A DNA stretch of 64,000 nucleotides from Acidimicrobiaceae bacterium (GTDB lineage Bacteria; Actinomycetota; Acidimicrobiia; Acidimicrobiales; Poriferisodalaceae). A program made the position numbers and the translations under genes. Of the stretch, positions 1-64,000 are shown piece by piece. The notes under the pieces were generated by a model. The model did not search any database, was not told where the DNA came from, and was given only the letters and a program-made list of their open reading frames with translations. Where the stretch lies: positions 248,001-312,000 of the forward strand of contig CAJJCB010000027.1 in the NCBI GenBank assembly GCA_905182565.1. Direction: 5' to 3'. Within the stretch, counting starts at the first letter, position 1; each line of letters opens with the position of its first letter.

Positions 1-149
1 TGTTCTAATTTTTGGCTAATCCAATGCTTTAGTCTCACAAAACCTGCCGTTGTTTTTACCATTGCGAACCTGGGCGACTGAGCAGCCAACTTTCATTCAA
101 TAATTGTGATTTGTCGTTGAGTCTCGCTCACGCAGGTACGGTTGACGGC

Positions 150-932
150 ATGGCTGATCTATTAATTGTTGGCGGTGGCAAGATGGGCGAAGCGTTACTT
201 GGAGGCTTGTTAAATGCCGGCCATGAACGAAATAAGATCGTAGTCGTTGAGCCACTAGAAGAACGAAGAATAGAAATAAGCAAACGATACGGAATCGTGT
301 GTTCGAGTGAAGTTGAGCCGTGTCACGGAGCAATTTTGGCAACGAAGCCAAATATTGTCCCTGAGGTTGCCTCATTATTGACCGAAACAGGTGTCAAACG
401 AGTGCTTTCGATTGCAGCAGGAGTTACCACTTCAACAATTGATGATTCCACGGGAGGCAAAGTTCCAGTTATTAGAGCCATGCCGAATACACCAGCTTTA
501 GTTGGTGAGGGCGCATCAGCTATTTGTGGCAACTCAGCGGCGACCGAAGACGACTTTGTGTGGGCAGAATCAATTCTTGGAGCAGTTGGTCTCGTGGTGA
601 GAACTAATGAGGCACTCTTAAATTCAGTTACGGGACTCTCAGGCTCAGGACCTGCATATATTTTTTTAGTTGCTGAAGCGCTTATAGATGCAGGTGTCCT
701 TGTCGGACTTCCTAGAAAAATATCAACTGACTTAACAATCCAAACATTGCTCGGTGCTGCAAAACTGCTTGCAGAGGGTAAACCAGCAGCAGAACTTCGC
801 GCGGATGTGACATCACCTGGTGGAACCACCGCTGCTGGCCTTCATGAGCTAGAAAAAAACGGAATGCGAGTAGCTTTAGCCTCAGCAGTTAAAGCTGCTA
901 CCCAACGATCAGAGGAATTAGGTCGGTCATAG
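150..932 (+). CDS. proC: Pyrroline-5-carboxylate reductase
   Basis: Catalyses the last step of proline synthesis, NAD(P)H reduction of 1-pyrroline-5-carboxylate, in the cytosol. The N-terminus has a Rossmann glycine motif (LIVGGGKMGEALLGG), the middle has IRAMPNTPALVGEG, and the C-terminal dimerisation domain has the family signature with SGSGPAYIF and the DVTSPGGTTAAGL stretch. An upstream in-frame ATG at 111 would add 13 residues that do not belong to the fold, so 150 is chosen; this gives 260 residues, close to the family norm. No good Shine-Dalgarno is seen. The next gene begins 2 bases after the stop, so they are probably co-transcribed. The family assignment is secure; the exact start is less so. 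Confidence 0.93.
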   Translation: MADLLIVGGGKMGEALLGGLLNAGHERNKIVVVEPLEERRIEISKRYGIVCSSEVEPCHGAILATKPNIVPEVASLLTETGVKRVLSIAAGVTTSTIDDSTGGKVPVIRAMPNTPALVGEGASAICGNSAATEDDFVWAESILGAVGLVVRTNEALLNSVTGLSGSGPAYIFLVAEALIDAGVLVGLPRKISTDLTIQTLLGAAKLLAEGKPAAELRADVTSPGGTTAAGLHELEKNGMRVALASAVKAATQRSEELGRS

Positions 933-934
933 AA

Positions 935-1735
935 ATGAACGAATATGACACCATTACGTGCCTTACAGATTTAGGAACATCCAACGAGTCTGTGGGTATT
1001 CTCCACTCTGTAATTCGTGAAATTACGCCAAAAACGCGAATTCTTGATCTCTGCCATGAAATAGCACCCGGAGATACTAAATCCGCCGCTTTGATGCTTG
1101 CTCGAAGTGTTCCCTATCTGCGACCGGGAATTGTTTTAGTTGCTATTGGACAACACTTAGAAAGACCGGCAATAGCGGTTGAAGTAGGTAATGGCCAATC
1201 GATATTAGTCGGACCTGACAATGGCACTTTAGGTGCTGCAGTCGCTGTTGTTGGCGGCGCTCAACACGCGATCCAGTTAGTAAAACCGGAACACCATATT
1301 GAATCACCTGGTGCTGTAGATCCGGGACGTGACGTCATCGCCCCGATAGCTGCAAAGTTGGCTGCGGGTTCGTCGCTGGACGAGCTAGGCAAAATGATTG
1401 ATCCAAATCTTTTGTTACCCTCATTAATGCCCGTTACGCGAACCGAGACTGACGGTGCTGTTTCCGCCGAGGTTCTTTGGGTAGATAGATTTGGCTCCGC
1501 CCAACTTAATTTAGATAAAGATCTTCTAACAGAGTTAGGAGATATTCTTGTTGTTGAATTTAACGATGAAAAAAGAGTGGTTCGCCTTCAAAAAGCACTT
1601 GATGTAGCTTCTGGCCAGATGGCTCTTGTTGAAGATATACATGGGCTTATATCGTTAGTCATTGGCCAAGGAGACGGCGTGGCCACACCAGGGCTTGCGG
1701 CTGGGTCGGCTGTAACAATCCGTCAGCCATCATGA
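935..1735 (+). CDS. Divergent SAM hydroxide adenosyltransferase (DUF62) family protein
   Basis: Belongs to the fluorinase/chlorinase/SAM-hydrolase fold. The N-terminal TDLGTSNESVG (residues 11-21) matches the SAM-binding TDLGT/TDFG motif, followed by GPDNG (93-97) and GRDVIAP (131-137), with a beta-rich C-terminal domain from about 165. Known SAM hydrolases use an Asp-Arg-His triad in the DPGVG...R and FHGRD segments. Here the first segment reads AIGQHLERP (70-78), with no DPGVG, and the second reads VDPGRD (128-133), so Asp and His are missing and only an Arg remains possible. It lacks the fluorinase serine. It may still bind SAM or may have another role. It sits 2 bases after proC and overlaps the next small ORF. 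Confidence 0.8.
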   Translation: MNEYDTITCLTDLGTSNESVGILHSVIREITPKTRILDLCHEIAPGDTKSAALMLARSVPYLRPGIVLVAIGQHLERPAIAVEVGNGQSILVGPDNGTLGAAVAVVGGAQHAIQLVKPEHHIESPGAVDPGRDVIAPIAAKLAAGSSLDELGKMIDPNLLLPSLMPVTRTETDGAVSAEVLWVDRFGSAQLNLDKDLLTELGDILVVEFNDEKRVVRLQKALDVASGQMALVEDIHGLISLVIGQGDGVATPGLAAGSAVTIRQPS

Positions 1736-1821
1736 GACTAGGAACTACGGTTGCAGTCGGGATACTTTTAACTTTGATAGTGGTCGCTGCAACCGTTCAA
1801 TTAATTGCACTCGCCCTATAA
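1732..1821 (+). CDS. Predicted 29-residue single-span membrane peptide
   Basis: Starts at an ATG that overlaps the preceding stop (ATGA), the same translational-coupling arrangement used by many real gene pairs in this window. The product begins MRLGTTVAVGILL and is one hydrophobic helix from about residue 5 to the end, with one basic residue at the N-terminus, as expected for a small inner-membrane peptide with the N-terminus inside. No function is recognised. The alternative is a chance hydrophobic ORF; the exact overlap and the absence of any other use of this stretch argue mildly for a real gene. Confidence 0.45.
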   Translation: MRLGTTVAVGILLTLIVVAATVQLIALAL

Positions 1822-1915
1822 TCAAAGAGGATAGTTTGATTTAACGGTCGTTTTTTAACTTAAAAGTTGTTAAGTATCTAGTAGGTTGTAATTGCTAACT
1901 TTTTTATTAGCTAAT

Positions 1916-1941
1916 GCTGCAGCAACAGAAGTTGCTGCAGC
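1916..1941 (+). promoter_or_regulatory. Perfect 11-bp inverted repeat in the hemA upstream region
   Basis: GCTGCAGCAAC at 1916-1926 and its exact complement at 1931-1941 flank the tetraloop AGAA, ending 29 bases before the hemA start. The stem is strong, but there is no T-run after it, so it is not a typical intrinsic terminator. It could be an operator for a dimeric regulator or an mRNA hairpin controlling hemA. Confidence 0.5.
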
Positions 1942-1970
1942 TTGATTAACTCTTATGGGACGGTTTCCCC

Positions 1971-3230
1971 TTGTCCATCGTGATCTTAGGTTTGAGTCAC
2001 CAGAGCGCTCCGCTTGAGCTGTTAGAAAAGTCGACTATCTCAAGTGAAGACCTGCCGAAAAAGTTGACAGACTTAAGCCAGCGAGACCACATAAGCGAAG
2101 CTGTTGTGATCTCAACGTGTAATCGAACGGAAATCTACGTAGTAGCTGAAAAGTTTCACGCTGCTTATGCAGAAGTAAGAGATTTTTTGGCTGACAGCGC
2201 CTTCGTTGCGCCAGAAGATATTGTTGATCATCTCTACGTTCATCACGATGAAGATGCCGTGAAGCATCTCTTCTCGGTTGCATCGGGTCTCGATTCAGCG
2301 GTTCTAGGTGAATCGGAAATTCAAGGCCAGGTAAAAACAGCGTGGGAAACTAGCAGGATTGAGAAATCGTCAGGCCCTGTGCTGAACCTGCTGTTTCGTC
2401 ATGCACTAGAAACTGGAAAACGAGTTCGGTCAGAGACATCGATTGGCCGTCACACCGCCTCTGTTTCGCATGCTGCAGTTCTTATGGCTACGGACCACCT
2501 AGGGAGCCTAAAGAAAAAGAAAGTGTTAGTTGTCGGAGCAGGGGAAATGGCTGAAGGTATGGTCGTTGCCCTCGCAGCGGCTGGACCGCAAGAGGTTCAA
2601 GTGGCGAACCGGACTATTGAGAAAGCTAATGATTTAGCTAAACGAATTGGTGGTAAAACAGTAGCTTTAAGTGAACTGAGCGTTGCGCTTAGTGAAGTAG
2701 ACCTTTTATTGACCTCAACTGGAGCTACCTCGGTAATCCTTGATCATACGTCAGTTCAGAAGGTTATTAAAAGTCGCTCGGGACGTCCGTTGTTGATTGT
2801 TGATATAGCGGTACCTCGAGATGTTCATCCGGATACCGCCTCAATCAACGGTGTCACTTTGCTGGATATGGAGGATCTGTCGGCTTTTGCAGCAGTGGGC
2901 AGAGAAGAACGACTAAACGAAGTTGAGAACGTTCAGACAATTATTGACCAGGAAGTTGAACGTTTTGGCGACTTGAGATCAGCGCGTGAAATGGCGCCGT
3001 TGATCTCAAACCTGCGGATAACTGTTGATACGATCCGATGTCGCGAAATAGACCGATTTTTTCAAAATCAAAGTCAATTCACGGACTCTGATCGTGTGGC
3101 GATTGAACAACTTACCCGGAGTCTGATAGCTAAATTATTGCATCAACCCACTATTGGTCTCAAGAACTCGGCAGGATCGGCCAAAGGCGATCGCCTCGCA
3201 GATTCAGTTCGAGACTTGTTTGATCTCTAA
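1971..3230 (+). CDS. hemA: Glutamyl-tRNA reductase
   Basis: First committed enzyme of C5-pathway tetrapyrrole synthesis: NADPH reduction of glutamyl-tRNA(Glu) to glutamate-1-semialdehyde. The catalytic cysteine is C50 in VVISTCNRTE; GLDSAVLGESEIQGQVK follows, then a Rossmann NADPH domain with VLVVGAGEMAEGMV near residue 185 and a C-terminal dimerisation domain ending in SVRDLFDL. Length 419 is normal. Translation starts at TTG; no in-frame ATG gives the conserved N-terminus (MSIVILGLSHQSAP). The gene leads a hemA-hemC-hemD-HAD-hemL cluster, and the inverted repeat just upstream may regulate it. Confidence 0.97.
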   Translation: MSIVILGLSHQSAPLELLEKSTISSEDLPKKLTDLSQRDHISEAVVISTCNRTEIYVVAEKFHAAYAEVRDFLADSAFVAPEDIVDHLYVHHDEDAVKHLFSVASGLDSAVLGESEIQGQVKTAWETSRIEKSSGPVLNLLFRHALETGKRVRSETSIGRHTASVSHAAVLMATDHLGSLKKKKVLVVGAGEMAEGMVVALAAAGPQEVQVANRTIEKANDLAKRIGGKTVALSELSVALSEVDLLLTSTGATSVILDHTSVQKVIKSRSGRPLLIVDIAVPRDVHPDTASINGVTLLDMEDLSAFAAVGREERLNEVENVQTIIDQEVERFGDLRSAREMAPLISNLRITVDTIRCREIDRFFQNQSQFTDSDRVAIEQLTRSLIAKLLHQPTIGLKNSAGSAKGDRLADSVRDLFDL

Positions 3231-3239
3231 AGACAGCAA

Positions 3240-4142
3240 ATGAGAATTGCCACGCGCGGAAGCCCCTTAGCTCGCTGGCAAGCTGAGACAGTAGCTACCC
3301 AGTTGAAGGCTTTAGGACAAGAGCCCGAGCTGGTGCTAGTGAAAACTGAAGGAGATCGCGACCAACAAAGTCCAATCTGGGAACTAGCTGGTAGAGGTGT
3401 TTTTGTTAAAGAAGTTCAAGCAGCGGTACTCGATGGGCGAGCCGACTTGGCTGTGCACAGCGCTAAAGACCTTATGTCTATCCCTACGGTTGGATTACAA
3501 ATAATTGGATGTCTAAAGCGTGGCAATGTCTGTGACTCACTAGTTGGAACCCGTTTGCACGAACTACGTGAAGGCGCTGTTATCGCTACCGGGTCCGTAA
3601 GGCGTAAGGCACAACTTTCGAATATACGCCCAGATCTACACTTTGTAGGTTTGCGTGGCAACATCGAAAAACGAATCGGTGCTCTTCAATCAACAGAAAT
3701 TGACGCGATTGTGGTTGCTGCTGCTGCACTTGAACGGCTTGGGATAGTAAATGTGATTAGTGAAACGCTAGACGAAACAATCTTTATTCCTCAGGTTGGA
3801 CAAGGCGCAATAGCTCTTGAATGTCGGGCCAGTGATGAAACAACTGCTGAAACACTAATGAATTTAATCGATCTGAATACTTCTGAGTGCGTTCAAGCTG
3901 AGCGTTCGTTCTTAGCTGAACTTGGAGGTGGATGTGACTTGCCCGTGGGAGCGTACGCCACAAAAACTGGAGAGGTGATGACTCTTACTGCGGTCATTGC
4001 GACACATGATGGATCAACAATTGTGCGAGATGAAAAAACTGGCACATACCCGACTCAGCTTGGGAAAGACATAGCGGATTCTTTGTTAAATGTTAAGGGC
4101 GGGGCATCGCTACTTTACTCGAGAGAAAGACCTGAAATGTGA
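3240..4142 (+). CDS. hemC: Hydroxymethylbilane synthase (porphobilinogen deaminase)
   Basis: Polymerises four porphobilinogens into hydroxymethylbilane on a dipyrromethane cofactor. The cofactor-attaching cysteine is C232 in LGGGCDLPVGA, the catalytic aspartate is D77 in VHSAKDL, and the substrate-binding arginines lie in GSVRRKAQL and GLRGNIEKR. Length 300 is typical. It starts at ATG 9 bases after hemA and ends overlapping hemD, so it belongs to the same transcript. hemB, which makes its substrate, is not in this cluster. Confidence 0.97.
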   Translation: MRIATRGSPLARWQAETVATQLKALGQEPELVLVKTEGDRDQQSPIWELAGRGVFVKEVQAAVLDGRADLAVHSAKDLMSIPTVGLQIIGCLKRGNVCDSLVGTRLHELREGAVIATGSVRRKAQLSNIRPDLHFVGLRGNIEKRIGALQSTEIDAIVVAAAALERLGIVNVISETLDETIFIPQVGQGAIALECRASDETTAETLMNLIDLNTSECVQAERSFLAELGGGCDLPVGAYATKTGEVMTLTAVIATHDGSTIVRDEKTGTYPTQLGKDIADSLLNVKGGASLLYSRERPEM

Positions 4143-4903
4143 TTGGCGAGCAAGGCCTGTTAAAAGGGCTGAGCGTTGTTGTCACACGGGCATCTCATCA
4201 GTCAGCAACTCTTATCAAAGCCCTAGAAAAAGAAAGTGCGGCTGTGATAGCAGCTCCGTCTATCGCTATCGTGCCGCCCCTGGACGGCGGACAGCCCCTT
4301 GATGATGCCCTACTCCGTTTAGATAGATACTCTTGGGTAGCTTTCACATCGGCAAATGCGGTAGCGGCCTCACTAGCGCGTGGGGCTCGACGAGGAGTTA
4401 TCCGTAGATTTGACCATCTAAAAATTGCTGCTGTAGGGCCGGCAACCGCCGAGAAAGTTTTAGAAGAAATGAAACGAGAAGTCGATCTTCTCCCCACGGT
4501 GTACAAAGCAAAAGAACTTGCTCGAGCCTTCCCAGAACCGAAAGAAAATGATCGAGTGTTTGTTCCAATGGCTAGCGAAGGGCGACCAGATCTAGCGGTA
4601 GGTCTTAAGGAACGAGGCTGGAATGTAGATGCCGTAGCTGCTTATCGAACTGTTACTCCTTCATTACCGAGTGCCGTTACTGAAAAACTAGCAAATGCAG
4701 ACATAATAATTTTTGCCTCACCATCGGCAGTTAACGGGCATATAAAACAGCGAGAAGTACCAATAGATAGTCAAATCGTATGTATAGGGGACATCACTGC
4801 AGAGGCCTGCATTGCTAAGGGATTAGAAGTTGTGGCGGTCGCAAAATCTCCCTCCGTAGCCGACTTATTAAAAGCAGTTATAGATCTAGCGGCGTCTCGT
4901 TAA
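4139..4903 (+). CDS. hemD: Uroporphyrinogen-III synthase
   Basis: Cyclises hydroxymethylbilane with inversion of ring D. The family is poorly conserved, but the two alternating alpha/beta domains are visible: an N-terminal LSVVVTRASHQSATLIKAL strand-helix, WVAFTSANAV (about 66-75), VGPATAEKVLEE, and a second-domain IIFASPSAVNGHI near residue 190. The start is GTG, overlapping the hemC stop (GTGA), which supports translational coupling. Length 254 is normal. Position directly after hemC strengthens the call. Confidence 0.92.
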   Translation: MIGEQGLLKGLSVVVTRASHQSATLIKALEKESAAVIAAPSIAIVPPLDGGQPLDDALLRLDRYSWVAFTSANAVAASLARGARRGVIRRFDHLKIAAVGPATAEKVLEEMKREVDLLPTVYKAKELARAFPEPKENDRVFVPMASEGRPDLAVGLKERGWNVDAVAAYRTVTPSLPSAVTEKLANADIIIFASPSAVNGHIKQREVPIDSQIVCIGDITAEACIAKGLEVVAVAKSPSVADLLKAVIDLAASR

Positions 4904-5583
4904 TGAGTTACGCGCTGATTTTTGACTTCGATGGAACCATCCTTGACACTGAGACCCCGGCATGGGCCTCGATGGTTGAAGTGTGGAAAAGTTTTGGTCT
5001 CGAACTCCCTTTAGATTGGTGGCTGAAGGGAATGGGAACCAATCGGCGAGACTCATGGATTGATGAACTAGAACGTATTCTAGCCAAGCCATTGAACCGG
5101 CATGAGCTAATGAATAAAAGGCAACAAACCAAGGACACTCTTACTGATTCAAAGAAACCATTACCCGGAGTAACTGACCTTATTGATGCTGCCGAGAGTA
5201 AAGGCATACAACTTGCTGTTGCTTCAAGTTCTGCACATGAATGGGTCGATAGACATTTGAAGCGCCTAAACCTTTACGAGCGTTTCGAATATGTAGTGTG
5301 TCGAGATGATGTTCACGGTGTTTCAAAACCAGCACCAGATGTGTTCCTTAAGGCGCTTGAATTACTTGGATCAAATTGTACTAGCGCAGTAGCTATAGAA
5401 GACAGTCCAAATGGTGTGCAGGCAGCAACAGATGCTGGGCTTGAGGTTGTTGCGGTTCCAAACCCACTAGTCAAAAAATTAGATTTTAGTCTTGCAACAT
5501 TGCGCTTAGAGCATTTGAACGATTTAAACCCGAACGAACTCCTGGAGTCGCTGTTTGAGTTTCCGTGTACAAATGACCCGTAG
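4903..5583 (+). CDS. HAD-superfamily phosphatase (beta-phosphoglucomutase-like)
   Basis: Subfamily IA haloacid-dehalogenase hydrolase. Motif I is FDFDGTILDTE with nucleophile D8 and acid/base D10; motif II is the serine in AVASSSAHEW (about 105); motif III and IV are the lysine in KPAPDVF and EDSPNGVQAA. A helical cap lies at about 15-85, so small phosphorylated metabolites are the likely substrates. It overlaps hemD by one base (TAATG) and precedes hemL, so it is co-transcribed with heme genes. A specific substrate cannot be read from sequence; a housekeeping phosphatase is as likely as a heme role. Confidence 0.88.
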   Translation: MSYALIFDFDGTILDTETPAWASMVEVWKSFGLELPLDWWLKGMGTNRRDSWIDELERILAKPLNRHELMNKRQQTKDTLTDSKKPLPGVTDLIDAAESKGIQLAVASSSAHEWVDRHLKRLNLYERFEYVVCRDDVHGVSKPAPDVFLKALELLGSNCTSAVAIEDSPNGVQAATDAGLEVVAVPNPLVKKLDFSLATLRLEHLNDLNPNELLESLFEFPCTNDP

Positions 5584-5612
5584 GATAATCATTGACGTAA
5601 TTACCAAAAGAG

Positions 5613-6878
5613 ATGATCAGGACTTTGCGAACCAACGCTGAATTGTTTGAAAAAGCACAGGCACTAATCCCAGGGGGTGTTAACTCACCGGTACGGGCTT
5701 TTCGATCAGTCGGTGGAACACCATATTTCGTTGATCACGCTGAGGGAGCGTATGTATACGATGTCGAAGGGCGCAAATATATTGATTTAGTGCAGTCCTA
5801 TGGAGCAGTTATAGCTGGGCATGCACATCCATCGGTTACATCTGCTATCTGCGACGCAGCCCAGAAAGGTACATCTTTTGGGGCGCCGACATTTGGTGAA
5901 GTCGAACTTGCGACTGAGATAATCGAACGAGTTCCAGGTATGGAGAAAGTCCGCCTTGTCAATAGTGGTACAGAAGCAACCATGAGCTCCATTCGTCTTG
6001 CTCGGGGGCACACAGGAAGAGATCGGATCATAAAGTTCGCCGGAAATTACCATGGGCATGCAGACATGCTTTTAGCTGCAGGAGGCAGTGGTGTCGCAAC
6101 TCTCGGTTTGTCTGGGTCAGCCGGGGTGCCATTGGCCGCGGTAGCGGACACTCTGGTAGCCCCATACAATGTTGTTCCGAATATAGGTACTGATGTTGCG
6201 TGTGTGATAGTTGAACCGGTCGCCGCAAATATGGGAGTTATAGGTCCTGCAGAAAATTTTCTAAAGGATTTGAGACTTGCATGCGATAGAGCAGGTGCGC
6301 TCTTAATTTTTGACGAAGTGATAACGGGATTTCGACTAGCTCGTGGTGGCGCATCTGAATGGTCAAAAGTTAAACCAGATTTAGCATGCTACGGCAAAGT
6401 AATTGGCGGCGGTTTGCCTATAGGAGCGTTTGGGGGCAACAGCAACATAATGTCATCACTGGCGCCAGAAGGTCCGGTTTATCAAGCAGGGACTTTATCA
6501 GGGAATCCCCTTGCGACAGCCGCCGGCGTGACTGCTTTGAAACTGTTAAATAGTGAGGCATATTCACATCTGAATCGGGCTGCGGAGAGATTAGAAAGCG
6601 GTTTCACCAGTGCATTTGAATTGGCGGGAATTCATGCTTTGGTAAGTCGTGTTGGGTCGCTTCTAGGTTTGTTCTTTGGTAGATCACTTCCTACAGATTA
6701 TGACCAAGCCCGAGAAACTGACGAAGAATTATACGCTCGTTTTTTTCACGCAATGTTGAAACGAGGCGTAGCAATGGCTCCTGGAGCTTACGAGGCAATG
6801 TTTGTCGGCTTAGCTCACACTGATGAAATCATCGATGAAATTATTGCAATTGCGAAAGAAAGCGCTCTAAGTCTTTAA
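5613..6878 (+). CDS. hemL: Glutamate-1-semialdehyde 2,1-aminomutase
   Basis: PLP enzyme that converts glutamate-1-semialdehyde to 5-aminolevulinate, the step after HemA. N-terminal IPGGVNSPVRAF is diagnostic for the family, VNSGTEATMSSIRLARG binds the PLP phosphate, IFDEVITGFR carries the PLP-pyridine aspartate, and K262 in CYGKVIGGGLPIGAFGG is the Schiff-base lysine. Length 421 is normal. Start ATG 5613 is preceded by a weak AAGAG. It is the last gene of the heme cluster and converges on the minus-strand reductase gene, with only 23 bases between stops and no evident terminator hairpin. Confidence 0.97.
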   Translation: MIRTLRTNAELFEKAQALIPGGVNSPVRAFRSVGGTPYFVDHAEGAYVYDVEGRKYIDLVQSYGAVIAGHAHPSVTSAICDAAQKGTSFGAPTFGEVELATEIIERVPGMEKVRLVNSGTEATMSSIRLARGHTGRDRIIKFAGNYHGHADMLLAAGGSGVATLGLSGSAGVPLAAVADTLVAPYNVVPNIGTDVACVIVEPVAANMGVIGPAENFLKDLRLACDRAGALLIFDEVITGFRLARGGASEWSKVKPDLACYGKVIGGGLPIGAFGGNSNIMSSLAPEGPVYQAGTLSGNPLATAAGVTALKLLNSEAYSHLNRAAERLESGFTSAFELAGIHALVSRVGSLLGLFFGRSLPTDYDQARETDEELYARFFHAMLKRGVAMAPGAYEAMFVGLAHTDEIIDEIIAIAKESALSL

Positions 6879-6901
6879 ATTGCAAAAACTTAGCTTCAAT
6901 C

Positions 6902-8170
6902 CTACTTGTCTCGATCCGGAACTAACCTAGCTAGTTGGGTTGCCACTTGGTATACAGACTCAGTACCGCCGGCGTCATTATTGATGAGATTTGAAGAAAT
7001 CCGCAGTGCTAATTCTGTAACCACTCGAGATTGAATTCCGAGTAATGTCAGTTTTCGCATCAACCCTGGTCGCCCTAAAGCTTTGGTGGCGATGCGACCT
7101 AGTTTGTAGTAGCGGTCATATGAAAGTTCTAACTCAGCTTCATACTTCCTTAACTCGAGGCCATCTCCGGTGGCGATAGCAGAAGAGATAACCGATGCTG
7201 CTAATCGACCATTGTTTAAAGCAGGCTCAACTCCATCTCCGTTAAATGGGTTCACGCTTCCTGCTGCATCGCCCACTACTAGCCAGTTTGGCCCAGATCG
7301 AGGGTGGACTGAGCCACCCATCGGCAGCCTTCCACTCAACGGCTTATCTTCAATATTTTCTAAATTAATTTCCCAGTTAGGTGGAATTTGACTAACCCAA
7401 TGTTGGAATAAGCCCTCTAATGAAATTGCTTCATTCCCAAAGTGATGACTTAAAAGTCCAACACCAACGTTCACGGTGCCATCACCGACTGGGAAAACCC
7501 AGCCATAGCCCGGAAGTTCGCCGCCGGATTTGTTTCGAAGATCGAAGACTAATTCGAGTTGGTTTTCCATATGGCGTTCACACTGAAAATAACCCCTAAT
7601 CGCCAGGCCCTGCGCGTAAGTGCGACTTCGCGCAGTCCCTAAAGCCCGGCCAAAGTGAGAAATAGGCCCGTCCGCAATAATGACGAATTTAGCTCGAACT
7701 TCCAAAGCCCCTTCGGGACCAGTGCCGGTCCCATTACCTACAGCGCGACACCCCCGTAAGTGACCATATTCAATTATCGGATCTTCGACTTCGACTCCAG
7801 TCCAGATTTCTGCGCCAGCTTTTACGGCATTAGAATTGAGCAATGCATCTAGACGTGATCTTCTTATGACTAGGCCGTGATCAGGATGAGCGTGATCGCC
7901 GGGCCAATCGAGATCGATGCTATGGCCACGTGCGGTCATTCGTAAGCCAAAATGGCGATGCATTTTTTTGGTAGCGTCTTCGAGCCCCATGTCATACAAT
8001 TGCCCAGCAGCTTTTGGAGTTAAAGCATCACCGCATACTCGCTCTCGCGGCATGATCTCTCGCTCTAGCAAAAGAACGTTTAGTCCAGCCTTAGCGGCCC
8101 AATACGCAGCGGAACTTCCGGCGGGACCTCCGCCGACCACAAGAACGTCAGTCACTTTTTGCGTAGTCAC
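6902..8170 (-). CDS. FAD-dependent geranylgeranyl reductase family protein (MenJ-like)
   Basis: Flavoprotein of the geranylgeranyl-reductase family. The N-terminal Rossmann motif is VLVVGGGPAGSSAAY (9-23), the mid-family motif RERVCGDALTPKA follows an LLLERE strand end, and the second FAD motif is WLVVGDAAGSVNPFNGDG, followed by EPALNNGRLAA. Relatives saturate prenyl chains of menaquinone (MenJ of mycobacteria) or archaeal-type lipids. Being co-directional with a cytochrome c and beside two complex I operons, and with menB elsewhere in the window, menaquinone tail reduction is the preferred inference. It starts at GTG (complement of 8168-8170). Substrate is not proven. Confidence 0.85.
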   Translation of the reverse strand: MTTQKVTDVLVVGGGPAGSSAAYWAAKAGLNVLLLEREIMPRERVCGDALTPKAAGQLYDMGLEDATKKMHRHFGLRMTARGHSIDLDWPGDHAHPDHGLVIRRSRLDALLNSNAVKAGAEIWTGVEVEDPIIEYGHLRGCRAVGNGTGTGPEGALEVRAKFVIIADGPISHFGRALGTARSRTYAQGLAIRGYFQCERHMENQLELVFDLRNKSGGELPGYGWVFPVGDGTVNVGVGLLSHHFGNEAISLEGLFQHWVSQIPPNWEINLENIEDKPLSGRLPMGGSVHPRSGPNWLVVGDAAGSVNPFNGDGVEPALNNGRLAASVISSAIATGDGLELRKYEAELELSYDRYYKLGRIATKALGRPGLMRKLTLLGIQSRVVTELALRISSNLINNDAGGTESVYQVATQLARLVPDRDK

Positions 8171-8222
8171 AAAACCATTCTAGACAGTGGTTAAGCGTTG
8201 CTTCTTCCTGCCTGCGATCTTA

Positions 8223-8990
8223 TTAATGGCCGCCTCCTCCTCCTCCTCCGGTGTCTTGGCCGCCTCCTAGGGCTTCCCATTCCATATCGCGATACGTTTC
8301 TTCCTCTTCCGAGATATCTTCACCGCTAATAACTTCTCGTATGTAACGCAACACAGAAAAAATCTTGTGTCCGGAAAGAACCTCGCCAAAGCCAGGCATG
8401 TTGGCGCCAGTTTCTCCAGATATGTGTGGCCCCCCAGGTCGGTTTGGGTCACCATAAATATTACCGAGACCAATACCTTGAGAACCAACCTCTAACCAAT
8501 GAATCATGTCTTGGTTCAGATCAGGGAAAGTAAGAAGAACCTCACCGTTATATAACGGTCTGCCAATTCCACCACCTTCATAACCCGCACCATCTCCGCC
8601 ATGGCAACTAACACATCGTGCTGTGTATGTCGCAGCCCCTTCACTTATCGCTGTGATTGGCGGTGGAGGCGGCTCAGTTAGTTTTACGTAGACGAAAGCC
8701 CACAGAGGAAGAAGAAATACAATGGGCAGAACCCAAATTGGAACCTTATTTCGAGTCTTGGCGGCAAGGATGAAGGCTGGCTCAACTGACGCTCCACCAA
8801 AGGGTTCTAACTTCGCAGCTTCTTTGGCTGCAGCAATGACATCTGCCGTCCCGGCTCCTGAGGTAGCCAAAACTCCGCCGCTTCCTGCGACGGCTGGAGC
8901 TGCCCCTCCCGATCCGTCATCAGAGATTAGACCCAGAGCGACTCTGCGCTGTCTAGAACGTTCGAATAGGTAATCAGGAACTTCAGTCAC
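8223..8990 (-). CDS. Membrane-anchored monoheme cytochrome c
   Basis: The single heme-c motif is CVSCH (C126, C129, H130) and the probable axial methionine is M198 in ANMPGFGE. One transmembrane helix lies at about 83-104; the 80 residues before it are Ala/Gly-rich and cytoplasmic if the heme domain is outside. The N-terminus MTEVPDYLFERSRQRR closely resembles that of the cytochrome b C-terminal subunit at 11017, suggesting both belong to one complex. The C-terminus ends in a run of glycines and a histidine. It starts at GTG with a good GGAGGA Shine-Dalgarno. It is transcribed away from the bc operon, with the reductase gene 52 bases downstream. It probably serves as a bc-complex c-subunit. 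Confidence 0.88.
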   Translation of the reverse strand: MTEVPDYLFERSRQRRVALGLISDDGSGGAAPAVAGSGGVLATSGAGTADVIAAAKEAAKLEPFGGASVEPAFILAAKTRNKVPIWVLPIVFLLPLWAFVYVKLTEPPPPPITAISEGAATYTARCVSCHGGDGAGYEGGGIGRPLYNGEVLLTFPDLNQDMIHWLEVGSQGIGLGNIYGDPNRPGGPHISGETGANMPGFGEVLSGHKIFSVLRYIREVISGEDISEEEETYRDMEWEALGGGQDTGGGGGGGH

Positions 8991-9326
8991 GGTGTCCTCC
9001 GCGTGGGGGTTATTTGTAACCCGGCATCGCAGTCGTTGCTAGGAGAAAGATTAGGCGCTTAGTAGGCCAGCGGTCCAAGTTTGCCAGAGAGTTTTTCGGT
9101 TTAGGGACAACTTTGTGTACTTCCTAAAAAAAGTTTTGCGATTGGTTAGCCATAGAGCCCATTTGAGTGGCACCATATAGCCGGCACGCAAGTTTAGGAT
9201 TCTTTCCTTTGAGCATGATAAATTCCAAGTGGTTTACCCATGCCCCAGAGCTTAAATGCCTGTAAATTATATGAATTTTTGTAGTCTCTAGGCCATAGCC
9301 TGGAAAACGATTGACGAGGAGGGCGT
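8991..9326 (+). other. Divergent intergenic region between cytochrome c and the bc operon
   Basis: A 336-base gap between a minus-strand and a plus-strand gene, so it should hold both promoters. AT-rich stretches around 9255-9280 could supply a -10 for the plus-strand operon, but I cannot choose boxes with confidence. A strong Shine-Dalgarno (GAGGAGGG, 9316-9323) ends the region. No convincing ORF or RNA gene is seen. Confidence 0.6.
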
Positions 9327-9764
9327 GTGGCCGCATTATTAACAGCGATCGTGATCACGGCGCTGATGATCGCTGGCGTTATTGGATACGGTAAACGTAG
9401 GCCGGTCGACCGTCCTACGTCGTGGGGCGAAGCCATGCTCGGCTCCGCATTCGTATTCATGCTGCTTCTAATGGTTTTTGGTGTCGTGCCGGATCGTTGG
9501 GTTCGGCTAACTGACAATGAATGGGGCTGGTCTGTCGAAAAAATGCTCTTCACTGAAGGCCAGTTCATTGACGGAAACCCAATAACTTTCCCTCCAATGA
9601 GAATGGATCTCAAGAAAGTTTCTGACGTCGTCGTGGTCATACAGCATATTGTTGCTCTTATTGGATTGCCATTACTATGGATGTGGTGGCAAAAGCGTGA
9701 CCAGAAAAAAGTAGTGGCTGAACCAGTTTCCGATTTCGGACGACCGTTAGTGAAGGGCAGCTGA
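9327..9764 (+). CDS. Unrecognised three-helix membrane protein of the bc operon
   Basis: Not recognised as a named family. The 145-residue product has predicted membrane helices at about 2-22, 36-54 and 100-121, the last containing H107. A 40-residue soluble loop between helices two and three is rich in Trp and acidic residues (NEWGWSVEK). The C-terminus is basic and cytoplasmic-looking. It starts at GTG 3-4 bases after a very strong GAGGAGGG, unusually close spacing; GTG 9351 is an alternative. It is the first gene of an operon encoding ferredoxin, cytochrome b, Rieske and cytochrome c, so a role as an accessory subunit or assembly factor of the bc complex is inferred from position only. Confidence 0.75.
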   Translation: MAALLTAIVITALMIAGVIGYGKRRPVDRPTSWGEAMLGSAFVFMLLLMVFGVVPDRWVRLTDNEWGWSVEKMLFTEGQFIDGNPITFPPMRMDLKKVSDVVVVIQHIVALIGLPLLWMWWQKRDQKKVVAEPVSDFGRPLVKGS

Positions 9765-9765
9765 A

Positions 9766-10182
9766 GTGGGAAAAACTGAGGCGAACCCACCAATGCCAAG
9801 ATTTATTGATGACTATGTGTTGCAAACAGTGGATGCTGATTATCTAGCTGCGGCTGTTAAACCGAAAACATTCATCAATATTGACCAGTCTGAATGCATC
9901 CAATGTGAAGGATGCGTCGATATTTGTCCATGGAAATGTATATGGTTTCTTTCGACTGACGCCGTAGATGAAGCTGTTGGCGCAGATTTACCTGGGCTTG
10001 ACCCTGCTGATAACGCAATATTCATAATTGATGATGATGTATGTACCCGATGCGCTTTGTGCGTCGACCGATGTCCTACTGGTGTAATTACCTTAGGAAA
10101 AATTAGTGATAACCCTCCGGCTTCTGGCGATGTTCACGGGCGAACTCATACCCACGGCTACTCCTACGGCATGCGACTCTGA
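9766..10182 (+). CDS. Ferredoxin with two [4Fe-4S] clusters
   Basis: Two classic cluster motifs are present: CIQCEGCVDICP at about residues 45-56 and CTRCALCVDRCP at about 90-101, each CxxCxxCxxxCP. About 35 residues precede the first motif and a His-rich tail (HGRTHTHGYSYG) ends the protein. It starts at GTG 9766; ATG 9793 (MPRFIDDY) is a good alternative that trims nine residues. It lies between an orphan membrane gene and cytochrome b. A dicluster ferredoxin inside a bc operon is not part of the standard complex and suggests an added electron-transfer arm or a soluble partner. Confidence 0.9.
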   Translation: MGKTEANPPMPRFIDDYVLQTVDADYLAAAVKPKTFINIDQSECIQCEGCVDICPWKCIWFLSTDAVDEAVGADLPGLDPADNAIFIIDDDVCTRCALCVDRCPTGVITLGKISDNPPASGDVHGRTHTHGYSYGMRL

Positions 10183-10200
10183 GGAAATTGTAGATAAATC

Positions 10201-10995
10201 ATGGCGAACTCGATTGAAAAACGAAAGCAAACACTGCCTGAAAAGCTCCAACAAGGGGCTGGGGCAGCGACAGACTGGATGCAAGGTAGCCAGTTTTGGA
10301 CCTCGGTATTCCGTCCAGGTTCCATATTTCGGAAGGGTTACACAGATAGCCCAAGAAACCGAAGCTATGTGATCATGAATAGCGTGCTCTATCACCTCCA
10401 CCCGGTGAAAGTTAAACGACACGCTGTCAAGGTGAGTTACACACTTTGTCTAGGAGGCCTAAGTTTCTTCCTCTTCATTCTGCTGACGATTACAGGCATT
10501 TTCTTAATGTTCTTTTATCGGCCCACAGCTGCTGCGGCCTGGAGCGATATCGAGAGTCTCCATACGCAGGTTTCGTTTGGTTTACTTGTAAGGAACATGC
10601 ATAGATGGGCTGCCCATCTAATGGTCTTGTCAGTATTTTTGCATATGGCTCGAGTTTTTTATCACGGTGCATATAAAGCCCCAAGAGAATTTAACTGGAT
10701 TATTGGCGTAGTGCTTTTGAAGCTAACTCTTTTGCTTTCTTTCACTGGCTACTTGTTGCCATGGGATCAATTATCACTATGGGCTGTCACCGTTGGAACC
10801 AACATGATGGGATTTACCCCTGTCTTTGGGGATCAGGTAAGATTTGTCTTATTGGGTGGCAAACAAATCGGAGCTGAAACTCTCCTGCGTTGGTACGTAT
10901 TACATGTACTGATGCTTCCGTTTGTCCTCGTCATCTTTCTGGCTATCCATTTTTGGAGAGTTCGGAAAGACGGCGGAATCTCCGGACCTCTATAG
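10201..10995 (+). CDS. Cytochrome b, N-terminal (b6-like) subunit of a bc complex
   Basis: Carries both b hemes of a menaquinol-oxidising bc complex. Four axial histidines are visible: H134 (MHRWAAH) and H148 (FLHMARVF) in one helix, H235 (YVLHVL) and H250 (AIHFWRV) in another. The second pair is spaced 15, as in cytochrome b6f. GYLLPWDQLSLWA (183-195) is the Qo-side signature. Four membrane helices are predicted, after a roughly 75-residue cytoplasmic N-terminus that is longer than in b6. The split b6/subunit-IV layout continues in the next gene, 21 bases downstream. Assignment to the family is secure. Confidence 0.95.
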   Translation: MANSIEKRKQTLPEKLQQGAGAATDWMQGSQFWTSVFRPGSIFRKGYTDSPRNRSYVIMNSVLYHLHPVKVKRHAVKVSYTLCLGGLSFFLFILLTITGIFLMFFYRPTAAAAWSDIESLHTQVSFGLLVRNMHRWAAHLMVLSVFLHMARVFYHGAYKAPREFNWIIGVVLLKLTLLLSFTGYLLPWDQLSLWAVTVGTNMMGFTPVFGDQVRFVLLGGKQIGAETLLRWYVLHVLMLPFVLVIFLAIHFWRVRKDGGISGPL

Positions 10996-11016
10996 GCCGA
11001 GGAGCAGAACTTATAC

Positions 11017-11736
11017 ATGACTGAAATTCCAGAACATCTTCTTAAACGAAGTCAAGCAGCTAAATCAGCGGCAGATGGTGGCGCAGGTGCTCCTGCGGCG
11101 GTATCTGTGTCTGACGATGATGGTCAGACTATCCCCCGTTCTCTTTTAGAACAGAGCCAACAAGGCGGCACATCTGCGCCAGCCGCTCCTGGAGGTGTCG
11201 CTACCATAGCCCCGCCTTTGATGGCCGGACCAAGCGGGAACACACATCGCCTTCTGACCGTTGTAAAATCCGGCTCGATTCAAGATGTAAAGGCTTCTCC
11301 GGGTGACAAGGTTCACGTTTGGCCACATCTCTTAGCAGCAGAGTTCACAGCAGCTTTGTTTATCACGGCCTTTACACTGATTTTTTCATTGTTTATTAAC
11401 GCACCGTTGCTAGAACTTGCTAATCACAATGCAACTCCTAACCCGTCCAAAGCGCCTTGGTATTTCTTGGGTTTGCAAGAACTCCTAACGATGTTTGATC
11501 CAATGATCGCAGGTGTCACTATCCCTGGAGTTGTGTTGGTCTTGTTGGGCTTCGCCCCGTATATAGATCGGAACCCATCAAATAAACCTGAAGATCGTAA
11601 GTTTGCTATTTCAATTCAAACTATTCATCTAATGTTTTGGGCTGTTCTTGTAATTATTGGTTCGTTCTTCCGAGGCCAAGGCTTTAACTTTACCTACCCG
11701 TGGGACACTGGTCTTCACGGCATATTCCATCTCTGA
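11017..11736 (+). CDS. Cytochrome b, C-terminal (subunit IV-like) subunit of a bc complex
   Basis: Membrane part begins at about residue 103 with three helices (about 107-127, 165-182, 200-218). The Qo motif, usually PEWY, reads KAPWYFLGLQE (145-155), so the quinol-proton-accepting Glu is replaced by Pro. The 100-residue N-terminal extension is Ala/Gly/Ser-rich and contains two related motifs, MTEIPEHLLKRSQ at the start and TIPRSLLEQSQ at 38-48; the first is nearly the same as the N-terminus of the cytochrome c at 8223-8990. A proper Shine-Dalgarno (GGAGCAG) precedes ATG 11017. The extension is cytoplasmic by the usual topology. Confidence 0.93.
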   Translation: MTEIPEHLLKRSQAAKSAADGGAGAPAAVSVSDDDGQTIPRSLLEQSQQGGTSAPAAPGGVATIAPPLMAGPSGNTHRLLTVVKSGSIQDVKASPGDKVHVWPHLLAAEFTAALFITAFTLIFSLFINAPLLELANHNATPNPSKAPWYFLGLQELLTMFDPMIAGVTIPGVVLVLLGFAPYIDRNPSNKPEDRKFAISIQTIHLMFWAVLVIIGSFFRGQGFNFTYPWDTGLHGIFHL

Positions 11737-11747
11737 GAAAGGGCGCC

Positions 11748-12602
11748 ATGTCAACTGGAACTATAATCGCCATTGCAATCCCCGTTCTCATTGCCCTTGC
11801 CGCAGTTGTGGGGTTTGGTTCTCTGCGCAAAAAAGATGCAAAGGGTTTAGGCCATATGTCGCGTGAGACACGAAGTCGTGACGCCGGGGCTCTCGACCAA
11901 AATATTTCAGGAAGTAACGAAGCTCGAGAACTAGAAAAATCAGTTGCTATGGAGCGTGTAAGCGCAGGTGTTACTGTGCCGCTTCCTAAAGTTCCGGAGA
12001 TATGGAGCCCTCCAGACGCAGATGCAATAGGTGTGAGCCGACGTCAATTTCTGAATAGGTCCTCGATCACGCTTATGACTTTGGGTCTTTCGGTATTTGG
12101 TGCAGCAAACATCGCATTCCTTTGGCCTCGCCCTACTGCAGGCTTTGGATCTAAAGTAAAAATAGGGACGATTGACTCGATTAATACAGTAATTAATTCG
12201 TCATCACCAGCTGTCAATTTTGCCTATTTTTCTGAAGCTCAGACTTACCTGCAGCCATATCCTATGGATCAAGCAACTCAAGCTTCGGCTGAAGCCGTGT
12301 ACAAAGGTGCGACCCTTGCAGGAATAAAACAGGGGTATGTAGCTCTATGGCAAAAATGTCCACATCTTGGGTGCAAAGTACCTGTATGTGGAACATCTCA
12401 ATGGTTTGAGTGTCCATGTCACGGCTCACAATACAATCGCGTCGGTGAGAAAAAAGTAGGTCCTGCACCTCGGGGTATGGACCATTTTCCGGTCATCATT
12501 GACGGTGAAAATGTAATTATTGACACTGGAACTGTCTCTCTAGGTGCGGTTATTGGCACAGATACAACTGGACAAGGTCTAGAAGGACCTCATTGCGCGT
12601 GA
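11748..12602 (+). CDS. Rieske [2Fe-2S] iron-sulfur subunit of a bc complex
   Basis: Transfers electrons from quinol to cytochrome c. Cluster ligands are C204 and H206 (CPHLGC) and C222 and H225 (CPCHGS), with disulfide partners C209 and C224. There is a membrane helix at about 5-25 and a second at about 107-127 preceded by a twin-arginine-like SRRQFLNR (97-104), so export of the globular domain by Tat is likely, as in actinobacterial QcrA. The ORF can be read from 11700, but that overlaps cytochrome b; ATG 11748 follows GAGAAAGG and gives 284 residues. The bc order ferredoxin-b-b-Rieske-c is intact. Confidence 0.95.
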   Translation: MSTGTIIAIAIPVLIALAAVVGFGSLRKKDAKGLGHMSRETRSRDAGALDQNISGSNEARELEKSVAMERVSAGVTVPLPKVPEIWSPPDADAIGVSRRQFLNRSSITLMTLGLSVFGAANIAFLWPRPTAGFGSKVKIGTIDSINTVINSSSPAVNFAYFSEAQTYLQPYPMDQATQASAEAVYKGATLAGIKQGYVALWQKCPHLGCKVPVCGTSQWFECPCHGSQYNRVGEKKVGPAPRGMDHFPVIIDGENVIIDTGTVSLGAVIGTDTTGQGLEGPHCA

Positions 12603-12657
12603 TTGATAATATTTGTTTTTCCCATCTCGCACCCACCTGGGCAGGAGTGAGTAACTA

Positions 12658-13770
12658 GTGATGTATGCGGCTACCACAGAACGATCAATCGCTATGGCCA
12701 TATTGGCTATTGTGGTCGTTGCATGGGCGATCTATGTCTTTACAAATATCCGTCGTAGCAAAGACGAAGTAGGTAGTGAAGTTGAGCTCGCTGCGAACAG
12801 AGGATCGCTCGACAGTGATGAGAAGCTAGAAGGTTCGCGTCTCGAGCGCGTTCAAGCTTTTGGTGTTCTCATGCTTCTAATTATTGCTCTTGTTCTGCCC
12901 ATCTACTGGCTACGCGAAGGTGGCCGACGAGATGGCGCCGAACGAGGTTTCTCTGAACGCGCAGCAAGAGCAGGTGAAGCCTTAGCAGAAGAACTTGAGT
13001 GCGTTGTTTGTCATGGAGCCGATATGGGCGGCGCTAATTACGCTCCGGTGGTCCTAGACATCGGTAACCAATTCAGTGATCAGGAAAGCTATATTATTAA
13101 GACGTCATGGCGTGCACCAGCTATTAATAATGTGTTTACACGCTTTGATACAGGCGCTGAAAAATTGTCAGAAGTTGACGAAGTTAGAAAAATTCTTAAC
13201 TATGGTCGTGGTGTGATGCCGGCTTGGGGCTTGCCAGGCGGCGGTCCGCTCACATCTCAAGAGGTCGACCATATAATTGCCTGGTTATGGCGTGAGCAAT
13301 TACCTGTTGAAGAAGTAGCGGCAACAGCCCGAGCTGAAAAAGAAGCTCAAATGGCTGCGAACCCAAGTAAATCAGAAGGCCAAGTCCTTTTTGAAATACA
13401 TTGCGCAAGATGCCACACTCCGAGATGGCCTGGGCGTGGACCTGCGACACTACCAAATGGGGGTGGGACTGTAGAACTGATACCAGGGCCAGCTGGCTCA
13501 GGACGTTATGGACCAGCACTCAACAAAACTAGTCTCGAACGACTTTTCCCAGATATAGAAGACCAAATTAGCTTTATCGCATTAGGGGCCGCAGACGACG
13601 TAGCCTATGGGGAATTTGCACGTCTAGGGAATTACGGTATGCCAGGATTTGGCAAAATTCTAACTGAAGACGAGATAAGAGCTATCTCAATGTACGAGCG
13701 AAGTCTTGACCCGGTTGAACAATCAACAGTCGAGTTTGCTGAACTCTATGGCCCAGGTGGTGACTCATGA
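12658..13770 (+). CDS. Membrane-bound diheme cytochrome c
   Basis: Two heme-c sites: CVVCH (C115, H119) and CARCH (C249, H253). Probable axial methionines are M187 (GVMPAWG) and M328 (YGMPGFG), giving two class-I cytochrome domains in tandem. Two membrane helices precede them at about 10-28 and 66-84, so the heme domains face outside. The two domains resemble those of diheme cytochrome cc in actinobacterial supercomplexes, although here they follow rather than precede Rieske. Start GTG 12658 (or ATG 12661) follows AGGAG at 12643. It overlaps the next gene by ATGA. Confidence 0.92.
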   Translation: MMYAATTERSIAMAILAIVVVAWAIYVFTNIRRSKDEVGSEVELAANRGSLDSDEKLEGSRLERVQAFGVLMLLIIALVLPIYWLREGGRRDGAERGFSERAARAGEALAEELECVVCHGADMGGANYAPVVLDIGNQFSDQESYIIKTSWRAPAINNVFTRFDTGAEKLSEVDEVRKILNYGRGVMPAWGLPGGGPLTSQEVDHIIAWLWREQLPVEEVAATARAEKEAQMAANPSKSEGQVLFEIHCARCHTPRWPGRGPATLPNGGGTVELIPGPAGSGRYGPALNKTSLERLFPDIEDQISFIALGAADDVAYGEFARLGNYGMPGFGKILTEDEIRAISMYERSLDPVEQSTVEFAELYGPGGDS

Positions 13771-14588
13771 GTTTCTTAGCGGTTGTTGGATGGGACCCAG
13801 TATTAACAGGCTATTTAGCAGTGTTATTAGCGGTTGTAATCCTTTGCGGATCGGTGTATCTACTCCTAGCTACAAATATAGGAGTGCGCCTAGGGTTCCT
13901 AGTGGCTTGGACGGGTTTCTGGGGCTGGAACCTCTTAATGGGTACTATCTGGTGGGTGTTTGGAATCGGCTGGGTTGGTAATAGTCCTTCATGGCAGGTA
14001 ACACACGTAAGTACTAACCCGGAAGCTGTCCCGATAGAGAAGGTCCAAGAAATTGGAAACGAGGGCGTCAATGTCGCTCCCGGTGGCAATTGGGAAGTTG
14101 TAATTGAAGCTGACGCCCGTTCCGCCGCAGACAGCGCTGTTATATGTAGAGATGGTGACCCACGAAGCCTCGAAACAGTCAATACCTGTCTGTTCGCTGC
14201 CGCAAGTGACTACCGAGTCCACCGAGTACTAAAAACTGGTGGTGAAAGATACCGATTATTTGGGATACCTGACAATCCACTTACCCAATACTTGATACCA
14301 AGTCGTGGGCGTCCACATTATGCAGCTGTCCAGTTGCAGCCGTATAAACCAAATCTTGAAGTTGACCCAAATGTTTTCGGCGAGGACGGAAAAGTCTTCT
14401 TGCCTGTAGCAGAACTCGACGGCTCAGCACCTCTGTATACCGTAATCATGGTTCGTGACCAAGGTAATCTGCGTTTGAGGCCAGCATTAGTGGCAATATT
14501 GTCAGGGGTCTTGTTTGGTCTAGGTTGTTATCACTTACACCGTCGTGATCAGGCCGTTTGGGCTGTGCGCGAAGCTGCAGGAAAATAA
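13767..14588 (+). CDS. Unrecognised membrane protein with large external domain, bc operon
   Basis: No family recognised. Of 273 residues, about 13-35 and 40-68 are membrane helices, rich in Trp and Gly in the second; about 75-235 form a soluble domain without heme or Fe-S motifs but with two cysteines (ICRDGD and TCLFAAA), which could form a disulfide outside the cell; a third helix lies at about 240-258, followed by a basic tail. It overlaps the diheme cytochrome stop by four bases and is followed 26 bases later by nuoA, so it is embedded between the bc complex and complex I. An accessory subunit or assembly factor bridging them is only an inference from position. Confidence 0.75.
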   Translation: MSFLAVVGWDPVLTGYLAVLLAVVILCGSVYLLLATNIGVRLGFLVAWTGFWGWNLLMGTIWWVFGIGWVGNSPSWQVTHVSTNPEAVPIEKVQEIGNEGVNVAPGGNWEVVIEADARSAADSAVICRDGDPRSLETVNTCLFAAASDYRVHRVLKTGGERYRLFGIPDNPLTQYLIPSRGRPHYAAVQLQPYKPNLEVDPNVFGEDGKVFLPVAELDGSAPLYTVIMVRDQGNLRLRPALVAILSGVLFGLGCYHLHRRDQAVWAVREAAGK

Positions 14589-14614
14589 GTTAAAGTTGGG
14601 GTAGGTGAACTGAA

Positions 14615-15091
14615 GTGGAACAGTATCTGCCAGTATTAACCCTTGGGGTTCTAGCAATCTTATTTGTTCTATTAAGCATTGTTACGTCGCGTCTACTCGC
14701 CCCGGAGCGTCGAACCCTCCCAAAATTTGCTCCCTATGAGTGCGGTATAACTGATCAAACTGCTATCCCTGAGCGTTTCCCAGTCAAGTTTTATTTGGTA
14801 GCAATGCTTTTCATAATGTTTGACATAGAAATAATTTTTTTATACCCATGGGCGGTAGCTAATAATGAACTGGGACTATTTGGGCTTATAGCTATGGCTA
14901 TTTTTGTCGGGATATTCTTCCTTTCTTTTGCATACGAATTAGCTATGGGTGGCCTGAACTGGGGTCCTGGTAAACGTGTATCAAATCCATTAGTAAGTCC
15001 GGAAAGAACCACAACATCCACTATTCGAAAAGTTGGCCTTGAGGGCAGAACACCTAGCGTTGCTTCTTCAAGTGAAACCGAGGCTGCATAA
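14615..15091 (+). CDS. nuoA: NADH-quinone oxidoreductase subunit A (first complex I)
   Basis: Small membrane subunit at the quinone-channel face. It has three helices and the family motif KFAPYECGI followed by [21 protein letters not shown]. Length 158 is longer than usual because of a Ser/Thr-rich C-terminal extension of about 40 residues after the last helix. It starts at GTG. It opens a complete 14-gene operon, with its stop overlapping nuoB (TAATG). Confidence 0.95.
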
Positions 15092-15705
15092 TGGCCGATA
15101 TTTATGACCTCAAACAAAAACTAGGGTTAGGTGATGCAGGGTTAGCTGGCCTCGGTCACAATATTTTCACCGCACCGATTGAAGAGCTGGTTAAGTGGGC
15201 TCGGCGGCGCAGTGTCATGCCAGCTACTTTTGGACTTGCTTGTTGTGCCATCGAAATGATGGCTACAGGCACAGCTCACTATGATATGGCTCGATATGGA
15301 ATGGAGACCTTTAGAGCGTCACCTCGCCAAGCAGATTTAATGATAGTTGCGGGTCGCGTAAGCCAGAAAATGGCGCCCGTGCTGAGACAAATATACGACC
15401 AAATGATGGAGCCCAAGTGGGTTATAAGTATGGGGGTATGTGCTTCTAGCGGTGGAATGTTTAACAACTATGCGATAGTGCAGGGAGTTGACCAAATTGT
15501 TCCTGTAGATATTTACGCACCAGGTTGCCCTCCAGGTCCTGAAACCTTATTACATGCAATTCTGGCGCTACATGAAAAAATTCGCACTGGAGAGTTGACT
15601 GAACGTAGAAAAAGTACTGGTAAGGGAGCTGGATTTGAGCTTTCTCATGAACATGCCCCGGATGCTCAGCCTGAACCGGTAATTATACGCACTGGTAGAC
15701 GCTAA
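15091..15705 (+). CDS. nuoB: NADH-quinone oxidoreductase subunit B (first complex I)
   Basis: Holds cluster N2, the last electron carrier before quinone. The tandem cysteines are in [14 protein letters not shown], with the remaining ligands in [10 protein letters not shown] and [12 protein letters not shown]. The C-terminus adds a charged tail of about 35 residues ([12 protein letters not shown]) beyond the core. Starts at ATG overlapping the nuoA stop. The order nuoA-B-C-D matches the canonical arrangement. Confidence 0.97.
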
Positions 15706-15707
15706 CG

Positions 15708-16250
15708 ATGAGTAGCAATGAGGCACCAGATGTCATAGCCGAAGGCAATGACGATGATATGCCTGCAAATACTCATACAGATATGGCTTATGATGTCCCA
15801 GTTTCAAGTAGTAACGACCAAATTGTGTTACATCCTGAGATAGGTTTTTATGAGAGTTTAATCAATAACCTGTTGGCTGATGGCTATCAGATGTGTATTG
15901 ATCTTTGTGGTGTTGACTACTTTAAAAACTTGACTAGGAAACTTCCGAACGATGCAACAGCAGAGCGATTCGAGTTAGTAATTAATCTTCTTGATCTTTC
16001 AGCAAAAAGACGTATTCGAGTGCGTGTTCAATTACCTGAAGATGACCCCAAAGTGCCATCGATATCTATGATCTACCCAGGCGCAGAAGCTATGGAACGC
16101 GAAGCGAGTGACATGTTTGGTTTTGTATTTGAGGGCCATCCTGATCCAACTCCAATTTTACTTCCAGAGGGTTGGGTGGGCCACCCGCTGCGTAAGGATT
16201 TTTCGATGGGAAGAATTCCGGTGCAATTCAAAGCAGTTGAGGGACGTTAA
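15708..16250 (+). CDS. nuoC: NADH-quinone oxidoreductase subunit C (first complex I)
   Basis: Peripheral-arm subunit that packs against NuoD. The 30-kDa-subunit signature is at the C-terminal end: EREASDMFGFVFEGHPDPTP followed by HPLRKDF. An acidic N-terminal extension of about 35 residues precedes the fold. At 180 residues it is of ordinary size and is not fused to nuoD. It is 2 bases from nuoB and its TAA overlaps the nuoD ATG. Confidence 0.95.
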   Translation: MSSNEAPDVIAEGNDDDMPANTHTDMAYDVPVSSSNDQIVLHPEIGFYESLINNLLADGYQMCIDLCGVDYFKNLTRKLPNDATAERFELVINLLDLSAKRRIRVRVQLPEDDPKVPSISMIYPGAEAMEREASDMFGFVFEGHPDPTPILLPEGWVGHPLRKDFSMGRIPVQFKAVEGR

Positions 16251-17506
16251 TGAGCACTCTCGACCATCTCCGCAACCGTGACGCCATATTGCGTATCTCT
16301 GAATCTGAGGCTGAAAACCGTGCCGAAGTAATAGATCCAGATGATGAACGAATGATTATAAACATGGGACCACAGCATCCTTCGACTCATGGAGTGTTGC
16401 GAGTAACCATGGAGTTACAAGGAGAAACTGTCCTTCGATCGAAACCAGTTATTGGTTATTTACACACTGGAATGGAAAAAACAGCGGAAGATCTAACCTT
16501 CCTGCAGGGACCGACCAACGTTACCCGAATGGATTACGCTGCTCCGCTTTTCACGGAGCTTGTCTATTCGTTAGCTGTTGAACAACTTTTAGATATTGAG
16601 ATTCCTGAGCGCGCTACGTGGATCCGAATGCTGATGTGCGAACTTAATCGCATGTCCTCGCATCTTTTGTTTCTCGCGACTAATGGGATGGACTTGGGTT
16701 CTGTCGGAATGATGATATATGGATGGCGAGAGAGGGAAGAAGTCCTAAGATTTTTTGAGAAAGTAACTGGACTCAGAATGAACCATAACTACATTCGTCC
16801 GGGTGGTGTGGCCGCTGATTTGCCTGATAATTGGCAAGCAGACGTTCGCGAAATTTTGGACATCCTCCCAGAACGTCTGGAACAGTTTGATGTGCTCATG
16901 ACTGGGCAACCGATATGGAGAGCTCGGACACAAGGTGTAGGAGTAATAACTACAGAAGAAGCAATTGCGTTAGGAGCGACAGGGCCAATTCTTCGCTCAA
17001 CTGGTTACGCATGGGATACAAGACGAACGATGCCCTACCTTGCATACGACAAAGTAGATTTTGATATAGTCGTCGGGACCTATGGTGATACCTTTGACAG
17101 GTATGCGATTCGCTTAAATGAGATCAGGGAATCGATGAGAATCGTGGAACAATGTCTTGACATGATGCCAAAAGGCCCTTACAGAGTAGAAGATCGTAAG
17201 GTAACACCGCCGCCAAGAGCTCGAATAGATGAGTCGATGGAGGCGTTAATTCATCACTTTAAAATCTTCACAGAGGGCTATAAAGTCCCTGCTGGAGAGG
17301 TTTACACCTCAGTTGAATCCCCCCGTGGAGAATTGGGTTGTTATCTTGTCTCAGATGGAGGGCCAAAACCTCAACGGATGCATATACGCGCTCCATCTTT
17401 TGTCAATTTGCAAACTCTTCCGCACATGATGCACGGCGGGCTGTTAGCAGACGCGGTTGCAGTTATTTCCTCGATTGACCCGATCATGGGAGAAGTCGAC
17501 CGATGA
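16250..17506 (+). CDS. nuoD: NADH-quinone oxidoreductase subunit D (first complex I)
   Basis: 49-kDa-type subunit that forms the quinone-reduction site with NuoB. NMGPQHPSTHGVLR carries the quinone-site histidine, GYLHTGMEK supplies the conserved tyrosine region, and the C-terminus ends IDPIMGEVDR as in the family. Length 418 is normal. The start overlaps nuoC by one base and the stop overlaps nuoE (ATGA). Confidence 0.97.
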   Translation: MSTLDHLRNRDAILRISESEAENRAEVIDPDDERMIINMGPQHPSTHGVLRVTMELQGETVLRSKPVIGYLHTGMEKTAEDLTFLQGPTNVTRMDYAAPLFTELVYSLAVEQLLDIEIPERATWIRMLMCELNRMSSHLLFLATNGMDLGSVGMMIYGWREREEVLRFFEKVTGLRMNHNYIRPGGVAADLPDNWQADVREILDILPERLEQFDVLMTGQPIWRARTQGVGVITTEEAIALGATGPILRSTGYAWDTRRTMPYLAYDKVDFDIVVGTYGDTFDRYAIRLNEIRESMRIVEQCLDMMPKGPYRVEDRKVTPPPRARIDESMEALIHHFKIFTEGYKVPAGEVYTSVESPRGELGCYLVSDGGPKPQRMHIRAPSFVNLQTLPHMMHGGLLADAVAVISSIDPIMGEVDR

Positions 17507-18120
17507 CTTTTTTTACAGAAGAAAACTTAGAGTTAGCTCACGAGATAATTGGGCGCTACCCAAAGCAGCGTTCAGCAATGATTCCCCTCTTACACCTAGC
17601 TCAAGAACAATCTGGATGGGTAACCGAAGAAGCAATGAAGCAAATTGGTGTCCTTGTGGGTACCAGCTCAGCAGAGGTTCTTGGTACTTGCTCTTTCTAC
17701 GAAATGTTTAAGCGCCACGAAGTTGGTAAATATGTCGTAAACATTTGCACGACAATGTCATGTGCTCTTTTGGGAGCAGAAGAGCTACTGGAACATGCGG
17801 AAACGCGACTAGGGATTAAAGCTGGAAGCACCACTAGTGACGGATTGTTTACGTTGGAAGGAGCTGAGTGCCAAGCAGCGTGCACAGAAGCTCCCTGCCT
17901 GCAAGTAAATTACAGGCATCAATACAGAGTTACCCCCTCAGATTTTGATCAACTTATAGATGAATTAGCTGATCCAAATAATGAAGAGACGCCAAGGCAC
18001 GGAGTACTCGCTCAAATTCGCCAACATATACCTGTAGAACGATCTGTCGGTGCTGTGCACCCGGATCTAGTTAATGTCCCTCCAGTTTGGATTGAAGAAA
18101 AAAAAGAAGCTAACTCATGA
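17503..18120 (+). CDS. nuoE: NADH-quinone oxidoreductase subunit E (first complex I)
   Basis: 24-kDa-type thioredoxin-fold subunit with a [2Fe-2S] cluster (N1a). Cluster cysteines are in CTTMSCALLG and ECQAACTEAPCL, the usual CxxxxC and CxxxC pairs. N-terminal helices have RYPKQRSAMIPLLHLAQEQ. With NuoF and NuoG it forms the NADH-oxidising module; this is the only copy of nuoE in the window, since the second complex I operon lacks it. Confidence 0.96.
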   Translation: MTFFTEENLELAHEIIGRYPKQRSAMIPLLHLAQEQSGWVTEEAMKQIGVLVGTSSAEVLGTCSFYEMFKRHEVGKYVVNICTTMSCALLGAEELLEHAETRLGIKAGSTTSDGLFTLEGAECQAACTEAPCLQVNYRHQYRVTPSDFDQLIDELADPNNEETPRHGVLAQIRQHIPVERSVGAVHPDLVNVPPVWIEEKKEANS

Positions 18121-19526
18121 CTGAACTAGGAATTCCAATTCCCCACGCTCCAGGGTTTATTGCCAATAAGACCCCGCGCATCGTTACATCGCGCTTCGAT
18201 TACGAAGATTCTTTTACCATTGAAAGATATGAGGAAACTGGGGGATATCAAGGTCTGCGAACAGCTTTAAGTAAGACTCCTGAAGCAGTGCATGGAGAAG
18301 TTCGGGACGCTTCACTGCTAGGGCGGGGCGGGGCTGGTTTCCCGGCAGGCGTTAAATGGGGATTCTGTCCCCCAGGAGTATGGCCTCGCTATCTAGTTGT
18401 TAATGGTGACGAATCTGAACCAGGGACCTACAAAGACCGACTCTTAATGGAACTCGATCCACATCAGCTAATTGAAGGTTGCCTAATAGCTTGCTATGCA
18501 ATTGGGTTAAGTCAATGTTTTTTGTACGTACGTGGTGAAATGGCAGTGGCCCAAGAACGAATAGCGCAAGCACTAAACGAGGCCTACGCAGCTGGTTATA
18601 TTGGTAAAAATATTTTAGGCACTGAACTCTCAGTAGATATTGTGCTTCACTGGGGAGCCGGAGCATATGTAGTAGGTGAAGAAACAGCTCTGATCGAGAG
18701 CCTTGAGGGTAATCGCGGGATGCCACGGCTGAAGCCACCTTATTTCCCCGCATCAATTGGCCTATACGGGCAGCCAACAATCGTGAACAACGTTGAAACA
18801 CTCTCCAACTTGCCATGGATTCTCTCGAACGGTTCTGAGGCATTTAAAGCAATTGGAACAGAGACTTCTCCGGGAACTCGGATGGTTGCGGTAAGCGGTC
18901 ATGTAAAACGTCCAGGTGTTTATGAAATTGTTAATGGAACAACGACCTTCAGAGATCTAATTTATGGCGAAACCATGTGCGGGGGAATCCGTAATGATGC
19001 AGCGCTCAAAGCGTTTGTTCCCGGCGGAGGCTCGGCGCCTTGGTTTACAGCTGATCAACTTGACTTACCCTTCGAGGCTAGTCAAGTTGGACCCGAAGGG
19101 TCGATGCTGGGTTCAGGTGCAATAATGGTGATGGACGAAACCACCGATATCCCTGCAGCAGCACTAACTCTTACCAAGTTCTATGCCCACGAATCCTGTG
19201 GCAAGTGTGTGCCATGTCGAGAGGGAGGAACATGGCTAGAGCAGATAATGCGTCGTGTCGTGAATGGATCAGGAACTAAGCGTGATCTTGACTTGTTAAT
19301 AGAAGTTGGCGAAACAATCTGCCCTGGTGATTTCCCTCACGCTTCCAACAAGGAAAAAGGTTTGTCAGCCGTTCCATTCCCATACAAGATGACAACAATT
19401 TGTTTTGTTGGACCATCTGCATTTGCGCCCGTTCACTCTGCCTTAACACTTTTCAGAGAAGAATTTGAAGCCAAAGTAGCTGGCAACAGTGACCGTAACT
19501 ATGTCGAGGTTACGATAAATGCCTGA
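18117..19526 (+). CDS. nuoF: NADH-quinone oxidoreductase subunit F (first complex I)
   Basis: NADH- and FMN-binding 51-kDa subunit. LGRGGAGFPAGVKW is the NADH/FMN glycine loop, NGDESEPGTYKDR lies at the FMN site, and ESCGKCVPCREGG gives three of the four N3 ligands (C361, C364, C367). The fourth is probably C429 in TTICFVGPSA. Before it, an insertion of about 25 residues contains an extra TIC (C402), so the motif looks partly duplicated. Length 469 is slightly longer than usual for this reason. It overlaps nuoE by ATGA and nuoG by eight bases. Confidence 0.96.
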   Translation: MTELGIPIPHAPGFIANKTPRIVTSRFDYEDSFTIERYEETGGYQGLRTALSKTPEAVHGEVRDASLLGRGGAGFPAGVKWGFCPPGVWPRYLVVNGDESEPGTYKDRLLMELDPHQLIEGCLIACYAIGLSQCFLYVRGEMAVAQERIAQALNEAYAAGYIGKNILGTELSVDIVLHWGAGAYVVGEETALIESLEGNRGMPRLKPPYFPASIGLYGQPTIVNNVETLSNLPWILSNGSEAFKAIGTETSPGTRMVAVSGHVKRPGVYEIVNGTTTFRDLIYGETMCGGIRNDAALKAFVPGGGSAPWFTADQLDLPFEASQVGPEGSMLGSGAIMVMDETTDIPAAALTLTKFYAHESCGKCVPCREGGTWLEQIMRRVVNGSGTKRDLDLLIEVGETICPGDFPHASNKEKGLSAVPFPYKMTTICFVGPSAFAPVHSALTLFREEFEAKVAGNSDRNYVEVTINA

Positions 19527-21954
19527 TTCTCAACCGAACGCCGTATCGGTAACCATAAACGGCACTCAGATTGAAGCCGAAGCTGGCGAACTTGTCATTG
19601 CTGCTGCCGACCGCAACGGTGTTCACATTCCTCGCTTCTGCTACCACGAGAGAATGTCTTCTGTTGGCATGTGCCGGATGTGTCTCGTAGAGGTTGATAC
19701 CGGTAGAGGTCCAATGCTCCAGCCTTCGTGCATGATCTCGGTTACAGATGGAATGATCGTTGATACAGAGTCAGATCAAACCAAACGAGCTCAAGAAGGA
19801 ATTCTCGAATTTCTTCTAATCAATCACCCTCTTGATTGTCCGGTTTGTGACAAAGGCGGAGAGTGTCCGTTACAGGATCAAACAGTTGCTTATGGCCCTG
19901 GCGAGTCCAGGTTTATAGAAGAAAAACGGCATTATGAGAAGCCCATACCTATCTCAGACCTAGTGCATTTAGATAGAGAACGTTGCATTCTTTGTGACAG
20001 GTGCACACGGTTTGCTGATGAAGTAGCCGGAGATCCGCTCATTCAATTTACCGAAAGAGGTAATGAGACCCAGGTTTTGACATTCCCCAATGAACCGTTT
20101 AGCTCATACTTCTCAGGGAATACGGTTCAAATATGTCCAGTAGGTGCACTTACAGCAGCCCCTTACCGGTTTAAGGCGCGCCCGTGGGATCTAGAACAAG
20201 TGGAGTCGACATGCACCACTTGTTCGGTTGGCTGTCGCGTCGCTGTCCAGTCATCGCGAAATGAACTAGTTCGATATTTAGGTGTTGATATTGACCCTGT
20301 TAATCATGGTTGGTTGTGTGACAAAGGACGTTTTGACTTCGAGGCGATAAAAAGTCCAAACCGTCTAGAAACCCCTCTGATCCGAGACCCGAACGACAAG
20401 GACCAGCTGATAGAAACCACTTGGGGTGCTGCACTAGCAGCGAGTGCTGATGCTATCAAAGAAGCCCGATCTGGCAAGATAGGCGTGATCGGTGGTTCTC
20501 GACTTACAAATGAAGATGCTTATGCATGGGCCAAGCTCGCTGGGTCGGTAATAGGTACTAATAACGTTGATGCCCAGTTAGGCGACGGGCTGCCCGGCAA
20601 AGTAGTTCTGGGACTGCCAGGAGCAACTATTGATGAAGCATGCTCGGCGGATACGGTATTAGTAATTGGTCCCGATTTAAAAGAAGAACTACCGATTCTT
20701 CATCTTCGGCTACGAGGAGCAGCTAAGAAAAAGAAAGTGAAAGTTGTTGAAATTACTCCATTGCAAACTGGGGTTAGCTCCTATGCACATCGCTCTATCG
20801 TATGTAGATCTGGAGAAGCAGCGAAAACACTTAAATCATTATTAACTAGTGATGATGAATTAAGCCAAGAAATTCGTTCGGGCTCTGTTGTCGTTATCCT
20901 TGGCCGCAGTTCACTAGCTGAGTCAGCTCTCCCAGCAATCGAAGTAGCCTCTGTAATCACTGAGGAGCTACCTAAAGCTAAATTCTTAGTGGCTCTTCGA
21001 AGAGGAAATGTCCGCGGAGCTATAGACATGGGATTGTCCCCAGGGTTGCTCCCAGGCAGGGTGCCACTAGAAAATCCAAACGATGAAATTAAAAAGATTT
21101 GGGCTAAAGTACCTACCGTAGAAGGCTTAGATACTGCCGGTATGTTACGTGCCGCCGCCGATGGACAACTTGATGTTTTAATTTTAGTCGGAGCTGATCC
21201 GCTCGTAGATTTTCCCGACCAAGATCTTGCGAACAGAGGACTAAGGGGAGCGAAATTCGTAGTCGCAATTGATAATTTCCCGACGTTGTCAGTAGCGAAC
21301 GCTGATGTGGTGCTTCCTGCCACTGCGTATGGTGAAAAAGGCGGAACGACTACCAATATTGAAGGACGCGTAAGCAGATTAGCTCAACTCGTAACTTCAC
21401 CGTCGGCCGCAAGAGACGATTGGATGATCGCAAGTGAATTAGCTTGGCGCCTCGGGGGTGATCTGAAATTTTCTTCTATGGAGGAAATTTGGAGCGAAAT
21501 CGAGCAGGTCGCTCCAAGTCACAACGGGATAACGCTTGAAAAAATATGGGCCGATGAAACACGCGACGGAATTCTCATTACTGAAACAAGTATCCAATTA
21601 GCGATAGAACCTTCTGGAGAGACGCCGGTGGTAGATGGATACGGTCTAAGACTGATAAGCGGTAGAAAGTTGTATGACGCAGGCACGCAAACAAGTAACT
21701 GTGCTTCGCTTTCAGCATTAGCTCAAGACGCAGAACTGAGGGTAAACCCAACGGAACTTGAACGGCTGGGTATACAAGACGGATCCGAAGTCACGATTAT
21801 TTCTACAAAAGCAACCGGAGTTGCTATAGCGATAGCAGATGAAAGTATTCCTCGTGGGACTGCTGTACTACCATTTAATAATCCTGGTATCCGAGCCAAT
21901 CTGTTTATCAACAGTGAGTTACCTGTAACAGATATCAGAATTGAGACACGATGA
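19519..21954 (+). CDS. nuoG: NADH-quinone oxidoreductase subunit G (first complex I)
   Basis: Large Fe-S subunit. The N-terminal 2Fe-2S ferredoxin domain has CYHERMSSVGMCRMC and a distant QPSC. HPLDCPVCDKGGECPLQD supplies N5, and CILCDRCTRF with ICPVGAL supplies N4. CTTCSVGCRVAV with WLCDKGRF is a further four-cysteine site (N7 type). The rest is a molybdopterin-oxidoreductase-like domain without evident cofactor ligands, ending in a molybdopterin-dinucleotide-binding-like beta domain (from about 700). Length 811 suits actinobacterial NuoG. It is the last gene of the EFG NADH module; only copy in the window. Confidence 0.96.
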   Translation: MPDSQPNAVSVTINGTQIEAEAGELVIAAADRNGVHIPRFCYHERMSSVGMCRMCLVEVDTGRGPMLQPSCMISVTDGMIVDTESDQTKRAQEGILEFLLINHPLDCPVCDKGGECPLQDQTVAYGPGESRFIEEKRHYEKPIPISDLVHLDRERCILCDRCTRFADEVAGDPLIQFTERGNETQVLTFPNEPFSSYFSGNTVQICPVGALTAAPYRFKARPWDLEQVESTCTTCSVGCRVAVQSSRNELVRYLGVDIDPVNHGWLCDKGRFDFEAIKSPNRLETPLIRDPNDKDQLIETTWGAALAASADAIKEARSGKIGVIGGSRLTNEDAYAWAKLAGSVIGTNNVDAQLGDGLPGKVVLGLPGATIDEACSADTVLVIGPDLKEELPILHLRLRGAAKKKKVKVVEITPLQTGVSSYAHRSIVCRSGEAAKTLKSLLTSDDELSQEIRSGSVVVILGRSSLAESALPAIEVASVITEELPKAKFLVALRRGNVRGAIDMGLSPGLLPGRVPLENPNDEIKKIWAKVPTVEGLDTAGMLRAAADGQLDVLILVGADPLVDFPDQDLANRGLRGAKFVVAIDNFPTLSVANADVVLPATAYGEKGGTTTNIEGRVSRLAQLVTSPSAARDDWMIASELAWRLGGDLKFSSMEEIWSEIEQVAPSHNGITLEKIWADETRDGILITETSIQLAIEPSGETPVVDGYGLRLISGRKLYDAGTQTSNCASLSALAQDAELRVNPTELERLGIQDGSEVTIISTKATGVAIAIADESIPRGTAVLPFNNPGIRANLFINSELPVTDIRIETR

Positions 21955-23150
21955 CGGGTGACCCACTTTTCCATGATGGTGTTGACCTAGTCGACATCGG
22001 AATTATGGGCTTGAAAGTCGTTGTAGCCTTTGGGTTTTTACTCGTGGCGACGATGTTCATGGTTTGGTTTGAACGCAAACTTATTTCGGATATGCAAAAT
22101 CGGATCGGTCCAAATGTCGCAGGACCATGGGGCTTACTTCAAACTTTCGCAGACGGAGTTAAATTTTTTTTTAAAGAAGATCTTCGTCCTGAGAATGCGG
22201 ATCCCCTTGTATTCCGATTAGCACCCTATATCTCGGCGGTAACAGCATTTCTGTCCTTTGCAATTGTTCCTGTGGGCGGCGTTTTTAAAGACGTTCCCGG
22301 TACGACTGGAACAGTAAACATTTTCGGGCGTGAGACTTTTCTTCAGGTTGCAGATCCCCCGATAGGCATTTTGTTGCTGCTAGCTATGTCCTCCATAGCG
22401 GTATACGGGATCATGCTGGCTGGCTGGTCATCAGGTTCTAAGTACCCGTTAATCGGTTCGGTAAGAGCATCTGCTCAAGCGATTTCCTATGAAGCTGCGT
22501 TAGGAATGTCAGTTGTAGCCGTCGTTATCCTAGCTGGGACGCTCTCCACACATGACATTGTTGCTCATCAAGCTGGAGGGATAAACACTTGGTTTCTCGT
22601 CACCTCCGGGGTAATTCCCTTTATTGTATTTTTGATAGCTGCAACGGCAGAGTTAAATCGTCCACCATTTGACCTAGTTGAAGCTGAACAAGAACTCGTT
22701 GGAGGCTTCCATACCGAATACTCATCTATTCGCTTCGCTCTGTTTTTCTTAGCTGAATTTATGAATGTAATCACCATGTCGGCGATCATGGTGACCTTGT
22801 TTTTCGGCGGTCCAGCTGGTCCTATATTCTTCGGTCTTACCTGGTTCTGGCCGACCATTTGGTTTATGTCAAAAGTAATGGTCTTCTTGTTTATTTTCGT
22901 ATGGTTTAGAGCGACTCTCCCTCGCTTAAGATATGACCAACTTATGGACTTAGGTTGGAAGGTTCTAATCCCGTTGAGTCTCTTCTGGCTAATGTTTATT
23001 AGTCTTAAAGAGTTGCGAGCAAGCAATGATTGGAATTGGATAGCGACATATGCGGCTGCAGCTGGTGGGCTTCTTCTTGGAGGCACTTTGTTAATAACTG
23101 CGTTGCGTGCTGGAGACAGGGCTTACCAAAAAGATTCGGAGGATGCGTAA
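21951..23150 (+). CDS. nuoH: NADH-quinone oxidoreductase subunit H (first complex I)
   Basis: Membrane subunit joining the peripheral arm to the proton-pumping arm. [21 protein letters not shown] and the acidic loop [18 protein letters not shown] are conserved NuoH features, and [15 protein letters not shown] marks the C-terminal part. At least eight helices. Length 399 includes about 50 extra residues at the C-terminal end. It overlaps nuoG (ATGA) and nuoI (TAATG). Confidence 0.96.
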
Positions 23151-23782
23151 TGGGTTACCTCGATGGTTTTAAAATCACTTTCGGCAAACTTTTCGAAGAG
23201 CGAGTTACCACTGAATACCCAAAAGAGAAAAGAGAAAAACCTGACCGTTTTCATGGGCGACATGTTCTAAATCGTTATGAAGATGGCATGGAGAAATGTA
23301 TAGGCTGCGAGTTATGCGCCGGAGTGTGCCCGGCTAAATGTATATACGTTCGGGGAGCAGACAATCCTGAAGAAGCGCCAGTATCACCCGGCGAAAGATA
23401 TGGCTTTGTCTACGAAATTAATTACTTACGTTGTATACATTGTGATCTCTGTGTAGAAGCATGCCCTACTGAGGCTATTACGGAATCAAAGCTCTTTGAG
23501 TTTAGTTTTGATAATAGAAGTGATGCGATTTACACGAAAGATGAGCTAGTCGTTGATGACCAAGGGCTCCCACAAAAACAACCATGGGAACTGTGGCACG
23601 TTGGCGATGATTTGAAAACTTCGGGGTGGATGAGGGCTACAGCCTCATCGGGAAACCCGGCGTATGAGAATCGTGTTGGCTGGAGTGGGGAACTCGGCTA
23701 TGGAGTTAGAGAGCCGGAACGGGGTCAACAATTCGACGAGTCTGAACCTCAGAACCTCGATGGCAAGGATGACCAGGACTAA
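23150..23782 (+). CDS. nuoI: NADH-quinone oxidoreductase subunit I (first complex I)
   Basis: Carries clusters N6a and N6b between NuoG and NuoB. Two motifs are visible, [15 protein letters not shown] and [12 protein letters not shown]. The ORF is open upstream to 23030 inside nuoH, but ATG 23150 exactly overlaps the nuoH stop and yields the conserved start [13 protein letters not shown]. The C-terminal tail of about 70 residues is acidic and longer than in E. coli. Confidence 0.96.
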
Positions 23783-24324
23783 TGGTCGACACGATTGTAT
23801 TTTTGGTAGCAGCGGTTATATGCCTGACAGGGGCCCTAGGGGTCATTTTAGCTCGTAATCCAGTGCATTCAGCGCTAATGCTAGTTATGACGCTTTTCGG
23901 CATTGCGGTCCAGTTTGTCTCACAAGAAGCACATTTTTTGGCAGCAGTGCAAGTAATTGTCTACGCAGGCGCAATTGTTGTTCTTTTCCTTTTCGTCATA
24001 ATGTTGCTAGGGGTAGATACGGCACAAAATCTGGAGATAGGCGCACTTCCTGCTCAAAAATGGGCGGCATTGTGCTTTGGAGTTGGGTCACTAGCCCTCA
24101 CTGGCTACATCATATTGGCAGTTGATAATCCAGTGACCGGTCGACCAGGCATGGGCGGAGCGATTGATGAGACCGCTAATGTACGACTCCTAGCCAGATC
24201 GCTTTTTTCCAACTACGTGTATGCATTTGAATTGACTTCTTTACTATTAGTGATTGCTGTAATTGGTGCAGTTGTTCTTGCGCGTAAACCAGTAAAACAA
24301 TTACCAGAGGAGGCGGGGCGATGA
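23782..24324 (+). CDS. nuoJ: NADH-quinone oxidoreductase subunit J (first complex I)
   Basis: Five-helix membrane subunit. The third helix carries the conserved VQVIVYAGAIVVLFLFVIMLLG, and the N-terminal helix ends with RNPVHSALMLV. Length 180. It starts in a TAATG overlap with nuoI and overlaps nuoK by four bases. Confidence 0.95.
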   Translation: MVDTIVFLVAAVICLTGALGVILARNPVHSALMLVMTLFGIAVQFVSQEAHFLAAVQVIVYAGAIVVLFLFVIMLLGVDTAQNLEIGALPAQKWAALCFGVGSLALTGYIILAVDNPVTGRPGMGGAIDETANVRLLARSLFSNYVYAFELTSLLLVIAVIGAVVLARKPVKQLPEEAGR

Positions 24325-24626
24325 TTGTTACAACCAGCTGGTATCTAGTGTTGGGAGCTCTCCTTTTCATTATTGGTGGGGTTGGCCTTCTGGTTCGCCG
24401 AAATCCTCTCATAATGCTCATGTGTGTCGAACTAATGCTCAATGGAGTTAATTTGAGTTTCGTAGCGTTTTCCAAAGCCTTAGGAGATATCGGTGGCCAA
24501 ACGGTAGTTTTCTTCGTCCTAGTAGTGGCCGCAGCCGAAGTGGTTGTTGGGCTTGGACTCATAGTAGCGATACTCCGACGCGCACCAGGTTCTACTGCTG
24601 ATGATCTTTCGGTATTGAAGGGTTAG
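24321..24626 (+). CDS. nuoK: NADH-quinone oxidoreductase subunit K (first complex I)
   Basis: Three-helix antiporter-adjacent subunit of 101 residues. The conserved membrane glutamates are in MCVELMLNGVNL and AAAEVVVGLGLI. RRNPLIMLM precedes the first of these. It overlaps nuoJ by ATGA and is 6 bases ahead of nuoL. Confidence 0.96.
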   Translation: MIVTTSWYLVLGALLFIIGGVGLLVRRNPLIMLMCVELMLNGVNLSFVAFSKALGDIGGQTVVFFVLVVAAAEVVVGLGLIVAILRRAPGSTADDLSVLKG

Positions 24627-24632
24627 TGCCAT

Positions 24633-26501
24633 ATGGTTGAACTGGTTTGGCTGATACCAACTTTCCCTCTGGTTGGTTTTCTATTTTTATTGATTGCCGG
24701 AAGTCGATTGGGTGAACCGAAAGCAGGGTGGATAGCGACAGCTGCATCAACATGTTCCTTTATTGTTACTTTCGTTGTATTTCTGGGCTTATTGGCTAAA
24801 AGTAGTGACGATCGTTCTTTTGAGCAAGTTCTTTTTGATTGGCTTCCAGCCGGCTCACTTAATGTCGAAGCTGGTTTTTTAGTCGATCCACTCTCTATGA
24901 CCATGGCATTATTCGTCACTGGCGTAGGAACTCTGATTCATCTTTACTCAGTGGGTTATATGCACGGGGATCCAAAGTTCTCGAAGTTCTTTCTATATCT
25001 CAACCTGTTTCTGTTCTCAATGTTGATGCTGGTTTTGGGAAACAATCTTGTCGTCACATTTCTTGGTTGGGAGGGAGTAGGCACCTGTTCATACTTACTC
25101 ATCTCCTTCTGGCATCAGAGAGACAGTGCAGCTACAGCTGGGAAAAAAGCTTTTGTAACTAATCGCGTCGGTGATTGGGGCTTTATGATTGCAATGTTTC
25201 TGTTGTGGAGCTCGATAGGAACTTTGACTTACACAGAAATAGCGCAGTCTTCGCCAATGGCGACAGTTACAGGAACAGCTGTCTCGCTCCTTCTATTCGT
25301 AGCAGCCGCTGGTAAATCTGCTCAATTGCCTCTCTATGTGTGGTTGCCTGACGCGATGGAAGGGCCTACCCCCGTATCAGCGATGGTCCATGCAGCGACA
25401 ATGGTTACCTCTGGCGTTTACTTATTGGTGCGAATGAATCATGTGCTAACGAGCGACGCGTTAATAGTAATTGCAGTCGTTGGAGCAGCTACTGCTCTTT
25501 TCGCAGCGTTAGCAGCCGTGGCGCAACAGGATATTAAGAAAGTCCTTGCGTATTCGACCGTTAGCCAGCTCGGATTTATGTTTCTGGCAATTGGATCAGG
25601 TGCCTACGTTGCAGCTATTTTTCATGTAATTACTCACGCATTTTTTAAAGCGCTCTTATTCCTTGGCTCAGGATCAGTGATACATGGAATGCATGATGAG
25701 CAAGACATGAAAAAAATGGGGGCTCTACGGAGTCTTATGCCAATTACTGCTGGAACCTTCATAATCGGTTGGCTAGCTATTGCAGGTGTCCCTCCATTTG
25801 CGGGCTTTTGGTCCAAAGATGAGATTCTCTTAGCCGCATGGGAGCAGCCTAATATTGGCCCGATTCTCTGGGCGGTAGGTTTGGTTACTGCTCTCTTGAC
25901 TGCTTACTACATGAGTAGGCAAGTTTTCCTGGTTTTCTTTGGAGATAAACGCTGGGATGAGGGGGTAGAACCCCATGAATCACCATGGACTATGACACTC
26001 CCGCTCTGTATTCTAGCGGTTGCTGCTGCCTTGGGTGGATTGATAAATCTTCCGGTAGTAGCAGATTGGCTATACCTAGAGCATTTCTTGGAACCTATTT
26101 TTAGCCATCCACATCAATTCGTATCCAGTACCACTACCAAAATAATTCTAGCGATAATAGCGGTTCTGGCAGGGCTTGTCGGGATCGGTGTAGCCGCCGC
26201 CGTATGGCTTGTGCATCGAGTTAAGGCGGATCAACTAGAGCCAAAGATTCTTGAAAACGCTATGTATATAGATGCTGCTTATTCGAAAGTTGTGGGCGGG
26301 GTGGGTCACAAGGCCTTTGAAATGATCTCTAATGCAGATAAAAAATATGTGGATGGAGCCATTAATCAAATTGGAAAAACTACAATCCGGCTCGGCGCTA
26401 TGATGAGGCCTTTACAGTCGGGTTATATGCGTAACTATGCAATTGGCATAACAATCGGTGGGTTAGTTCTACTCATTTGGATAATCGCAGGTGCCTCTTG
26501 A
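24633..26501 (+). CDS. nuoL: NADH-quinone oxidoreductase subunit L (first complex I)
   Basis: Mrp-antiporter-like proton-pumping subunit at the end of the membrane arm. FLGWEGVGTCSYLLISFW holds the conserved Glu, LYVWLPDAMEGPTPVSAMVHA the Lys/His region, and KKVLAYSTVSQLGFM the second conserved Lys. After about residue 480 come the lateral helix and a C-terminal membrane anchor. Length 622 is typical and it lacks the His-rich insert seen in its paralogue at 34876. Confidence 0.97.
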   Translation: MVELVWLIPTFPLVGFLFLLIAGSRLGEPKAGWIATAASTCSFIVTFVVFLGLLAKSSDDRSFEQVLFDWLPAGSLNVEAGFLVDPLSMTMALFVTGVGTLIHLYSVGYMHGDPKFSKFFLYLNLFLFSMLMLVLGNNLVVTFLGWEGVGTCSYLLISFWHQRDSAATAGKKAFVTNRVGDWGFMIAMFLLWSSIGTLTYTEIAQSSPMATVTGTAVSLLLFVAAAGKSAQLPLYVWLPDAMEGPTPVSAMVHAATMVTSGVYLLVRMNHVLTSDALIVIAVVGAATALFAALAAVAQQDIKKVLAYSTVSQLGFMFLAIGSGAYVAAIFHVITHAFFKALLFLGSGSVIHGMHDEQDMKKMGALRSLMPITAGTFIIGWLAIAGVPPFAGFWSKDEILLAAWEQPNIGPILWAVGLVTALLTAYYMSRQVFLVFFGDKRWDEGVEPHESPWTMTLPLCILAVAAALGGLINLPVVADWLYLEHFLEPIFSHPHQFVSSTTTKIILAIIAVLAGLVGIGVAAAVWLVHRVKADQLEPKILENAMYIDAAYSKVVGGVGHKAFEMISNADKKYVDGAINQIGKTTIRLGAMMRPLQSGYMRNYAIGITIGGLVLLIWIIAGAS

Positions 26502-28081
26502 TGGATTTACTCGGATCTGCAGAGGTAGCGTCGTTTCCAGTACTTAATGCTCTGATTCTGCTTCCTGCTATTGGAGCGCTCGTAGTCGCTCTGTTGCCAA
26601 AAAACAGGCCGGAGATAGTCAGACCAATTGGCGCTCTATTCGCTCTGGGAGCAGGCGCAATGTCTGTTTTTGTAATGATCAAGTTTCAAATTTCTGATAG
26701 TGGTTTTCAGTTTGAGTCCTATCAATCTTGGATTCCATCTTTGGGAATTTCTTGGCATGTAGGCGTTGACGGCATATCACTATGGCTTGTAGTTCTAACT
26801 GGATTAATAACTCCGATTGTCTTATTGGCGGTGGATCCTCATCATGACCCTAAGCCTTACACAGCTTGGCTTCTGTTACTCCAAGCAGGATCATTCGGCG
26901 CATTTTTAGCATTAGATCTTTTTTTGTTCTTTGTGATGTTTGAAATTGTGTTGGTGCCGATGTACATGCTCATCGGTGGTTGGGGCTATGACGATCGTCG
27001 TTATGCGGCAACAAAATTCTTTCTTTACACGATGGCAGGATCGGCACTTATGCTTGTCGCCATAGTTACTGTGGCTGTCTTAAGTGCTAAAGATGGAGGC
27101 CTGACGTTTGATGTCGTTGAGCTAGCTAATCGTCAATCTCTAGCGACGAACACAAGCCGCCTATGTTTTGCTGCTTTTGCTTTAGCATTCGTGATCAAAG
27201 TTCCAGTAGCCCCTTTCCACACATGGCTTCCAGACGCACACACACAAGCTCCAACGGCTGGCTCAGTAGTTCTTGCTGCGGTAATGCTCAAATTAGGTGC
27301 ATATGGCCTACTTCGATTTGGGATTTATCTGTTTCCGGAAGCAGCTGTTTGGTTGGCGCCAACATTAGTTACCTTGGGGGTTTTCGGAGTAATTTATGGT
27401 GCAGTTGTGGCTGCAATGCAAAAAGATCTAAAACGGCTTGTCGCATATTCATCGGTAGCCCATATGGGGTTTATTATTTTAGGAATTTTTGCGTTCACTA
27501 CTCAAAGTCTCCAGGGTGGGATTCTTCAAATGGTCAATCATGGCCTTTCCACTGGAGCCTTGTTCCTTATGGTTGGAATGCTGTATGAGAGGCGAAAGAC
27601 CCGAGCAATTGCTGAATTGAAAGGAATCCAGACAGCTGCGCCAGTGTTTGCAGGATTTTTCACGGTAATCATGCTTTCCTCTGTCGGGGTGCCGGGCCTT
27701 AATGGTTTTGTCGGTGAATTTCTCATATTAATAGGTTCGTTTGAAACACGCCGTTGGTGGACCGTGATAGCGGCAACTGGGGTAATTCTGGCAGCCGTTT
27801 ATTTACTTTGGGCTTACCAACGTGTGTTTCATGGCGAACCAACATCCGCTGATGAAAAAACACCGGATTTGAAACTTCGCGAAGGTCTGGTTCTTGCACC
27901 ATTCATAGTAGGAATTATATTTTTAGGAATTTACCCAAAGCCACTGTTAGAACGTATTGAACCGGCGGTTGATCGATTACTTAGCCACATTGAGCAGCAC
28001 TCAGATTACGAACGTCCAGAACCAAATACCCCAGTGATAATAGATGTTCACCATGAAACTGAGAAAGAGGAGGGGCACTAA
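26501..28081 (+). CDS. nuoM: NADH-quinone oxidoreductase subunit M (first complex I)
   Basis: Antiporter-like proton-pumping subunit. FFVMFEIVLVPMYMLIGGWG, PFHTWLPDAHTQAPTAGS and KDLKRLVAYSSVAHMGF are hallmark segments. The frame is open to 26477, but ATG 26501 overlaps the nuoL stop (TGATG) and gives 526 residues. The C-terminus ends in a His/Glu-rich cytoplasmic tail (DVHHETEKEEGH). Confidence 0.96.
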   Translation: MDLLGSAEVASFPVLNALILLPAIGALVVALLPKNRPEIVRPIGALFALGAGAMSVFVMIKFQISDSGFQFESYQSWIPSLGISWHVGVDGISLWLVVLTGLITPIVLLAVDPHHDPKPYTAWLLLLQAGSFGAFLALDLFLFFVMFEIVLVPMYMLIGGWGYDDRRYAATKFFLYTMAGSALMLVAIVTVAVLSAKDGGLTFDVVELANRQSLATNTSRLCFAAFALAFVIKVPVAPFHTWLPDAHTQAPTAGSVVLAAVMLKLGAYGLLRFGIYLFPEAAVWLAPTLVTLGVFGVIYGAVVAAMQKDLKRLVAYSSVAHMGFIILGIFAFTTQSLQGGILQMVNHGLSTGALFLMVGMLYERRKTRAIAELKGIQTAAPVFAGFFTVIMLSSVGVPGLNGFVGEFLILIGSFETRRWWTVIAATGVILAAVYLLWAYQRVFHGEPTSADEKTPDLKLREGLVLAPFIVGIIFLGIYPKPLLERIEPAVDRLLSHIEQHSDYERPEPNTPVIIDVHHETEKEEGH

Positions 28082-29571
28082 TGAAGACTATTTCTGCAGC
28101 GATATTTGAAGCTCCTTCGGTGGACTGGTGGGGCTTGCTACCTCAAATGGTCTTACTGGGTGTCGCACTATCGCTGCTTCTAATCACTTCAATTTCAAGA
28201 AGGAAATTCGCTACTGCTTTCAGCACCTTATGTTCTGTGCTCGCAGGTTCAACGGTCTTTTTGATCGCCCTTGGATTATGGGGAGATGTTCAAGAACTAG
28301 GGCCTCGATCAAGTCTTGCCAGCGCATTTGGAGTCGATGGCTTCAGTATTTTTTTCACGATATTGATTTCACTTGGCGTAGTCACAACAGCACTTCTATC
28401 GCACAGTTACATAGAACGAGAAGGAATTGATTCAGCTGAGTTTCATGCCCTTCTGATGTGCTCCGCCGCTGGGGCTATAGTTATGGCCTCAGCTAATGAT
28501 CTGATAGTGATGTTTATTGGACTTGAGGCCTTATCAATTGGTCTTTACGTCATGATTGCTATTCATACCCGGCGCGCTGAGGCACGCGAAGCAGCAATGA
28601 AATACTTTGTATTAGGGGCTTTTAGCTCAGCCTTCTTTTTGTATGGAATTGCACTTGTTTATGGCGCTACCGGGTCAACTAATTTAGTACAAATAAGAGA
28701 TTATTTAGACGAAGTCGCTTTCAAAGATGAGCACATATTATTAGCTGGTATAGGTCTTCTGTTAATAGGGTTAGCTTTTAAAGTTGCTGCGGCCCCATTT
28801 CACTTTTGGGCGCCTGATGTATACCAAGGAGCTCCTAGCCCTGTTACTGGGTATATGGCATCGATTGCAAAAGCTGCTGGATTTGCCGCATTGTTACGAG
28901 TATTTTTCGCTGCGCTACCAAGTTATAAACTCGATTGGTCACCAATTATTTCCGCATTAGCGATACTAACTTTAGTAGTTGGTGCAGTAATGGCTATTTT
29001 GCAGACTGATGTTAAAAGAATGCTTGCTTTTTCGTCAGTTAGCCATGCGGGTTATGTGCTTGTGGCAATCCAGTCAGCAAATGCTAGTGGAACTTCGGCT
29101 GCGCTTTTTTATCTCTTTACATACTCTTTCGTAGTAATCGGAAGTTTTGGTGTTGTGAGTTTGATGGGGTGGAAAGATGGTCATTCCTTAGATCGATATT
29201 CAGGTATCGGCAGGAGCAGGCCGGTATTGGCATTAACTTTCACTGTTTTCCTTCTAGCGCAAGCGGGTGTGCCCCTTACTTCTGGTTTCGTGGGTAAATT
29301 TCAGGTGATTACCTCTGCTGTAGATGTTGAAAATTATGTTTTGGCCTCTATAGCGATGCTTACAGCAGTGATTAGCGCATATATGTATTTAAAGATTGTT
29401 ATGACTATGTATGTAACTGAGGACAATTCGGAAGGTCCGGATATCGCTATTCATTGGACAAGCGGAGTCGTGCTTGGAGGGATTTTAGTTTTCACGTTAG
29501 TAGTTGGTATTATCCCTCAATTTTTGATTGATTTTAGCCAAGACGCAGTACCGGTATTGATTGCAGGATGA
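28081..29571 (+). CDS. nuoN: NADH-quinone oxidoreductase subunit N (first complex I)
   Basis: Third antiporter-like subunit. FIGLEALSIGLYVM contains the conserved membrane Glu, followed by KYFVLGAFSSAFFLYG, PFHFWAPDVYQGAPSPVTG and TDVKRMLAFSSVSHAGYV. Length 496 is normal. It closes the first 14-gene nuo operon; a small AT-rich hairpin with a T-run lies about 25 bases after the stop. Confidence 0.96.
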   Translation: MKTISAAIFEAPSVDWWGLLPQMVLLGVALSLLLITSISRRKFATAFSTLCSVLAGSTVFLIALGLWGDVQELGPRSSLASAFGVDGFSIFFTILISLGVVTTALLSHSYIEREGIDSAEFHALLMCSAAGAIVMASANDLIVMFIGLEALSIGLYVMIAIHTRRAEAREAAMKYFVLGAFSSAFFLYGIALVYGATGSTNLVQIRDYLDEVAFKDEHILLAGIGLLLIGLAFKVAAAPFHFWAPDVYQGAPSPVTGYMASIAKAAGFAALLRVFFAALPSYKLDWSPIISALAILTLVVGAVMAILQTDVKRMLAFSSVSHAGYVLVAIQSANASGTSAALFYLFTYSFVVIGSFGVVSLMGWKDGHSLDRYSGIGRSRPVLALTFTVFLLAQAGVPLTSGFVGKFQVITSAVDVENYVLASIAMLTAVISAYMYLKIVMTMYVTEDNSEGPDIAIHWTSGVVLGGILVFTLVVGIIPQFLIDFSQDAVPVLIAG

Positions 29572-29594
29572 CTAATTCTATGAATTTTAAGGTA

Positions 29595-29620
29595 TTTCTC
29601 AAAAGAGAAACATTTTTTAT
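29595..29620 (+). terminator. Weak intrinsic terminator after the first nuo operon
   Basis: TTTCTC (29595-29600) pairs with GAGAAA (29605-29610) around AAAA and is followed by CATTTTTTATT. The stem is only six AT-rich pairs, so termination would be partial at best, but the T-run and the position just after nuoN fit. Confidence 0.45.
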
Positions 29621-29666
29621 TGAGAAAAGACAGTATGACTGCAACTTCCACGATACGTTTCTAGAG

Positions 29667-29708
29667 GTTCGAAACCCGCGGAACGAGGCGCCGCGCTGGG
29701 TTTTGAAC
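29667..29708 (+). promoter_or_regulatory. Long inverted repeat upstream of the second nuo operon
   Basis: GTTCGAAACCC then GCG (29667-29680) pairs with CGC, a bulged T, and GGGTTTTGAAC (29694-29708): 14 pairs with one G-T pair and one bulge, around a 13-base loop. No T-run follows. Its right arm contains the predicted -35 box of the nuoA2 promoter, so it could be an operator; as RNA read through from nuoN it would be a stable hairpin. Confidence 0.5.
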
Positions 29709-29740
29709 GTTCCCAGAACTCTTGGCTAGCCTCCCTTATT
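29703..29740 (+). promoter_or_regulatory. Predicted sigma-A-type promoter for a leaderless nuoA2 transcript
   Basis: TTGAAC (29703-29708), an 18-base spacer, then TAGCCT (29727-29732), which matches the actinobacterial TANNNT -10. Eight bases later comes the GTG start at 29741. No Shine-Dalgarno is visible in the preceding bases (CTCCCTTATT), so transcription could begin at or next to the start codon. Confidence 0.45.
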
Positions 29741-30106
29741 GTGTCGGATTTCCTTCGGAGTTATTTAACGGTAGCCATCTTCGGGATGGCGGCTGTCGCA
29801 ATGGCGGGCGGCATGCTTACCATCGCGCGAATTTTACGACCTCAGAGGCCTACTAGACAGAAGCTTATTGCTTATGAGAGTGGCGTCGATCCGGTAGGTG
29901 GTGAATGGGCCCAGAGCCAGATTCGCTATTACGTGTTTGCGGTTTTATTTGTTTTATTCGATGTAGAAGCAGTGTTCATATTTCCGTGGGCTACCCGACT
30001 CGAAGTTTATGGGCTATTTGGTCTCGTTGAAATGGCCATTTTCATATTCATTCTTGTCCTCGGCCTTTTTTATGCTTGGCGCAAGGGTGTATTACGATGG
30101 GTCTGA
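29741..30106 (+). CDS. nuoA2: NADH-quinone oxidoreductase subunit A (second complex I)
   Basis: Three-helix NuoA of 121 residues with [16 protein letters not shown] and [19 protein letters not shown], the usual signature around the conserved Glu and Asp. It lacks the long tail of the first nuoA and the two are clearly divergent, so this is a paralogous operon and not a recent duplication. GTG start without a Shine-Dalgarno. A GAGGAG lies at its stop and serves nuoB2. Confidence 0.95.
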
Positions 30107-30119
30107 GGAGATAGCCATA

Positions 30120-30623
30120 ATGGGACTGGTCGATAAGGGCAAAATACCAAAACCGCTGAGCTGGCTTCTTAATTTTGGCCGCTCTCGTTCTCTTTGGGTT
30201 TATCAGTGGGGTTTAGCATGCTGTGCTATTGAAATGGGCGCAGCGTTCGGTTCTCCTAGATATGACGTTATGCGGCTTGGTGTGATTCCCTTTCCAGCTA
30301 GCCCTCGCCAAGCAGATCTTGTTGTTGTTTCTGGAACTGTCACCGACAAGATGGCGCCAGTGATTTTACGACTGTACGAGCAGATGCCTGAGCCTAAATA
30401 TGTTATTTCTATGGGGTCGTGCGCAAATTGTGGGGGCCCATATTGGGATAGTTATTCGGTTACAAAAGGTGTTGACCAGATTATCCCTGTAGATGTGTAT
30501 GTTCCAGGGTGCCCACCGAGGCCGGAAGCTTTGCTTGAAGGAATCGTTCTGCTTCAGGAACGGATACAAAACGAAGACATAGTTACAAAGTGGCGTGGCG
30601 AGCCAATCGTTGTGGAGGGTTAG
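30120..30623 (+). CDS. nuoB2: NADH-quinone oxidoreductase subunit B (second complex I)
   Basis: N2-cluster subunit: [33 protein letters not shown] and [15 protein letters not shown] provide the four ligands, with one additional Cys in the CANCGG segment. The frame is open to 30009 within nuoA2, but ATG 30120, preceded by GAGGAG, gives the normal 167 residues and the conserved [15 protein letters not shown] start. Shorter than the first NuoB because it lacks the charged tail. Confidence 0.96.
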
Positions 30624-30629
30624 TCAACG

Positions 30630-31331
30630 ATGGCAAGTGAATCAGTTGAAGAAACCCCATTACTACCTGATGACGTTCGCGAGGCTATGTTAACGAGTCT
30701 TTCGGAGGCCCTAGGTGACGCACTTGTTGAATCGTATTTGCGCCCACACGAGGATCTATGGCTGCGTGTAAGAGCAGATCGTTGGCAGGATGTAGCTCAA
30801 ACTGCAAAAAGTCTTGGTTACACTTATTTTGGATTCCTGTCGGCGATTGACTGGGAAATAGCTCCTGAAGGGCGTTACGAAAACACTGAATTTGATGGTG
30901 AGTTAGAGGAAGAAGATAGTGAGCCAGTGGTTCAATCGACCTCAACAGGCTATGCCGGCGGAGACACACGGTTTCAGGTTATTGTCCAATTGCAGTCTCC
31001 GACTGAACACACAGCTTTTCACCTTAAGACTGACGTCGGGGAAGATAACTCGATAGATACGCTGCGCGATATTTATGCTGGAGCAGACTGGCATGAGCGT
31101 GAGATACATGAGATGTTTGGAATAGGTTTTAGGGGACATCCAAATTTGCATCCGTTGTACCTCCCTGGAGAGTTCGAAGGGCATCCCCTTCGAAAGGACT
31201 TCCCTCTGTTGGCGCGTCACGTCAAACCATGGCCAGGTGTAGTTGACATAGAGGACATACCAGAGCACTTAGAAGCGGAACTAGAAGCGCAAGTAATGGC
31301 AGCATTCGAAGCCGCTGGAGGCGGAGAATGA
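30630..31331 (+). CDS. nuoC2: NADH-quinone oxidoreductase subunit C (second complex I)
   Basis: 30-kDa-type subunit. IYAGADWHEREIHEMFGIGF then GHPLRKDFPL is the family signature near residue 150-195. Residues about 88-105 form an acidic insertion (ELEEEDSEP). The C-terminus is an Ala/Glu-rich helix. It follows nuoB2 by 6 bases and overlaps nuoD2 by ATGA. Confidence 0.95.
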   Translation: MASESVEETPLLPDDVREAMLTSLSEALGDALVESYLRPHEDLWLRVRADRWQDVAQTAKSLGYTYFGFLSAIDWEIAPEGRYENTEFDGELEEEDSEPVVQSTSTGYAGGDTRFQVIVQLQSPTEHTAFHLKTDVGEDNSIDTLRDIYAGADWHEREIHEMFGIGFRGHPNLHPLYLPGEFEGHPLRKDFPLLARHVKPWPGVVDIEDIPEHLEAELEAQVMAAFEAAGGGE

Positions 31332-32500
31332 CAACAACTTCTGATCGTGATCAACTTGCGTACATCTCATCGCAGGCCGCAGATGCCCGAGTAAATGTTG
31401 AGCTCAATACAGGGGACATGACCCTGAATATTGGGCCTCAGCACCCGGCGACTCATGGAACTTTGCGGATAGCATGTCGCCTAGATGGCGAACAAGTAAT
31501 CATGGCTGAACCCATGATGGGCTACATGCATCGTGGGTATGAAAAACTTTGCGAGGTTAGAACTTACCCGCAATGCACCACACTAATTAATCGCATTGAC
31601 TGGTTAGGAAGTTTTGCCAACGAAGTTCCGTTTATATTGGCTGCTGAACGGTTAATGGAAGTTGAAGCACCCCCTAGAGCGCAATGGATTAGAACAATCC
31701 TGTTTGAGTTGAGTCGGATCGCTAATGTTGCGTTATTTCTTGGCGATATGGGCGTTCAACTTGGAGCGCTTACTCCTGTTTTCTTTGCTTTTCGTGACCG
31801 TGAACATGTACTTAACCAGATAGAAGCAATAACAGGTGGTCGTTTCCATCCGAACTTCGACCGTATAGGTGGACTCAAAGACGATATTCCAAGGGGATGG
31901 ATAGAAGAAACAAAGTCCGTAATGGTCAAGATGAGAACTTTTTGCGATGAGATGGAAGATCTGCTTGTCGGTAATGAAATTTTTCAGGCTAGGTGTCGCG
32001 GCGTAGGCGTAATTCCTGCTGATGTAGCCCTTAACTATGGGATGTCCGGCGCAAATTTAAGAGCCAGTGGTGTTGACTGGGATTTACGACGAGATGCAAA
32101 TCCAGGTCTCGCTTGGGATCAAATTGATTGGCGCGTATGGACGCACCCTGACGGTGATTCGTTCGCTCGTTATTGGGTAAGGCTTCAGGAAACTCGCGAG
32201 GCGACATACATAGTTGACAAATTGTTAGATGGAATTCCAAGTGGCCCTATAATGGCCAAAGTCCCTCGAATCATAAAAGTTCCGGCCGGCGAGGCTTATA
32301 TCTCAACTGAAAACCCGCTCGGTGAAATGGGTTACTACATTGTAAGCAAAGGGGAGTTAGGACCTTTTAGGGTTAAAATTCGAACACCAAGCTTCAATAA
32401 CATCTCGGTAGTCCCCTGGGTTATGAAGGGCGTGTACGTCCCAGATGTCATCACTATTCTTGGGTCGTTGTATTTTATCCTCGGAGACATTGACCGTTGA
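31328..32500 (+). CDS. nuoD2: NADH-quinone oxidoreductase subunit D (second complex I)
   Basis: 49-kDa-type quinone-site subunit. NIGPQHPATHGTLR, MMGYMHRGYEKLCEVRTYPQ and the C-terminal [13 protein letters not shown] are conserved. Length 390. Homologous arginines near the HRGYEK region are the target of NDUFAF7 methylation in mitochondria, relevant because a NDUFAF7-like gene ends this cluster. No nuoE, nuoF or nuoG follows; nuoH comes next. Confidence 0.96.
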   Translation: MTTTSDRDQLAYISSQAADARVNVELNTGDMTLNIGPQHPATHGTLRIACRLDGEQVIMAEPMMGYMHRGYEKLCEVRTYPQCTTLINRIDWLGSFANEVPFILAAERLMEVEAPPRAQWIRTILFELSRIANVALFLGDMGVQLGALTPVFFAFRDREHVLNQIEAITGGRFHPNFDRIGGLKDDIPRGWIEETKSVMVKMRTFCDEMEDLLVGNEIFQARCRGVGVIPADVALNYGMSGANLRASGVDWDLRRDANPGLAWDQIDWRVWTHPDGDSFARYWVRLQETREATYIVDKLLDGIPSGPIMAKVPRIIKVPAGEAYISTENPLGEMGYYIVSKGELGPFRVKIRTPSFNNISVVPWVMKGVYVPDVITILGSLYFILGDIDR

Positions 32501-33525
32501 TTGAACTACTTGCACTTCCTTACTGGCAAGAGACCAGTATTAAGCTTGGTTTAGCGTTAGTAGTCATTCCGACTACTTCGTTAATTCTTGTATATTTGTT
32601 TCTGTTTAAGATGATGGCCTTTATGCAGAGCCGTCTAGGACCAAATGAAACCGGGCCCTATGGCTCGTTGCAGTTAATTGCTGAAGCAATAAAATTTTTA
32701 CAGAAAGAAGATATTAATCCAGCACAGGCAGACCGGCGAGTATTTCGGTTAGCTCCAGTAGTTGTGCTTGCCTCAACTTTCTTGTTGTATGTAGTTTTGC
32801 CTGCTGGCCCAGATGCGGTGGTCCAAAACCTTGATACTGGTGTGTTCTATGCCATGGCGGTTTCATCGTTGTCTGTGCTTGGAATTTTGATGGCTGGCTG
32901 GGCGTCGGCGAATAAATACGCACTGCTTGGTGGGCTGCGAGCAGCAGGCCAACTTATCGCATATGAGTTGCCACTGATACTGGCGGTTATGGGTGTGGTC
33001 ATCCAAGCCGAAACTATGAACTTGCAAGGAATTATAGAAGCTCAGGCAACCGGTGAAATATTTGGGATTGGTCTGATTGGCAACCCCTTTATCCTTACCC
33101 AGTTTCTGGCATTTCTTATTTTTATGATCGCTGCTCAAGCAGAACTGACACAAACTCCGTTCGACATGCCGGTAGCTGAAACGGAGTTAGTTGGCGGTTA
33201 TCATATCGAATACACTGGTTTCCGTTTCCTTTTATTCTTCATGGCGGAGTTCGGTACTGCATTCGCATTTGCTGCTCTAGCCTCGGTCATGTTTCTTGGT
33301 GGCTGGTGGATTCCTGGATTTGATGTTGACAGCAACATATTGAACATCCTTGGTCCAGGCGTAATGCTTGGCAAAATTCTATTGGTAGCGTTTTTCATCT
33401 TCTGGGTTCGATTCACGTATCCTCGACTCAGAGAAGATCAATTGCAGAAGTTTGCGTGGAAAGTGCTAATACCGTTAGCGCTAGTCAACATTGTCATAAC
33501 GGGTATCTTTAAGGTGGTCTTCTAA
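32497..33525 (+). CDS. nuoH2: NADH-quinone oxidoreductase subunit H (second complex I)
   Basis: Membrane linker subunit, 342 residues. [20 protein letters not shown], the acidic-loop [18 protein letters not shown] and [14 protein letters not shown] are characteristic. The start is TTG, overlapping the nuoD2 stop by four bases. It directly follows nuoD2, showing that the EFG genes are absent and not displaced within the operon. Confidence 0.95.
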
Positions 33526-34064
33526 TGCCGCAGCTTCCTGGTCTTATTAAAGGCCTTGGCGTCACCGCTAAAACCGCTGTTCGTACATTGTTTCCTAAAC
33601 GTGGCTGGAAGACTCTTATCCCGGCGCCACAAAAAGGTGCGGTAACGGTTCAGTATCCTCACGAAAAAGAGGCCCCACCGGATAGAGCTCGAGGGGTGAT
33701 AGCCCTTCACGAGGAAAATTGCACTGCTTGCATGTTGTGCTCTCGTTCTTGTCCGGACTGGTGTATCTACATAGAAGGCCATAAAGTTAAAGCTCCTCCG
33801 CGCCGTGCTGGGGGTAAAGCACGTTCAGTGAATATGCTTGACCGTTTTGATATTGACTACGCATTGTGCATGTACTGCGGAATTTGTGTAGAAGTTTGCC
33901 CCTTTGATGCCTTATTCTGGACTCCTGAATATGAATACAGTGAGCCAAGAATCGCAGATTTGCTTCATGATAAAATTCGCTTAGGTGAATGGATGGATAC
34001 TGTTCCGGACTTTCTCGAATATGAGAGTGGTTCAGAACAGAAAGTCCGGAAGGTACCGAGGTAG
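33525..34064 (+). CDS. nuoI2: NADH-quinone oxidoreductase subunit I (second complex I)
   Basis: Two [4Fe-4S] motifs: [15 protein letters not shown] and [12 protein letters not shown]. Length 179. As in other complexes without NuoEFG, NuoI would be the outermost Fe-S subunit and thus the probable entry point for electrons unless the first operon's NADH module docks here. TAATG overlap with nuoH2. Confidence 0.95.
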
Positions 34065-34070
34065 AGCTGC

Positions 34071-34565
34071 ATGGTTGCGCAGAATATCGCCTTTGGAATT
34101 ATTTCAGGGATCGTAGTTTTTTCCGCTCTGCGGATGGTTACCACCCGAAACATTGTTCACTCGGCTCTCTTTTTAGTTGCTGTGTTAGCTGGTCTTAGTG
34201 GTCAATACGTTTTGTTAGCTGCAGAGTTTGTGGCAACAACACAAGTTTTGGTCTACATCGGGGCGGTAATGGTGCTGTTCCTATTTGGGATAATGCTTAC
34301 TAAGGCTCCAATTGGGAAAAGCATGGAAATGACCGGCACACAGTGGCCGATTGCTGCTGGTGTCGCTTTGATGCTCGGAGCCGTTATTTTGTATAGCTTG
34401 ATAGACCAGTTTGGGTCTGACCGATTGACCGAAGGCGGGAAAATTTACCGAACTGCTGATGTGGGTGATGAGGTATTTTCTACATACATAATTCCGTTTG
34501 AGGCGATTTCAGTGCTTTTGTTAGCTGCTCTTATTGGAGCCATCGTGTTGGCAAGGAAGGATTGA
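34071..34565 (+). CDS. nuoJ2: NADH-quinone oxidoreductase subunit J (second complex I)
   Basis: Five-helix membrane protein of 164 residues with [13 protein letters not shown] and [21 protein letters not shown], the conserved third helix. Ends immediately before nuoK2 (one base between). Confidence 0.94.
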
Positions 34566-34566
34566 C

Positions 34567-34866
34567 GTGCTTCTTAATCAGTTTTTGATCCTTGGCGCCG
34601 TGTTATTTTGTATAGGTGTATATGGGGTGTTAGCCCGCAAAAACGCGGTCATGGTCCTGATGTCAATTGAACTCATGCTCAATGCAGTAAATATAAATAT
34701 GGTGGCCTTTGGCTTTCAACACGAAGTGGTTTCTGGGCAAGTATTCGCTCTGTTTATAATCGCGGTCGCTGCTGCTGAAGTCGGAGTCGGCCTTGCGATT
34801 GTCCTGCTTTTGTACCGGAACCAAACAAGTATCGATGTCGAAGACTTCGACCTGATGAAGGGTTAG
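34567..34866 (+). CDS. nuoK2: NADH-quinone oxidoreductase subunit K (second complex I)
   Basis: Three helices; the membrane glutamates are in [14 protein letters not shown] and [12 protein letters not shown]. The frame is open to 34534 inside nuoJ2, but GTG 34567 gives the standard 99-residue length and the expected N-terminus. Confidence 0.94.
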
Positions 34867-34875
34867 AGGTGAAAC

Positions 34876-37041
34876 ATGTGGATGCTTGAAAATGCTTTTC
34901 TAATACCTCTTATTCCGGCACTTTCGTTTGCTGTAATTTTGTTTTTCGGTAAACGGTTTATTGGTGCAGATCGCGTTCACGTCATCGGGATTACTGCCGT
35001 AAGTCTGATATGGGTCCTGTCACTTGTAGCTGCATTCCAATGGACCCAGCGAGTTGAACACCCTTCCCCAGACGCGATAGCCCAGATATCGGCTGATGGC
35101 CATGGTGATGATCATGCTGACGATGGTGATGATCATGCTGGGGCAGCTATGGATAGCGAATCTGGGCACGGAGGAGGCCATAGCTCTGTCCTTATCAGTC
35201 CAGTGGTTACCACTTACTCGAAATGGTGGTCCAATGGTGGCGTAGATTTTGCGGTTGGGACTCATGTCGATGGTCTTACCGTATTGCTACTGGTGGTTGT
35301 GGCTTCGATCTCGCTGCTAGTTCATATTTATTCTACTGAATATGTAAAGGGTGATCGAAGATACGTCCACTACTACGCATTTTTGAGTTTGTTTACAGCG
35401 GCGATGTTGTTTTTTGTTATGGCTCAAAATATTGTGCAACTAGTAGTTGGCTGGGAGCTAGTAGGTGTTTGTTCCTTTGGGCTGATAGGTCATTGGTGGG
35501 AAGAGAAGCCAAACACCGATGCGGCTTTAAAAGCTTTCTTAACTAACCGGGTCGGCGACATTGGTCTTCTCGTAGGAATGATTGTGCTGTGGGGCACTTT
35601 TGGAACCTTCTCTATAGATGGTATAAATGCCGCTATTTCCGCTTCGCCGGGGACTCAGCACCTCGCCTTGTTAGTGGCGGCTTGTTGCTTAATGGCAGCT
35701 GTAGCTTCAAAATCTGGTCAGTTCCCACTCCATACTTGGCTCCCGGACGCGATGGCTGGGCCAACGCCTGTATCCGCACTCATCCATGCAGCAACAATGG
35801 TTGTCGCTGGTGTGTATATGATTGCTCGGCTGTACCCAGTTTTCTACGATGGTTTTTCTATCGGCACTTCATCAATCAATTTGATGGCACTTATTGGTGG
35901 ATTTACTGCACTTATGGGCGCAGGATTGGCATTCGCTCAGTGGGATATCAAAAAAGTCCTAGCCTATTCAACCGTTTCACAACTCGGCTATATGGTGATG
36001 GCTCTTGGCGTTGGGGCCTGGACTGCAGCTATTTTCCACTTATTCACTCATGCTTTCTTTAAGGCTTGCCTTTTCTTAGGTGCAGGTTCTGTAAGTCACG
36101 CAGCTCACCACACATTCGATATGCGAAAGATGGGTGGCTTAAAGAAATTTATGCCACAGACATATTGGACGTTTGTGATAGCGACTTTGGCACTGTCTGG
36201 AATTTTCCCGTTTGCTGGATTTTGGTCCAAGGACGAGATCCTTTTAGGTGCCAAGGTTGGCCAACAAAATGGCTACCCGTTAATGCTCATTTTCGGTTGC
36301 GCTGTGGCATTTATGACTGCGGCTTACATGACCCGTGTTGTTTGGTACACCTTCCATGGTGAATATCGCGGACACGGACACCCTCATGAGTCGCCGAAAG
36401 TTATGACAGTACCGCTGTGGATTCTTGCAGGCATGGCTGTAGTGGGTGGAGCGTTTAATTTACCTGGGCCAGTATTGGAGCCCTTCGGACTTGAAGGACT
36501 AGCACACCGAGTTCAGACTTATGCAGAGCCTTCGGTCTATTTGTCGGGACTAGGGCTGTCGCATCCAGACCCTTCGTTAAGCATGGCGCTAATAGGTCTC
36601 GGGCTTGCGTTATCGGGAATAATCGTTACTTACTTATACTTCTGGCGAAAGATGGGCCCACACGGTCTAACTGAGCGGAATAAATATGCAAAAGCTGGGT
36701 ATACATTTCTAGAGAATAAGTATTACCTTGATTATCTTTACAACGACATAATCGTCGCCTCGATTAAAAAGCCAATTGCTAATGGTGCGAATTGGTTTAA
36801 TCAAAATGTGCTAGACAAAGCAGTTAATACAGCTGGTGAATCTGCACGAGATAGTGGTCGGTGGATATACAAATGGATCGACCAGGGAGCTATTGATGGA
36901 TCAGTCAATGCTGCCGCACGTGGTGCTGATGCCTCAGGCGAGGGGTTACGTACTATTCAGTCCGGAAAGGTTCAGAACTATGGGCAGTTGCTATTTGGAG
37001 CAGCTGCAGTTCTAGCCATCGTATTCGTTATCGTTATTTAG
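34876..37041 (+). CDS. nuoL2: NADH-quinone oxidoreductase subunit L with His/Asp-rich insert (second complex I)
   Basis: Antiporter-like subunit. VVGWELVGVCSFGLIGHWWE, LHTWLPDAMAGPTPVSALIHA and KKVLAYSTVSQLGYM are hallmark segments; the lateral helix and terminal anchor follow from about residue 560. At 721 residues it is about 100 longer than the first NuoL. Part of the excess is a His/Asp/Gly-rich loop at about residues 75-102 between the first two helices, built on a 7-residue tandem repeat (GDDHAxD). That loop should lie outside the membrane and could bind divalent metal. Confidence 0.96.
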   Translation: MWMLENAFLIPLIPALSFAVILFFGKRFIGADRVHVIGITAVSLIWVLSLVAAFQWTQRVEHPSPDAIAQISADGHGDDHADDGDDHAGAAMDSESGHGGGHSSVLISPVVTTYSKWWSNGGVDFAVGTHVDGLTVLLLVVVASISLLVHIYSTEYVKGDRRYVHYYAFLSLFTAAMLFFVMAQNIVQLVVGWELVGVCSFGLIGHWWEEKPNTDAALKAFLTNRVGDIGLLVGMIVLWGTFGTFSIDGINAAISASPGTQHLALLVAACCLMAAVASKSGQFPLHTWLPDAMAGPTPVSALIHAATMVVAGVYMIARLYPVFYDGFSIGTSSINLMALIGGFTALMGAGLAFAQWDIKKVLAYSTVSQLGYMVMALGVGAWTAAIFHLFTHAFFKACLFLGAGSVSHAAHHTFDMRKMGGLKKFMPQTYWTFVIATLALSGIFPFAGFWSKDEILLGAKVGQQNGYPLMLIFGCAVAFMTAAYMTRVVWYTFHGEYRGHGHPHESPKVMTVPLWILAGMAVVGGAFNLPGPVLEPFGLEGLAHRVQTYAEPSVYLSGLGLSHPDPSLSMALIGLGLALSGIIVTYLYFWRKMGPHGLTERNKYAKAGYTFLENKYYLDYLYNDIIVASIKKPIANGANWFNQNVLDKAVNTAGESARDSGRWIYKWIDQGAIDGSVNAAARGADASGEGLRTIQSGKVQNYGQLLFGAAAVLAIVFVIVI
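35102..35140 (+). repeat. 21-bp-period tandem repeat inside nuoL2
   Basis: An 18-base identical segment, ATGGTGATGATCATGCTG, occurs at 35102-35119 and again at 35123-35140, a period of 21 bases or seven codons. It keeps the frame and encodes the duplicated GDDHA unit of the His/Asp-rich loop. Confidence 0.85.
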
Positions 37042-37051
37042 GAGCAGTTCA

Positions 37052-38614
37052 GTGGAAGCGACAGGTTTTGACGCTTGGGTTCTTACCTTGGCTGTGTTCC
37101 TACCTCTTGTAGGCGCACTCATCATGATGGTAGTACCGAAGGCCTACGAGCTAGAGGTAAAACTAATTGCATTAGGGTCGTCGTTGGCGGCTCTGGCAGT
37201 TGGGATCTATATTCTTTTTCAATTTGACTACGGTTCGGCATCAGAGCTGCAGTTCGTCGTTGATAAAGGATGGATCGACATAATCAATAGTCGGTACATA
37301 ATTGGGCTAGATGGCCTTTCATTGCCGCTGCTTCTGCTGTCTTTGTTGGTTGTGCCTTTATGTCTTGTCTATAGCTGGAATCATGTGCCGTCTCCGGGTA
37401 ACACGAAGGCATTCTTTGTCCTTCTCCTGATTCTTTCCACTGGAATGAACGGTTCGTTTATCTCGCAAGACATGATCTTATTTTTTGTGTTCTTCGAAAT
37501 CGTATTGCTCCCTATGTATTTCCTCATAGGGGTGTGGGGTGGGGAAGAACGTAGATATGCCTCGCTAAAATTCTTTCTCTACACGTTATTTGGTTCAGCG
37601 TTAATGATTATTAGTTTCTTAGCTTTATTCTTTCTATCTAAAGATGCTGCTGGAAACCCACTACAAACGTTTGACATGAGACTTCTTACTGATGCGGCAG
37701 GTAGTGGAATTGTTAAAACGACGCAGGTTTGGATTTTCGCTGGGTTGTTTATTGGATTCGGGATAAAAGTTCCGATGTTCCCATTTCATACCTGGTTGCC
37801 GGATGCGCATACTCAAGCGCCTACGGTTGGGTCTGTAATTCTGGCGGCAGTTCTGCTAAAGCTAGGAACCTACGGGTTTATTCGAATAGCTATCCCTTTC
37901 CTACCTGAAGCTGCAGTCGCATGGGCTCCTTGGATTGGTTTGCTTGCCGTAATTGGAATTATTTATGGAGCCCTTGGGTGCCTTGCTCAAAAAGACATGA
38001 AGAGACTTATTGCTTTCTCGTCAGTTGCCCATATGGGTTTCGTCATGCTTGGCATAGCAACTCTCACTGATTTTGGGCTCAACGCAGCGGTATTTGGGAT
38101 GGTTGCACACGGTCTGATCACGGGTATGTTGTTCTTTGTTGCTGGTTCGATCAAAGAGCGTTATCACACTTTAGAAATCAGTCGACTTGGTGGCCTCTTG
38201 AAGTCAGCGCCACACATGGGTTGGATTTTGGGCTTTGCAACAATGGCATCGCTAGGTCTTCCCGGGCTGGCCGGTTTCTGGGGAGAATTTCCAGCGATCT
38301 TGTCGGCGTATAACCCTGGAGCAGGGTTGTCGGAAGAGCTTTTCCGAACCTATATGGTCATCGCCGCCATAGGCACTGTATTAGCAGCGGGCTATTTGTT
38401 GTGGCTGTACCAACGAACAGCATTTGGCGAACCCACTGAAGAGTTCGCTGATCATGAAATACCAGATGTTTCAAGAAACGAATGGATTGCATGGGTTCCG
38501 TTCTTGATTGGAATTGTCCTGTTCGGTGTCTGGCCTAACTTAATATTTAACCTAACCGACGGTGTCGTTAGCTCTATTACCGCCAACGTCGAAGCAGTTG
38601 TGGCTGGTCGTTGA
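37052..38614 (+). CDS. nuoM2: NADH-quinone oxidoreductase subunit M (second complex I)
   Basis: Antiporter-like subunit, 520 residues. FFVFFEIVLLPMYFLIGVWG, PFHTWLPDAHTQAPTVGS and KDMKRLIAFSSVAHMGF are conserved. Starts at GTG, after GGAGCAG. Its stop overlaps nuoN2. Confidence 0.96.
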   Translation: MEATGFDAWVLTLAVFLPLVGALIMMVVPKAYELEVKLIALGSSLAALAVGIYILFQFDYGSASELQFVVDKGWIDIINSRYIIGLDGLSLPLLLLSLLVVPLCLVYSWNHVPSPGNTKAFFVLLLILSTGMNGSFISQDMILFFVFFEIVLLPMYFLIGVWGGEERRYASLKFFLYTLFGSALMIISFLALFFLSKDAAGNPLQTFDMRLLTDAAGSGIVKTTQVWIFAGLFIGFGIKVPMFPFHTWLPDAHTQAPTVGSVILAAVLLKLGTYGFIRIAIPFLPEAAVAWAPWIGLLAVIGIIYGALGCLAQKDMKRLIAFSSVAHMGFVMLGIATLTDFGLNAAVFGMVAHGLITGMLFFVAGSIKERYHTLEISRLGGLLKSAPHMGWILGFATMASLGLPGLAGFWGEFPAILSAYNPGAGLSEELFRTYMVIAAIGTVLAAGYLLWLYQRTAFGEPTEEFADHEIPDVSRNEWIAWVPFLIGIVLFGVWPNLIFNLTDGVVSSITANVEAVVAGR

Positions 38615-40107
38615 ACATGGAAGCCCTATTGGCCTTCACCCGGCCGCCACTTGATTGGCACGCTCTCGCTCCCGAGTTAACGCTTCTTGCAGTCGGGACA
38701 ATTCTGACTTTGGTTGATATTATTTGGGATGAAAAATCTAAACAGGTCATGCCCACACTGGCGGGGGTTGGACTGTTGGCTGGATTAGTGCCAATTCTGA
38801 CCTTGGCATTAGATGGAACAGATAGAGCGATGTTCGGTGGCGCTTACATGGTTGATGATTTTGCTCTTGTAATGAAAGCGCTCTTCTTAATTGTTGGCTA
38901 CATCATTGTGCTGATGTCTGTGGACTACATTCGTGATGGCGACTATTACGAAAACGAGTATTACACTCTGATGCTTACGTCGCTTCTCGGTATGTTGATG
39001 ATGGCGAGCTCACGCGATCTTATTAGCGTTTTTGTGGCACTTGAGCTTCTTTCCATCCCTGCTTACATGATGGCTGCTTGGCGTAAAGGCGGCCGCCGCT
39101 CGAACGAAGCGGGCTTGAAGTATTACCTGATGGGTGTTTTTGCTTCGGCCATAATGCTTTATGGAATGTCATTGATCTATGGGTTAACTGGCTCTACTTC
39201 CTTTAGTAGTATTGCATCAGCAATGGCCCTAAATGATGGCGTAACTGCTATGTCAATTCTTGGCGTGTTGTTTGTGCTGATTGGCTTTGCTTTTAAAGTT
39301 TCTGCAGTCCCTTTCCACAACTGGGCCCCAGACACTTACGAGGGAGCTCCAACGCCAGTGACAGCGTTCCTTGCAGTTGCCTCAAAGGCAGCGGGCATGG
39401 TGGCACTGATTCAGCTAGTTTTCGTTGCCTTCGATAATCACGAAGTTATTCAGCCATTTTTCTGGTTGATAGCAGCCTTAACAATGACTGTCGGTAACTT
39501 AATAGCTTTGAGACAAACAAATATCGTCCGCTTGCTCGCATACTCTGGGATAGCTCAAGGCGGGTTTATGCTCGTTCCGTTTGCGGTGGCTGGGCAAGCT
39601 TCCGAACGGGCCTTACAAGCGATTGTTATCTACCTCATAATCTATGCCTTCATGAACTTAGGTGCTTTTTCGGTGGTTCTTGCGGTATCTCGAAAAACGC
39701 GTTCTGGAGAGTTGGAAAGCTTTGGAGGCTTATTCCAATACGCACCTGGTTTAGCTGTTGCAATGACAATCTTCCTTGCAGCTTTGGCTGGTATTCCTCC
39801 AGCTGGGGGATGGTTCGCAAAGTTTGGTTTGTTTAGGGCACTCTTAGATGCTGGCGGAGCTTGGGCCGCAACACTTGGCGTAGTCGTGGCCATAAATACT
39901 GTTATAGCTTTTGCTTACTACGCGCGAGTCCTCGGACAAATGTGGTTTCAACCAATCCATGAAGGAGACGAGCGTCCAATCAAACTTACTAGCGCTCTGG
40001 GCTCTGCCTTAGTAATAGCACTTGTAGCGACAATGGCATTTGGTATTTTGCCTGGACTCGTAGGCCATTTCGGAGAAGTTGCAGTTCTGTCGACACTGGG
40101 TCGCTAG
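38611..40107 (+). CDS. nuoN2: NADH-quinone oxidoreductase subunit N (second complex I)
   Basis: Antiporter-like subunit, 498 residues. FVALELLSIPAYMMAAW, KYYLMGVFASAIMLYG, PFHNWAPDTYEGAPTPVT and TNIVRLLAYSGIAQGGF are conserved. Start is TTG at 38611 overlapping the nuoM2 stop; ATG 38617 is two codons further and equally possible. It is followed after 15 bases by the methyltransferase gene with no terminator, so that gene is likely in the same transcript. Confidence 0.95.
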   Translation: MNMEALLAFTRPPLDWHALAPELTLLAVGTILTLVDIIWDEKSKQVMPTLAGVGLLAGLVPILTLALDGTDRAMFGGAYMVDDFALVMKALFLIVGYIIVLMSVDYIRDGDYYENEYYTLMLTSLLGMLMMASSRDLISVFVALELLSIPAYMMAAWRKGGRRSNEAGLKYYLMGVFASAIMLYGMSLIYGLTGSTSFSSIASAMALNDGVTAMSILGVLFVLIGFAFKVSAVPFHNWAPDTYEGAPTPVTAFLAVASKAAGMVALIQLVFVAFDNHEVIQPFFWLIAALTMTVGNLIALRQTNIVRLLAYSGIAQGGFMLVPFAVAGQASERALQAIVIYLIIYAFMNLGAFSVVLAVSRKTRSGELESFGGLFQYAPGLAVAMTIFLAALAGIPPAGGWFAKFGLFRALLDAGGAWAATLGVVVAINTVIAFAYYARVLGQMWFQPIHEGDERPIKLTSALGSALVIALVATMAFGILPGLVGHFGEVAVLSTLGR

Positions 40108-40122
40108 CGGCAAACACCTATC

Positions 40123-41139
40123 ATGGCTGAACAACTTCGTCGATTTGATGAGTTCGTTGAGGAAGCGTTGTACGGTGATGCTGGTTTCTACACTATTGGA
40201 GGGCAAAAAAGCGATTTCACTACCTCCCCTGAAACCAGCACACTTTTTGGAGACTGCGTAGCGCATTACTTAGACAATGTTTGGGAAAGTCTCGGGTGCC
40301 CTAATCCATTTGTGGTAATTGAAGGCGGGTCTGGGCCCGGACGACTTTGCAGAGACATCCTTCTTGGGAGTTTGCGATGCCGAGATGCAATCCGTTATGT
40401 GATGGTTGAACGGTCTGAACAGCAACGAAAGAAAGCGCTAGCTGAGGTCGCGAACTCATGTTTTGCTGATGTTGAAGTGTTACCTATAACTACTCTGTCT
40501 GATCTGCCGAGCGGCCCGCTAACAGGTGTTGTTCTCGCAAACGAATTACTGGACAATCTTTGTCCACGTCTTTTAGTCAAGCGAGATGAAGGATGGAACG
40601 AAATATATGTCGATGGGTCTAGAGAAATTTCCAGAGAAGCCCCGAATAATGCGAGTAAAATGGCAACTGCTCTTGTGGGGGAAGTAGCGCCTGGAGTTCG
40701 GGTGCCTCTGCAGTTAAAAGCCGCAGTATGGATCCAACGTGCTATCAACTTGTTGGATCGAGGACGTGTGCTTATTTTTGACTACGGATATAAAACCACT
40801 GCAGACTTGATAGCGCACCCACAAACAGATTGGCTGCGCACATACCAAAACCATCGTAGGTCTGGGAGTTATCTAGAGTTACCTGGCACTCGAGATATTA
40901 CTTTTGATGTGGCATTTGATCAGCTACCTAAACAAGCAGAGATCTGCACTCAGAAAGAATGGCTAGAGCTACACGGCATACAGACGATGGTGGATAATTA
41001 TCGACAGATATGGGAAAAAGAAAAAAACAAACCAGACTCTAAAACTCTCGCTGCGCTCACAATTATAAAAGAATCAGAGATGCTCTTAGACCCAAAAGGT
41101 CTTGGAGGTTTCATAGTAGCGGAGTGGCAAATTTCGTAG
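40123..41139 (+). CDS. SAM-dependent methyltransferase of the MidA/NDUFAF7 family
   Basis: Rossmann methyltransferase of the DUF185 (COG1565) family. Family landmarks in order: FTTSPETSTLFGDCVAHYLDNVW at the N-terminal end (quoted region spans about 30-52), the SAM loop EGGSGPGRLCRDIL (about 68-81), NELLDNLCPRLLV (about 141-153) and IFDYGY (about 217-222). Mitochondrial NDUFAF7 methylates an arginine of NDUFS2, the NuoD homologue, and is needed for complex I assembly. Lying 15 bases after nuoN2, it is well placed to act on NuoD of one or both complexes; that role is inference. Length 338 is close to family size. Confidence 0.85.
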   Translation: MAEQLRRFDEFVEEALYGDAGFYTIGGQKSDFTTSPETSTLFGDCVAHYLDNVWESLGCPNPFVVIEGGSGPGRLCRDILLGSLRCRDAIRYVMVERSEQQRKKALAEVANSCFADVEVLPITTLSDLPSGPLTGVVLANELLDNLCPRLLVKRDEGWNEIYVDGSREISREAPNNASKMATALVGEVAPGVRVPLQLKAAVWIQRAINLLDRGRVLIFDYGYKTTADLIAHPQTDWLRTYQNHRRSGSYLELPGTRDITFDVAFDQLPKQAEICTQKEWLELHGIQTMVDNYRQIWEKEKNKPDSKTLAALTIIKESEMLLDPKGLGGFIVAEWQIS

Positions 41140-41238
41140 AAGAAATTAAGCACCGTTCCTCTCGTAAAATGAAGCGCTAAGATTGCCGTGATCTGTAAAT
41201 AATATTGCAGCGAGCGCTATTACGTGAGGGAGACCAAG

Positions 41239-43230
41239 ATGTCCGAGCCCACTATTGAGGACTACTATGTTGAGAATCGAACGTTTCCTCCTTCACAGCA
41301 ATTTCAAGAGAACGCGTTAATCGCAGATAGATCGCTATACGAAGAAGCGGCAGCTGATCGTCTAGGTTTTTGGGCTCGACAAGCACGAGAATTAGTTACC
41401 TGGTATAAAGATTTTGACACCGTCTTAGAGTGGGATCTTCCCTTCGCTAAATGGTTTGTCGGCGGAAAACTTAATGTTTCCTATAACTGTCTTGATAGAC
41501 ACGTGGACGCTGGGCGCGGCGAAAAAGTTGCTTTTCACTGGGAAGGAGAGCCTGGGGATACGAGAACTCTCACATACAGCGACATGCTAAAAGAAGTGTC
41601 AAAATTTGCAAACGTCATGAAGTCTCTAGGTATCAAAAAAGGCGATCGGGTATGTATCTACATGCCTATGATCCCGGAGTTGGCTATAGCTATGTTGGCT
41701 TGCACCAGAATAGGAGCCGTTCACTCTATTGTTTTCGGCGGTTTTTCTGCAGATTCGTTATCAGATCGAATTAATGATGCAAGCGCGAAATTAGTTGTGA
41801 CTTCTGATGGTGGCTACAGACGAGGTGAACCCTTCGCTCTTAAAGAGACAACCGATTTAGCTCTAACTGCAACCTCAACAATAGAAAATGTTGTGGTGGT
41901 CCAACGAACTAGTCAAGACGTTTCCTGGAATTCGGAAATTGATCACTGGTACCACGACTTGATGGATGTAGCATCCTCTGATTGCGAACCAGAACAAATG
42001 GATAGTGAAGACCTTTTGTACTTGTTGTACACCTCTGGGACAACGGCTAAACCTAAGGGCATTATGCATACAACTGGTGGTTACTTAACCCAGGTTGCCT
42101 TTACTCATAAGTATATTTTTGACTTAAAACCAGATGAAGATGTCTACTGGTGTGCAGCGGACATTGGTTGGGTCACCGGACATAGCTACATCGTCTATGG
42201 ACCGTTAACTAATGGCGCGACGTCTGTTATGTACGAAGGAACTCCTGACACCCCGAGACCTGAATTTAGAAAAGGTGAAAGAGGTGATTGGCCAAAAGAC
42301 CGGTTGTGGGACATTGTCGAGCGGTACGGAGTTACACAGCTTTATACCGCACCGACCGCAATACGTACGTTTATGAAATGGGGTGCTGAAGAGCTCGAAA
42401 CGCGTGATTTGTCAACTCTGCGAGTTCTCGGCACCGTGGGAGAACCCATTAATCCTGAAGCTTGGATGTGGTACCACACTCATATCGGAGGTGAGCGTTG
42501 TCCTATTGTCGATACCTGGTGGCAGACCGAGACTGGCGGACACATGATCACCCCAATGCCTGGTGTTACCACAACCAAACCAGGGTCAGCCACTCATGCA
42601 ATTCCAGGCGTGGTAGTAGAGGTTGTTGACGATATGGGCAACAAAATTGAACGAGGTGGCGGATACCTGACAATCACCGAGCCGTGGCCAGCCATGCTCC
42701 GAGGTATTTGGGGAGACCCTGAAAGGTACAAAGAGACATACTGGAGCGAATACGAAGGGAAATATTTTGCTGGTGATGGCGTTAAAATCGATGAAGATGG
42801 GTATCTCTGGCTTCTTGGACGAGTAGATGACGTCATGAACGTCTCTGGTCATCGAATCTCGACGACAGAAATTGAATCTGCCTTAGTTGATCATCCATCA
42901 GTCGCAGAGGCAGCGGTCGTCGGTGCAACTGACGAAACAACTGGTCAAGCGATTGTCGGTTATTGTATCTTGCGCCTTGGACATGAGCCATCGGAAAAGT
43001 TGAGAGAAGAAATCCGTCAACATGTTTCCACGAAGCTTGGAGCTATTGCGCGACCGAAAGCAGTCGTGTTGGTTCCAGATTTACCTAAAACTAGATCTGG
43101 GAAGATTATGCGCCGGTTACTTCGTGACGTAGCAGAAGGAAGAGAACTAGGTGACACTACAACGCTTGCTGATTCCAATGTCGTCGATGAGATTCGAAAG
43201 AAAGCAGCAGAATCTACTCAAGATGATTGA
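41239..43230 (+). CDS. acs: Acetyl-CoA synthetase
   Basis: AMP-forming activation of acetate to acetyl-CoA in the cytosol. [20 protein letters not shown] is the phosphate-binding loop, [14 protein letters not shown] the adenine site, and [12 protein letters not shown] the hinge. The lysine K622 in [13 protein letters not shown] is the residue usually controlled by acetylation. The frame is open from GTG 41224, but ATG 41239 preceded by GAGGGAG gives 663 residues and the better spacing. Standing alone with about 100 bases upstream, it probably has its own promoter. Confidence 0.97.
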
Positions 43231-43258
43231 GTCAACCAGAACATGGTCAAGTACTTAG

Positions 43259-43750
43259 ATGCCTAATAAACCAAGCCATTGGTTTTGGAATGGAATCCCT
43301 AAGAAGCCAACTGAATGCGTCATAGTTGATATTGATGGTGTGCTTGCAAATGCAAGCACCCGTCAACATCATTTGGACCCTCCGTGGCGTGACTGGGACG
43401 CTTTTTTCGCTGATTGTATTGATGACAAATCGTTCGAAGAGATAGTAACGCTTATTGAGCTGCTTGATCCTAAACTCACTGTTGTTTTACTTACGTCGCG
43501 ACCTATGTGGGTGCAAAGGCCGACGTTGCAGTGGCTAGCAAAATTTGAAATTCGTTTTGACCTTTTAATTATGAGGCCTATAGGGGATTTCCAAGCCTCG
43601 CCCGAATTTAAGAAAGATGAAACTAAACGTTTATCTGCCATAGGATTTGTTCCGCGGCTAGCTATCGAAGATGATATGAGAAATGTTCGAATGTACCGAA
43701 GTATCGAAGTGCCAACTATATTTTTAGAGAGTGGATATCACCCGCACTGA
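43259..43750 (+). CDS. Small HAD-fold phosphatase-like protein
   Basis: The motif VIVDIDGVLANASTRQHHL near residue 20-38 is a HAD motif I with DxDGV. Motif II is plausible at LLTSRP (about 80), and ED (near 140) in AIEDDMRN gives motif IV. The layout is that of the 3-prime-phosphatase domain of polynucleotide kinase and related small HAD proteins, without the kinase part. At 163 residues it is a single compact domain with no cap. The substrate is unknown. It is followed three bases after its stop by the open frame of htpX. Confidence 0.7.
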   Translation: MPNKPSHWFWNGIPKKPTECVIVDIDGVLANASTRQHHLDPPWRDWDAFFADCIDDKSFEEIVTLIELLDPKLTVVLLTSRPMWVQRPTLQWLAKFEIRFDLLIMRPIGDFQASPEFKKDETKRLSAIGFVPRLAIEDDMRNVRMYRSIEVPTIFLESGYHPH

Positions 43751-43800
43751 GGTTGACCGCTTCGCTCATTAAATCCTTAAGTAATGAAAGGTTTTGGTTT

Positions 43801-44646
43801 ATGAAAAACACCTTAAAAACGACGACCTTGTTGGCTCTCATGGGTGGGCTAATAATGTTCATCGCAAGTTTTTGGGGATCGGGCGGTCTCATATTTGGGT
43901 TCTTAATAGCTATTGCTATGGTCGGCGGAAGCTATTGGATGAGCGACAAGTTGGCGATTCGATCAGCCCGGGCAGTTGAACTCGGAGAAGGAGAACTTCC
44001 GGAATATCGATCAATCATGATGGAGCTAAGCCAATTAGCTAACTTGCCAATGCCAAAGCTTTACGTAAGCCCAGATATTCAACCGAATGCATTTGCAACC
44101 GGCCGTAACCCAGCAAATGCAGCAGTTTGCGTCACAAAAGGACTTGTTGAGCATCTTTCGTGGGCCGAAATTAGGGGAGTTCTCGCGCATGAAATGGCTC
44201 ATATAAAAAATCGCGATATTTTAATTGGGTCCGTCGCTGCAGCGATAGCGATGGCGATTAGTTTCGTAGCTAATATCGCTCAATTCGCGATGATCTTTGG
44301 TGGTGGTTCACGTGATCGAAACAGAAATTTTGGGGTTGATCTACTTCTTATTATTGTTGCCCCGATAGCTGCCGCTTGCTTACAGATGGCCATAAGTCGC
44401 AGTAGAGAATTTCAGGCTGACCGTAGTGCAGCTCGGATGATCGATGATGCGGAACCTCTTGCCCAGGCATTAGAGAAGCTTGACGTAAAAACGAAGGTAA
44501 TCCCAAGTTTCGCTAACGCTAATCAAGCGCAAATGTATATAGCTAATCCGTTAGCAAGTCGTAACATGAGCTTCAAGGGAATGTTCACTACTCACCCCCC
44601 GATGGAAACCCGCATAGCCCGACTTAGGGACAACAGCTGGCGATAG
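43801..44646 (+). CDS. htpX: Zinc metalloprotease HtpX
   Basis: Membrane-embedded M48 protease for quality control of membrane proteins. The zinc motif is HEMAH (H130, E131, H134) within VLAHEMAHIKNRD, and the third ligand Glu lies in SREFQADRSAARM. Two N-terminal helices (about 8-50) and two after the zinc motif (about 140-160, 180-200) agree with the family. The frame is open to 43753, but ATG 43801 gives the conserved start MKNTLKTTTLLAL and 281 residues. Confidence 0.94.
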   Translation: MKNTLKTTTLLALMGGLIMFIASFWGSGGLIFGFLIAIAMVGGSYWMSDKLAIRSARAVELGEGELPEYRSIMMELSQLANLPMPKLYVSPDIQPNAFATGRNPANAAVCVTKGLVEHLSWAEIRGVLAHEMAHIKNRDILIGSVAAAIAMAISFVANIAQFAMIFGGGSRDRNRNFGVDLLLIIVAPIAAACLQMAISRSREFQADRSAARMIDDAEPLAQALEKLDVKTKVIPSFANANQAQMYIANPLASRNMSFKGMFTTHPPMETRIARLRDNSWR

Positions 44647-44666
44647 AGCCAAAAGTCTCTAGATTG

Positions 44667-45155
44667 CTAGTCACGAAAGTTTTCAAATTGAAGTGGCAGA
44701 TCAAAGTTAGAGCTCTTAAGTTCTGACATAACAGTTTGTAGATCATCGCGCTTTTTGGAAATTACGCGAAGCTGCTCACCCTGGGTCTGAGATTGAACAC
44801 CTTTAACGCTGAGAGCTTTTATAAATTTGTTTAATTCTTTCGCCTTTTCAGACGATATTCCTGCTTGAAGAGTCACAATTTGGCGGACAGTTGCCTGAGA
44901 AGCTTCTTGGACCTCTTCATAGCTAATTGACTTCAGGCTAATTTGTCTTCGTACAAGTTTCTCTTCCAGAACCTGCCGAAGTGCAATTAGTCGATCTTCG
45001 CTACTAGTGCTCAAAGTAATAGACATCTCGTTTAACTCAAGGCTGCTTCCAGTGTTCTTAAAGTCGTATCGATTCCCTATTTCTCGGTTTGCTTGGTCAA
45101 GAGCATTACGAATTTCTTGCATGTCGATTTCTGAGACAACGTCGAATGAAGGCAT
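44667..45155 (-). CDS. yajQ: YajQ-family nucleotide-binding protein (DUF520)
   Basis: The N-terminus MPSFDVVSEIDMQEIRNALDQ and the following DQANREIGNRYDFKNT are the strongest signatures of this family, and it ends in LPLQFENFRD. Length 162 is standard. Relatives bind tRNA or nucleotides, and in Xanthomonas cyclic di-GMP; the role in actinobacteria is not established. It converges on htpX with a 20-base gap. Confidence 0.93.
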   Translation of the reverse strand: MPSFDVVSEIDMQEIRNALDQANREIGNRYDFKNTGSSLELNEMSITLSTSSEDRLIALRQVLEEKLVRRQISLKSISYEEVQEASQATVRQIVTLQAGISSEKAKELNKFIKALSVKGVQSQTQGEQLRVISKKRDDLQTVMSELKSSNFDLPLQFENFRD

Positions 45156-45264
45156 GTAACTAACCTACACGGGGTTAGACCAATCAAGAATTCAGAATAA
45201 TCCTAAAAATGAGTGACTAGTAAGTGGGATGACAAGGTGTGTACCGGGTATCGTGACGGCCACT

Positions 45265-45347
45265 GGGTCGGTGCCCGAGCGGCCAATGGGAACGGGCTGT
45301 AAACCCGTCGGCGTACGCCTACGGAGGTTCGAATCCTCCTCGGCCCA
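45265..45347 (+). tRNA. tRNA-Tyr (anticodon GTA)
   Basis: The acceptor stem GGGTCGG pairs with TCGGCCC, leaving discriminator A at 45347. The anticodon loop CTGTAAA centres on GTA. GGAGG TTCGAAT CCTCC forms the T arm. A long variable arm (class II) fits tyrosine. No CCA is encoded. A strong terminator follows 4 bases later. Confidence 0.93.
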
Positions 45348-45351
45348 CAAC

Positions 45352-45388
45352 TACGGCGAGCCCTTAAGGGCTCGCCGTAACTCATTTT
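45352..45388 (+). terminator. Intrinsic terminator after tRNA-Tyr
   Basis: TACGGCGAGCCC (45352-45363) pairs perfectly with its complement at 45368-45379 around TTAA, a 12-bp GC-rich stem, followed by ACTCATTTT. It sits immediately after the tRNA and so ends a monocistronic transcript. Confidence 0.85.
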
Positions 45389-45503
45389 GCCACTGCTGCA
45401 GAGTGAAATTTAGCTAAGGCAGAACGCTTGTTTTCATCTCGAGAGTATTTCAATTTGAAGGTTTCGAGCATCCTGTTCATAGTGCGACTAGTTTCTTAGG
45501 GTT

Positions 45504-46280
45504 ATGGCAGATTCTTGTTTCGCTGAACGCGACGGACATATTTATACCATCACGATTAATCGACCTGAACGAATGAATGCACTTCATCCGCCAGCTAGCG
45601 CGGAAATGGCTGAACTCTTTGATGAGTTCCAAAATGACCCAGAACTGTGGGTAGCAATTGTTACTGGCGCAGGTGATCGAGCATTTAGTGCGGGTAATGA
45701 TCTGAGATATCAGGCTGAAGGTGGAGACAGATCTGCCAGCCCGGAGTCTGGTTTCGGCGGGATTACAGCACGATGGGACCTTGACAAACCGGTAATTGCT
45801 GCGGTCAATGGCGTTGCAATGGGCGGCGGATTCGAAATAGCGCTGGCTTGCGACATGATCATTGCAAGCGAGAATGCTCTGATGGCGCTTCCGGAACCCA
45901 AAGTAGGTTTGGCTGCACTAGCTGCTGGAGTTCATAGACTTCCTAGACAGATTGGTCTTAAAAGAGCGATGGGGATGATGCTCACCGGAAGACACGTTCC
46001 TGCAAAAGAAGGTTATGAACTAGGTTTCGTAACGGAGGTTGTACCTCAAGGAGAAGCACTTACTGGGGCGAAACGTTGGGCTGAAATGATTCTCGAATGT
46101 TCCCCTATGTCCATTCGTGCTACCAAACAAGCTGCTATGCAAGGACTAAATGTAGCCGGCGTGCGCAGTGCTCACGAAGGTAAATATGATGCGGTCAAGG
46201 CAATGACCAAAAGTGATGACTACGTTGAAGGACCAGTAGCCTTTGCGGAAAAACGTGCCCCGCTCTGGAAAGGCCGTTGA
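45504..46280 (+). CDS. Enoyl-CoA hydratase/isomerase family protein
   Basis: Crotonase fold. The first oxyanion-hole segment is AFSAGNDLRYQAEG (about 60-73) and the second is NGVAMGGGFEIALACDMIIA (about 98-117), with catalytic Glu candidates in MALPEPKVGLAAL. FVTEVVP and the C-terminal FAEKRAPLWKGR are typical. Length 258 is standard. The substrate may be an enoyl-CoA from fatty-acid or amino-acid degradation. It opens a short run with the cupin and rhodanese genes; the stop is 43 bases before the cupin start. Confidence 0.9.
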   Translation: MADSCFAERDGHIYTITINRPERMNALHPPASAEMAELFDEFQNDPELWVAIVTGAGDRAFSAGNDLRYQAEGGDRSASPESGFGGITARWDLDKPVIAAVNGVAMGGGFEIALACDMIIASENALMALPEPKVGLAALAAGVHRLPRQIGLKRAMGMMLTGRHVPAKEGYELGFVTEVVPQGEALTGAKRWAEMILECSPMSIRATKQAAMQGLNVAGVRSAHEGKYDAVKAMTKSDDYVEGPVAFAEKRAPLWKGR

Positions 46281-46323
46281 GTTGAGCTTGTCCTTGCGAA
46301 GGGCCGTTGTTGTTAGAGAAGCG

Positions 46324-46854
46324 ATGGCAGATATTCGAGTGATAGAAAGCACTGGTGTTGATCGAGTTGCTGTGGATGGGATTCGTAACCGTCTTATTGC
46401 GTTAGCGGCAGACAAAGAGTTGTTCCCAAGAAGTGATTTTCCTGTGCCTCAGAGCAATATAGGGGGGCAACTTTATTTGCTTTCCCAAGATAGTGATGGG
46501 CGATTTGCTCTCTATGTGCAAGTAGTCGCTGGTGCTAATTCTACGCCCGCTCATGACCATACGACCTGGGCGGTGATAGTGGGTTTAGAAGGTCAGGAAC
46601 TAAACCGTGTATATGACGGACATGCGGAGAAAGGGAAACCAGAAGTGGTGAGCGAATATGTAGTTGAGCATGGTACCGGGATAGCTTTTCTTCCAGAAGA
46701 TGTTCATTCGATTCACATTGAAGATGGCTCACTGAATTTTCACTGCTATGGCTTAGATCTGAATGCTCTAAGTGAGCGTCAATATTGGAGCGAAGATTCT
46801 AATGAATGGAAATATTTTAAAAACAAGTTTGACATCATAGACGCGAGAACATGA
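46324..46854 (+). CDS. Cysteine dioxygenase-like cupin protein
   Basis: Cupin of the type-I cysteine dioxygenase group. The iron-binding first motif is PAHDHTTWAVIVGLEGQE with H77 and H79, and the second motif is LPEDVHSIHIED with H128. It may oxidise a thiol such as cysteine or 3-mercaptopropionate; which one cannot be read here. The frame is open to 46243 over the preceding gene, and ATG 46324 is preferred (176 residues). It overlaps the multi-rhodanese gene by four bases (ATGA), which supports a shared role in sulfur metabolism. Confidence 0.82.
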   Translation: MADIRVIESTGVDRVAVDGIRNRLIALAADKELFPRSDFPVPQSNIGGQLYLLSQDSDGRFALYVQVVAGANSTPAHDHTTWAVIVGLEGQELNRVYDGHAEKGKPEVVSEYVVEHGTGIAFLPEDVHSIHIEDGSLNFHCYGLDLNALSERQYWSEDSNEWKYFKNKFDIIDART

Positions 46855-48389
46855 TTTCGGTAGATGAACTTATTGCTGCTATTTCCGATAAAGATGAGTT
46901 GGCTTTATTAGACGTTCGAGAACAAGGAACATATAGCAATAATCATATTCTGTGGGCCGCTAATCTGCCAAGGTCGACCGCCGAGCTGCGTGTCGGTAAA
47001 TTGGTACCTCGGTTGTCGACTCGAATCGTATTGGTCGATGAAGATTTGGCACTAGCGGACGACGTCAAAATCGTCCTTGAACAAATCGGTTATAGCAATG
47101 TAAATGTTCTCGAAGGTGGAGTTGCGGCGTGGTTAGATCACGGCGAAGAGGTTTATTCCGGTGTGAATGTGCCATCGAAACTTTTCGGAGAACTTGTAGA
47201 AAGTCGCTATTCCACTCCGCATGTTTCTGCGCACGAGTTGCAAAACTGGATTGACTCTGACAAAAAATTAGTGATTCTCGATTCCAGAACCAATCGTGAA
47301 TATAAAATTATGAACATACCAACGGGTCGTTCCTGTCCGGGTGGTGAGCTCGTGTATCGAATCTTTGATGTTGTCGATGATGATACGACCATCGTTGTTA
47401 ACTGCGCTGGGAGGACCCGAAGCATAATGGGTGCTCAGTCGCTCATAAATGCAGGTATCACAAACGAAATTTTTGCACTGGAAAATGGGACCATGGGATG
47501 GGAACTCGCAGGTCTTGGTCTGGAACATGGATCTTCTGAATCAGTGGAGGTACCAACGGAGAAGGGCCAGGCGCAAGCGAGTGAGGCTGCAGAAAGAGTG
47601 CGTCGTAAGTTCAACATTGAGTATGTTAGCGAAGAGCTTTTGAGGCAATGGGTTGGAGATCATGCTCACACTACGTACTTATTAGACGTTCGAAGTTCTG
47701 AAGAGTATTCCGAAGCACACTTGAACGGCTTTAGATCGGCGCCCGGTGGTCAATTGGTTCAGGCCACTGACGAATACATGGCAACTCTCGGAGCAAAAGT
47801 GGTGCTAGCAGATGATGATTACACCCGAGCGACAATGTCGGCCTCCTGGTTGAAACAGATGGGCTGGGATGTGTTTATTTATGAACATGGAGCGCTGGCT
47901 CGTGAACTAGTCACTGGCCTAGACGAAATTGAGTTAAAAGTCCCGGTAGTTCCCATGACATCAAGTATTGGAAACTCTCTAATTATTGATTTATCAACAA
48001 GCGCTGAGTTTCGGCGTGGTCACATACCCGGAGCGATCTGGAGTGTGCGTGGACGATTATCAAAATTAGCTCAACGACATAGTGAGCCCAACCCTAAATC
48101 GATTATTTTAACTGCTAAAAATCAAATGATTTCAGCCTTGGCATATACAGAAGCTGAAAAGGCATGGCCTGATGCAGAGGTAAGAGTTTTAAACCAGTGG
48201 CATGGAGAAGAGGAGCGAGGTCTAGATACCGATGAAGTGATCGATGATCTTTGGATACTGCCATACGACCCAGTTGATGCTGAAGTAGCGCGAGAGGCAA
48301 TGATTGGCTATCTCGTCTGGGAAGTAGACCTAGTAGGTCAATACGAAAGAGATGCCTTAGCCAACTATGAGCTTCGAAGCGCTGTCTGA
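46851..48389 (+). CDS. Four-domain rhodanese-like protein
   Basis: Four rhodanese folds in tandem, each with an LLDVRE-type or LDSRT-type strand-loop: about 1-105 (ALLDVREQGTY), 118-225 (LVILDSRTNREY), 250-355 (YLLDVRSSEEY) and 365-455 (LIIDLSTSAEF), with a further acidic C-terminal tail. Only domain 2 keeps an active-site cysteine, C185 in VVNCAGRTRS. The equivalent positions read VDEDLA (1), ADDDYT (3) and TAKNQM (4). The active domain could carry a persulfide while the others act as scaffold or binding domains. It overlaps the cysteine-dioxygenase-like gene and ends convergent with an LLM oxidoreductase one base away. Confidence 0.88.
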   Translation: MISVDELIAAISDKDELALLDVREQGTYSNNHILWAANLPRSTAELRVGKLVPRLSTRIVLVDEDLALADDVKIVLEQIGYSNVNVLEGGVAAWLDHGEEVYSGVNVPSKLFGELVESRYSTPHVSAHELQNWIDSDKKLVILDSRTNREYKIMNIPTGRSCPGGELVYRIFDVVDDDTTIVVNCAGRTRSIMGAQSLINAGITNEIFALENGTMGWELAGLGLEHGSSESVEVPTEKGQAQASEAAERVRRKFNIEYVSEELLRQWVGDHAHTTYLLDVRSSEEYSEAHLNGFRSAPGGQLVQATDEYMATLGAKVVLADDDYTRATMSASWLKQMGWDVFIYEHGALARELVTGLDEIELKVPVVPMTSSIGNSLIIDLSTSAEFRRGHIPGAIWSVRGRLSKLAQRHSEPNPKSIILTAKNQMISALAYTEAEKAWPDAEVRVLNQWHGEEERGLDTDEVIDDLWILPYDPVDAEVAREAMIGYLVWEVDLVGQYERDALANYELRSAV

Positions 48390-48390
48390 C

Positions 48391-49263
48391 TTACAGATCT
48401 CCATATTGAGCAATTACATCACCAAATTTGAGTGCATCATCAGGGCTGTTTATAAGAGCGGTTAAACCTGATGCATTTGTGACTGGCACCACGAGGCGGT
48501 CCACTCCACGTGCAGCCATTTTGGGGATATCTTTTGGATCGTCTGGCATGGGCATAGTTATTTCAATCAAATCGGGGTCACGTCCGTGTTCCTCAGCTGT
48601 GCGAAATGCTAAATCGATTCGCTCTTGCGGTGTATCTCTTGCTGGGAAATATCCATCTCCGAGACGACCAGCACGACGGGCTGCAAAATCTGTGTCTCCA
48701 CCGATGATTATAGGCACGGTTCCGTTGACTGGCTGAGGGCGGCAGTAGCAAGAATCAAAATTAACAAACTCACCATGGAAGGTAGGGGTGTCCGCTCCCC
48801 ACAGTTCCCTCATAGCGGCCACGTATTCATCAGTTCGAGCGCCCCGACGTTCAAAGGGAACTCCGATGGCATCGAATTCCTCGCGTAACCATCCGACACC
48901 AATGCCCAGAAGAATTCTCCCACCAGACATGTAGTCCAGCGTTGCTATTTGCTTTGCAGCGACAACCGGGTTGTGTTGTGGCAGAATTAAAATAGCAGTG
49001 CCTAGCTTGATAGTGGTGCTGACTGCAGCCATGTGAGCCATCCAAATTAATGGATCTGGGAGTAATAAATCCGAGGCACCATCAGCTAATTTCCCACTTT
49101 CGTTGTATGGGTAAACTGAGTCGTAAGTTGCTGGCATGATTGTGTGTTCTATAGTCCATGCCGATTCAAAGCCTGCCTGTTCGCCGGCTTGGATCAACTC
49201 TGTAGCAAGCGAGGTATCTGAAGCGTATTGAGCAGTGTTGCAATAACGAAGTCCAAATTTCAT
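48391..49263 (-). CDS. LLM-class (F420-dependent type) oxidoreductase
   Basis: Luciferase-like TIM-barrel flavoprotein/F420 enzyme. KFGLRYCNTAQY begins the first strand, GTAILILPQHNPVVAAKQIATLD (about 92-114) and GRILLGIGVGWLREEF (about 120-135) are the family signatures, and PIIIGG (about 185) precedes the C-terminal part. Length 290 fits. Many actinobacterial members use F420 rather than FMN, but the cofactor is inferred. Substrate unknown. It converges on the rhodanese gene and diverges from menB. Confidence 0.88.
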   Translation of the reverse strand: MKFGLRYCNTAQYASDTSLATELIQAGEQAGFESAWTIEHTIMPATYDSVYPYNESGKLADGASDLLLPDPLIWMAHMAAVSTTIKLGTAILILPQHNPVVAAKQIATLDYMSGGRILLGIGVGWLREEFDAIGVPFERRGARTDEYVAAMRELWGADTPTFHGEFVNFDSCYCRPQPVNGTVPIIIGGDTDFAARRAGRLGDGYFPARDTPQERIDLAFRTAEEHGRDPDLIEITMPMPDDPKDIPKMAARGVDRLVVPVTNASGLTALINSPDDALKFGDVIAQYGDL

Positions 49264-49341
49264 AATTCCCCTGATAGTTCCCGATACCCACTCATCGCCA
49301 GTTAATCTACGCCAAGTTGAATCAGCTTAACTGGAGAACCT

Positions 49342-50256
49342 ATGTCTTATCTGCCGAATGTATCTGACATCTTTGATTCCTCGCAGTGGCGTGAAATAGA
49401 CGGTTTTGAATTTCGGGATATCACGTATCACAGAGCTATAGGACAAGGGACGGTGCGAATAGCTTTTGACCGCCCTGATATTCGTAATGCTTTCAGGCCG
49501 AACACAGTAGATGAACTTTATCGGGCTCTAGATCACGCCAGAATGTCGACAGATGTAGGAGTCGTGCTTCTAACAGGGAATGGGCCGTCTACCCGAGATG
49601 GAGGTTGGTCATTTTGTTCCGGCGGAGATCAAAGAATTCGTGGAAAAGATGGATACAAATATGCGGATGGTGAGACAAGCGACACTATTGATCCCAGTCA
49701 AGTAGGTCGGCTACATATTCTTGAATGCCAAAGGCTAATTCGCATGATGCCGAAAGTAGTGATTTGTGTGGTTCCCGGATGGGCAGCGGGAGGAGGGCAT
49801 AGCCTCCATGCCACAGCAGATTTGACGATAGCGAGCAGGGAACATGCTCGTTTCAAACAAACTGATACTGACGTTGCCAGTTTTGATGGAGGATTTGGAT
49901 CCGCCTACCTTGCGAAACAAATAGGGCAGAAAAAAGCTAGGGAAATCTTTTTTCTTGGTCGAACATATGACGCTGAACAAAGATTTATTATGGGCGACGT
50001 GAACGAGGTTGTTGATCACGAGCAATTAGAAAACGTTGCATTGGAATGGGCTGCAGAAATTAATTCAAAGTCGCCGACTGGGCAGAGAATGGCAAAATTT
50101 GCTCTTAATCTCACTGATGATGGAATGATTGGGCAGCAGGTTTTTGCGGGAGAAGCAACGCGTCTTGCATATGGCACAGAAGAGGCTACCGAAGGACGGG
50201 ATGCTTTTCTAGAGAAGAGAGAGCAAGATTTCAGTGCGTTTCCTTGGCATTTTTAA
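49342..50256 (+). CDS. menB: 1,4-Dihydroxy-2-naphthoyl-CoA synthase
   Basis: Crotonase-family ring-closing enzyme of menaquinone biosynthesis. WSFCSGGDQRIRGKDGYKY and VPGWAAGGGHSLHATADLTI are signature stretches of MenB and not of ordinary enoyl-CoA hydratases; TDTDVASFDGGFGSAYLA carries the catalytic Asp region. Length 304 is right for actinobacterial MenB. ATG 49342 follows GGAGAAC. It shows that menaquinone, the likely quinone of the complexes encoded upstream, is made here; the rest of the men pathway is not in this window. Confidence 0.95.
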   Translation: MSYLPNVSDIFDSSQWREIDGFEFRDITYHRAIGQGTVRIAFDRPDIRNAFRPNTVDELYRALDHARMSTDVGVVLLTGNGPSTRDGGWSFCSGGDQRIRGKDGYKYADGETSDTIDPSQVGRLHILECQRLIRMMPKVVICVVPGWAAGGGHSLHATADLTIASREHARFKQTDTDVASFDGGFGSAYLAKQIGQKKAREIFFLGRTYDAEQRFIMGDVNEVVDHEQLENVALEWAAEINSKSPTGQRMAKFALNLTDDGMIGQQVFAGEATRLAYGTEEATEGRDAFLEKREQDFSAFPWHF

Positions 50257-50282
50257 TCTTTTGAAGCTTTGGGAATGCGGAT

Positions 50283-50831
50283 CTAAGGAATTGGCTGTTC
50301 TGTAGATAATCGTTGCATGATTGTTACATCCAGCCAGCGACCAAACTTTCGCCCGACCTCGCGCTCAACACCAACCACCTGAAAACCGTGTTTTGAATGA
50401 AGCTGAATAGAAGATTCATTATTTCCAGTAATGCGGGCAAAAATACTATGAAATCCATGTTCGTTGGCAAGCACAACTAGCTCACGAAGGAGCAAATTAC
50501 CAACTCCTTTTCCTTGATGATCTGGATGTACATAGACTGAATTTTCAACACTTGTAGCATAAGCAGCTCTAGGTTTGTAAGCCGACAGACAAGCCCAGCC
50601 TAAAATTTTATCCTTGTTCTCAGCCACGATGCAGGGGTAGACACCTGATCTTTCCCGAAGCCAAAGTCGCTGTTCATCTAGGGTGCGGGCAACCAAATCG
50701 AAAGTAGCTACTCCTGTTTCAATCTCATGGTTATAGATATCAACTATGGGTAGCGCGTCGTTAATATCTGCGAGCCTCGTTTGCATTCTTCCAAAGGTAC
50801 TGCTGCGCGCTTGTGGTTCATGTGTATTCAT
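50283..50831 (-). CDS. GNAT-family N-acetyltransferase (phosphinothricin acetyltransferase-like)
   Basis: A single GNAT domain. Motif A reads VYVHPDHQGKGVGNLLLREL (about 112-131), preceded by the strand WACLSAY and followed by IFARITGNNESSIQLHSKHGFQ. The N-terminal RLADINDALPIVDIYNHEIETGVATF stretch starts the fold as in PAT/YncA-type enzymes that acetylate amino groups of small molecules. The substrate is unknown. The start could be ATG 50831 or the internal ATG at 50786, which begins closer to the fold. Confidence 0.85.
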   Translation of the reverse strand: MNTHEPQARSSTFGRMQTRLADINDALPIVDIYNHEIETGVATFDLVARTLDEQRLWLRERSGVYPCIVAENKDKILGWACLSAYKPRAAYATSVENSVYVHPDHQGKGVGNLLLRELVVLANEHGFHSIFARITGNNESSIQLHSKHGFQVVGVEREVGRKFGRWLDVTIMQRLSTEQPIP

Positions 50832-50872
50832 CCGTATGCTGAAGATTCGGATCTAATCTAATAATTCAAAAT

Positions 50873-50945
50873 GCCGCGATAGCTCAGTTGGTAGAGCGCC
50901 TCCATGGTAAGGAGGAGGTCCCGAGTTCGAATCTCGGTCGTGGCT
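50873..50945 (+). tRNA. tRNA-Thr (anticodon GGT)
   Basis: The acceptor stem GCCGCGA pairs with TCGTGGC; the D arm AGCTCAGTTGGTAGAGC is standard; the anticodon loop ATGGTAA between CCTCC and GGAGG has GGT; the T arm is CCGAG TTCGAAT CTCGG. Discriminator T at 50945; no encoded CCA. Confidence 0.94.
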
Positions 50946-50966
50946 CGTAACATAAAGTTAAATCAT

Positions 50967-51040
50967 GGCGGGATAGCTCAGTTGGTCAGAGCGCACGGCT
51001 CATAATCGTGAGGTCCCGGGTTCGAGTCCCGGTCCCGCTA
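50967..51040 (+). tRNA. tRNA with CAT anticodon (elongator Met or Ile2)
   Basis: The acceptor GGCGGGA pairs with TCCCGCT including a terminal G-T, the anticodon loop is CTCATAA, and the T arm is CCGGG TTCGAGT CCCGG. The anticodon stem lacks the three G-C pairs of an initiator. Elongator methionine is most likely; a tRNA-Ile with modified CAT cannot be excluded from sequence alone. Confidence 0.88.
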
Positions 51041-51310
51041 CAAATTAGTTGTATATGTTGAATTAGACCTTCAGAGATAATATAGAAAAGTCTCCACTCG
51101 TAATTATTTAGGCTTTTTGCATAAACAGCTTGAGCATTTATGTGATCATAAATGGACAGTCGTAGAGCCAGTTTTTAGAAGTTGTGGCGAGTTAATAATT
51201 AAATAATTAAATTATTGATAAATTGAAACAAGTCGCGAATAGGTAATCATGGCTGGTCCCTGATATCGTCTTTACACGGCCAAAAGCCTTGGAAGCGCGC
51301 GCTTCCGCTG
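51041..51310 (+). other. AT-rich spacer between tRNA-Met and tRNA-Trp
   Basis: Without ORFs of note. It includes a perfect 8-bp stem, CATTTATG at 51135-51142 and CATAAATG at 51147-51154 around TGAT, an AT-only palindromic tract near 51192-51216, and a 16-bp GC-rich palindrome at its end. It should contain the promoter for tRNA-Trp, but no pair of boxes is convincing. The L33 gene often found at this position in other bacteria is absent. Confidence 0.6.
51291..51306 (+). promoter_or_regulatory. 16-bp perfect palindrome just upstream of tRNA-Trp
   Basis: GGAAGCGCGCGCTTCC reads the same on both strands and ends 4 bases before the 5-prime end of tRNA-Trp. The position suits an operator at the start site or a processing signal, and its GC content contrasts with the surrounding AT-rich DNA. 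Confidence 0.5.
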
Positions 51311-51384
51311 AGGGCAGTAGCTCAATTTGGTAGAGCACCGGTCTCCAAAACCGAAGGTTGCGGGTTCAAGTCCCTCCTGCCCTG
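51311..51384 (+). tRNA. tRNA-Trp (anticodon CCA)
   Basis: The acceptor AGGGCAG pairs with CTGCCCT, discriminator G at 51384; the anticodon loop CTCCAAA between CCGGT and ACCGA carries CCA; the T loop is TTCAAGT, with one C-T mismatch in its stem. Its position right before secE-nusG is the classical bacterial arrangement. Confidence 0.92.
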
Positions 51385-51460
51385 CTTGTTATTTCTAACC
51401 CTAAAAATTATACGATCTAGATTTTCTAAAGAAGTGAAGATATTTATCCCATCCGACCCT

Positions 51461-51488
51461 ATGACCCAATGGCGATGACCCAATGGCG
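51461..51488 (+). repeat. 14-bp tandem duplication at the secE start
   Basis: ATGACCCAATGGCG occurs twice in direct succession, 51461-51474 and 51475-51488, and is followed by ATGAACAG. Because 14 is not a multiple of three, several ATG codons lie in different frames within 30 bases of the true start. Confidence 0.85.
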
Positions 51489-51791
51489 ATGAACAGACAA
51501 ACTCGACGACACCTGCAAAAACAGGGTGAGATGAGCGCTGATGGCGCGCCCATATCTAAACGCGACCGTCGAGCACCAGCAGCGAGCCCTCAAGATGACG
51601 AGCGAACTGGACCAGTCCAATTCGTCCGGGAAGTACGCGGAGAGCTTCGTAAAGTTGTATGGCCAACAAAAGATGAGTTGATTAATTATTCGGCCGTTGT
51701 TTTAGTGACCATTGTTGTTTTAACCGCCTTAATTGCGGGTCTCGATTACCTAGCGGGCGAAGGGGTATTACGCCTCTTCGATGTGAACTGA
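51483..51791 (+). CDS. secE: Protein translocase subunit SecE
   Basis: Single-span SecYEG subunit. The conserved amphipathic region is [22 protein letters not shown] (read as two parts around about 48-69) followed by the membrane helix at about 76-95. An N-terminal basic and polar extension of about 45 residues is common in actinobacteria. Start ATG 51483 or 51489 (both in frame). Its stop overlaps nusG (TGATG), as in the conserved secE-nusG pair. Confidence 0.93.
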
Positions 51792-52576
51792 TGACTAACA
51801 CCAACGTAAACTCAGATACAGCCTTTGACCCTATGGCTGCAGCGCGAAAGTTGATGGGCGCTGACAAGTCGAGCCCGGTTGAGGAAACGGCTAGTGATAG
51901 CGACCAAAGTGATGAAACTATTGGCCTGGTCGATGAGACTCCAGAAGGTGCGCTAGATAGCGAAAATAAAGTTGTTATTCTCGATGAAGATGAGTTGCTT
52001 GAGGCTTCTGAGGAAGAAGAAATCTCGGCATATGATAGGCCTGGTAAGTGGTTTGTGGTCCATACGCAATCGGGATATGAAAAAAAAGTCAAGCAAAATT
52101 TGGAAGCTCGAGTTTCCTCTTATGACATGGAAGACAAGATTTATGAAGTTGTCGTTCCAATGGAAGACGTCATGGAGTTTAAAAACGGTCGAAAAGTAGT
52201 TGTTCAGAAGAAAATGTTCCCTGGGTACCTGCTGATTCGTTGTCGGCGTAACGATGATGTTCATCATATGATTAGAAATACCCCTGGGGTTACTGGTTTT
52301 GCTGGGCCTGGTGGTAATCCTTCACCATTGCGTAGAAGAGAAGTAGATACTTTCCTTCACGTTAAAAAAGATGGAGATGAACCGCAGCGTAAGACAAAGC
52401 CCCGTATGCTTTATGAGCTAGATGAGAGCGTACGAATTAAGGAAGGTCCGTTCGCTGATTTCCAAGGCCAGGTAGTGGAAATCAATGAGGAGCAACTCAA
52501 AGTTAAGGTTCTAGTCAATATTTTCGGTCGGGAAACTCCGGTCGAACTCGATTTCTCTCAGGTTGCTAAAATCTGA
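51791..52576 (+). CDS. nusG: Transcription termination/antitermination protein NusG
   Basis: The NGN domain starts at about residue 84 with [20 protein letters not shown] and includes [10 protein letters not shown] and [10 protein letters not shown]; the KOW domain is at about 216-260 ([18 protein letters not shown]). An acidic N-terminal extension of about 83 residues precedes, a feature of actinobacterial NusG. It couples RNA polymerase to Rho or ribosomes. Its neighbours secE and rplK are the usual ones. Confidence 0.96.
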
Positions 52577-52662
52577 GAATAACTTATTGCCGTTATCGGT
52601 AAATAAATTAAATGCCCTAGTTGCTCTCGTTTTTGTGAGAGCCCCACAGACGGAGAATAAGA

Positions 52663-53094
52663 ATGGCGAAGAAGAAGGCGGTCGCCCTCGTAAAAATTCA
52701 GATACCAGCAGGTCAGGCGACTCCTGCACCACCCGTCGGAACGGCTTTAGGCCCGCATGGCGTTCAAATCATGGATTTTTGCAAGGCGTATAATGCTGCG
52801 ACAGAAAGTCAGCGTGGAACAATAGTTCCAGTTGAAATAACTATTTTCGAAGACCGTAGCTTTACATTTATAACGAAAACGCCGCCAACCTCGGTGCTTT
52901 TACGTGAAGCTGCAAGACTTGATAAAGCAGCTGAAAATCCAGGGCGTGAAACAGTTGCGACTATTAGTGACAAACAGCTTACTGAAATCGCCAACATGAA
53001 ATTACCCGACCTCAACGCATTGGATATCCAGGGAGCGAAGTTGCAAGTTGCTGGAACTGCGCGATCAATGGGTATAGAGGTTGAAGGTTATTAA
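52663..53094 (+). CDS. rplK: 50S ribosomal protein L11
   Basis: The N-terminal domain has [19 protein letters not shown] (residues about 9-28) and [15 protein letters not shown], and the C-terminal rRNA-binding domain has [27 protein letters not shown] at its end. Length 143 is standard. A small hairpin GCTCTC/GAGAGC with a T-rich loop (52623-52642) precedes the Shine-Dalgarno CGGAG and could play a part in L1/L11 operon regulation. Confidence 0.97.
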
Positions 53095-53192
53095 ATTCGT
53101 TCAAGTCATTGCGTCTTAGTTCGCAATGCCGCATATCTGGAACACCTCACCAGATTTATAGCGATTCCTTGAGGTAGCTGAAGGGCGAACCC

Positions 53193-53882
53193 ATGAGTGG
53201 GAAAAAATATAAAGATTCGTTGAAAAAATTTGACCGTAACACGCTTCATCAACCAAACGAGGGGCTTGCTCTCGTAAAGCAGATGGCATCGGCAAAATTT
53301 GATGAAGCAGTAGATATATCTCTTTGTCTTGGTGTTGATCCTCGAAAAGCGGATCAAATGGTACGTGGTACCGTGGCGTTACCGTCAGGTACCGGTGGTG
53401 ATGTAAAAGTCGCAGTTTTCGCTCAAGGAGATGCAGCAGCTGAAGCTACTGAAGCTGGAGCAGACGTTGTAGGAGCTCAGGACTTAGCAGAGCGCATAGA
53501 GGGTGGGTTCACTGATTTCGATATCGCAATAGCAACACCCGATATGATGCCGATAGTTGGAAAATTAGGTCGTGTTCTAGGCCCTCGTGGGCTAATGCCT
53601 AATCCCAAATCAGGTACCGTCACCATGGATATCGCAAAAGCTGTTAGTGAGTTCAAAGGTGGAAAAGTAGAATATCGAACCGACAAATTCGGTAACGTGC
53701 AATTGGCAATTGGTAAAGCAAGCTTCGAAGAAGCCGATCTTTTGGCGAACTTTGAAGCGGTGATGGATGAACTTACTCGGGCGAAACCAGCTTCTTCGAA
53801 GGGCAGGTATCTCAAAAAGATTACTGTCTCTTCAACGATGGGCCCAGGTGTGAAACTAGACCCCAGCTCTTTCAGTTCATAA
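53193..53882 (+). CDS. rplA: 50S ribosomal protein L1
   Basis: L1 binds 23S rRNA at the stalk and usually represses its own operon. ARDV-like regions are seen as KFDEAVDISLCLGVDPRKADQ and MMPIVGKLGRVLGPRGLMPNP, which is the L1 signature near residue 120-140. Length 229 is standard. It lies 98 bases after rplK, with Shine-Dalgarno AGGTAGCTGAAGG upstream. Confidence 0.97.
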   Translation: MSGKKYKDSLKKFDRNTLHQPNEGLALVKQMASAKFDEAVDISLCLGVDPRKADQMVRGTVALPSGTGGDVKVAVFAQGDAAAEATEAGADVVGAQDLAERIEGGFTDFDIAIATPDMMPIVGKLGRVLGPRGLMPNPKSGTVTMDIAKAVSEFKGGKVEYRTDKFGNVQLAIGKASFEEADLLANFEAVMDELTRAKPASSKGRYLKKITVSSTMGPGVKLDPSSFSS

Positions 53883-53959
53883 AGCATGGTGGGATGTGGC
53901 CTAACGTCCAATAGGATGAAAATGAATATTTTTACGCTCGCCCTAGAAACCCGGTCGGC

Positions 53960-54090
53960 TTAGGCCTGAAATCGATGTGTTTAAAACCACTCGGACCTGA
54001 CGAGGCGGACCCTGTTTCCTGCGAAACAGCCTTATTGGCTGTGTTTCGGGTGAGGTGTTCGTTCTGCGAGCACCAAACACCCGAGAGGAG
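53960..54090 (+). promoter_or_regulatory. L10 leader (rplJL autoregulatory structure)
   Basis: The 215-base gap before rplJ contains a set of nested hairpins. CTGTTTC (54012-54018) pairs with GAAACAG (54023-54029), but that second arm plus CC can instead pair with GGCTGTGTTTC (54037-54047), so two alternative folds compete. Next, CGGGTG (54047-54052) pairs with CACCCG (54078-54083) enclosing an inner 8-bp hairpin at 54054-54074. The Shine-Dalgarno GAGAGGAGG follows at once. This matches an L10(L12)4-binding leader in position and layout. Confidence 0.7.
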
Positions 54091-54097
54091 GTAAAAC

Positions 54098-54811
54098 ATG
54101 GAACGAGAACCGCGAGCAGAAAAAGTTTCCGTAGTGGCGGACGTTCGAGAGCGATTCGAAGATGCTGAAGCTGTGCTGATAACAGAGTACAGAGGTCTTT
54201 CAGTATCAGATTTAGCTGAATTACGTGCAGCTCTCCGAGATACCGGGACTACTTACAAAATTTATAAGAACACGTTGGTTCGCTTAGCAATTGAAGAGAA
54301 CGCTCCTGAAGGCACGAGTCAAATGCTAGTAGGGCCGACGGCGTTGGCGTTTGTTAAAAAAGACCCATCGGCTGCGGCGAAAGCTCTTAAAACGTTTGCG
54401 TCAAACAATGATGCACTCATAATCAAAGGAGCAATACTCAGCGGCGGATTGCTAGATGAAGCTCAAGTTCGCGAATTAGCTGAATTGCCGTCACGTGACG
54501 AGTTGCTTGCTTCAATAGCAGGTGGACTGGCTGCACCGCTTCAATCAATAGCGTCAATGATGAACAACCTGTTGTCAGAAGTATCAGGTTTGTTGCAGGC
54601 ATTGTCCGATAAAGGCGGAGCCACGGAAAGCTCATTAGTGTCTGAACAATCAGACGATCCCGCAGTATCTGAAACTGATAGCGCTGTAACTAGCGCCGAA
54701 ACAGAAATTGTTACGGATGAAGCTAGCGATGAAACTGAAATAACTGGAACAGAGACCGACCCGGTCACTGAAGAACAATCAGATGGCGATGAAGCCACCA
54801 AAGAAGACTGA
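54098..54811 (+). CDS. rplJ: 50S ribosomal protein L10 with acidic tail
   Basis: Stalk base protein that carries L7/L12 dimers. [21 protein letters not shown] and [15 protein letters not shown] near residues 27-65 are the rRNA-binding domain and [17 protein letters not shown] is the L12-binding helix. Beyond about residue 170 there are some 67 extra residues that are almost only Glu, Asp, Ser and Thr; ordinary L10 stops near 170-180. The tail could lengthen the stalk or result from low-complexity drift. Strong GAGGAGG before the ATG. Confidence 0.95.
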
Positions 54812-54830
54812 ATACTTGAGGAGTAAGAAT

Positions 54831-55202
54831 ATGACTAGTGAAGAAATACTTGAAGCAATTGGCAATATGTCGGTGCTTGAATTAGTTGAGTTAAAGAAAG
54901 CATTTGAAGAAAAATTTGACGTAACAGCCGCTGCTGCTGCGCCTATGATGATGGCTGCTCCTGGCGGCGCAGAAGCTGCTGCTGAAGTGAAAGACGAATT
55001 TGATGTCGTCTTAACTGCTGCTGGAGAAAAGAAAATCCAGGTAATTAAAGAAGTTCGAGGGCTAACGAGCCTTGGTCTTAAAGAAGCTAAAGATCTTGTA
55101 GAAAGTGCTCCTGCACCTATACTTGAAGGCGTAACTAAAGAAGATGCCGATAAAGCCAAAGAAGTTATTGAAGCAGCTGGTGGATCGGTAGAAGTTAAGT
55201 AA
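54831..55202 (+). CDS. rplL: 50S ribosomal protein L7/L12
   Basis: The stalk protein that recruits translational GTPases. The N-terminal dimerisation part has [21 protein letters not shown], an Ala/Met-rich hinge ([18 protein letters not shown]) follows, and the C-terminal domain has [20 protein letters not shown] and [15 protein letters not shown]. The frame is open to 54783, but ATG 54831 after GAGGAGTAAG gives the standard 123 residues. Confidence 0.97.
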
Positions 55203-55244
55203 ATATTTATTAGCTTTGCAGCTATTTAATATGTTTAAGTTAGT

Positions 55245-55280
55245 GGGTCTAGCGGCTAGTCCGCTAGACCCAGATTTCAT
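55245..55280 (+). terminator. Hairpin attenuator between rplL and rpoB
   Basis: GGGTCTAGCGG (55245-55255) pairs perfectly with CCGCTAGACCC (55261-55271) around CTAGT, followed by AGATTTCAT. The stem is strong and the T-run poor, as expected for the partial terminator that sets the ratio of ribosomal to rpo transcripts. Confidence 0.65.
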
Positions 55281-55518
55281 AGAAATACTCCGAGAAAAGC
55301 ATGTGTTTGGTCTGACGAGTAGAATCGTTGGGCCTCGCAACACAAGCCGTTGTTTACACAATCTCAAAATGGGTTTGTGGAGACTCGATGGCCCGGCTAC
55401 GCTATTCTCCGTTGTGGTGTAACAGAAAATTCTTCGGACTTTCTCACTAAGCCCAACACGCCCCTTCACTCGGCGACCTTTGGCCAAGGTTGCAACTGAA
55501 TAATCTGAGGAGATCCCG
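55272..55518 (+). other. rpoB leader region
   Basis: With the attenuator, this makes a 316-base gap after rplL. A hairpin GCGACCTT/AAGGTTGC lies at 55473-55493 and a Shine-Dalgarno GAGGAGAT just ahead of rpoB. No ORF is supported. A secondary rpoB promoter is possible but no box pair is clear. Confidence 0.5.
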
Positions 55519-58500
55519 TTGTCGTCTCGTCCTGTCCGGGAACGGTACTCATTTGGCAACCTCGAAGAGGTCTTGCCACTACCTGACCTGATCGCTGTGC
55601 AGAAGCTGTCTTTTGACCGTTTTCTTGAAATAGGTTTAGCTGAGGCTTTTGCCGATATAAGTCCAATAACTGACTTTACCGGAAACCTAAAGCTTGAATT
55701 TGAATTCGATCCTCATGATGAAGACCTTCGGTTACCGCCGAAGTTCACTGAGGAAGAATGCAAAGAGAAAGACCACACCTACTCGGTCCCTATTTTTGTC
55801 CGTGCGCGTTTCATGAACGCTACTACTGGCGAAATTAAAGAGCAGACAGTCTTCATGGGGGATTTCCCGATGATGACCAGAAAAGGAACGTTTATAATAA
55901 ACGGTACTGAGCGGGTTATTGTCAGCCAGTTGGTGCGTTCTCCTGGTGTTATTTTCCAGCCGGGTGAGAGATATCGGTTAAGAAATATCCAAAAACATCA
56001 ATTGGTAACTGGCACGATCCATCCCTACCGTGGTGAATGGATAGAGTTTGATGTCGAACACAAGCCCGGAAAAGATGTTACTGCTGGCACGAGAGTTGCT
56101 CGTAAACGCCGGCTGAGCATCTTCACACTAATTCGTGCTCTGGGGTTTGACGAAGAGAACTATCCTGGGTTTCTCCAGCGTTACGTAAACCACTTTGATT
56201 TCCTTGAGGGCCAATGGGAGAAAGATCAGTCGTTAGCCCCAACGATGCAAGAATCGCTTATCGAAATTTATAAGCGAGCCCGTCCGGGTGAGCCGCCTAC
56301 TCCAGAAGCCGCTGCCAACTATTTTACAAACGCGTTCTTCGAAGATCGCCGTTATTCTCTTTCTAAAGTTGGTAGATACAAGCTAAACAAGAAACTTGGC
56401 CCTGAGCTTGACCGTATCGAAGAGTTGTTTGGCGTTAAATTAGAACGTCCTGATCCGACCTCTTCGGTTCTTTCGCGCGCTGAAGTGCTGGCAGCAGCTA
56501 CATATTTGTTGCATCTAGCGGATGCTCAACCGGGTTACCGTCTTGATGACCAAGACCATTTCGCGAATCGTCGAATCAGGTCTGTTGGTGAGCTAATCCA
56601 AAACCAGGTCAGGATCGGTCTAAGTCGTATGGAGCGTGTTGTACGCGAGCGTATGACTACTCAAGACGTTGAGGCAATCACCCCACAAACTTTAATAAAT
56701 ACACGACCTGTGTCGGCAGCGATAAAAGAATTCTTCGGAACTTCTCAACTTTCGCAATTCATGGATCAAGTAAACCCACTGTCTGGGCTTACACATAGGC
56801 GACGACTTTCCGCGCTCGGACCAGGTGGCCTTTCTCGCGAAAGAGCTGGTTTTGAAGTTCGAGATGTGCACTTCAGCCACTACGGCCGTATGTGCCCGAT
56901 CGAAACTCCAGAAGGTCCAAATATTGGACTAATTGGTGGCCTAGCAACGTTTGCACGGGTGAATGAATTTGGGTTTATTGAGTCTCCATACCGGGTTGTT
57001 AACGATGGTCAGGTATCAGACGAGATTCGTTATCTAACGGCGGATGAAGAAGAAGAATTTGTTGTTGCCCAGGCGAATGCGCCGCTAAATCCGAATAAAA
57101 CGTTCCGAAACCCCCGTGTGCTAGTAAGGAAAAGCCCACAAGGAGCCAGCCTTCAGGATCTGAAACTCCAGATGGAGCGCGATACATATTTCGCTTCGAC
57201 AACGGAAATTAGTTACGTACCAGCGGCTGAAGTACAGATGATGGACGTATCACCTAAGCAAATTGTGTCGGTAGCGACTGCTTTGATTCCGTTCCTTGAA
57301 CATGATGATGCTAACAGAGCTCTCATGGGAGCAAATATGCAACGTCAAGCTGTGCCTTTGGTGCGAGCTGAAGCTGCTTATGTAGGGACAGGTATCGAAG
57401 CTCGAGCAGCGGTAGACGCGGCTGATGTTATTTTGGCTAAAGAATCTGGGGTTGTGACTAGGGTCAGCAGCCAGTCCATAAGGGTTGAATACAACAAACT
57501 TGGGTCAGTTGAACACGAGTTGCTTAAATTTAAGCGCTCAAACCAAGACACTTGTATAAATCAAAGACCGATTGTTGCTGAAGGCGACAAGGTAAAGAAG
57601 GGGGCCGTTCTAGCTGATGGTCCTTCGACTGATCAGGGCGAATTAGCTTTAGGTAAGAATCTACTTGTCGCTTACATGGCCTGGGAAGGGTACAACTTCG
57701 AGGATGCGATCATCCTCTCTGAACGTCTTGTGAAAGATGATGTACTTACATCGATACACATCAAAGAACATGAAATTGATGCTCGAGATACGAAATTAGG
57801 ACCAGAAGAAATAACGCGAGACATACCAAATCTTGCAGATGATGTGCTTGGTGAATTGGATGAAGACGGAGTAATCCGAGTTGGCGCTGAGGTAAATCCT
57901 GGCGATGTTCTAGTCGGGAAAGTTACTCCTAAGGGAGAAACAGAACTTACTCCTGAAGAGCGTCTCCTTAGAGCAATCTTTGGGGAGAAAGCACGTGAAG
58001 TAAGAGACACTTCCTTAAAAGTTCCTCATGGTGAGCGTGGCGTTGTCATAGACGTAAAGGTTCTGAGGCGCGACGAAGACCAAGAGTTATCTCCTGGTGT
58101 TAATGAACTCGTTCGGGTTTACATTGCCCAAAAGAGAAAAATTAGCGTTGGCGATAAGCTCGCTGGTCGACACGGTAACAAAGGAGTAATCTCCAAAATT
58201 CTTCCTATCGAAGATATGCCTTACCTAGCTGATGGAACTCCGATAGATATCATCCTTAGCCCCCTCGGTGTTCCTAGTCGTATGAATGTCGGCCAGGTGC
58301 TAGAAGCTCATCTTGGATATGCAGCGCGATGGGGTTGGGAATTCGAAGGTAAGTTGGTCGGCGATACACCGATTTCAAATAGCGACAGGAAAACCCGTCC
58401 CCGAACGCAGCCTTCAGTCTTTGTTGCAACACCGGTATTTGACGGAGCAGCATGGGATGAAGTGGAAAGCGCTGGGATCCACCCAACCATCCAAAAAACG

Positions 58501-59091
58501 CTCGAAAAGCTTCGTCCAGAATCAGTTACCGGCGAACGGATGATGACTACTACTGGGAAGACCACGCTATATAACGGTCGTACCGGTGAAGCATATGATC
58601 AGCCAATCATGGTTGGTTACAGTTACATCTTGAAACTAGCTCACCTTGTTGATGATAAAATTCATGCTCGTTCAACTGGGCCGTACTCGATGATTACTCA
58701 GCAGCCATTAGGTGGTAAAGCTCAATTCGGCGGCCAGCGCTTTGGCGAAATGGAAGTTTGGGCTTTAGAGGCTTATGGCGCTGCGTATCTCCTTCAGGAA
58801 CTTTTGACGATTAAGTCAGATGACGTTCTTGGACGTGTTCGGGTATATGAAGCGATTGTCAAGGGTGAAAATATTCCTGAACCAGGAATCCCAGAAAGTT
58901 TTAAGGTTCTGATCAAGGAAATGCAAGCTCTTTGTCTCAACGTAGAGGTTATGTCCCTTGATGGTAAAGAGATCGACATGCAAGGTCTTGATGAAGATGT
59001 GTTCCGAGCAGAAGAATCACTCGGTATTGATATCAGTCGTCCTGAACGAGGGACCGATGAAGACGATGAACTTAGGAGGCGACGTTCATGA
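55519..59091 (+). CDS. rpoB: DNA-directed RNA polymerase subunit beta
   Basis: Core catalytic subunit of RNA polymerase. Landmarks: [19 protein letters not shown] at the N-terminus, the rifampicin region [20 protein letters not shown] (about 410-430), [35 protein letters not shown] and the C-terminal [20 protein letters not shown]. It has V418 where E. coli has N518, and F452 where E. coli has P552; His and Ser at the classical resistance positions are unchanged. Starts at TTG with GAGGAG ahead. Length 1190 is typical of actinobacteria. Confidence 0.98.
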
Positions 59092-59137
59092 AGGTCGATA
59101 GCCCAATGCCCAATTCGTCGCGGACTGTGAGTAGTAA

Positions 59138-62100
59138 ATGATTGATGTTAATGAATTCTCTGATATACGTATTGGCTTGGCAACGGCTGACGCGATTCGC
59201 ACCTGGTCAAATGGTGAGGTTAAAAAGCCTGAAACCATTAATTACCGGACCCTAAAGCCGGAAAAAGATGGTCTTTTCTGCGAAAAAATCTTTGGTCCAA
59301 CCAAAGATTGGGAATGTGCTTGCGGTAAGTATAAGCGCGTCCGATTTAAGGGAATAATTTGCGAACGATGTGGTGTTGAAGTTACCCGGACCAAGGTCAG
59401 ACGGGAACGGATGGGTCACATAGAATTAGCCGCACCAGTTGTTCATATATGGTATCTCCGGGGAACACGAAGCTGGTTAGCCTATCTTCTCACCGGTTTA
59501 GAAATCAAAGAAGAACTAAAAGCGAAACAGTTAGAACGCGTAATTTACTTTGCCGCTAATCTTGTGAGCTGGGTAGATGTTGATAAGCGTCATGAAGACC
59601 TTCCGCGCTTAGAAGCTGAGATGCGAGAAGAACTTGATGCGATCAGTGAAGAACTTGAAGGTGAAGTTGAAAATCGGCTTGCGAAACTAGAAAAAGAATT
59701 AAGCGAGCTCGAAACTAAAGGCTCCAACGATAAAGAAATCAAAGCAGTAAAACGCGACACCGAAAAAGATGTTGAGCTTCTACGTACAGAGTACGCCGAT
59801 GAGCTGGAACTCGTTAAACGAGTGTTTGATGAATTTAGCGGCCTGCATGGACGTAAAATTTTTGAAGATGAGCTTTTATGGCGAGAGCTTGAAGATAGAT
59901 ATGGTGAGTACTTCGAGGGTGGCATGGGGGCCGAAGCCATTACTCAACTCATGGCGCGTGTCGATTTTAACGAAGAAGAAATTCTTTTACGTGAAGCTAT
60001 TGACGCTTCTGACGGAAGAAAAGAGCTGTCAGCACAGCGAAAGCAAAAAGCCATTAAGAGGCTGAAAATTTTAACCGCATTTAACCGTCGAAATGAACAA
60101 GGCAAAAGAATTAACGACCCACGGGCAATGATTCTTGATGCCGTTCCGGTAATTCCACCTGAGCTTCGCCCGATGGTGCAACTCGATGGTGGCCGTTTCG
60201 CTACTTCAGACTTAAATGATTTGTACCGCAGGGTTATTAACCGAAATAACCGGCTTAAGCGATTACTTGATCTTGGTGCTCCAGAAATAATCGTCAATAA
60301 CGAAAAACGTATGCTTCAGGAAGCTGTTGACGCACTTTTCGATAATGGCCGTCGTGGTCGACCAGTAACTGGTCCAGGTAACCGTCCCTTGAAATCCCTT
60401 TCGGACATGCTGAAAGGTAAACAAGGAAGATTCCGCCAAAACCTCCTAGGTAAGCGCGTCGATTATTCTGGCCGTTCGGTAATTGTTGTAGGCCCTACAC
60501 TTAAGTTGCATCAATGTGGACTGCCTAAATTAATGGCATTAGAGCTCTTCAAACCGTTTGTGATGAAGCGGCTGGTAGATCTTGAGCTTGCACAAAACAT
60601 TAAATCCGCTAAGCGTATGGTTGAGCGTCGTAAGTCTGAAGTTTGGGAAGTACTCGAAGAAGCAATTAAAGAACACCCAGTTCTTCTAAACCGAGCCCCA
60701 ACTTTACACCGACTTGGAATACAAGCCTTTGAACCAGTATTAGTTGATGGTAAAGCGATACAGATCCACCCGCTTGTCTGCGCCGCTTTTAATGCCGACT
60801 TTGATGGCGACCAAATGGCTGTTCATCTACCGTTATCTGCTGAAGCTCAAGCCGAAGCTCGAGTGTTAATGCTGTCGGCGAATAATATCTTGTCGCCTGC
60901 TGATGGGCGTCCAATGACAGTGCCCAGCCAGGACATGATTATCGGTGGCTATTATCTCACAGAGCTGCGCGAACAAAAAAGTGACGCCAAGATGAAGGTC
61001 TTCAAACACTTTCATCAAATTGAACGTGCTGTAGCACTCAACCAGCTCAATCTTCATAGCTCAATTATTTGGAGAAATGAAGCTCTATCTGACGGCGATG
61101 GTGGATTTCATACCACTACACCCGGGAGAGTTTTGTTTAACTCAGCGCTTCCTGAAGACTTTCCATATGTCAATGTGAAAGTCCGTAAACAAGAAATGGG
61201 CGAAATCGTTCGAGATCTTTCTGCCGGATATCGCACTAACCAGGTGGCGGCCAGTCTTGATAAAATCAAAAATTTATGTTTCGTCTACGCAACCAGATCT
61301 GGCTTAACCGTCTCTATCGATGACGTTCGGACACCTCCGGATAAAGAAGTCATTATGGAACGTTATGAGGCAGAAGCGGAACGAGTTGAAACTCAGTACC
61401 GTCGTGGAATTATCACCGATGGTGAGCGTCGCCAAAAAGAAGTAGAAATTTGGACATCTGCGACGGAAGAAGTGCGTCAGTCACTCGAAGTTGAACTCAA
61501 AAAAGATGCGTTCAACCCAATTGAAATGATGGTTGAATCCGGCGCTCGTGGAAACATGATGCAAGTTCGCCAAATTGCAGCTATCCGAGGTCTAGTTGCT
61601 AACCCTCGTGGAGATATTATCCCTAGGCCAATTAAATCCTCGTATCGCGAAGGCCTCACCATGCTTGAGTACTTCATCTCGACGCCTGGTGCTCGAAAAG
61701 GATTAGTTGATACAGCGCTTCGAACTGCTGATTCGGGCTACTTAACTCGTCGATTAGTCGACGTAGCACAAGAGCTTATTGTTAACGAAGAAGATCCGTT
61801 CGAAAGGTCTGGGCCTGTTCTAGGCCTCTGGCTAGAAGATATTGGACCAGATACAACTGAAAAGCGAACCTATCTGGAGACCCGGCTCTTTAGTCGTTGC
61901 TTAGCCCAAGCAGTTGAGTTGTCAGATGGCTCAACTCTAGAAGCTGGAGCTTTAATCCGCGAAGAAGAAATGATCGCGTTGCGTGACGATCCTGCAGTCG
62001 AAAGAGTAATGGTTCTATCTCCGCTTACCGATAGCTCTGAATTCGGTGTTGCATCAAAAGCCTACGGAAGTTCACTTGCGACAGGAGAAATGATCGAAGT

Positions 62101-63028
62101 TGGTGAAGCGGTAGGAGTTATCGCAGCTCAATCGATCGGTGAGCCTGGTACCCAGTTAACGATGCGTACTTTCCATACTGGAGGCGTCGCCGGTAGCGAC
62201 ATCGCTGGTGGTCTTCCTCGCGTTGTTGAACTTTTCGAATCTCGAACCCCTAAAGGTAAAGCCACTCTTGCGACGCAGACCGGCGTTGTCAGAATCGGTG
62301 ATGATGATGGCCGTGGACGAGAAGTTTTGGTTGTCGCAGATAATGGAGACGAAGACCCACATACAGTGTCGACGATTGCACGATTAGCAGTAACTGATGG
62401 TCAAGAAGTGAGAGCTGGCGATCCATTAGTCGACGGTCCACGAGACCCTAAAGAACTGCTCGAAATTCGAGGAGTGCGCGAGACTCAACAATACATTGTT
62501 GAAGAAGTACAAAAAGTGTATCGCGAGCAAGGCGTATCAATCCATGACAAGCACATCGAGTTGATCGTTAGGCAGATGACTCGTCGGGTTCTTGTTGGCG
62601 AGCCGGGAGAATCAGAGTTCCTACCTGGCGAGCAAGTTGATCAACGGGTCTACGGTGAAACTAATAGAATGTTAGTGAAAGAGGGCAAACGGCCAGCCGA
62701 AGCTCGCCCAGTCATGATGGGAATCACGAAAGCGTCGTTAGCAACCGAGTCGTGGCTTTCTGCTGCATCCTTCCAGGAGACAACTCGTGTTCTCACTGAA
62801 GCTGCCATTGAAGGACGGCGTGATGATCTAAAGGGCCTGAAAGAGAATATAATCATCGGTAAACTAATACCTGCAGGAACTGGCCAGGGACGTTATTGCA
62901 ATATTGATACGACCGCCCCTGATTATGAACCTTTAGAGTTTTGGTCATCAGAAGAAGATCAAGACCCTGCTGAATGGCTAGCGAGTATTGGTAATGAAAA
63001 TAAGGCGACCCTTGGCGATGCGAGTTAA
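59138..63028 (+). CDS. rpoC: DNA-directed RNA polymerase subunit beta-prime, second zinc site lost
   Basis: The catalytic motif is NADFDGDQM (N552 to M560). The N-terminal zinc site is intact (C60, C62, C75, C78). The second zinc site is gone: EDCGT is EDPFE (P887 in place of the first Cys) and LTCxxxxGVCxKCYG reads [15 protein letters not shown], with D965, A972 and A975 at the other three Cys positions. Spacing is unchanged, so this is substitution, not deletion. A charged coiled-coil insertion at about 140-235 ([18 protein letters not shown] and onward) is the lineage-typical actinobacterial insert. Length 1296. Begins 46 bases after rpoB. Confidence 0.97.
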
Positions 63029-63054
63029 CTAAGCTATCGCAAATAAAATAACTA

Positions 63055-63105
63055 AATTGCGGCGCGTTCTTCAAAATACGAAGGACGCGCCGCAATTGCT
63101 TTTAT
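63055..63105 (+). terminator. Intrinsic terminator after rpoBC
   Basis: AATTGCGGCGCGT (63055-63067) pairs with ACGCGCCGCAATT (63085-63097), and the inner TCTTC/GAAGG extends the stem to 18 pairs around a seven-base loop. GCTTTTATAG follows. The strongest terminator in the window. Confidence 0.88.
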
Positions 63106-63533
63106 AGCAGATGGACGTGTCGTCGACCAGGAAGTAGTTAGTTGACAACAATTTGGTTCCAGAAGCTTGGCTTGAGTTACTTAACTAAGTGAATTAGCCC
63201 TAATCTGTGAAGTTAATGACGTGAGACTAAAGATCTGAGTGAGGGAAACCGGTCGGTGCCTCTTTGTGGTAACTAATAACTTGAGTAGATTGTTTGGGCT
63301 TGCGATACTGAGGAAAAGGTACTTTTTATGTGCCGAACACCGTTAAATCAACCACTTCGACGAAAAACCGTTCTATTGTTCATAAAACTTTTTTGTTGTT
63401 TAACCTAGATAGTTTGCCTACGAGTTGCCTCTAGCTTACGCGCCTCGTAACATTACGGACTGGTCTTAGACCGGCCTGTGTAATGTGCCGGTAACCATGA
63501 GATCTACCTCCAACCGTACTCCAGAGGTACCTG
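63106..63533 (+). promoter_or_regulatory. Upstream region and structured leader of the rpsL operon
   Basis: Between the rpoC terminator and rpsL. TTGACA at 63142-63147 matches a -35, but no good -10 stands 16-18 bases on; TTGTGG (63264) with TAGATT (63286) is another weak pair. Near the gene, CATTAC (63451-63456) pairs with GTAATG (63480-63485) enclosing GG/CC and the CTGGTC/GACCGG hairpin; an alternative ACCGGC/GCCGGT (63470-63492) competes with it. Probably a regulatory leader. No ORF is seen. Confidence 0.5.
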
Positions 63534-63908
63534 GTGCCAACCATTCAGCAATTAGTCCGTAAGGGCCGTAAGTCAAAACCTACCAAAGGTAAAACGCCCG
63601 CCCTAAAGGGTTCGCCGCAACGTCGCGGTGTCTGTACACGCGTTTATACCCATACGCCTAAGAAGCCTAACTCAGCTCTACGAAAAGTCGCTCGTGTGCG
63701 ATTAACCAGTGGAATTGAAGTTACCGCTTACATCCCAGGAGAGGGACACAACCTGCAAGAACACAGCATCGTTCTTGTGCGTGGTGGCCGTGTAAAAGAT
63801 CTTCCTGGTGTTCGTTATAAAGTTATTCGTGGTTCTTTAGACGCATCAGGCGTTTCAGAGCGACGACAAGCCCGTTCGCGCTACGGCGCGAAGAAAGAGA
63901 AGAGCTGA
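63534..63908 (+). CDS. rpsL: 30S ribosomal protein S12
   Basis: Decoding-centre protein. [33 protein letters not shown] and [27 protein letters not shown] are all conserved; the two lysines linked to streptomycin resistance (in PKKPNS and GRVKD) are wild type. Length 124. Starts at GTG. First gene of the str operon, separated from rpsG by one base. Confidence 0.98.
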
Positions 63909-63909
63909 C

Positions 63910-64000
63910 ATGCCTCGTCGCGGAGCGGCACCACGTCGCACTCTCCCAGCAGATCCAATATACGATTCAACCCTTGTTACTCAAGTGATTAATAAGGTCC
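63910..64000 (+). CDS. rpsG: 30S ribosomal protein S7 (5-prime part)
   Basis: Truncated by the window edge after 30 codons. The product begins [20 protein letters not shown], as S7 does (MPRRG...R...PDPxYxS), followed by [10 protein letters not shown]. It begins one base after the rpsL stop in the usual rpsL-rpsG order. Confidence 0.93.

Follow-up and report, generated by a model that had tools for sequence, protein, structure and literature searches.

Organization of the locus

In the window considered here, namely the whole 64,000-nucleotide stretch of DNA that was analyzed, a gene predicted to encode a cupin is followed on the same strand by a gene encoding a four-domain rhodanese, with the stop codon of the first and the start codon of the second sharing the sequence ATGA (Table 1). 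Both frames, together with the overlap said to link them, were thus found where an earlier note on this DNA had placed them. The host belongs to the Acidimicrobiales. The nearest named contig (L061), that of an uncultured Acidimicrobiales MAG representing a sister species, encodes a rhodanese 87% identical to that of the window.

The proposed start of the cupin at ATG 46324 did not fare as well as the frame itself. L061 presents ATT at this position and retains all three of the in-frame TTG codons at 46282, 46288 and 46294, while the cupins of six other relatives (L074, L084, L087, L089, L095 and L120) include 13-14 additional residues ahead of the same point. As such, the cupin probably starts upstream, with TTG 46282, 14 codons before the ATG, being the best candidate and 46288 and 46294 also being possible. 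TTG 46282 lies directly behind the stop codon of a crotonase-family gene at 46280. Since a crotonase-cluster frame is also found directly upstream of the cupin in L061 and in the same six relatives, with none having been seen in L134, the three genes likely form one operon in these genomes, and the crotonase is probably the first gene of the cupin-rhodanese operon.

Table 1. Features of the cupin-rhodanese locus, in coordinates of the window.
Feature	Coordinates	Strand	Basis
Enoyl-CoA hydratase/crotonase family gene	45504..46280	+	Pfam ECH_1, E 1.4e-59
Probable N-terminal extension of the cupin	46282..46323	+	TTG kept in L061; 13-14 residues in six relatives
Cupin, probable thiol dioxygenase, 176 aa from ATG 46324	46324..46854	+	8VNI, E 2.8e-24; AlphaFold model
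Leu50 of the cupin, column of CDO Arg60 (presumed), 3MDO Gln62 and MSDO Arg	46471..46473	+	Alignments with 8VNI and 3MDO
Arg152 of the cupin, column of carboxylate-binding 3MDO Arg168	46777..46779	+	Invariant in aligned relatives; role of Arg168 from the available text of PMC8050391
ATGA stop/start overlap	46851..46854	+	Sequence
Four-domain rhodanese, 512 aa	46851..48389	+	1YT8, E 1.5e-104, residues 6-503; PF00581, 4 stretches
Rhodanese domain 1, inactive-type, with Asp63 in place of Cys	46860..47138	+	
Rhodanese domain 2, active-type loop CAGRTRS	47226..47504	+	Cys185 at 47403-47405; Cys in 80/80 relatives
Rhodanese domain 3, inactive-type, Asp321	47640..47891	+	
Rhodanese domain 4, degenerate, with Ala422 in place of Cys; missing from sister genera	47970..48194	+	

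Fold and active-site residues of the cupin

The AlphaFold model of the cupin (pLDDT 93.0) is nearest to mercaptosuccinate dioxygenase (MSDO; PDB 8VNI), with a Z score of 22.7, 1.9 Å over 168 residues and 33% identity, ahead of entries of the 3-mercaptopropionate dioxygenase (3MDO) type (Z 19.2-20.0) and of mammalian CDO (Z about 17). Among solved relatives found by sequence, 8VNI is again the best match, with 3MDO returning an E value of 5.9e-7. The thiol dioxygenase fold that the earlier note had assigned to this protein is thus borne out by the model, according to which the protein is a CDO-like cupin that belongs, by predicted fold, to the group of small-molecule thiol dioxygenases. As such, it is a small, predicted iron-dependent enzyme that probably oxidizes an organic thiol.

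Attempts to name the cupin through Pfam or NCBIfam gave no match above cut-off. In Pfam, the cupin returned sub-threshold matches only, with no CDO_I (PF05995) match at E 1, and a CDO_I search of its own genome was likewise negative. CDO_I is a label applied by custom, not a criterion of function, and the model is narrow; an MSDO-like protein of Variovorax (18.6 bits), one of Caballeronia (14.1 bits) and the product of an Acinetobacter gene considered below (20.1 bits) also fall under its cut-off of 23.

The predicted metal ligands His77, His79 and His128 are present in all relatives considered, i.e., 32 encoded by separate genes (after two incomplete rows were dropped) and 15 that are fused to a rhodanese. 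Leu50 occupies the column which we take to be that of CDO Arg60. In the separate relatives, once the incomplete rows L072 and L086 were dropped, this column holds Leu in 22, Val in four, Met in two, Ile in two, Ser in one (L134) and Arg in one (L117), while in the 15 fused relatives it holds Ile in ten, Leu in three and Val in two. According to the available text of PMC8050391, this one column splits thiol dioxygenases into Arg-type and Gln-type enzymes, with Gln distinguishing 3MDO, which holds the substrate carboxylate by Arg168 instead. With Leu50, the window cupin is neither Arg-type nor Gln-type, and thus does not present the Gln62/63 of 3MDO. Arg152, by contrast, falls in the Arg168 column, where, on the basis of sequence alignment only, Arg is found in all 33 separate relatives with letters there (of 34 rows, one being gapped), all 15 fused relatives and all six seed rows of a third cupin type described below. 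Arg152 cannot single out 3MDO, however, since MSDO 8VNI also has Arg at this position. Finally, the SHY motif appears in variant form, with His140 and Tyr142 being kept and Ser being replaced by Asn138, an exchange described in the available text of PMC10966181 as occurring in 4% of the thiol dioxygenase group and as functionally equivalent.

Taken at face value, these residues suggest that the cupin would accept a monocarboxylic thiol with an apolar flank, other than cysteine or mercaptosuccinate, and its substrate appears to be new. The combination of Leu50, in place of Arg or Gln, with a retained Arg at the 3MDO Arg168 column likewise looks new. That the cupin is instead an MSDO, with the pair serving to degrade mercaptosuccinate, is improbable. 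MSDO does provide the closest solved structure, and the msdo genes of Advenella and Variovorax (PMC5373536, available text), like an MSDO-like gene of Caballeronia, have rhodanese genes in the same cluster. Nevertheless, identity is only 33%; metC lies between the two genes in Advenella and Caballeronia but not in the window; and the Arg of MSDO, which presumably binds the second carboxylate of mercaptosuccinate, is replaced by Leu50, which leaves the cupin with only one of two likely contacts to carboxylate. The same holds for 30 of the 32 separate relatives, which carry Leu, Val, Met or Ile in this column.

Active sites of the four-domain rhodanese

Pfam recognizes four rhodanese stretches (PF00581) in the second frame, residues 6-503 of which align with Pseudomonas aeruginosa PDB 1YT8, a 'thiosulfate sulfurtransferase' (E 1.5e-104). 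The four tandem domains reported earlier are therefore real in the sense that they can be aligned to 1YT8 over nearly the whole length of the protein. The catalytic column of the window protein reads Asp63, Cys185, Asp321 and Ala422, so that only domain 2, where Cys185 opens the loop CAGRTRS, looks active. The prior claim of a single active Cys in domain 2 withstood alignment, with a different assignment having been sought and not seen. As for the remaining domains, the Asp noted in domains 1 and 3 was recovered, while the Lys/Asn reported for domain 4 was refined to Ala422, with Lys-Asn coming next.

The conservation of these positions was considered in the best 80 of at least 575 relatives returned by a scan of named genomes. 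Cys was found at the domain 2 position in all 80 loci. In domain 1, Asp appears in 76, Gly in three and Glu in one; in domain 3, Asp appears in 78 and Cys in two; and in domain 4, Ser appears in 67, Ala in ten, Gly in two and Cys in one, although seven of the 80 rows have no domain 4, such that their Ser in this column is an alignment accident. A domain 4 Cys is present in 1YT8 and in five of six rhodaneses from plasmid regions (see below), the sixth having Asp. This distribution indicates that the branch containing 1YT8 has two candidate sites, whereas that of the window has one.

In the family to which the window belongs, the matches of 29 of 34 full-length rhodaneses break off after domain 3 and pick up again in the C-terminal tail, as counted by hand, with an alignment having been made for part of these proteins. 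Being deleted in sister genera, domain 4 is dispensable, and the four-domain form of the window, with Ala422, may represent a step towards its loss. Both the absence, in the window protein, of the domain 4 Cys that CDO- and 3MDO-linked relatives contain and the loss of the entire domain in sister genera look to be new.

Linkage of the cupin and rhodanese genes

In each of the 30 best rhodanese loci in the order, the window's own included, the cupin gene lies upstream with no gene between. Across a set of 61 genomes, again including that of the window, strong cupin matches (E 4.2e-45 or better) were obtained in 35, and these are, as judged by comparing the two lists by hand, the same genomes as those holding the rhodanese, which was detected at E < 1e-110 in 34 and as a fragment beside its cupin in the remaining one (G008). 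Of the 80 named loci, 12 of which are identical to 12 of the 30, 34 present a separate, adjacent cupin gene, 15 encode both proteins in one frame, eight present another type of cupin and 23 contain no recognized cupin in the DNA examined. Gaps in the 34 adjacent pairs range from -1 to 250 bases, with the cupin frame in L086 being broken.

In one of the 23 loci without a cupin (L118), the sequence ends 105 bases upstream of the rhodanese gene, and a strong cupin match is found at a contig end of the same genome. In the 22 searchable genomes of this group, a match to the cupin model was obtained elsewhere in 17 and nowhere in five; seven of the 17, including that of L118, reached E 2e-16 or better, with the others being weaker. 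Most of these matches are thus weak, and the rhodanese can exist with no cupin next to it. The test of linkage in related genomes, on which the earlier note had made its proposal depend, nonetheless came out in favor of the proposal, with linkage being complete in the 30 loci of the order, although incomplete among wider relatives.

The pair is patchily distributed. In a sample of 296 genomes of the phylum, the cupin was detected at E 1e-15 in that of the window only, such that wide presence in the phylum was rejected. Spread through viruses was also rejected, given how one scan of viral contigs yielded seven pattern matches and no relative. In a tree of the relatives, the window falls in a starred set of nine Acidimicrobiales rows, with 12 other Acidimicrobiales rows forming another starred set; the tree was built by a quick method, with 30 of its 85 inner branches being drawn open, and serves here for no claim of a donor or of transfer.

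Natural fusions of the two proteins

In all 15 fused loci, the cupin precedes the rhodanese; one such natural fusion is that of Stella vacuolata (L066). Fourteen of these belong to a single starred clade of Pseudomonadota (SH-aLRT 97). The fifteenth (L122) stands apart in the tree, beside a relative with separate, overlapping genes, and may reflect an assembly error; the claim of natural fusion is accordingly based on the clade of 14. The predicted structure of one fusion (L077; mean pLDDT 85.7, pTM 0.85) contains a rhodanese part matching 1YT8 (Z 56.6 over 521 residues) and a cupin part matching 8VNI (Z 27.6 over 191 residues). The 30 order-level loci, together with the 15 single-frame fusions, rule out the two genes being chance neighbors. 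Adjacent here and joined as a single protein in some other bacteria, the cupin and rhodanese very likely work together, and their coupling as a functional unit, as first proposed from the window alone, is well supported.

The placement of both activities on one chain also agrees with a scheme in which the rhodanese acts first, with a carrier thiol receiving sulfane sulfur from Cys185 and the resulting persulfide being oxidized by the cupin, making the pair a cupin counterpart of persulfide dioxygenase-rhodanese fusions. Fusions of a metallo-beta-lactamase-fold domain to a rhodanese are indeed known, with one having been described in Rhodococcus (PMC5157978, available text), and the Arg pocket column of CDO is aliphatic in the window cupin (Leu50). 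This order of events is nonetheless considered unlikely, as the metal- and carboxylate-binding residues of the cupin resemble those of small-thiol dioxygenases. Moreover, in those parts of PMC12947264 that were available, deletion of 3mdo in Pseudomonas protegens raised 3-MPA, whereas deletion of tst, the rhodanese gene, had no significant effect, although the cupin there is of a different subfamily.

Other cupin partners of the rhodanese family

The cupin found beside the rhodanese in eight of the 80 named loci is of a third type, marked by the motif PHDHGxSWA[IV]YGQ. These cupins were seen upon reading neighboring frames, and a model built from six found all eight. They contain a His pattern suited to a metal but not the His and Tyr of the SHY motif and are, for that reason, not called dioxygenases here. 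A pattern for the His and Tyr motif of thiol dioxygenases returned nothing in the 31 loci without a match to the first cupin model.

Further partners were found on plasmids, where six regions were examined among 58 matches listed. In two Azospirillum records, in Acinetobacter and on a Comamonadaceae plasmid, the rhodanese gene lies directly behind a gene annotated as encoding a cysteine dioxygenase, three of these four passing the Pfam CDO_I cut-off and that of Acinetobacter falling just short. In Caballeronia, metC, two rhodanese genes and a gene encoding a TauE-type sulfite exporter come after an MSDO-like gene, while the Variovorax plasmid region places an MSDO-like gene and metC within a few genes of one encoding a sulfurtransferase. 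Genes for taurine or sulfonate uptake, SsuD or TauD occur in three of the six regions, and the TauE-type exporter in one, that of Caballeronia. Together, the recurrent pairing, the fusion in one clade and the association of unlike cupins with one rhodanese family suggest that the rhodanese belongs to a thiol-oxidation pathway.

Sulfur metabolism of the host

The host genome, which is 95.6% complete, was negative for PF01077 (sulfite reductase), PF00174 (sulfite-oxidase fold), PF01507 or PF01747; the same searches were positive in 11, 9, 14 and 5 of 14 control genomes, respectively. With neither PF01077 nor PF00174 being found, sulfite released from a thiol would need to be trapped, exported or otherwise oxidized, and capping as thiosulfate would suit such a cell. 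Moreover, with sulfite reduction closed, it is unlikely that sulfite from the pair serves to make cysteine in this host.

When 60 genomes of the order were compared, PF01077 was found in three of 39 with the pair and in 18 of 21 without it (Fisher p 1.5e-9, a value calculated over rows that are kin). Thirty-five of the 39 pair-bearing genomes belong to one family, whose two pair-less members (G003 and G011) also contain no reductase. Outside this family, three of four pair-bearing genomes have no PF01077 match and 18 of 19 pair-less genomes have one, with eight of these outside genomes, namely the four pair bearers and four relatives without the pair, having been picked by hand. The genomes are incomplete, that of G107, without a reductase, being 80% complete, and the status of the pair was assigned by the rhodanese alone in G037 and by the absence of the rhodanese alone in G108, G142 and G143. 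The pair is thus associated with a missing sulfite reductase in this order, an association that looks new and of which kinship explains much.

The rhodanese could also be thought of as a general supplier of sulfane sulfur, for molybdenum cofactor, tRNA or Fe-S assembly, that is co-expressed with the cupin only by virtue of a common organosulfur regulon. A Variovorax rhodanese has been discussed, in the available text of PMC5373536, as aiding synthesis of the cofactor of a sulfite-oxidizing molybdoenzyme, 23 of the 80 rhodanese loci have no recognized adjacent cupin, and the lack of a significant effect of the tst deletion on 3-MPA (PMC12947264, available text) would be expected. Such a role is nevertheless judged doubtful, given that fusion to a dioxygenase and pairing with unlike cupins argue for shared substrate flow, and that the host has no PF00174 match, a result that covers that type of sulfite-oxidizing molybdoenzyme only.

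A proposed route from thiol to thiosulfate

The explanation that best accounts for these observations, and to which roughly an even chance of being correct is given, is that the pair, probably together with the crotonase gene in front, is one functional unit in which the cupin converts a thiol to sulfinate, from which sulfite arises, and the rhodanese caps this sulfite as thiosulfate. The adjacency, fusions, fold and residues on which this explanation builds were computed. For the iron, the substrate, the direction of sulfur flow, thiosulfate as the product and the role of the other domains, we infer the following. The cupin would be a thiol dioxygenase with a mononuclear non-heme iron, binding a small monocarboxylic thiol, the carboxylate of which would be held by Arg152 as 3MDO Arg168 holds 3-mercaptopropionate, and using O2 to generate a sulfinate. 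The sulfinate would be desulfinated to sulfite, either spontaneously or after activation. The rhodanese would then act second, with a persulfide at Cys185 of domain 2 donating its sulfane sulfur to sulfite to yield thiosulfate, and with domains 1, 3 and 4 serving as structural or docking domains. A role for the rhodanese after the dioxygenase fits the tst deletion result (PMC12947264, available text), which would be equally expected were the rhodanese to lie outside the route, and there are several acceptors, sulfite being just one, that the rhodanese might use.

More tentatively, the cupin may stand for an as yet unassigned, 'aliphatic-type' specificity class of thiol dioxygenase, in which the Arg/Gln column holds Leu, Ile, Val or Met, the Arg168 column keeps its Arg, and the Ser of SHY is exchanged for Asn or His. 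Such cupins would act with a tandem rhodanese of one active site, both sharing a chain in some lineages, to pass the sulfur of a monocarboxylic thiol to thiosulfate. In this actinobacterial family, the pair could then provide a sulfite outlet for cells that have lost sulfate/sulfite reduction and live on reduced organic sulfur. The pair offers a way of approaching which acceptor a rhodanese uses in vivo, something rarely known, and the residue pattern of the cupin predicts a class of substrate. Should the association with sulfite reductase survive a test free of kinship, the pair would also be tied to the ecology of bacteria relying on sulfur in reduced form.

Comparison with known systems

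Pairs of a thiol dioxygenase and a rhodanese are already partly in print, in the form of 3mdo-tst and of msdo with a rhodanese gene. As in the window, Pseudomonas presents a dioxygenase gene (PA2602, encoding 3MDO) followed by a rhodanese gene (PA2603), and 1YT8, which we take to be PA2603, is homologous to the window rhodanese. Unlike in the window, the Pseudomonas cupin is a 3MDO, only weakly similar to that considered here (E 5.9e-7), and 1YT8 contains Cys in domains 2 and 4, whereas the window rhodanese contains Cys in domain 2 only. In P. protegens CHA0, 3mdo-tst (c14110-c14100) forms an apparent transcription unit (PMC12947264, available text). PA2603 was not found in the main text of PMC9765439, no title or abstract among the open-literature papers listed describes an assay of a rhodanese as partner of a cupin thiol dioxygenase, and no assay of the window cupin or rhodanese was found.

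The msdo clusters of Variovorax paradoxus B4 and Advenella mimigardefordensis (PMC5373536, available text) resemble the locus in that MSDO is the nearest solved cupin and its gene is clustered with a rhodanese gene. They differ in including metC, and in that MSDO has Arg and His where the window cupin has Leu50 and Asn138.

Finally, the joining of an oxygenase to a rhodanese is seen in persulfide dioxygenase-rhodanese fusions of the ETHE1 type, which could, in principle, work alike. The dioxygenase of such fusions, however, is of the metallo-beta-lactamase fold, whereas that of the window is a cupin.

Sulfate and sulfite genes in the host and its family

When the host genome (95.6% complete) was searched, no match was obtained for sulfite reductase, for a PAPS-reductase/CysD-type protein or for ATP-sulfurylase. 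A sulfite-reductase match was likewise absent from 35 of the 37 genomes of the host's family, f1, within the Acidimicrobiales, whereas such a match was present in each of the 15 genomes from other families considered in one survey set. Use of sulfate may not be possible for the host's family.

Variation in the rhodanese and its neighbors

Among relatives of the window's rhodanese, domain 4 is gone and the C-terminal tail retained at loci L006, L010 and L012, together with further relatives of the same family; the domain is likewise missing, again with the tail retained, at L074, L084, L087, L089, L095, L120 and L134. Rhodaneses without domain 4 correspond to open frames of ~390-470 aa.

At L073, L078, L083, L103, L105, L112, L127 and L138, the rhodanese is linked to a cupin of ~180 aa unlike that of the window, for which no Pfam match above the cut-off was obtained with the three members tested. 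At several loci lacking a cupin (L108, L111, L126, L137, L140 and others), the rhodanese is followed by a gene for a ComF-like double-zinc-ribbon phosphoribosyltransferase, so named on the basis of Pfam assignment of one member, L108.

Gene order around the cupin-rhodanese pair (window positions)
Feature	Position	Genes, in order
Recurrent gene order	45504-50831	crotonase, cupin, rhodanese, F420-type luciferase-like oxidoreductase (opposite strand), menB, acetyltransferase (opposite strand)

This order, from crotonase to acetyltransferase, was found again in seven named relatives.
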